This document shows, in pieces, positions 1 to 20,306 of a stretch of DNA of 20,306 nt. The position numbers were made by a program, and so were the translations under genes. The stretch's first letter is position 1, and each line of letters opens with the position of its first letter. A model generated the notes under the pieces. That model ran no database searches. It saw only the letters and a program-made list of their open reading frames with translations, and had not been told where the DNA came from. The DNA comes from a virus. The stretch is from positions 1 to 20,306 of the IMG/VR virus record IMGVR_UViG_3300034117_000335, one strand, 5' to 3'.

Positions 1-561
1 ATGATGTCGATAAATGACACAACTTATTGGCAATTTCCTGATATGTTTTTATCTCAAATGGGTAAATCGGGACAAGTTGCGGGTACTGAAGAAATTGAAC
101 AGGGAGATCCACCAATCATTAAAGTACGAGCACAGAATTTTCCCGTAGCCGTCCATGAGTGTATCAAAGGTTATTTAGAATTACTTGCAGTACATGGAAG
201 ACCAAGAGATGAGAAAGGTGATTTTGATGAGGAGTTATGGACTAAGGTTTCGGGTTACGAAGACACTATGGATAAAGAAATGTGGGATTTAAGATTAGGT
301 CCTTCAATATGGAATAGAGTTAGGAGTATGTTACCAGATGAAGTTATTATTGATGAAAATGAAGAAGGTTTACAATCATATTTCTTATCAAGTCTTTATA
401 CCTTGGAGGCTAAGGAGTTTCTAACAATGATGAAAGAAGTGATTGGAAAGACCTCAAAAGGTGAAAAAATGATTAAAGATTATTACGATTCTATCAGGAA
501 AGATATTAATAAAAATTATTACGACGATAGTATGTCAATTTTTAATGATAACGATGAATAA
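1..561 (+). CDS. Unknown phage protein upstream of the terminase
   Basis: This 186-residue protein is not one I recognise. It is acidic overall, has no signal peptide or membrane segment, and looks globular and mostly helical, with a charged C-terminal half ending in an Asp/Asn-rich tail. The reading frame opens with two Met codons at the very first bases of the window, so the true start could lie upstream and promoter signals cannot be judged. By position it sits where T4 carries the small terminase gene 16, and its length is similar to gp16, but I see no recognisable small-terminase motif. A strong terminator separates it from the terminase gene, so the two are probably separate transcripts. 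Small terminase is only a positional guess. That it is a real gene is well supported by the clean frame and its own terminator. Confidence 0.75.
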   Translation: MMSINDTTYWQFPDMFLSQMGKSGQVAGTEEIEQGDPPIIKVRAQNFPVAVHECIKGYLELLAVHGRPRDEKGDFDEELWTKVSGYEDTMDKEMWDLRLGPSIWNRVRSMLPDEVIIDENEEGLQSYFLSSLYTLEAKEFLTMMKEVIGKTSKGEKMIKDYYDSIRKDINKNYYDDSMSIFNDNDE

Positions 562-563
562 TT

Positions 564-591
564 AAAAAGGTGGTTTTAACCACCTTTTTTT
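564..591 (+). terminator. Intrinsic terminator after the first gene
   Basis: A perfect inverted repeat, GGTGG/CCACC flanked by an A-run on the left and a T-run on the right, starts three bases after the stop codon. It ends transcription of the first gene just before the late box of the terminase gene. The A-run makes it potentially functional in both directions. Confidence 0.85.
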
Positions 592-592
592 G

Positions 593-600
593 TATTTATA
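593..600 (+). promoter_or_regulatory. Candidate late promoter box TATTTATA (terminase)
   Basis: TATTTATA ends three bases before the ATG of the terminase gene and immediately follows a terminator. The same octamer, or TATTTATT, recurs ahead of most late units in the window, always on the coding strand. The likely reader is the gp55-like sigma factor encoded at 18781-19479. The spacing implies transcription starting at or next to the start codon. Confidence 0.65.
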
Positions 601-603
601 TAT

Positions 604-2376
604 ATGAATACAAGAGCAGAACAATTAATGGAGTATGCTAGAATTATGAAAGATGCTCCATATGCGTTAAAAACGTATCTTCAAACATACGATAATACTC
701 AGAAAAAATATGTTCCATTAGAGTTATTCCCTGACCAAGTTCAGTTAATACAAGACTATGAAACGTACAATGAGAATATCACAAGAAAATATAGACAAGC
801 TGGTGTAACAACCGTAACAGCGGCTTGGATTTCAAAAAAATTACAAACCGCAAAACCTGACGAACCTGAGAGGGTTTTGTTAATTGCGAATAAAAAAGAT
901 ACCGCAGTAGAGATGGCGAATAAAGTTCGTCACTTTTTAGAACAATGGCCCGAGTGGTTAAATGTTGGATTTTCACCCGATAAAAACTCAGAAAGTAGAT
1001 TTAGATTAAATAATGGATGTGAAGTAAAGGCGGTTGCAACATCAGCAGATGCTTTACGTGGTTATACACCAACCATTCTTGTATTTGATGAGGCTGCTTA
1101 TATTGAAGCTGGTGAAGACTTTTGGGCAGCATCTATGGCGTCCTTATCAACGGGAGGTAAGATTATTCTTGTATCAACCCCAAATGGTTATGACCCGATT
1201 TATTATGGTGTTTATGACCAAGCATTACGTGGATTAAATGATTTCCATATCACAGATTTAAGATGGTTTAAAGACCCTCGTTACACTAAAGATTTGCGTT
1301 GGGTTAAGTGTCAGGATATATGTCACTACATGTTAAATAGGGAACTATATAATGATGATGAGGTTGTTATTACTGAATTCGACATAGATAATTACCAAGA
1401 GTTAGAAGAACAGGGTTATAAACCTTTTTCGTCTTGGTTTGAATCAATGTCTAAGAAATTTAAATATGATAGACGTAAGATTGCACAGGAATTGGAATGT
1501 GATTTCTTAGGTTCAGGAGATGGTGTAATTCCGGGAGATGTTCAAGAGAATATTGCAAAGAATATGGTACGTGTACCTAAAGAAAAATACATGCAGGGTA
1601 CATTTTGGCATTGGAAAGAACCAATACAAGGACATCGTTACATTATGGGAGTTGATGTTAGTAGGGGAGACAGTGAAGATTTTTCATCCATATCAATAAT
1701 TGATTTTGATGATAGGGAACAGGTTGCAGAATATATAGGTAAGATACCACCGGATGATTTAGCTGCAGTTGCATATAAATGGGGTATATTATACGAGGCA
1801 TTTATTGTTATTGATATAACTGGAGGAATGGGTGTTGCAACATCGAGAAAGTTACAAGAAATGAACTATAAAAACCTTTATATCGATGGTATTAACACTC
1901 AAAATAAATGGGAATATAACGCTAAGGCGATGGAAAAAATACCAGGACTTAACTTTAATAATAAAAGAACTCAAATAGTTGCCGCCTTTGAGGAACAACT
2001 AAGAAAAGGGTTTCAAGTAAGGTCAAGTAGATTATTAAACGAACTTAATACGTTTGTTTATATGAATGGTCGTCCTGACCACATGAAAGGTGCTCACGAC
2101 GATGCAATTATGGCTCTTTCTATGGCACTATACGCTTCTGACTTGTGTTTCAATCAGTTACAAAAGAATGAAAATGCAAATAAAGCGATGTTGGAGTCTT
2201 GGACAATGACTGAACGTACATATGAACCAAATAAATCTTTTTATTCTTATGGTACGGCTTTTGATCAGATTGGGTCAATGGGGTTTGATGATAACCCAGC
2301 CTTTAAAGATATGCGTAACGTTCCCGGTAAGAGTCAATATCAAGAATTTAATTGGTTATTTGGAAGATCAAAATAA
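604..2376 (+). CDS. 17: Terminase large subunit (T4 gp17-like)
   Basis: This is the DNA-packaging motor ATPase and headful nuclease, which docks on the portal during head filling. The 590 residues match the T4 gp17 plan. The N-terminal ATPase has a P-loop RQAGVTT at residues 64-70, a Walker B strand ending in Asp162-Glu163 (ILVFDE) and the coupling motif STPNG at 191-195. The C-terminal RNase H-fold nuclease has acidic residues Asp351 (GVDVSRGDSEDF), Asp404 (VIDITGG) and Asp499-Asp500 (HDDAIMAL). The P-loop lacks the usual lysine before the Thr pair (Val instead); deviant P-loops with an upstream Arg are known in terminases. Length is close to T4 gp17 (610). The start is fixed by the late box three bases upstream, and no Shine-Dalgarno is present. 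The portal gene follows after 53 bases and has its own late box. Confidence 0.97.
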   Translation: MNTRAEQLMEYARIMKDAPYALKTYLQTYDNTQKKYVPLELFPDQVQLIQDYETYNENITRKYRQAGVTTVTAAWISKKLQTAKPDEPERVLLIANKKDTAVEMANKVRHFLEQWPEWLNVGFSPDKNSESRFRLNNGCEVKAVATSADALRGYTPTILVFDEAAYIEAGEDFWAASMASLSTGGKIILVSTPNGYDPIYYGVYDQALRGLNDFHITDLRWFKDPRYTKDLRWVKCQDICHYMLNRELYNDDEVVITEFDIDNYQELEEQGYKPFSSWFESMSKKFKYDRRKIAQELECDFLGSGDGVIPGDVQENIAKNMVRVPKEKYMQGTFWHWKEPIQGHRYIMGVDVSRGDSEDFSSISIIDFDDREQVAEYIGKIPPDDLAAVAYKWGILYEAFIVIDITGGMGVATSRKLQEMNYKNLYIDGINTQNKWEYNAKAMEKIPGLNFNNKRTQIVAAFEEQLRKGFQVRSSRLLNELNTFVYMNGRPDHMKGAHDDAIMALSMALYASDLCFNQLQKNENANKAMLESWTMTERTYEPNKSFYSYGTAFDQIGSMGFDDNPAFKDMRNVPGKSQYQEFNWLFGRSK

Positions 2377-2418
2377 TATTCCAATTATTAATAATTTAGT
2401 TTATATTATAAAGAAAAG

Positions 2419-2426
2419 TATTTATA
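2419..2426 (+). promoter_or_regulatory. Candidate late promoter box TATTTATA (portal)
   Basis: TATTTATA ends three bases before the portal ATG, the same spacing as at the terminase gene. It lies in the 53-base gap between terminase and portal, with no terminator between the two, so portal may be transcribed both from here and by readthrough. Confidence 0.65.
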
Positions 2427-2429
2427 TAC

Positions 2430-4241
2430 ATGGCAGAACAGAATTATACCGTCTTTCAGAAACTAACAAGAATGTTTGGTTATCCGGGTCAATCGAATCC
2501 GGACAAGGCACCATCTTTTAATTTTAATAAAGATGAGTTATTAAAAACAGATAGTAGAGAAGACTACGAGAGAGCATTGTTGCAAGCCCAACAATCTCAA
2601 TACATTGCAGATAAATGGACTAAGTTAGACCAATCGGTTTATAACCAATCTGTTTATTATGAACCAAATAGATTAGCAGCATATTACGATTACGAATCTA
2701 TGGAATTTACTCCTGAAATTTCTGCATCGTTAGACATATACGCAGAAGAATCTACAACAATGTCCGAAAAGGGTGAAATATTAACCATTTATTCAGAATC
2801 AGATAGAGTTAAAAGTATATTGGTTGATTTATTTAACAATAAGTTAGATATCAACACTAATTTACAAATGTGGGCTAGAGGTCTTTGTAAGTATGGTGAT
2901 GATTTTGTTTATTTAAAGATAGACCCCGAAAAAGGAATTATCGGTTGTCAACAACTACCAAATATTGAAATAGAAAGATTGGAAGGTGCAACAACAAAGA
3001 GTCCAAATCAAAGTTCCGATTTAAAATCACCAACAAGGGAGTTAAGATTTACTTGGAAAAACAAAGATATGGAATTCCAAGCTTGGGAGGTTGCACACTT
3101 TAGATTATTAGGTGATGATAGAAAGTTGCCATATGGTACGTCTATGTTAGATAAGATCAGAAGAATTTGGAAACAACTTTTACTTGCGGAAGATGCGATG
3201 TTAATTTATAGAACATCAAGAGCACCTGAAAGACGTGTATTCAAAGTATTCGTTGGTAATATGGATGATAAGGATATTGAACCATATGTACAACGTGTAG
3301 CAAACAAATTCAAAAGAGACCAAATACAAGACCCACGTAATGGTAACGTAGATATGAGATATAATCAAATGGCGGTTGACCAAGATTATTTCATTCCTGT
3401 TCGTGACCCGTCACAAACAAACCCAATTGAAACATTACCTGGAGCTCAAAACTTGGGTGAGATTGCCGATATCGAATATATCCAAAAGAAATTATTAGCA
3501 GCGTTACGTATACCTAAGGCTTTCTTAGGTTTCGAAGAAGTTGTTGGTGATGGTAAAAATCTTGCATTAATGGATATTCGTTTTGCGAGAACAATCAATA
3601 AAATACAAAAATCATTAATTCAAGAATTAAATAAAATTGCATTAATGCATCTTTATTTATTGGGATTAGAGGACGATTTAAATAGTTTTTCATTATCATT
3701 AACCAATCCATCACAACAATCCGATTTATTAAAAATTGAAACTTGGAAAGAAAAGATTACTCTTTACAAAGATGCAACATCCGACCAATCTCAAGTAGGT
3801 ATCTTACCTGTATCACATACGTGGGCTAAGAAAAATATATTAGGTATGAGTGATAGTGAGGTATTACTCGATTTACAACAACAACGTTTAGAAAGAGCGG
3901 TTGGTTTTGAATTACAAAATAGTCAACTCATTATTAAACGTTCTGGTGTGTTTGATGATGTTGATAAGAAATATGGTATCCCTGAAGAAGAGAGAGCCGC
4001 GGCCGAAGCGGCTGCTGCGGGTGGTGAAGGTGCCGGAGGAGATATGGGAGGAATGCCGCCGCCAGCACCTGCTGCAGGTGGAGGTGAGGCACCATTAAGT
4101 GAATCAACATCTAAAAAATCAAAAATATTAGGTATGTTAGGTGAGGAAAAAGAAGATTTTAATGTTTTGTTTGATATGGAAAAGGCACAACAGAATATTT
4201 ATGAAATAGAAAATAAATTGAACGATATTTTAAACGACTAA
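2430..4241 (+). CDS. 20: Portal vertex protein (T4 gp20-like)
   Basis: This protein forms the dodecameric ring at one capsid vertex through which DNA enters and leaves, and it nucleates prohead assembly. At 603 residues it is longer than T4 gp20 (524). Family hallmarks visible are the N-terminal segment LAAYYDYESMEFTPEISASL, the WARGLCKYGDDFVYLKID region, the clip/stem region with RIWKQLLLAEDAMLIYRTSR followed by APERRVFKVFVGN, and the IPKAFLGFEE segment. The extra length is largely a C-terminal low-complexity tail (about residues 522-555) of Ala, Gly, Glu and Pro, unusually GC-rich for this genome. A possible protease site LSE lies at 556-558, just after the tail. The start is set by the late box at 2419. 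The next gene follows after only two bases. Confidence 0.96.
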   Translation: MAEQNYTVFQKLTRMFGYPGQSNPDKAPSFNFNKDELLKTDSREDYERALLQAQQSQYIADKWTKLDQSVYNQSVYYEPNRLAAYYDYESMEFTPEISASLDIYAEESTTMSEKGEILTIYSESDRVKSILVDLFNNKLDINTNLQMWARGLCKYGDDFVYLKIDPEKGIIGCQQLPNIEIERLEGATTKSPNQSSDLKSPTRELRFTWKNKDMEFQAWEVAHFRLLGDDRKLPYGTSMLDKIRRIWKQLLLAEDAMLIYRTSRAPERRVFKVFVGNMDDKDIEPYVQRVANKFKRDQIQDPRNGNVDMRYNQMAVDQDYFIPVRDPSQTNPIETLPGAQNLGEIADIEYIQKKLLAALRIPKAFLGFEEVVGDGKNLALMDIRFARTINKIQKSLIQELNKIALMHLYLLGLEDDLNSFSLSLTNPSQQSDLLKIETWKEKITLYKDATSDQSQVGILPVSHTWAKKNILGMSDSEVLLDLQQQRLERAVGFELQNSQLIIKRSGVFDDVDKKYGIPEEERAAAEAAAAGGEGAGGDMGGMPPPAPAAGGGEAPLSESTSKKSKILGMLGEEKEDFNVLFDMEKAQQNIYEIENKLNDILND

Positions 4242-4243
4242 AA

Positions 4244-4984
4244 ATGAATAATTTTGGGAAAATAAAGTCTAAGTTACTAAAGAAACTAACCGAGGCTTAT
4301 ACCAACGATAACTTTAAAGGGAATACAAAAAATTTAATTAAAGTTGTTAAGAAAAATAAAGACTTTAAAGAAATGTATCTTTTTTATGAAGAAATAGAAA
4401 ATAAGTACATTGAAGATAAAGAGGTTGCTAAATTATATGTTGAGCAACTTGGTACTCTTTTAAAAGATAAGTCAAAAAAATTAACTAGTTTTTGTGAGGT
4501 TATAAATATGTCAGTTCATGATGTACAAGTAGAATCTAACGAACTATATGATAACATTGACCAACTTTTAGAAGATGACAATTTAAATAATATAGATAAA
4601 AAGGTTATTGCCAAATTAAAATTAGTAGAACATTTAACAACTAAAAAAGAAAATGTGGTTGAATCAAGTAAATCACACACAGTAAATGAAAATTTATTAC
4701 ACGCTGTTTTAGCAAACAATTTTAACGTATTATATACAAACACATTATCTGAAGAACAAAAAACTGAATTAAAAACAATTTTAGATTTAAACGATACTGA
4801 CTTAGAAACAAAAACTACAGAATTAAAAGAATCACTATTAGATAAAATTGGAAACTTAATTAATGAATCTACAGATTCGGAAATGATTAAAAAATTATCA
4901 TCAGTAAAGGATGAAGTACTAAAAAAGGAAACATCAAAATTAAATTATTACAGATTAACAGAATTAAAAAATGGTCTTAGTTAA
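4244..4984 (+). CDS. Possible prohead core protein, family not recognised
   Basis: This 246-residue, Lys/Glu/Asn/Leu-rich, helical protein is predicted mostly coiled coil with no membrane segment. I do not recognise its family by sequence. It begins two bases after the portal stop and is surely co-transcribed with it. In T4 the matching slot between genes 20 and 21 holds 67 and 68, small prohead core proteins cut by the gp21 protease. Consistent with that, residues 15-17 followed by Ala18 read LTE-A, matching the (I/L)-x-E cleavage rule, so a 17-residue leader could be removed. A prohead core role is therefore an inference from position, composition and the cut site. The stop codon lies inside the loop of a bidirectional terminator shared with the converging bS21 gene, which overlaps it by eight bases. 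Confidence 0.85.
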   Translation: MNNFGKIKSKLLKKLTEAYTNDNFKGNTKNLIKVVKKNKDFKEMYLFYEEIENKYIEDKEVAKLYVEQLGTLLKDKSKKLTSFCEVINMSVHDVQVESNELYDNIDQLLEDDNLNNIDKKVIAKLKLVEHLTTKKENVVESSKSHTVNENLLHAVLANNFNVLYTNTLSEEQKTELKTILDLNDTDLETKTTELKESLLDKIGNLINESTDSEMIKKLSSVKDEVLKKETSKLNYYRLTELKNGLS

Positions 4985-4995
4985 GACCATTTTTT
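4966..4995. terminator. Bidirectional terminator inside two overlapping gene ends
   Basis: An 8-bp stem (ATGGTCTT/AAGACCAT, 4971-4978 with 4983-4990) and a four-base loop are flanked by five A on the left and five T on the right, so it reads as an intrinsic terminator in both directions. The stop codons of the + strand core-like gene and the - strand bS21 gene both fall within the hairpin. Confidence 0.85.
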
Positions 4996-5168
4996 ATTTG
5001 TTGTACATACCTTGCTTTTAAAACCTCTTTCCTTTTAGTGACTGAAGGTTTAACAAATTCTTGTCTCTCCCTCAATTTTTGGATTTGCTTAGTTTTTTGA
5101 ACTTTATTTTTATAAGTTCTTAAAGCTGTTTCGATACTACGTTCCTTTGTTACGTCAATTATTATCAT
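4977..5168 (-). CDS. rpsU: Phage-encoded ribosomal protein bS21
   Basis: The 63-residue product is a small-subunit ribosomal protein bS21 homologue, expected to join host 30S subunits near the 16S rRNA 3' end. Visible family features are a short beta start (MIIIDVTKERSIETALRTYK), a run of basic helical residues, and the signature LRERQEFVKPSVTKRKEVL, close to the Bacteroidetes form (R-x-RQ-x-F-x-KPSV-x-R). The length is that of a complete Bacteroidetes bS21. Tyr54 is present at the position which, as I recall from the Flavobacterium johnsoniae ribosome structure, contacts the anti-Shine-Dalgarno tail. The gene is alone on this strand amid head genes, with a Bacteroidetes-type promoter upstream and no Shine-Dalgarno before its ATG, unlike, as I recall, flavobacterial chromosomal rpsU. 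It converges on the preceding gene. Assignment to bS21 is confident; the effect on translation is inferred. Confidence 0.93.
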   Translation of the reverse strand: MIIIDVTKERSIETALRTYKNKVQKTKQIQKLRERQEFVKPSVTKRKEVLKARYVQQIKNGLN

Positions 5169-5185
5169 AACATATAATTATATCG

Positions 5186-5214
5186 CAAATATATAAAATA
5201 TTTTGGATTTACAA
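5186..5214 (-). promoter_or_regulatory. Bacteroidetes-type promoter for bS21
   Basis: On the - strand a TTG (5214-5212) is followed after 18 bases by TATATTTG (5193-5186), matching the flavobacterial housekeeping consensus TTG-N(17-23)-TAnnTTTG. The -7 element ends 17 bases before the bS21 ATG, giving a short leader with no Shine-Dalgarno. No late box is present, so this gene is probably transcribed by the unmodified host polymerase, early in infection. Confidence 0.75.
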
Positions 5215-5270
5215 CATTTTTTTCATATATTTTAATAACACCATAAAATAAAAGATAATGAATAAAATTA

Positions 5271-5696
5271 ATGAAAACAGGTAAGTACATCCCATTAGGG
5301 ACTTACAATAATGTAAAGTATGGTTATGGTACCGTAGACTTCAAAAATCTTAAAACCATTTATATAAAACTAAATTCTTGGTTACAACCCGAAAACGAAA
5401 CTGATGATTATGATTATCTAATCTCAAAATCAAGAAGAAAAATAAAAGAATTAATTTATAATTTAAAAAATTCAAATTTTAAACAACAATCAATTGTTGA
5501 TTTAGACATAAGAACTAAAGGAATTAAGGTTGAAAAGAGGTCTTTTATGAATTTAGAAATAACATTATTTGTTGAAAAACAATTCGATATTAGATCAAAA
5601 GAAATAAAAACATTTATCACAGATTTGACCGAATCTGTTGTTGAGGATGGTTTAATTGATAAAAAACTATTCAATTTTTACAAAAGCAAGAAATAA
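5271..5696 (+). CDS. Unknown conserved-looking phage protein
   Basis: I do not recognise this 141-residue protein. It is basic, with alternating strand-like segments (YGTVDFKNLKTIYIKL, SIVDLDIRTKGI, FMNLEITLFVEK) and a helical C-terminal part, suggesting a compact alpha/beta fold. There is no signal peptide, membrane segment or cysteine. It lies between the bS21 gene and the prohead protease gene. A bidirectional terminator upstream should block readthrough from the portal unit, yet I find neither a clean late box nor a clean TAnnTTTG element in the 102 bases before it, so its promoter is unclear. An upstream ATG at 5258 is in another frame and stops after eight codons. Another head-assembly factor is possible from its position, but nothing in the sequence proves it. 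Confidence 0.75.
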   Translation: MKTGKYIPLGTYNNVKYGYGTVDFKNLKTIYIKLNSWLQPENETDDYDYLISKSRRKIKELIYNLKNSNFKQQSIVDLDIRTKGIKVEKRSFMNLEITLFVEKQFDIRSKEIKTFITDLTESVVEDGLIDKKLFNFYKSKK

Positions 5697-5710
5697 CCTT
5701 GATATTGATG

Positions 5711-5718
5711 TATTTATA
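5711..5718 (+). promoter_or_regulatory. Candidate late promoter box TATTTATA (protease)
   Basis: TATTTATA lies 16 bases before the protease ATG, a spacing that would give a leader of about 10 bases, in contrast with the 2-3 base spacing at the terminase and portal genes. Confidence 0.6.
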
Positions 5719-5734
5719 GTAATAAAATCTATAA

Positions 5735-6418
5735 ATGAAGATATTAGGACCAAACGAAACGGGTAGAGGAATTTTAATAGAATACGACGCAGGTCACGTT
5801 TCACCCGACGACAACAAAAAAATTATTTCGGAAATGAAGGATATGGACTTTTCACAAGACCTTATCCTTTATGCCGTTTTACAAAAATACGACACTCCAA
5901 ATAAGAATGGTAGAATATACCCTGAAATCTTATTAAAGAGAGAAAACGAAAAATACCAAACACTTATTAAGAAAGGTGGTGCGTTAAATGAATTAAACCA
6001 CCCCTCATCTTCTCTTATCGATTTAGATAGAGTTTCCCACTCAATTCTTGAGACATGGTGGGACGGAAAAATCCTTATGGGTAAAATAAAACTATTCACT
6101 TCACCGGGATGGAAGAAGATGGGTATCGTATCTACTAAAGGTGACCAAGCGGCAATGTTAATTATGAACGGAGCCACTTTGGGTATATCTTCTCGTGGAG
6201 TTGGTTCCCTAAAAAACATTAAAGGTCAAAATATCGTTCAGGAAGACTTTGAATTAGTATGTTTTGATTTAGTGTCATCTCCATCAACTCCAGGAGCTTA
6301 CATTTTTAGTGATCCTTCTGATAGAGAACAATATCAAGAATCTGAAATAAAAAAACCTGCGGTTGATGATAGAATGTCTAAACTTATGGGAAAATTAGAT
6401 AGTTTTTTGGGTAAATAA
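5735..6418 (+). CDS. 21: Prohead maturation protease (T4 gp21-like, family S77)
   Basis: This serine protease is built into the prohead core and, on completion of assembly, cuts scaffold, core and capsid proteins to trigger expansion. The 227 residues resemble T4 gp21 (212). The likely catalytic His89 sits in LNELNHPSS, the nucleophile Ser152 or Ser153 in GATLGISSRGVGS, and Asp178 in FDLVSSPSTPG, all in the family order. The central TWWDGKILMGKIKLF strand region is also typical. There is no signal peptide or membrane segment. It is followed by the scaffold and capsid genes as in T4. Its likely substrates can be read from this window: capsid, scaffold and several small proteins carry an (I/L)-x-E-A site. 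Self-cleavage sites are not obvious. Confidence 0.95.
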   Translation: MKILGPNETGRGILIEYDAGHVSPDDNKKIISEMKDMDFSQDLILYAVLQKYDTPNKNGRIYPEILLKRENEKYQTLIKKGGALNELNHPSSSLIDLDRVSHSILETWWDGKILMGKIKLFTSPGWKKMGIVSTKGDQAAMLIMNGATLGISSRGVGSLKNIKGQNIVQEDFELVCFDLVSSPSTPGAYIFSDPSDREQYQESEIKKPAVDDRMSKLMGKLDSFLGK

Positions 6419-6472
6419 TCAATTTTATAGGGATACAAATATTAAAAATAAGGCTTTTTCTTAAAGTCGTAC

Positions 6473-6480
6473 TATTTATA
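6473..6480 (+). promoter_or_regulatory. Candidate late promoter box TATTTATA (scaffold-capsid)
   Basis: TATTTATA lies 23 bases before the scaffold ATG, in the 85-base gap after the protease gene. It would drive the scaffold-capsid pair, since no box precedes the capsid gene itself. The predicted leader is A-rich and lacks a Shine-Dalgarno. Confidence 0.65.
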
Positions 6481-6503
6481 AGATAATAAAACAAAATTTC
6501 ACA

Positions 6504-7682
6504 ATGACTGAAAAATCAATTTTAGAACAAGCGTTACTTCAAGTACAGACACTTGAAGAAGCAGTAAAGCAAAATGCAAAGGGTATACTTGCTTCAACTA
6601 TGAAACAAGAACTAAATGACTTGCTTAAAGAATCATTGGAAGAAGAGGAAGAAACTGAAGTTGAGGTTGACGAACAACCTGAGACTGAAGAGAATCCTGA
6701 AGAAGAGGGAGATGATATGTCAGATGACGATGCAACAGCAGACGACTCTGAAAATGATGAAGACCTCGATAACGAACCAAACAAAGACATTGAAGGATTA
6801 GATTCTGAAGATGACGAAGAAGAAGATGAAGATCTTGCTTTACCGCCAGCAGAAGAAGGTTCTGAAGATGAGGACGTAATGGATATGACCGGTGCTTCAG
6901 ATGATGAAGTATTAAAAGTTTTCAAAGCAATGAAACCAGAAGATGGTATCGTGGTTAAGAAAGACGGAAATAGCATTGAGTTTGGTGACGGAGAAGACGA
7001 TTATATTATCAAACTTGATGACGAAATGGATTCAGAGTCTGAGTTTAATGCAGAACCCGAATTCGGTACTGAAGAAGATGAATTTTCAGAAATGGATATG
7101 ATGGGTGATGACATGGAAACTGATGAGGAAGAAACAATTTACGAAATCGAAATTGATGAAGAAGAAGGGGAAGAAGAAGTTGCTGAAGGTGATGAGATGG
7201 AAATCGAAGCTACTGAAGCTGCAAGAACTTATGGTAATGACGTTAGAACTCCAGCTAACCAAGGTAAAAAATACAAAGCTGGTCGTCACGAAATGAACGA
7301 AGAAGTCGAAAAGTTAAAGAAACAAAATTCTGAATACAAGAAGGCTTTAGTTTTATTCAAAGACAAACTTAACGAAGTTGCTGTGTTTAACGCAAACTTA
7401 GCTTACGCTACACGTTTATTTACTGAACACTCTACTACTAAACAAGAGAAATTGAACATATTAAAGAGATTTGATTCAGTTTCAACAATGAATGAATCTA
7501 AAGGTTTATTCAACACAATCAAATCTGAATTAGGTACAAAAACAACAGTTACCGAGTCAGTAGTTGGAAAAATCTCTAATACCCCATCTACATCATCATC
7601 TCAAGAGGTGTTATCAGAAGCTAAGGCTTATGAGAATCCACAATTCAGAAGAATGAAAGATTTAATGGGAAAAATAAAATAA
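6504..7682 (+). CDS. 22: Acidic prohead scaffold protein (T4 gp22-like)
   Basis: This is the probable major scaffold of the prohead core, degraded by the protease before DNA packaging. It is 392 residues: a helical N-terminus (about 1-42), a very long Glu/Asp-rich stretch (about 43-235), a basic linker, a coiled-coil region starting near residue 265 (NEEVEKLKKQNSEYKKAL), the helical NANLAYATRLFTE segment, and a Ser/Thr-rich tail. LSE-A at 370-373 matches the expected protease rule and would release a basic 20-residue C-terminal peptide. Position between protease and capsid genes, acidity and coiled coil all fit gp22, although T4 gp22 is shorter (269) and the acidic block makes up most of the difference. 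The acidic block may mimic DNA charge inside the prohead. It is co-transcribed with the capsid gene 32 bases downstream. Confidence 0.9.
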   Translation: MTEKSILEQALLQVQTLEEAVKQNAKGILASTMKQELNDLLKESLEEEEETEVEVDEQPETEENPEEEGDDMSDDDATADDSENDEDLDNEPNKDIEGLDSEDDEEEDEDLALPPAEEGSEDEDVMDMTGASDDEVLKVFKAMKPEDGIVVKKDGNSIEFGDGEDDYIIKLDDEMDSESEFNAEPEFGTEEDEFSEMDMMGDDMETDEEETIYEIEIDEEEGEEEVAEGDEMEIEATEAARTYGNDVRTPANQGKKYKAGRHEMNEEVEKLKKQNSEYKKALVLFKDKLNEVAVFNANLAYATRLFTEHSTTKQEKLNILKRFDSVSTMNESKGLFNTIKSELGTKTTVTESVVGKISNTPSTSSSQEVLSEAKAYENPQFRRMKDLMGKIK

Positions 7683-7714
7683 TAAATTAAACAAAAAAAA
7701 CAAAAACATACAAA

Positions 7715-9445
7715 ATGGGAGCATTATTAGAATCAGGTATGGTAGGTAACATCGGTCTTAAGCACTTACGTGTTATCAAAGAAGATACCATCAAAAAATG
7801 GGATGACTTAGGCTTTTTAGAAGGTCTTGACGGTCACCAAAAAGATAACATCGCGCAATTATATGAAAACCAAGCGTCTTATTTAATCAACGAAGCAGCA
7901 GTAGCTGATGCGTCTGGTTCATTCGAGACTGTGGTTTTCCCAATCATTCGTCGTGTATTCTCTAAATTATTAGCAAACGATATCGTTTCAGTACAAGCAA
8001 TGAACTTACCAATTGGTAAATTGTTCTTCTTTATCCCTAAAATCCAAGAAAGAAATGGTGCTGGTCACTATTCTCCATACGGAATGCCGGGTGCTGGTGG
8101 AAGCGCTGCAACTGGTTACACAGGTGGTAACTTATATGACAGATTCTACGAAGCTGGTGATGGTAACAGTCCTGATACAGGTCTTTTTGATTATTCAAAA
8201 GGTCAATATTCAGCTGTAACTTTAACTGCAGTTTCTGCGGTTACTTTCAGTAATGGTGCAGTTTCAGCTGTTGCTATTTCTGGTGTTACTGGTGCTTCAA
8301 ACGCACAATCATCTTTAATCTTGAAGTTTACAGGATTCTCTAAAGATGGTCAAGGTAAATTAATCGGACCAAATGGTAACGCAATGGATACTGAAGAATT
8401 TTTAGCATCTGCAGAAGTTAAATACTTAACTGCATCTAAAAACTTCAACGTTGTTACTCAGAAATATGGTAAGGGTATTGTTGAATATGGTCAACAATCA
8501 TCATCAAGTAACTACCCTTCAGGTAACTACAACGACATCTGTGATGAAGATGGTGTTATCTATGTAAGTGTTGATATGCAGAACTACGATCCAACATCTG
8601 GTTTCTCTAACATCACTTTACCTACAGGTACAACAATTGGTGATTTCACATTAACTTTCAGAACTTACGATACTTTAGAATTTGAAGATCAAATCGGTGA
8701 AGTTTCTTTCGATTTACAATCAGTAACAGTTTCTGTAACTGAAAGAAAATTAAGAGCTACATGGTCTCCTGAATTGGCTCAAGACGTTAGTGCATTCCAC
8801 AACATCGATGCTGAAGCTGAATTAACAGCTTTATTATCTGAGCAAATCGCAGCAGAAGTTGACCGTGAAATCTTACGTGATTTACGTAAAGGTGCGGCTT
8901 GGAAAGCTAAGTGGGATTACAATGAGTGGAAATATGGTGGAGCATCAGGTGCTACATTACAAGGTTACACTCAAAAAGACTGGAACCAAACTTTGGTAAC
9001 TAAGGTTAACCAAATTTCAGCTCAAATCCATAAGACTACATTAAGAGGTGGTGCTAACTGGATCGTTGTTTCTTCAGAAGTTTCTGCAGTATTCGATGAT
9101 TTAGAGTATTTCCACGTATCTAACGCAGCTCCTGAGCAAGATTCATACAACATGGGTATCGAGAAAATCGGTTCTCTTGCTGGAAGATATCAAGTATATC
9201 GTGATCCTTACTTCCCAGCTAGCAAGATCTTAATTGGTCACAAAGGTAAATCATTATTGGACGCTGGTTACATCTACGCACCATATGTACCTTTACAATT
9301 AACTCCAACAATGTACAATCCGTTCACAATGACTCCAATCAAAGGAATCATGACACGTTACGCAAAGAAAATGGTAAACAACCGTTACTTTGGTGTAATC
9401 GACGTGAAAGGTATCACTACATTCTCTTTGGATACATTAAGATAA
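7715..9445 (+). CDS. 23: Major capsid protein (T4 gp23-like)
   Basis: This HK97-fold protein forms the capsid hexamers. The 576 residues compare with 521 in T4. Conserved stretches include the N-terminal FETVVFPIIRRVFSKLLAND followed by VSVQAMNLPIGKLFFF, WSPELAQDVSAFHNIDAEAE with the following LTALLSEQIAAEVDREIL, and GGANWIVVSSEVSAV. INE-A at residues 58-61 aligns with the T4 maturation cleavage after Glu65 and would leave a mature protein of 516 residues. The extra length is mainly a Ser/Ala/Thr/Gly/Val-rich insertion around residues 160-300 with degenerate AVS repeats, perhaps a surface domain. Codons are enriched in C-ending AAC, ATC and TTC compared with neighbours, as expected for the most abundant protein. 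No gp24-like vertex protein follows. A strong terminator ends the unit. Confidence 0.97.
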   Translation: MGALLESGMVGNIGLKHLRVIKEDTIKKWDDLGFLEGLDGHQKDNIAQLYENQASYLINEAAVADASGSFETVVFPIIRRVFSKLLANDIVSVQAMNLPIGKLFFFIPKIQERNGAGHYSPYGMPGAGGSAATGYTGGNLYDRFYEAGDGNSPDTGLFDYSKGQYSAVTLTAVSAVTFSNGAVSAVAISGVTGASNAQSSLILKFTGFSKDGQGKLIGPNGNAMDTEEFLASAEVKYLTASKNFNVVTQKYGKGIVEYGQQSSSSNYPSGNYNDICDEDGVIYVSVDMQNYDPTSGFSNITLPTGTTIGDFTLTFRTYDTLEFEDQIGEVSFDLQSVTVSVTERKLRATWSPELAQDVSAFHNIDAEAELTALLSEQIAAEVDREILRDLRKGAAWKAKWDYNEWKYGGASGATLQGYTQKDWNQTLVTKVNQISAQIHKTTLRGGANWIVVSSEVSAVFDDLEYFHVSNAAPEQDSYNMGIEKIGSLAGRYQVYRDPYFPASKILIGHKGKSLLDAGYIYAPYVPLQLTPTMYNPFTMTPIKGIMTRYAKKMVNNRYFGVIDVKGITTFSLDTLR

Positions 9446-9465
9446 TCTTAATAGGATTGAATATG

Positions 9466-9497
9466 AAAAACCCCCGACATGTCGGGGGTTTTTTTAT
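9466..9497 (+). terminator. Strong intrinsic terminator after the capsid gene
   Basis: A perfect GC-rich palindrome, CCCCCGA-CATG-TCGGGGG, is preceded by five A and followed by a T-run. It is the strongest hairpin in the window and sits 20 bases after the capsid stop, as expected for the end of the most highly transcribed unit. Confidence 0.95.
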
Positions 9498-9508
9498 TAT
9501 GTAACGGA

Positions 9509-9538
9509 TATTTATATAATATAAAAAAAATATTTATA
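9509..9538 (+). promoter_or_regulatory. Tandem late promoter boxes before the 301-residue gene
   Basis: Two copies of TATTTATA occur at 9509-9516 and 9531-9538, 22 bases apart start to start. The second ends two bases before the ATG. Either could be the active promoter; the upstream copy would give a leader of about 20 bases. Confidence 0.6.
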
Positions 9539-9540
9539 CG

Positions 9541-10446
9541 ATGAAAAGAAAAGTTATTCAATTAAAAGAATCTGAACTCAAGAGATTGATTTCAAAAATT
9601 ATAGAGGAGCAAACGGCGTCTAATGCGTTTACTCAAGGTCAAACTTTAGGTATGGTTCAAGGACAACAAGCTCGTAAAGCTGTTAATCAAGTTGCATCAA
9701 ACGCGGTTAAAGGGTTAAAAGAAACTGTTGTTACAATCCTTAAAGTATCTTTTAAAATAGTTATAATTGGTGGTGCGGTTGTTTATCTTATTGGAAATGG
9801 GATTTATAAAATAGGTGCAGCAGCTCACAACGCTATTCTTAAGTTTATAGCGGCATCAGGAAAGGCAGTTATTAAAACATTCAATCAAATAAGTCAAAAC
9901 ACAATTAATTCATTTAATAAAATAGGTGTGGCATTTGATAAAGGTATGAACGTTGTAAATCAAAAACTTGCGACATTAAAAGATTCAACAGTTTCAATTG
10001 CAAAATGGGCAATTAACTCATTTAAACAATTTGGTACCCAACAATGGGCAAAAGTTCTTGTTGCCGCGGCCGGAATTAAAGAATTTGCAGGTTTGGTTGG
10101 TGACCACTTAAAAAATAGTTGGGCATCAATACAAAATCAAGTTGGTGTCGCTTGGGATCAAGCATCAAATTGGGCTAAAGGTCAATATAATGCTGCGGTT
10201 CAAGGTGTAAAAAATACCGCTAATGCTGCGGTTCAAGGTGCAAAAAATGTATATAATCAAACTACAAACGCAATAAAAAATAAAGCGGGTGAATTTGCAC
10301 AATCTGCGGCAAATGTTGCCGGTAAAACTTTAGGTGCAATTCAAGGTTTCTTATCAGAAATGTATGAAAGATACCTTTCTTTCTCTAATGATACCGAATC
10401 TATTCTTTCTGAAGCGGTTGCATTCAATGGTAAAGAAATTCTTTAA
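9541..10446 (+). CDS. Candidate internal virion protein with a membrane segment
   Basis: This 301-residue, Ala/Asn/Gln/Lys-rich basic protein is not assignable to a named family. Residues 5-23 (VIQLKESELKRLISKIIEE) form a short amphipathic leader ending in I-x-E, similar to leaders in the - strand genes near 12 kb. A strongly hydrophobic helix follows at about 64-86 (KIVIIGGAVVYLIG core). The rest is long amphipathic helix with tandem AAVQG-KN repeats (about 217-237). LSE-A at 289-292 is a second candidate protease site, ten residues from the C-terminus. It is a single-gene unit with a late box two bases before the ATG and a terminator after the stop, directly downstream of capsid. I infer a protein packaged in the head and perhaps ejected into or through the host membrane; a plain structural protein remains possible. 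Confidence 0.85.
   Translation: MKRKVIQLKESELKRLISKIIEEQTASNAFTQGQTLGMVQGQQARKAVNQVASNAVKGLKETVVTILKVSFKIVIIGGAVVYLIGNGIYKIGAAAHNAILKFIAASGKAVIKTFNQISQNTINSFNKIGVAFDKGMNVVNQKLATLKDSTVSIAKWAINSFKQFGTQQWAKVLVAAAGIKEFAGLVGDHLKNSWASIQNQVGVAWDQASNWAKGQYNAAVQGVKNTANAAVQGAKNVYNQTTNAIKNKAGEFAQSAANVAGKTLGAIQGFLSEMYERYLSFSNDTESILSEAVAFNGKEIL
10188..10248 (+). repeat. 33-base tandem repeat inside the 301-residue gene
   Basis: A 28-base unit at 10188-10215 is repeated at 10221-10248 with one mismatch. The period of 33 bases equals 11 codons, encoding the repeated NAAVQG-KN peptide. Eleven residues is the natural period of an extended right-handed coil or amphipathic helix surface. Confidence 0.85.
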
Positions 10447-10471
10447 TATTTTTTTAAATTAATATTAACAT

Positions 10472-10500
10472 AAAAACCCTCTAAAATATGGAGGGTTTTT
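10472..10500 (+). terminator. Intrinsic terminator after the 301-residue gene
   Basis: AAAAACCCTC pairs with GAGGGTTTTT across a nine-base loop, 26 bases after the stop. The flanking A and T runs make it usable in either direction. It is followed directly by a host-type promoter. Confidence 0.85.
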
Positions 10501-10503
10501 ATT

Positions 10504-10535
10504 TTTGGTATATTCCAAAAAATTAGTTATATTTG
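10504..10535 (+). promoter_or_regulatory. Bacteroidetes-type promoter of the deaminase operon
   Basis: TTTG at 10504-10507 and TATATTTG at 10528-10535 are separated by 20 bases, a full match to the Bacteroidetes housekeeping promoter (TTTG about -33, TAnnTTTG about -7). The -7 element ends four bases before the ATG of the first gene, so the transcript would be leaderless or nearly so. No late box is present. Confidence 0.8.
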
Positions 10536-10539
10536 CATT

Positions 10540-10854
10540 ATGGGTGAGGTAGACTATTCTAAATTAAGGTTAGATGTCTTAGAAAAAATGATACATTCTA
10601 GAGGAATCGAATGTAAAATGAAAAAAGACGAAATGATCAAGGTTTTGAAACTTGATGATGAGGGGAAGTATTTTCCACCCATGAAAGAAACAACATATGA
10701 AAAACATGAAGGTGGGTTAATTGTGGGGATAGATTTAACCAATAAAAACCATTTAATACAAATGGGTAATTTAATTTTAAAAAAAGAGGCTAGAAACCTA
10801 AACAGATATGCCTCCGGTATGTTGTACTATTGGGCAAAACAAAAATTAATTTAA
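10540..10854 (+). CDS. Small SAP-like DNA-binding protein
   Basis: This 104-residue protein has an N-terminal helix-extended-helix region, roughly residues 6-38 (LRLDVLEKMIHSRGIECKMK then KDEMIKVL), that fits the SAP/HeH pattern found in proteins touching nucleic acids. The C-terminal half is basic and aromatic (RYASGMLYYWAKQKLI) with no known motif. It is the first gene of a two-gene operon from a host-type promoter and is followed after one base by the dCMP deaminase gene. This suggests early or middle expression and a role in nucleic-acid metabolism. The SAP assignment rests on pattern only. The start is fixed by the promoter, whose -7 element ends four bases upstream. Confidence 0.82.
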   Translation: MGEVDYSKLRLDVLEKMIHSRGIECKMKKDEMIKVLKLDDEGKYFPPMKETTYEKHEGGLIVGIDLTNKNHLIQMGNLILKKEARNLNRYASGMLYYWAKQKLI

Positions 10855-10855
10855 T

Positions 10856-11296
10856 ATGAATTGGACAGAATATTTTTTAGAGATTGCTGAGGTTGTAAAA
10901 CTAAAATCTAAAGACCAATCTACACAGATAGGTGCAGTTGTCGTTGGTGAGGGTAGAAACGTCCTTTCTACGGGTTATAATTCGTTTCCAAGGGGTTTGG
11001 ACGATTCATTACAAGAACGTCAGGAAAGACCCGAGAAATACTTCTGGATAGAACATGCGGAACGTAATGCAATTTATAATGCCGCTCTTGAGGGTGTATC
11101 ACTCAAAAACTCAACAATTTATCTAACATCGGGATTACCTTGTATGGATTGTGCTAGAGGAATTGTAAATTCAGGTATAAAGACGGTATATTGTAAGGAA
11201 ATCTGCACCACTAAAAATAAAGAAAAGTGGGAGGAATCCCAAAGTAAAGCTAAACAACTTTTAAGTGAGTGTGGGGTTAATGTAATCTATTACTGA
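10856..11296 (+). CDS. cd: Deoxycytidylate (dCMP) deaminase
   Basis: This zinc enzyme converts dCMP to dUMP, feeding thymidylate synthesis and raising the dTTP supply for an AT-rich phage genome. The 146 residues hold the complete cytidine-deaminase active site: His67 and Glu69 in IEHAERNAIYNAA, and Cys96 and Cys99 in GLPCMDCARGI. The N-terminal STQIGAVVVGEGRNVLSTGYNSFPRG segment is typical of the ComEB/T4 Cd family. No deletion or missing key residue is seen, although T4 Cd is longer (193). It lies one base after the SAP-like gene in a host-promoter operon and overlaps the converging reductase gene by seven bases at its 3' end. No clear terminator follows. A broader nucleotide deaminase of the same family cannot be excluded. 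Confidence 0.93.
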   Translation: MNWTEYFLEIAEVVKLKSKDQSTQIGAVVVGEGRNVLSTGYNSFPRGLDDSLQERQERPEKYFWIEHAERNAIYNAALEGVSLKNSTIYLTSGLPCMDCARGIVNSGIKTVYCKEICTTKNKEKWEESQSKAKQLLSECGVNVIYY

Positions 11297-12063
11297 GAAT
11301 CAGGTATTTTAGTATCCTGTATAAATTTTTTATATGAGGATTTATAAGACTTTTGGCTTTCGTCGTTAATATCTTTTGTGTACTGCCAATTCCAATATAA
11401 ATCATCATTTACTTTGAATCCATAAAATGAATGGACTTGTTTTTGTAAATCAACAACATTACTTCCATTCCAATTATGTCCCGTACAAATGTATCCAGAT
11501 TCAATGTCTTTTACTATGTTAGATTCATTATGTACTGTATGTCTATTTTCAACCCAATTAAGTCTTTCAATTAGATTTTGGTAATACATATTTGTTTGTC
11601 CCCATCTTATTGAACTAAAAAATATAACTGCGTCTGATTCAAATAGTTCTTTGGATATTTTCCAAAGTTCGTCTGATTTGTTATTGATACTTGCCCAACA
11701 TCTGTGATGACCTGAGGGATTTTTATCCTTGTCTTCTAATTTGGCTTTTAATACACCACACGAATCACCATCTTTTCTTGATACGTTACCTTCACAAGGA
11801 AATATCTTAAGTTCTGGCACATCTATTAATGTTGATTTATCACCTAATTCATCATTAAGATACATTGCAATCATTTTAGATTTTGGTATATCAATATCAT
11901 TTTTATCCCAATTATGTCTATTAGAACAACTTAATAATAAAATTTTTTTCTTATTTTTAAGAACATCTAAGGTTTTCTTTATAGATTTCCAAGCATCAGA
12001 TTGTACCATCTCCTCCGAAATCATCATTTCTTTAATCCTTTGTATGTTCTCTTGTAAGTTCAT
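11290..12063 (-). CDS. Flavodoxin-like NAD(P)H-dependent FMN reductase family protein
   Basis: This 257-residue protein has a flavodoxin-like fold. After a short leader (LQENIQRIKEMMISEE, 3-18) comes a first strand and FMN phosphate loop candidate KKILLLSCSNRHNW (39-52), then DAVIFFSSIRWGQTNMYYQN (144-163), the second cofactor loop followed by the helix typical of FMN reductases (YQNLIERL). A Cys/His-rich insertion (Cys90, Cys102, His119, His120, Cys122) is unusual and could hold a metal. The leader ends in I-S-E, fitting the phage protease rule, so this may be an enzyme packaged in the head and delivered with the DNA. It is the last gene of the - strand block, nine bases after the DUF5872-like gene, and overlaps the deaminase gene end. 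The fold is well supported; the substrate is unknown. Confidence 0.85.
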   Translation of the reverse strand: MNLQENIQRIKEMMISEEMVQSDAWKSIKKTLDVLKNKKKILLLSCSNRHNWDKNDIDIPKSKMIAMYLNDELGDKSTLIDVPELKIFPCEGNVSRKDGDSCGVLKAKLEDKDKNPSGHHRCWASINNKSDELWKISKELFESDAVIFFSSIRWGQTNMYYQNLIERLNWVENRHTVHNESNIVKDIESGYICTGHNWNGSNVVDLQKQVHSFYGFKVNDDLYWNWQYTKDINDESQKSYKSSYKKFIQDTKIPDSQ

Positions 12064-12072
12064 ATTAAAATT

Positions 12073-12834
12073 TTACCAAGTACGACAAGCCCAATATCTT
12101 GGTTTCCAACGAGGACCTGGATTTGAACAATTATGTCTAGCTCTAAACGATTTACGTCTCTTAGGATTATTTTTCTTAATAACCATTCTTTTTCCTTTGG
12201 CGGACTTACCTCCAAAACCGAAATTTACTTTAACCACCTTACCCTTGTCATTCTTGACGTACACTTTAAACTTTTTAATATCGCCTTGCATAATTTTTCC
12301 AAGTTGAACTTTACGTCCTTGATACTCAGCCTCATTTAACATGTTGGTTGATTCAAAATTTGTATTCTGAACGGAACCCGATTCGTCTTCATAAATTAAA
12401 ACAGGGGTTTCTTCATTATATTCAAAAAGTCTTTGGAACTGGTCTTCGGTTATTTGAATGATTGTTCTTTTTTCCATTTGTTCATCAAATTTTGTCATTG
12501 TTGGTTTATTTCCCTTACCAATTTTAGGGTCTTTTTTTTCAGCTCTCCTCTTTTGTGAGGTCATTGATTTTTTTTCTTTCTTGTCATATGAAGAAGCCAC
12601 TTTTGGGGTATCTTTTGATACTTTCTTAGATGGTCTACATTTTGGGTACCCCTTTCTTCCTTTTTCACCATTCGCATCACTACGTCCACATGGTGGATGT
12701 TTACCATCTATTTTTCTACTAACATCTACCCATTTTTCTTTAAACCATCTACCCAGATCTTCTTGTAGTACCTCACCATTATTGATGGATAGTTTAATAT
12801 ATTGTAGGTCTTCTTCGTTTATGTGTATTTTCAT
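12073..12834 (-). CDS. Two-module basic protein: DUF5872-like plus RHNC-type C-terminal domain
   Basis: This 253-residue, strongly basic protein has two parts, each preceded by a similar leader. Leader one (KIHINEEDLQYIKL, 2-15, ending LQE at 23-25) precedes a segment resembling DUF5872 (WVDVSRKIDGKHPPCGRSD, 35-53, then GYPKCRP and a Lys/Arg-rich stretch). Leader two (IIQITEDQFQRLFEYNEE, 125-142) is followed by LNE-A at 166-169 and a C-terminal domain ending RKSFRARHNCSNPGPRWKPR then YWACRTW, a block I recall from many tailed-phage proteins of unknown function. Cleavage at LNE-A would free an 85-residue, very basic, two-Cys domain, plausibly DNA-binding in the head. The gene lies between two other leader-bearing genes with gaps of three and nine bases. 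Family names come from memory, and the packaging role is inferred. Confidence 0.85.
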   Translation of the reverse strand: MKIHINEEDLQYIKLSINNGEVLQEDLGRWFKEKWVDVSRKIDGKHPPCGRSDANGEKGRKGYPKCRPSKKVSKDTPKVASSYDKKEKKSMTSQKRRAEKKDPKIGKGNKPTMTKFDEQMEKRTIIQITEDQFQRLFEYNEETPVLIYEDESGSVQNTNFESTNMLNEAEYQGRKVQLGKIMQGDIKKFKVYVKNDKGKVVKVNFGFGGKSAKGKRMVIKKNNPKRRKSFRARHNCSNPGPRWKPRYWACRTW

Positions 12835-12837
12835 AAT

Positions 12838-13293
12838 TTATTTTTTACCACTACAATACGAACCTGAGCAGTGTCTTTTACCATCTAATCCTTTTATTTT
12901 ACCCTTACAAACTTGTACAGCATAACCATTGGCATATGCGGATGGGTAAACTTTAAATTTAGATTTTGCCGCAGAAACACCTCTTGAACAAAGCTTATTA
13001 CTTTTTTTTTCTGCTTCGGATAAATTCTTTTGTTCAAAATAACCCTCAATAAAATTCGCCACTTCTTCAATATCATCCTTTGATGTTGTTATATGGTCAC
13101 CCGCCCATGCGTGTTCACCTGTAACTAATTTTGGAAAATCGGATTGATGTTTATAAGATAATATCTTTTCGATATCATTTTTCATTTGAACTAAGTTGGT
13201 TAAAACCATATAAGTTCCGTCTTCAGATATGTGTGATTCTTGTTCCTTTACCACCTTATTTAAATGTTTCTTAATTAATTCAGTTATATTCAT
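12838..13293 (-). CDS. Small leader-bearing protein with Cys-rich basic C-terminal domain
   Basis: This 151-residue protein begins with a short amphipathic leader (MNITELIKKHLNKVVKEQES). A helical middle section follows, then LSE-A at 91-94, then a basic C-terminal domain: LCSRGVSAAKSKFKVYPSAY (101-120), ANGYAVQVCKGKIKGLDGKR (121-140) and a Cys-rich end. The KFKVYPSAYANGYA block is one I recall in many phage proteins of unknown function. Cleavage at LSE-A would free a 58-residue basic domain with four cysteines. It heads a three-gene set (this gene, the two-module gene, the reductase), with a late box three bases before its ATG. I infer a head-packaged, DNA-associated or delivered protein; function is otherwise unknown. 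Confidence 0.85.
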   Translation of the reverse strand: MNITELIKKHLNKVVKEQESHISEDGTYMVLTNLVQMKNDIEKILSYKHQSDFPKLVTGEHAWAGDHITTSKDDIEEVANFIEGYFEQKNLSEAEKKSNKLCSRGVSAAKSKFKVYPSAYANGYAVQVCKGKIKGLDGKRHCSGSYCSGKK

Positions 13294-13296
13294 AGT

Positions 13297-13304
13297 AATA
13301 AATA
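13297..13304 (-). promoter_or_regulatory. Candidate late promoter box TATTTATT (leader-protein operon)
   Basis: On the - strand TATTTATT ends three bases before the ATG of the 151-residue gene, inside the 14-base gap after the preceding structural gene. It has the same spacing as at the terminase and portal genes. Confidence 0.6.
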
Positions 13305-13307
13305 GTT

Positions 13308-14681
13308 TTATTTTTCTGATACTATCTCAAATTTTATTGTTTCGTTATAGAATATCTCCTCAGTATGGGTCTTTCCTTTTATTTCAATCATATATTCTCT
13401 CGGTATCATAAATGAGGTATCAAATACAAATGAATTTTCATTTGTAACGTCAAGTTGTGTCCAATCGTAAATGACAACATCAGTTCTTCCTTCTTTAATG
13501 AAAATTCTATAGAACACTTCATCAAATAATACTGATTTTGGTTCGTTTATTGACCTAAATGTGACAACCACTTTTCTTTTTTCACCTCTTAATATTTTCT
13601 CATTTTGTTTTAAACCAAAAAATTGAATGGCGTATCTTTGTAATTCTGTTTGATTTTCACCAATTGTGAATCCCGCGGTATATGGTTTCGGTATGAATTT
13701 TTGTTTAACATCACTTATTGATACTCCATTAAGGGATAACCCTTTCCATTTATCAATATAGAACCTTTTTCCGTCACATAAGACACCTTCTAAACCAAAT
13801 GTAACCTTGTATACTCCCTTTCTTATTTTAGTCGTTTGTAGGTTATTTAATGGTACCACCAAATTGTTATTTGAATCGGTAATATCAACTGTCGGTAATG
13901 AATCTAAATCATAATAATTGGTTCCTTTTGTGACATGTAAGTATAAATTCTGTATTTGTTTTTCAATAAAATTATGTCGATTATCTTCTATTCTATCTTG
14001 AAACACAGATTCAACAAATGGTTCAAAGAACGTTTGTGTGTATTTTGTAAAAAATGCCACAGATTGGTCTATCTCAGGTGTGATATCCTGATATATTACC
14101 TCAAACGCAATTCCTAATCCGTGGTTGGTATCTCCCGATAAGATTATACCATTTATGTAATTAGTGATATCAACGTCTAAATTTTCATTACCATTGTCAA
14201 AATGTGCGATGGTAACAATAGTAGGATTATTACTATAAACACCTTGGGTTGACCATTGATTTAATGTTGTTTTATTAAACCAGTTAGATGGTCTTTCGTC
14301 AAATGTATTGTTACCTGCAGTAAAATCATACTCACTATCTTGGTAATCAAAACCTAAACCCTCATCCCAAAACTCACTTATTTTAAAAACTATTAGATTG
14401 AATGAAGTTGCACGATTTCTACCCGTGGTTCTATTCTGACCTTTTAACCCTTCATCACCAAATATGGTATTGGTCATTTTAAGATGGTGTCTTGTATTTT
14501 GGTCAATAACCAAATCACCATTATTTATTCTACCTTGTAAATCTGCAAGGTCAACTTTAAATATGAATTTAGAAAATCCTGAACCATAGAAAATCTCGGT
14601 AGTTGGGTTTTTAGCCGTGTTTACCTGAGAATTCTTGATTATCGTATTGTTCTTTTCAAAATATGAACGGAAATATGACAT
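13308..14681 (-). CDS. Virion structural protein, likely baseplate or fibre-associated
   Basis: This 457-residue, beta-rich protein has no signal peptide or membrane segment. The central part (about 50-230) carries the layout of a DNRLRE-like, carbohydrate-binding-type beta domain: DLQGRINNGDLVIDQ near 47-61, SFNLIVFKISEFWDEGLGFD near 93-112, WSTQGVYSNNPTIVTIAHF near 143-161, and LDVDITNYINGIIL near 168-181. The C-terminal half (about 235-457) is a series of strand-rich segments resembling Ig-like modules. It lies directly downstream of the gp5-like baseplate gene and has its own late box 11 bases before the ATG. A baseplate wedge component or a fibre/adhesin attachment protein are the best guesses. 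The virion role is well supported by context; the exact identity is not. Confidence 0.8.
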   Translation of the reverse strand: MSYFRSYFEKNNTIIKNSQVNTAKNPTTEIFYGSGFSKFIFKVDLADLQGRINNGDLVIDQNTRHHLKMTNTIFGDEGLKGQNRTTGRNRATSFNLIVFKISEFWDEGLGFDYQDSEYDFTAGNNTFDERPSNWFNKTTLNQWSTQGVYSNNPTIVTIAHFDNGNENLDVDITNYINGIILSGDTNHGLGIAFEVIYQDITPEIDQSVAFFTKYTQTFFEPFVESVFQDRIEDNRHNFIEKQIQNLYLHVTKGTNYYDLDSLPTVDITDSNNNLVVPLNNLQTTKIRKGVYKVTFGLEGVLCDGKRFYIDKWKGLSLNGVSISDVKQKFIPKPYTAGFTIGENQTELQRYAIQFFGLKQNEKILRGEKRKVVVTFRSINEPKSVLFDEVFYRIFIKEGRTDVVIYDWTQLDVTNENSFVFDTSFMIPREYMIEIKGKTHTEEIFYNETIKFEIVSEK

Positions 14682-14692
14682 CTTTTTTTATT

Positions 14693-14700
14693 AATAAATA
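14693..14700 (-). promoter_or_regulatory. Candidate late promoter box TATTTATT (457-residue gene)
   Basis: On the - strand TATTTATT lies 11 bases before the ATG of the 457-residue structural gene, in the 24-base gap after the gp5-like gene. Confidence 0.55.
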
Positions 14701-14705
14701 TCAAA

Positions 14706-16265
14706 TTAGTTGATTCTAATTGAATTATTTAAAATATCCTGTTTCATTGTTTCCATTAACTTCATTAATTTAATATAATTCGGGTCACTTGGTACCGGAG
14801 GCCCAACTAAATTGTGTTGGTGACTGAATATTAAATTGATTATGGACTCAATAAGTGTAATAAGTGTCTCACCCCTAACTGATGAATATGTATGACGTAA
14901 AATATCAGTCATGTAATTGTCCTGACTTAATTCATATTTTTCTAATTTAGAAAAATCTATCCCAATTTGTTTTTCTGGAGGATTGGACTCTGGTGATAAC
15001 AAAAATATTTTATCTGATTTTAAAGATGAAAAAGTTTGTTCAGAGCTCGGGGTATCCCTTAATTTTGTAACAGTTTTAGTTATCGGTCTAGTCGTAGGAG
15101 ACATTTTTGTTTTATCATAAACTAAACCACTTTTAGGCCCAATCCCTTGACCTAATGTCACATTATTAAATATTGTAACTCTATTGTTAATTTCATTTTG
15201 AGTCGTCAATGTAGCATTAACACAAGATAAGGTGGGTCTAAAATAAAATGGATGTAAATCAACACTTGAAAATGGTAGTGCCGGATCTATATGGAAAAGA
15301 CTTGTTTTATTATGTATTTTCTTTAAGGTATGTCTAATTTTTTTATAGATACCATTTACACCGTTAGATAAAATATCCGAAACGGGTACGGTGAATGTTG
15401 GTTCTGTTGTTCCTGTTGTTATTAATTGAGTGTTACCGGTAATGATTGGTGAATTTTCTAATTTTGGATTACTCGTATTATATATGTTGCCGTAAGTTGT
15501 TTGTTTGGCATTATCAAAATCTTTAATAAGATATACGTAAAAACTAATAATTGCGTTACTACCATCAAATTTATCAATACTATATTCTATTATTGATTTT
15601 AAATTTTTAGATTCGGTAATAAGTTCAGTTGTGGTATCTTCATAATATTCTAATTTATTACTATATTTTTTAAGGTGTAGTGTCGCCATTTTATTTGACA
15701 TGTATGGCTTATTAAACGTGTTTTGTGATTGTGCAACCATCGTTTTTGGCACAAACTTACCTCCTCTTAAAGATAGACCATTTTCCGTGAATAAAACGTC
15801 CGAACCATTTTTACCATATACTGCGTAGTCATCATATTTCGCTATTGACGATTTTACAAAACTATCAATAATTTGACCATCGTTTTTATTAACAATTTTT
15901 GGTAGTTCCGAATCGGCTCCTCCGTATGTTGTATTTTTAACTTGTGATGAGTATACTTGTGTATTAAAATCGTGTGTTGTTGTAAATGGTCCAGAAATAT
16001 ATTCTCTATTTACCGTGTCTTTAACTGGATTGTAATTAATGAGTTTAACCGATTGACCAATTAAGGGTATGTAGTTTATATTTGCAGGTAAAAATGGAAT
16101 CGCAATAAATGGATCTTTGTCATCCCACGGCTCATATTTTAAGGCACCCGCAGAGGGACCGGCCCCATCACCAAATGTTTGAATACGTATTCTACCTAAA
16201 CCTAACGGGTCTCTATTATCTGTACATGAACCCAGTTCAATTATTCTAGTGCTCACATCACTCAT
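14706..16265 (-). CDS. Baseplate hub/spike protein with gp5-like OB fold
   Basis: This 519-residue protein probably forms the central baseplate hub or spike. The N-terminal 100 residues follow the gp5/VgrG OB-fold pattern: DNRDPLGLGRIRIQTFGD (16-33), WDDKDPFIAIPFLP (47-60), IPLIGQSVKLINYNP (66-80) and REYISGP (87-93). The middle is strand-rich, Thr/Asn-rich and without a visible lysozyme domain (T4 gp5 has one), so any cell-wall hydrolase must be elsewhere. The C-terminus is helical (TLITLIESIINLIFSHQHNL, 464-483). It begins with an ATGA overlap with the stop of the 66-residue gene upstream, showing tight co-translation, and follows the 640-residue structural gene. The OB-fold call is from pattern; the baseplate role fits the neighbours. 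Confidence 0.82.
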   Translation of the reverse strand: MSDVSTRIIELGSCTDNRDPLGLGRIRIQTFGDGAGPSAGALKYEPWDDKDPFIAIPFLPANINYIPLIGQSVKLINYNPVKDTVNREYISGPFTTTHDFNTQVYSSQVKNTTYGGADSELPKIVNKNDGQIIDSFVKSSIAKYDDYAVYGKNGSDVLFTENGLSLRGGKFVPKTMVAQSQNTFNKPYMSNKMATLHLKKYSNKLEYYEDTTTELITESKNLKSIIEYSIDKFDGSNAIISFYVYLIKDFDNAKQTTYGNIYNTSNPKLENSPIITGNTQLITTGTTEPTFTVPVSDILSNGVNGIYKKIRHTLKKIHNKTSLFHIDPALPFSSVDLHPFYFRPTLSCVNATLTTQNEINNRVTIFNNVTLGQGIGPKSGLVYDKTKMSPTTRPITKTVTKLRDTPSSEQTFSSLKSDKIFLLSPESNPPEKQIGIDFSKLEKYELSQDNYMTDILRHTYSSVRGETLITLIESIINLIFSHQHNLVGPPVPSDPNYIKLMKLMETMKQDILNNSIRIN

Positions 16266-16462
16266 TTCTTAATTCTTTTTTCTATCTCATCGTTTATTTC
16301 ATTGAACAACGCCTCAACACTATCTAAATGTCTTGTTAAATCAATAATTAATGCTTTTGTTTTTTCAAACTCGTCATTCAATTCATTAATTGCAAGAAAT
16401 AAATCTTTATTTGATTTATTTTTAACATCATTAACAACATCAATAATTTTTTCTTTATCCAT
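16262..16462 (-). CDS. Small coiled-coil protein in the baseplate operon
   Basis: This 66-residue protein is almost entirely one predicted coiled coil (heptads of Ile/Leu/Val from about residue 6 to 62), with alternating Lys and Glu/Asp. No family is recognised. It begins one base after the stop of the 640-residue gene and ends in an ATGA overlap with the gp5-like gene. That packing argues it is genuine and made in step with its baseplate neighbours, perhaps as a small assembly chaperone or structural clip. A TATTTATA on the same strand lies 40 bases before its start, inside the upstream gene. Confidence 0.75.
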   Translation of the reverse strand: MDKEKIIDVVNDVKNKSNKDLFLAINELNDEFEKTKALIIDLTRHLDSVEALFNEINDEIEKRIKK

Positions 16463-16463
16463 A

Positions 16464-18386
16464 TTAAAATGTACCTCCCCCTACTGTTAATAATCCTGGT
16501 GGTATAAATACTGAACCGACAAATGGACTTGGGTGTGGGATAATTACCGAAGTATTACTTGCCGCAATAAATCCATTTGTATCTTGTTCTTCTACATGAC
16601 CACTAATGACTGATTTTACTAAATCGATTATTTTATTATCCTCACCAAATATGGGTGAGGTTGAAACACCAGCTTCTTCTAATTTTTCAATTGCACGAAT
16701 GACCGCACCATCTTCACTATAACCAGGTTTTTGTAAGAAAAATGGTAATAAAAAGGTACTAATTCCCGCAGTTACGAATCCACCACCAAAACCTGACAAA
16801 GCTAAATCAATTGCTTTATTTATTAAACCATATAAGTCTTTACAGGTATCAAAACCATTTTCAAGTATTTTTGTTAATATTGCAATTAATGACAATAAAA
16901 TTAATCGATATCTTCTACCTTTCTTTTTTAATATTGATGCGGCTATGTCGGTCAAAAATACTAATAAATCTTTTTTAACTCTTCTCCAAAACTCATTTAT
17001 AAATTTCCACAATAATTTTGTAATAATTTCATTAAATAATTTATATAAAATTTTCATCATTTGTTTGGCGGTTTTTATGACCCCACCAACACCAACAACT
17101 AAAACTTTATAAACTATTATAAATGGTAAGAAATATTTTGGACTTAATAACGAACCAATAAGTGCTCTTGGTAAACTAAGTATAAAAGTATTTAAAATGG
17201 ATAAATGAAAATTATCGGGAGGTATCGAACCTTCGGATTGGTTATGCGCATCGGACGCCGCATTAAATAAGGCATCATTTACTGAATCATTTAAATTACC
17301 ATCATCATAAACAAAATCTTCAAAATGTGTTGGATTTATGGGTATTTTAAAATTATTACAATCTCTAAACTTTAATACCTTATCTAACCTATCTTTTTCA
17401 TCGTCCAAGTCAACTCCCTCAACGTCGTCAAAATCAAAATAAGATTGGACATCTTCGTCATTCTCATTAAATTCTGTGGTTGCGTTAGGAATTTTACCAT
17501 TTTTAGGATTTCCGCACATCGCACATAGTTTGGCCAATAATCTATTTAAATCGTTAAAACCTTTATCAAATAAAGGAGGTTCACTACCATCTCCATGTAA
17601 TGTCATATATATTGCGGTTTTAGTGACACCACTAAAATCTACTTGTTCAATACTTGAATAATAATCAGTAAAAAATGTTTTTATATTTTTACCTTGTAAA
17701 CCACTTACATTATATCTTTGATTTGATTCGTCCCATGACAATGAGAATAAAGAATTTCCATTTGTTGCCCTATATAACTCAGGGGTGTTAGGTGCACCGA
17801 ATAGACTATGTAATTTTCTATTCATTTTAATTAATCCATTATCTGGTGATTCCTTCTCGTAAACAATTTTACCAACATTTGATGTTGGGTCAACAGTTAA
17901 TACATTCATGAAATCAAATTCTTGTGGTTTTAATGTTGCACTATCAGTTGAACCAAATGTTTGATTTGCACCACATATACCATCACCAGCAAATAATATT
18001 TTTTGAACGGATTCTAAAATGATTTGTTGTGATGACCTTAAAGTTTCAATGGCCGATTCATTTGTAAGTTGTCTTAATCTTTGTTTTGAAAATAACTTAT
18101 CCGAAGATTCGACCTTTATGTTTTTGGCGCTTACAAATTTTTCTACAGTTTCCAATAAATCAGAAAAAACATCACTAGCACGATTTATCCCACCTTCTAA
18201 CTTTTTTAGTTTTTTGGCGGAAAAATCTGATAGAGTTTTTGATAAATCATCTGCACCTTTTAGTGCTTTGTTCTCATAACCATCAATAAATTTGTTGGAC
18301 TTTTCTTTGGCGTTATCTTTTGCTCTTTTAATAGCATCGATTTTTTGCCTAATCTTTTTTCTCGTTTCTTTTATTTTATTGGACAT
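16464..18386 (-). CDS. Large structural protein with hydrophobic C-terminal half
   Basis: This 640-residue protein is of unrecognised family. Residues 1-130 are charged helix and coiled coil. A globular middle (about 130-390) includes CAMCGNP (Cys288, Cys291) and an acidic loop (306-336). From about 395 the protein is strikingly hydrophobic: segments near 395-437, 473-487, 493-508 and 532-550 look like membrane helices, separated by Lys/Arg-rich turns. The C-terminal 30 residues are Pro/Gly/Val-rich. It lies between a small coiled-coil gene (overlap of one base) and the 66-residue gene, upstream of the gp5-like gene. A tail or baseplate component that inserts into the host membrane at injection would fit, as would a tape-measure-like role, though it is short for one. 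Both are inferences. Confidence 0.82.
   Translation of the reverse strand: MSNKIKETRKKIRQKIDAIKRAKDNAKEKSNKFIDGYENKALKGADDLSKTLSDFSAKKLKKLEGGINRASDVFSDLLETVEKFVSAKNIKVESSDKLFSKQRLRQLTNESAIETLRSSQQIILESVQKILFAGDGICGANQTFGSTDSATLKPQEFDFMNVLTVDPTSNVGKIVYEKESPDNGLIKMNRKLHSLFGAPNTPELYRATNGNSLFSLSWDESNQRYNVSGLQGKNIKTFFTDYYSSIEQVDFSGVTKTAIYMTLHGDGSEPPLFDKGFNDLNRLLAKLCAMCGNPKNGKIPNATTEFNENDEDVQSYFDFDDVEGVDLDDEKDRLDKVLKFRDCNNFKIPINPTHFEDFVYDDGNLNDSVNDALFNAASDAHNQSEGSIPPDNFHLSILNTFILSLPRALIGSLLSPKYFLPFIIVYKVLVVGVGGVIKTAKQMMKILYKLFNEIITKLLWKFINEFWRRVKKDLLVFLTDIAASILKKKGRRYRLILLSLIAILTKILENGFDTCKDLYGLINKAIDLALSGFGGGFVTAGISTFLLPFFLQKPGYSEDGAVIRAIEKLEEAGVSTSPIFGEDNKIIDLVKSVISGHVEEQDTNGFIAASNTSVIIPHPSPFVGSVFIPPGLLTVGGGTF
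16503..16510 (-). promoter_or_regulatory. Possible internal late box TATTTATA
   Basis: On the - strand an exact TATTTATA occurs inside the 3' end of the 640-residue gene, 40 bases before the 66-residue gene. It could boost expression of the two genes that follow. It is in codons for Val-Phe-Ile, so chance is also possible. Confidence 0.35.
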
Positions 18387-18766
18387 TATAATGTGTAGTT
18401 TGATTTACTTTTATTATCAGAACCACTCTCCATTAATTTATCCAATATTTCTCTATCTTCATCGGATAAGGTTAACTTACCCATAGGTCCACCAGCCTTA
18501 CCTGCAGATTGTGTTTGTTTTAATAAAACACCTTGTAGTTTAACTAAGGAGATTTTTTTCTCGGTGCAATCGTTTAGGATTTTTTGTTGTTCTTTAATAA
18601 CAGGACCGATTACACTCATATCCTCAGCATCTTTCATAAATGTTAACATTTTCTTTGTTATCATTGATGCTGTATTCTTTTGTTCCACAATGTCATTGTA
18701 GATTTCCTGCATTAAAGCTAATGCAGAATCAACCTCTAAGGAGATTAAATTTCTTTGTGTTCTCAT
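18386..18766 (-). CDS. Small helical protein heading the baseplate operon
   Basis: This 126-residue protein is of unrecognised family. It is helical throughout, with coiled-coil tendency at about 10-90, a flexible Gln/Ser/Gly segment (about 85-96), and a short C-terminal helix (LSDEDREILDKLMES). There is no signal peptide, membrane segment or active-site motif. Its stop overlaps the start of the 640-residue gene by one base, so the pair are translated together. A late box ends three bases before its ATG, making this the first gene of the late baseplate unit. A tail or baseplate assembly factor is likely from its position only. Confidence 0.8.
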   Translation of the reverse strand: MRTQRNLISLEVDSALALMQEIYNDIVEQKNTASMITKKMLTFMKDAEDMSVIGPVIKEQQKILNDCTEKKISLVKLQGVLLKQTQSAGKAGGPMGKLTLSDEDREILDKLMESGSDNKSKSNYTL

Positions 18767-18769
18767 ACC

Positions 18770-18777
18770 AATAAATA
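18770..18777 (-). promoter_or_regulatory. Candidate late promoter box TATTTATT (baseplate operon)
   Basis: On the - strand TATTTATT ends three bases before the ATG of the 126-residue gene, in the 14-base gap after the sigma factor gene. It separates late baseplate genes from the regulatory pair upstream. Confidence 0.65.
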
Positions 18778-18780
18778 GGT

Positions 18781-19479
18781 TTATTCTAAAAACCCACCTA
18801 AAATTCCATCATACAACTTTTTAAATCTTTTGAGGGATATTCTAATTTCTTTGGTTGACAATGAAGTCATCTCTCTTAAAGAGAGTAAGATAAGGTTTTT
18901 ATTAAATTTGTTACCATCCCCAACTTGGAATATCTTATCAAAATTGTTAAAAATCTCAAGTAAAGCGTACCCTAATTTTTGTTCATTTTCGGTTAAATCC
19001 TCATTTTCAACAAAAAGTTCTAACTCTATACTCATTTTTATAATGATATCCCTGTAGTCCACAACGTATTCATCTATTACATATGATAGGTCCGATCTAC
19101 CCTCAATGTCTGATGATATATCATCATAGGATACTTGTCTATTTTGTTCCTTTGTATCCTTCTGTATTGCTCCCATAAGGTAGTTCTTACAGATGGTCCC
19201 AAAATATGAATAGGCTTTGTGGTTTTTTGTGTGGTCAAATTTATTAATCTTAGTAATTAAAAAGGACATAGTATCTGTATGAATTTCTTCAAATTCTAAG
19301 TCTTTTCTGTATAGTTTATAACGTCGAATAATTGATTCGACCATTATAATTAGGGGTTCACGTAAATATTCATTGAATATCTTATTTCTTTCTGCTTCGT
19401 CTGTACTTTCTAAGTAACTAACTACCGCCTTCTCTTGATCCTCCCCAAAATAAATTTTTTGGGTTCTTGGTCTTGGCAT
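18781..19479 (-). CDS. 55: Late-gene sigma factor (T4 gp55-like)
   Basis: This RNA polymerase sigma factor is expected to direct host core polymerase to late promoters. The 232 residues compare with 185 in T4 gp55. Residues about 28-107 match sigma region 2: a helix through IFNEYLREPLIIMVESIIRR, the core-binding-like segment FEEIHTDTMSFLITKINKFD (63-82), and the melting and -10 recognition segment HKAYSYFGTICKNYLMGAIQ (87-106). A short acidic linker follows, then a C-terminal helical part (LILLSLREMTSLSTKEIRIS) that could be a reduced region 4. The hydrophobic-acidic end GILGGFLE may contact the sliding clamp, as the gp55 tail does; that is inference. It shares a one-base overlap with the glycosyltransferase gene upstream and has no late box of its own, as expected for a factor made before late genes. 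Confidence 0.9.
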   Translation of the reverse strand: MPRPRTQKIYFGEDQEKAVVSYLESTDEAERNKIFNEYLREPLIIMVESIIRRYKLYRKDLEFEEIHTDTMSFLITKINKFDHTKNHKAYSYFGTICKNYLMGAIQKDTKEQNRQVSYDDISSDIEGRSDLSYVIDEYVVDYRDIIIKMSIELELFVENEDLTENEQKLGYALLEIFNNFDKIFQVGDGNKFNKNLILLSLREMTSLSTKEIRISLKRFKKLYDGILGGFLE

Positions 19480-20258
19480 TAAGCTTCGGTATAATTTACA
19501 TCTCGTTTATTTTTAAAGAAAAATTCTTTTTTTGCTGAATCTAACCAAAACTTAACTTCTTTTTCGGATAATAAACTATTCTCGTCATTTTTGTATAACC
19601 AGAATAATGAATCCTCTCTAAGATTAACGTGTTGGTAACCAACTCTCGGTACTGTCATTACTCTTACTCCATTGTGAGTTAATCTTAGTAAAAATTCGTA
19701 TCCAAAAGTCAATTTGATATTTTCTTTTAATGAACCATTATCTTTAATTTTTTGTGTACGATAAAGTCCACCACTAATTTGGTAGTTTTGATATTCTAAT
19801 AGTACCTCATTGTCAATGAATCCTTGCATGTCGGTAAATCCGTAAGCCCAAGCAGATTCGTTGGTAAAGCTAACAAAGGTTCCCTCTGAGTTGATGTCTT
19901 TTACAATTGGTAAGAATACATCAACATCACTATAAATTTTTCTATAGTCGTTAATCGATTTTAACCAAATTGATTTAAATTGGTCATCAACCTCTAAAAT
20001 AGTGAACCATTCCGTATCACATTTTTCGATACCTAAATTCACTTGAGAGCAAAAGTCTGTTTCACCTTTATTAACCACAAAATTAATTTCTAATTTATCG
20101 GATAAGTTAGTTAACTCCTTTTTTACTTCTGAAGGACATACCAAAGATACTTTAACATCGTTGTGAAAATCTTCAACAGATTCTAAAGCTTTATTTAACA
20201 TTTCCTTATAATCTTCATTAATTTTGTGAATAGGTATTAATACTGTTATATTTTTCAT
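19479..20258 (-). CDS. Family 2-like glycosyltransferase
   Basis: This 259-residue GT-A fold glycosyltransferase transfers a sugar from a nucleotide-sugar donor; the acceptor is unknown (host surface glycan, phage protein or modified DNA base). The N-terminus ITVLIPIHKINEDYKEMLNK (4-23) is the typical first strand and loop. The metal-binding DxD-type motif is EVDDQ with Asp91-Asp92. The C-terminal region has FGYEFLLRLTHNGVRVMTVP and a YQH motif typical of the acceptor side. No membrane segment is present, so it is cytoplasmic. Its stop overlaps the sigma factor start by one base, so the pair are co-translated; an unknown gene ends six bases upstream. The glycosyltransferase call is good; family 2 is likely. 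Confidence 0.88.
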   Translation of the reverse strand: MKNITVLIPIHKINEDYKEMLNKALESVEDFHNDVKVSLVCPSEVKKELTNLSDKLEINFVVNKGETDFCSQVNLGIEKCDTEWFTILEVDDQFKSIWLKSINDYRKIYSDVDVFLPIVKDINSEGTFVSFTNESAWAYGFTDMQGFIDNEVLLEYQNYQISGGLYRTQKIKDNGSLKENIKLTFGYEFLLRLTHNGVRVMTVPRVGYQHVNLREDSLFWLYKNDENSLLSEKEVKFWLDSAKKEFFFKNKRDVNYTEA

Positions 20259-20263
20259 ATTGA

Positions 20264-20306
20264 TTATTCTTGTTCTTGTTTTAATTTTTCTAATGCATTC
20301 TCGATA
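20264..20306 (-). CDS. 3' end of an unknown gene (partial)
   Basis: On the - strand an open frame runs in from the window edge and stops at 20264-20266, encoding IENALEKLKQEQE at its end. It lies five bases upstream of the glycosyltransferase ATG, spacing typical of this operon. The charged helical tail gives no clue to function. Only 13 codons are visible, so this is an inference from frame and spacing. Confidence 0.6.
   Translation of the reverse strand, partial: IENALEKLKQEQE

Follow-up and report, generated by a model that had tools for sequence, protein, structure and literature searches.

The closest described relatives of the gene studied here are the bS21 genes of Bacteroidetes jumbo phages, which Chen et al. 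2022 (PMC9723584) mapped on the Flavobacterium johnsoniae 7JIL ribosome. The main text of that study reports that position 54 is aromatic in every phage bS21 protein, with emphasis on Tyr54, and bS21 transcripts that were seen together with those of core structural genes. Substitution of bS21 was proposed to favour translation of phage mRNA, and the conserved C-terminus was suggested to serve this substitution. On the cellular side, passages of McNutt 2023 (PMC9976891) describe F. johnsoniae as an organism whose genes generally do without a Shine-Dalgarno (SD) sequence and whose ribosomes initiate less well on SD-less mRNAs when bS21 is absent. An extended SD lets these bS21-lacking ribosomes translate rpsU, making bS21 autoregulated. 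A phage bS21 has also been followed into a ribosome experimentally, in that the protein of pelagiphage HTVC008M enters E. coli ribosomes according to the results given in Mizuno 2019 (PMC6375957).

The stretch of viral DNA analysed here, referred to as the window, is 20,306 bases long and contains a bS21 gene within a T4-like head module. Its features are listed below by position.

604-2376, plus strand: terminase large subunit (Pfam, PHROG), with a hairpin and T-run followed by TATTTATA at 593-600 directly before the ATG
2430-4241, plus strand: T4-like portal, gp20 (Pfam), with TATTTATA at 2419-2426
4244-4984, plus strand: hypothetical gene, convergent with bS21 and overlapping it by 8 bases
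4965-4996, no strand assigned: palindromic, bidirectional terminator-like hairpin with a 14-pair stem, terminator-like on both strands
4977-5168, minus strand: phage bS21 (rpsU-like), 63 aa plus stop, ATG at 5168-5166, Tyr54 kept (open reading frame, profiles, alignment)
5173-5180, minus strand: TAATTATA, 4 nt upstream of the bS21 ATG, a variant of the late-promoter-like element TATTTATA
5186-5193, minus strand: TATATTTG, host-type -7 box upstream of bS21
5271-5696, plus strand: hypothetical gene, divergent from bS21, a conserved neighbour
5735-6418, plus strand: prohead protease, S77 (Pfam), with TATTTATA at 5711-5718
6504-7682, plus strand: acidic gene between protease and capsid genes, scaffold by position only, with TATTTATA at 6473-6480
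7715-9445, plus strand: major capsid protein gp23 (Pfam), with an A-rich leader that lacks TATTTATA
18781-19479, minus strand: possible late sigma factor resembling gp55 (weak matches), which might read TATTTATA

The initial annotation had described 4977-5168 as a full-length bS21 homologue of Bacteroidota type with Tyr54 kept, and had staked this on a profile match. A search with Pfam Ribosomal_S21 (PF01165) was run and the match was found at an E value of 2e-11 (43.8 bits against a cut-off of 27, profile positions 2-54 of 55), together with matches to TIGR00030 (32.8 bits, cut-off 28.95) and to PHROG 21469, 'ribosomal protein S21' (E 1.4e-5). Among solved structures the best match is bS21 of F. 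johnsoniae (7jil_z, E 3.2e-12), on which the phage protein aligns gap-free over residues 1-62, placing Tyr54 on Tyr54; the residue is present in 35/35 distinct sequences and in 68/71 of a wider set. A predicted model (pLDDT 86, pTM 0.44) matched bS21 chains with Z up to 5.4 in a comparison with nine chains that did not include 7jil. Scanning IMG/VR yielded 273 bS21 relatives, the best 80 of which were kept. Over 33 distinct coding sequences the median dN/dS was 0.11 (528 pairs, 410 of them usable), which indicates purifying selection; on both counts the match is more than chance. Judged from its sequence, the gene is a genuine bS21 of the known Bacteroidota phage group, and the description given in the initial annotation holds.

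Conservation is uneven along the protein. K40, P41, S42, R46, A52 and Y54 are among the residues identical in the phage and Flavobacterium sets, while 16 positions have no residue common to the two, 14 of them within residues 1-30. Eleven of these N-terminal positions (8-10, 14, 18, 21, 23, 24, 27, 28 and 30) agree with a specialised ribosome, the reading of the initial annotation and of Chen et al. 2022, in which the changed N-terminal half of phage bS21, near the mRNA path, would make the ribosome prefer phage messages. We regard this reading as possible and rather doubtful, on grounds that are given below with the origin of the gene and its signals. Such strong N-terminal divergence is not expected of a pure host mimic.

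The placement of bS21 inside a head-gene cluster was borne out by the terminase of T4 type, the gp20 portal, the S77 protease and gp23, all above their Pfam cut-offs. The initial annotation did not mention that bS21, between the portal and prohead protease genes, runs on the strand opposite to this module. Among the best 80 of the 273 relatives, order and orientation of the head genes around bS21 were kept in 80/80 loci as far as the contigs reach, and in 80/80 bS21 stood alone on the opposite strand with no core gene missing in between; all eight core genes were present in 34/80. When loci were collected via the neighbour gene instead, which drew partly on the same contigs, bS21 was found at this place and on this strand in 75/77 with room for it. 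Two relatives, L305 and L310, have portals 78-80% identical and retain the two neighbour genes with no bS21 between these (about 3850-4000), a hairpin with a T-run standing at the empty site. Their records, both fragments, contain no bS21 elsewhere. On account of these empty sites, bS21 is a separate cassette open to gain and loss, and it may be dispensable, judging from two fragmentary relatives. A passenger gene (moron) that brings along a promoter and a terminator and plays no role of importance would account for a stand-alone cassette on the opposite strand that is missing from two relatives. It would leave the dN/dS of about 0.11 and the presence of bS21 in nearly all loci with room for it unexplained, and we give it hardly any credence.

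The strongly conserved 141-aa product of 5271-5696 is predicted to fold as beta3-alpha-beta2-alpha and matched one uncharacterised myovirus model (TM 0.77). A ribosome-related role for it was considered and dropped, as no PDB fold match was obtained at E<=0.001 and the gene is kept in the two relatives without bS21. The product of 6504-7682 had no Pfam match and reached only PHROG 9338 (function unknown) at E 0.04, and the possible sigma factor matched PHROG 234 at E 4.8e-4 and Sigma70_r2 below its cut-off (E 0.0011). bS18 was found in none of six long phage contigs, all of which are possibly fragments. The window further holds a dCMP/cytidine deaminase gene at 10856-11296 on the plus strand (PF00383, E 2.4e-19) and, at 12073-12834 on the minus strand, a DUF5872 match whose protein has a basic, Cys-containing C-terminus (SFRARHNCSNPGPRWKPRYWACRTW).

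The last 8 bases of bS21 overlap the end of the convergent gene 4244-4984, and the arms of the hairpin at 4965-4996 hold the last codons of both, bS21 ending in KNGLN and the convergent protein in KNGLS. Across 78 distinct junction cases, 76 of them with bS21, both proteins ended in NGL plus at most one residue in 75/76 (the exception being L048) with an overlap of either 8 bases (58 cases) or 4 bases (18 cases), while in the two cases without bS21 the convergent protein has a different ending. The codon for Leu62 is CTT in 66/71 distinct coding sequences; Leu16, Leu32 and Leu50 are mostly encoded by TTA (39/71, 45/71 and 54/70). Covariation was analysed on the 13 of 25 distinct junctions that show no length changes. 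In these, 99.4% of the pair cells of the stem were paired and two pairs were changed on both sides (7 cells). The covariation score and the percentage paired were reached by 0/500 shuffles; two of the five measures were not above shuffles, namely pairs changed on both sides (132/500) and pair types (488/500). The NGL ending common to the two proteins is best explained by a single palindromic terminator within which both C-termini are encoded. With respect to the final few residues only, this is a rival to the suggestion of Chen et al. that the C-terminus is conserved for substitution, and Tyr54 lies outside the terminator-encoded end. The conserved end of phage bS21 should accordingly not be taken as a ribosome contact without allowing for the terminator.

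In a tree of 71 chosen rows and 64 columns, the 18 rows of the window's group and 6 rows (from L211-L221) that represent a second viral lineage formed one clade with support of 99/94. Both phage lineages were placed with cellular homologues from outside Flavobacterium at 87/82, a branch that was not starred. Local BLAST against 126 cellular sequences had put Flavobacterium first for the window bS21, at 44-45% identity. Flavobacterium as the closest source was abandoned once 395 genomes of the phylum had been drawn, 97 of them with a match at E<=1e-7, since the eight best homologues of this draw are nearer at 51-54% identity. The clade of these nearest homologues, which is among the cellular rows on the 87/82 branch, may be Chitinophagales. 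All eight have a Lys or an Arg as residue 27 and carry LRERQ, exact or slightly varied. Lys27, which had seemed specific to the phages in the comparison with Flavobacterium, was dropped as a phage-only mark for this reason. Residues such as Lys27 thereby count against the specialised ribosome, as part of the N-terminal divergence may reflect the donor lineage. In Chen et al., as far as stated in the text, most phage bS21 are closest to Flavobacteriia (PMC9723584). Possible clues to the host are the nesting of bS21 among homologues of Bacteroidota and the host-type -7 box. Several further bS21 genes were recorded along the way. The second viral lineage (L211-L230) carries bS21 with a TATTTAT-like upstream motif and no SD. 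A 72-kb viral contig (L210, 5001-5195) has a bS21 almost identical to the cellular L347 and is a possible prophage or contamination, and two cellular genomes of the phylum, G112 and G127, gave two and three bS21 matches respectively. Microcystis phage Mel-JY01 (L232) has an annotated RpsU (S21) at 10557-10784 on the head-gene strand two genes after the protease, which was not among the tblastn matches to the window bS21 at E<=0.01.

Pairing with the anti-SD was computed against an assumed 14-nt 16S tail, with -13 kcal/mol as the threshold for an extended SD. All 80 Flavobacterium rpsU leaders paired at -18.4 kcal/mol or better, while 0/81 phage bS21 leaders (29 distinct) fell below -13 kcal/mol; none reached -7 and the best stood at -5.4. 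Nor did any of 21 further viral bS21 loci, including L210, which looks cellular, reach -7. The 20 nearest cellular homologues paired at -12.7 or better in 18 cases, with L388 and L390 as the exceptions, and 15 of the 18 lay below -13. The control element of the closest cellular homologues is thus missing from the phage gene. Across the phylum an SD before rpsU is common and not general, with leaders below -13 kcal/mol in 20/30 of the top-scoring cellular loci and in 23/46 of those readable among 60 hand-picked regions whose start codons were set by rule. Since none of the 81 phage leaders carries a strong SD, the gene appears, from its leader, to stand outside the known autoregulation of host bS21.

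Phage genes in general are equally poor in this signal. In two long relatives GGAGG was found in the 40 nt upstream of the start in 0/201 and 1/131 ORFs and AGGAG in 3/201 and 3/131, and phage messages therefore do not call for an exposed anti-SD. The idea that phage bS21 frees the anti-SD for SD-bearing phage messages was rejected for this group on that ground and because Tyr54 is kept. SDs are missing from phage genes as they are from host genes, which speaks against the specialised ribosome in that a closed anti-SD alone gives phage messages no advantage over those of the host. Any selectivity would have to rest on the altered N-terminal half or on the very short leaders predicted for phage messages.

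T4 late promoters consist of a lone -10 element, TATAAATA, and the consensus of the host-type -7 box is TAnnTTTG. Over the 332 ORFs of the two long relatives, TATTTATA was the most enriched 8-mer at -35 to -6 relative to -110 to -81 (30 versus 4). It occurred 54 times in the 150 nt upstream of these ORFs, ending 3-5 nt before the ATG in 16 cases, 3-7 nt in 19 and 3-18 nt in 38, and was directional, being present at -40 to -1 of 23/201 and 20/131 ORFs versus 4 and 5 for the reverse complement. Counted on both strands of the whole contigs, TATTTATA was not clearly over-represented (63 versus a shuffle mean of 61.6, and 47 versus 34.8); the window has 8 copies versus 4.3 in shuffles. The signal is thus one of position and strand only, not of whole-contig abundance. 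It precedes the terminase, portal, protease and scaffold-position genes, both in the window and in the majority of listed relatives. Of the 8 window copies, 2 on the minus strand (4501-4508 and 16503-16510) have no listed gene following them on that strand. A scan of 9 of the 43 listed proteins behind TATTTATA against PHROGs gave three head, packaging or connector proteins, one family of unknown function and five without a match. At the terminase gene the hairpin with its T-run ends just upstream of TATTTATA, so close that a separate -35 box would not fit, a likeness to the lone element of T4 late promoters.

Before bS21 itself, exact TATTTATA was present in 5/29 distinct leaders (shuffle mean 1.1). 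The looser TA(T/C/A)TTAT(A/T) was found 3-6 nt before the ATG in 26/29 (shuffle mean 4.0, maximum 12), with a spacing of 4 nt in 20 of the 26, and even this pattern is missing in 4/81 loci. The host-type -7 box occurred in 25/33 distinct longer leaders (shuffle mean 1.0). As the leaders are related to one another and had been inspected before the loose pattern was chosen, these counts describe rather than prove. The position of TAATTATA 4 nt before the ATG suggests late, nearly leaderless transcription of bS21, for if the TATTTATA-type element is a -10 box the message would have next to no leader. The 19 of 54 TATTTATA copies lying 3-7 nt before an ATG would point to (nearly) leaderless late mRNAs more widely, a possible mark by which a specialised ribosome could tell phage messages apart; by contrast, leaders exceed 10 nt in 87% of predicted F. 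johnsoniae transcripts, a figure given in PMC6847099. The A-rich leader of the capsid gene, which lacks TATTTATA, argues against leaderless starts being the norm among late genes and thereby against this reading.

Entry of phage bS21 into host ribosomes could also serve as a poison that blocks host translation. The E. coli ribosomes that had taken up the pelagiphage protein retained about 5% activity, as reported in Mizuno 2019 (PMC6375957), although that assay placed a phage protein in a foreign ribosome. In the transcript data of Chen 2022 (PMC9723584), moreover, bS21 is expressed with structural genes, whose products need translation. We consider a poison quite improbable.

On balance we think it probable that the gene belongs to a Bacteroidota myovirus from the group of Chen et al. 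and encodes a functional bS21, which replaces host bS21 on the 30S subunit and keeps the 16S tail sequestered. Homology, kept residues, purifying selection, a fixed location, the missing SD and the shared terminator are established for the locus; late use of the promoter, uptake into ribosomes of the actual host and a net effect on translation are inferred. Phage bS21 would be made together with the virion genes and would exchange with host bS21 on 30S subunits, where Tyr54 and the similar C-terminal half would keep the 3' tail of the 16S rRNA hidden. With no SD in its leader, the phage gene should, unlike host rpsU, be translated independently of bS21-free ribosomes. Once resupply of host bS21 stops, ribosomes would be held in the SD-less initiation mode used by phage late mRNAs. 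An altered choice of mRNA, with preference for phage messages, is a hypothesis beyond this. The poor activity of ribosomes with pelagiphage bS21, the relatives without the gene, the strong N-terminal divergence and the fact that an SD before rpsU is not phylum-wide all weigh against the favoured explanation.

A further, unlikely elaboration is a one-way lock. Host rpsU needs bS21-free subunits for strong translation, so that filling them would cut its resupply; phage bS21, made from an SD-free, leaderless, late message that bS21-replete ribosomes could translate, would fill these subunits, install itself and silence host rpsU, and its altered N-terminal half may favour leaderless phage messages. 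The locus bears on the idea that phages may remake host ribosomes by swapping one protein. As host rpsU is switched on when ribosomes lack bS21 and the phage gene lacks that element, the takeover idea is testable, and F. johnsoniae reporters and bS21-depleted strains are among the materials described in McNutt 2023 (PMC9976891).

Compared with known systems, the window shares with the phages of Chen et al. a reverse-strand bS21 that is flanked by two hypothetical genes and surrounded by TerL, portal, protease and capsid genes, as laid out in the text of PMC9723584. Those phages have complete genomes of 293-331 kb, while the record here has 20,306 bases and the longest relative contig seen 286,785 bases. 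The reading of the initial annotation is not new, the same structure, residue and takeover idea being given in the text of Chen et al. 2022 (PMC9723584). Nowhere does the main text of that paper use "promoter", "terminator" or "leaderless", and a literature search over titles, abstract openings and passages retrieved no published SD-less phage rpsU. HTVC008M bS21 is also phage-borne but belongs to a Pelagibacter phage and, in the account of PMC6375957, was assayed in E. coli. Francisella bS21-2, as portrayed in passages of PMC9578407, is a bS21 variant whose loss alters protein output and is a cellular, not a phage-borne, gene. The autoregulated rpsU of McNutt 2023 belongs to the same family and has the same anti-SD pocket residue, Tyr54; going by the passages on its regulation (PMC9976891), host rpsU of Flavobacteriales relies on an extended SD, whereas the phage gene is without any. 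This SD contrast and the terminator encoding both C-termini, neither of which was found in passages of Chen et al. (PMC9723584), are added here together with the TATTTATA-type element before bS21.
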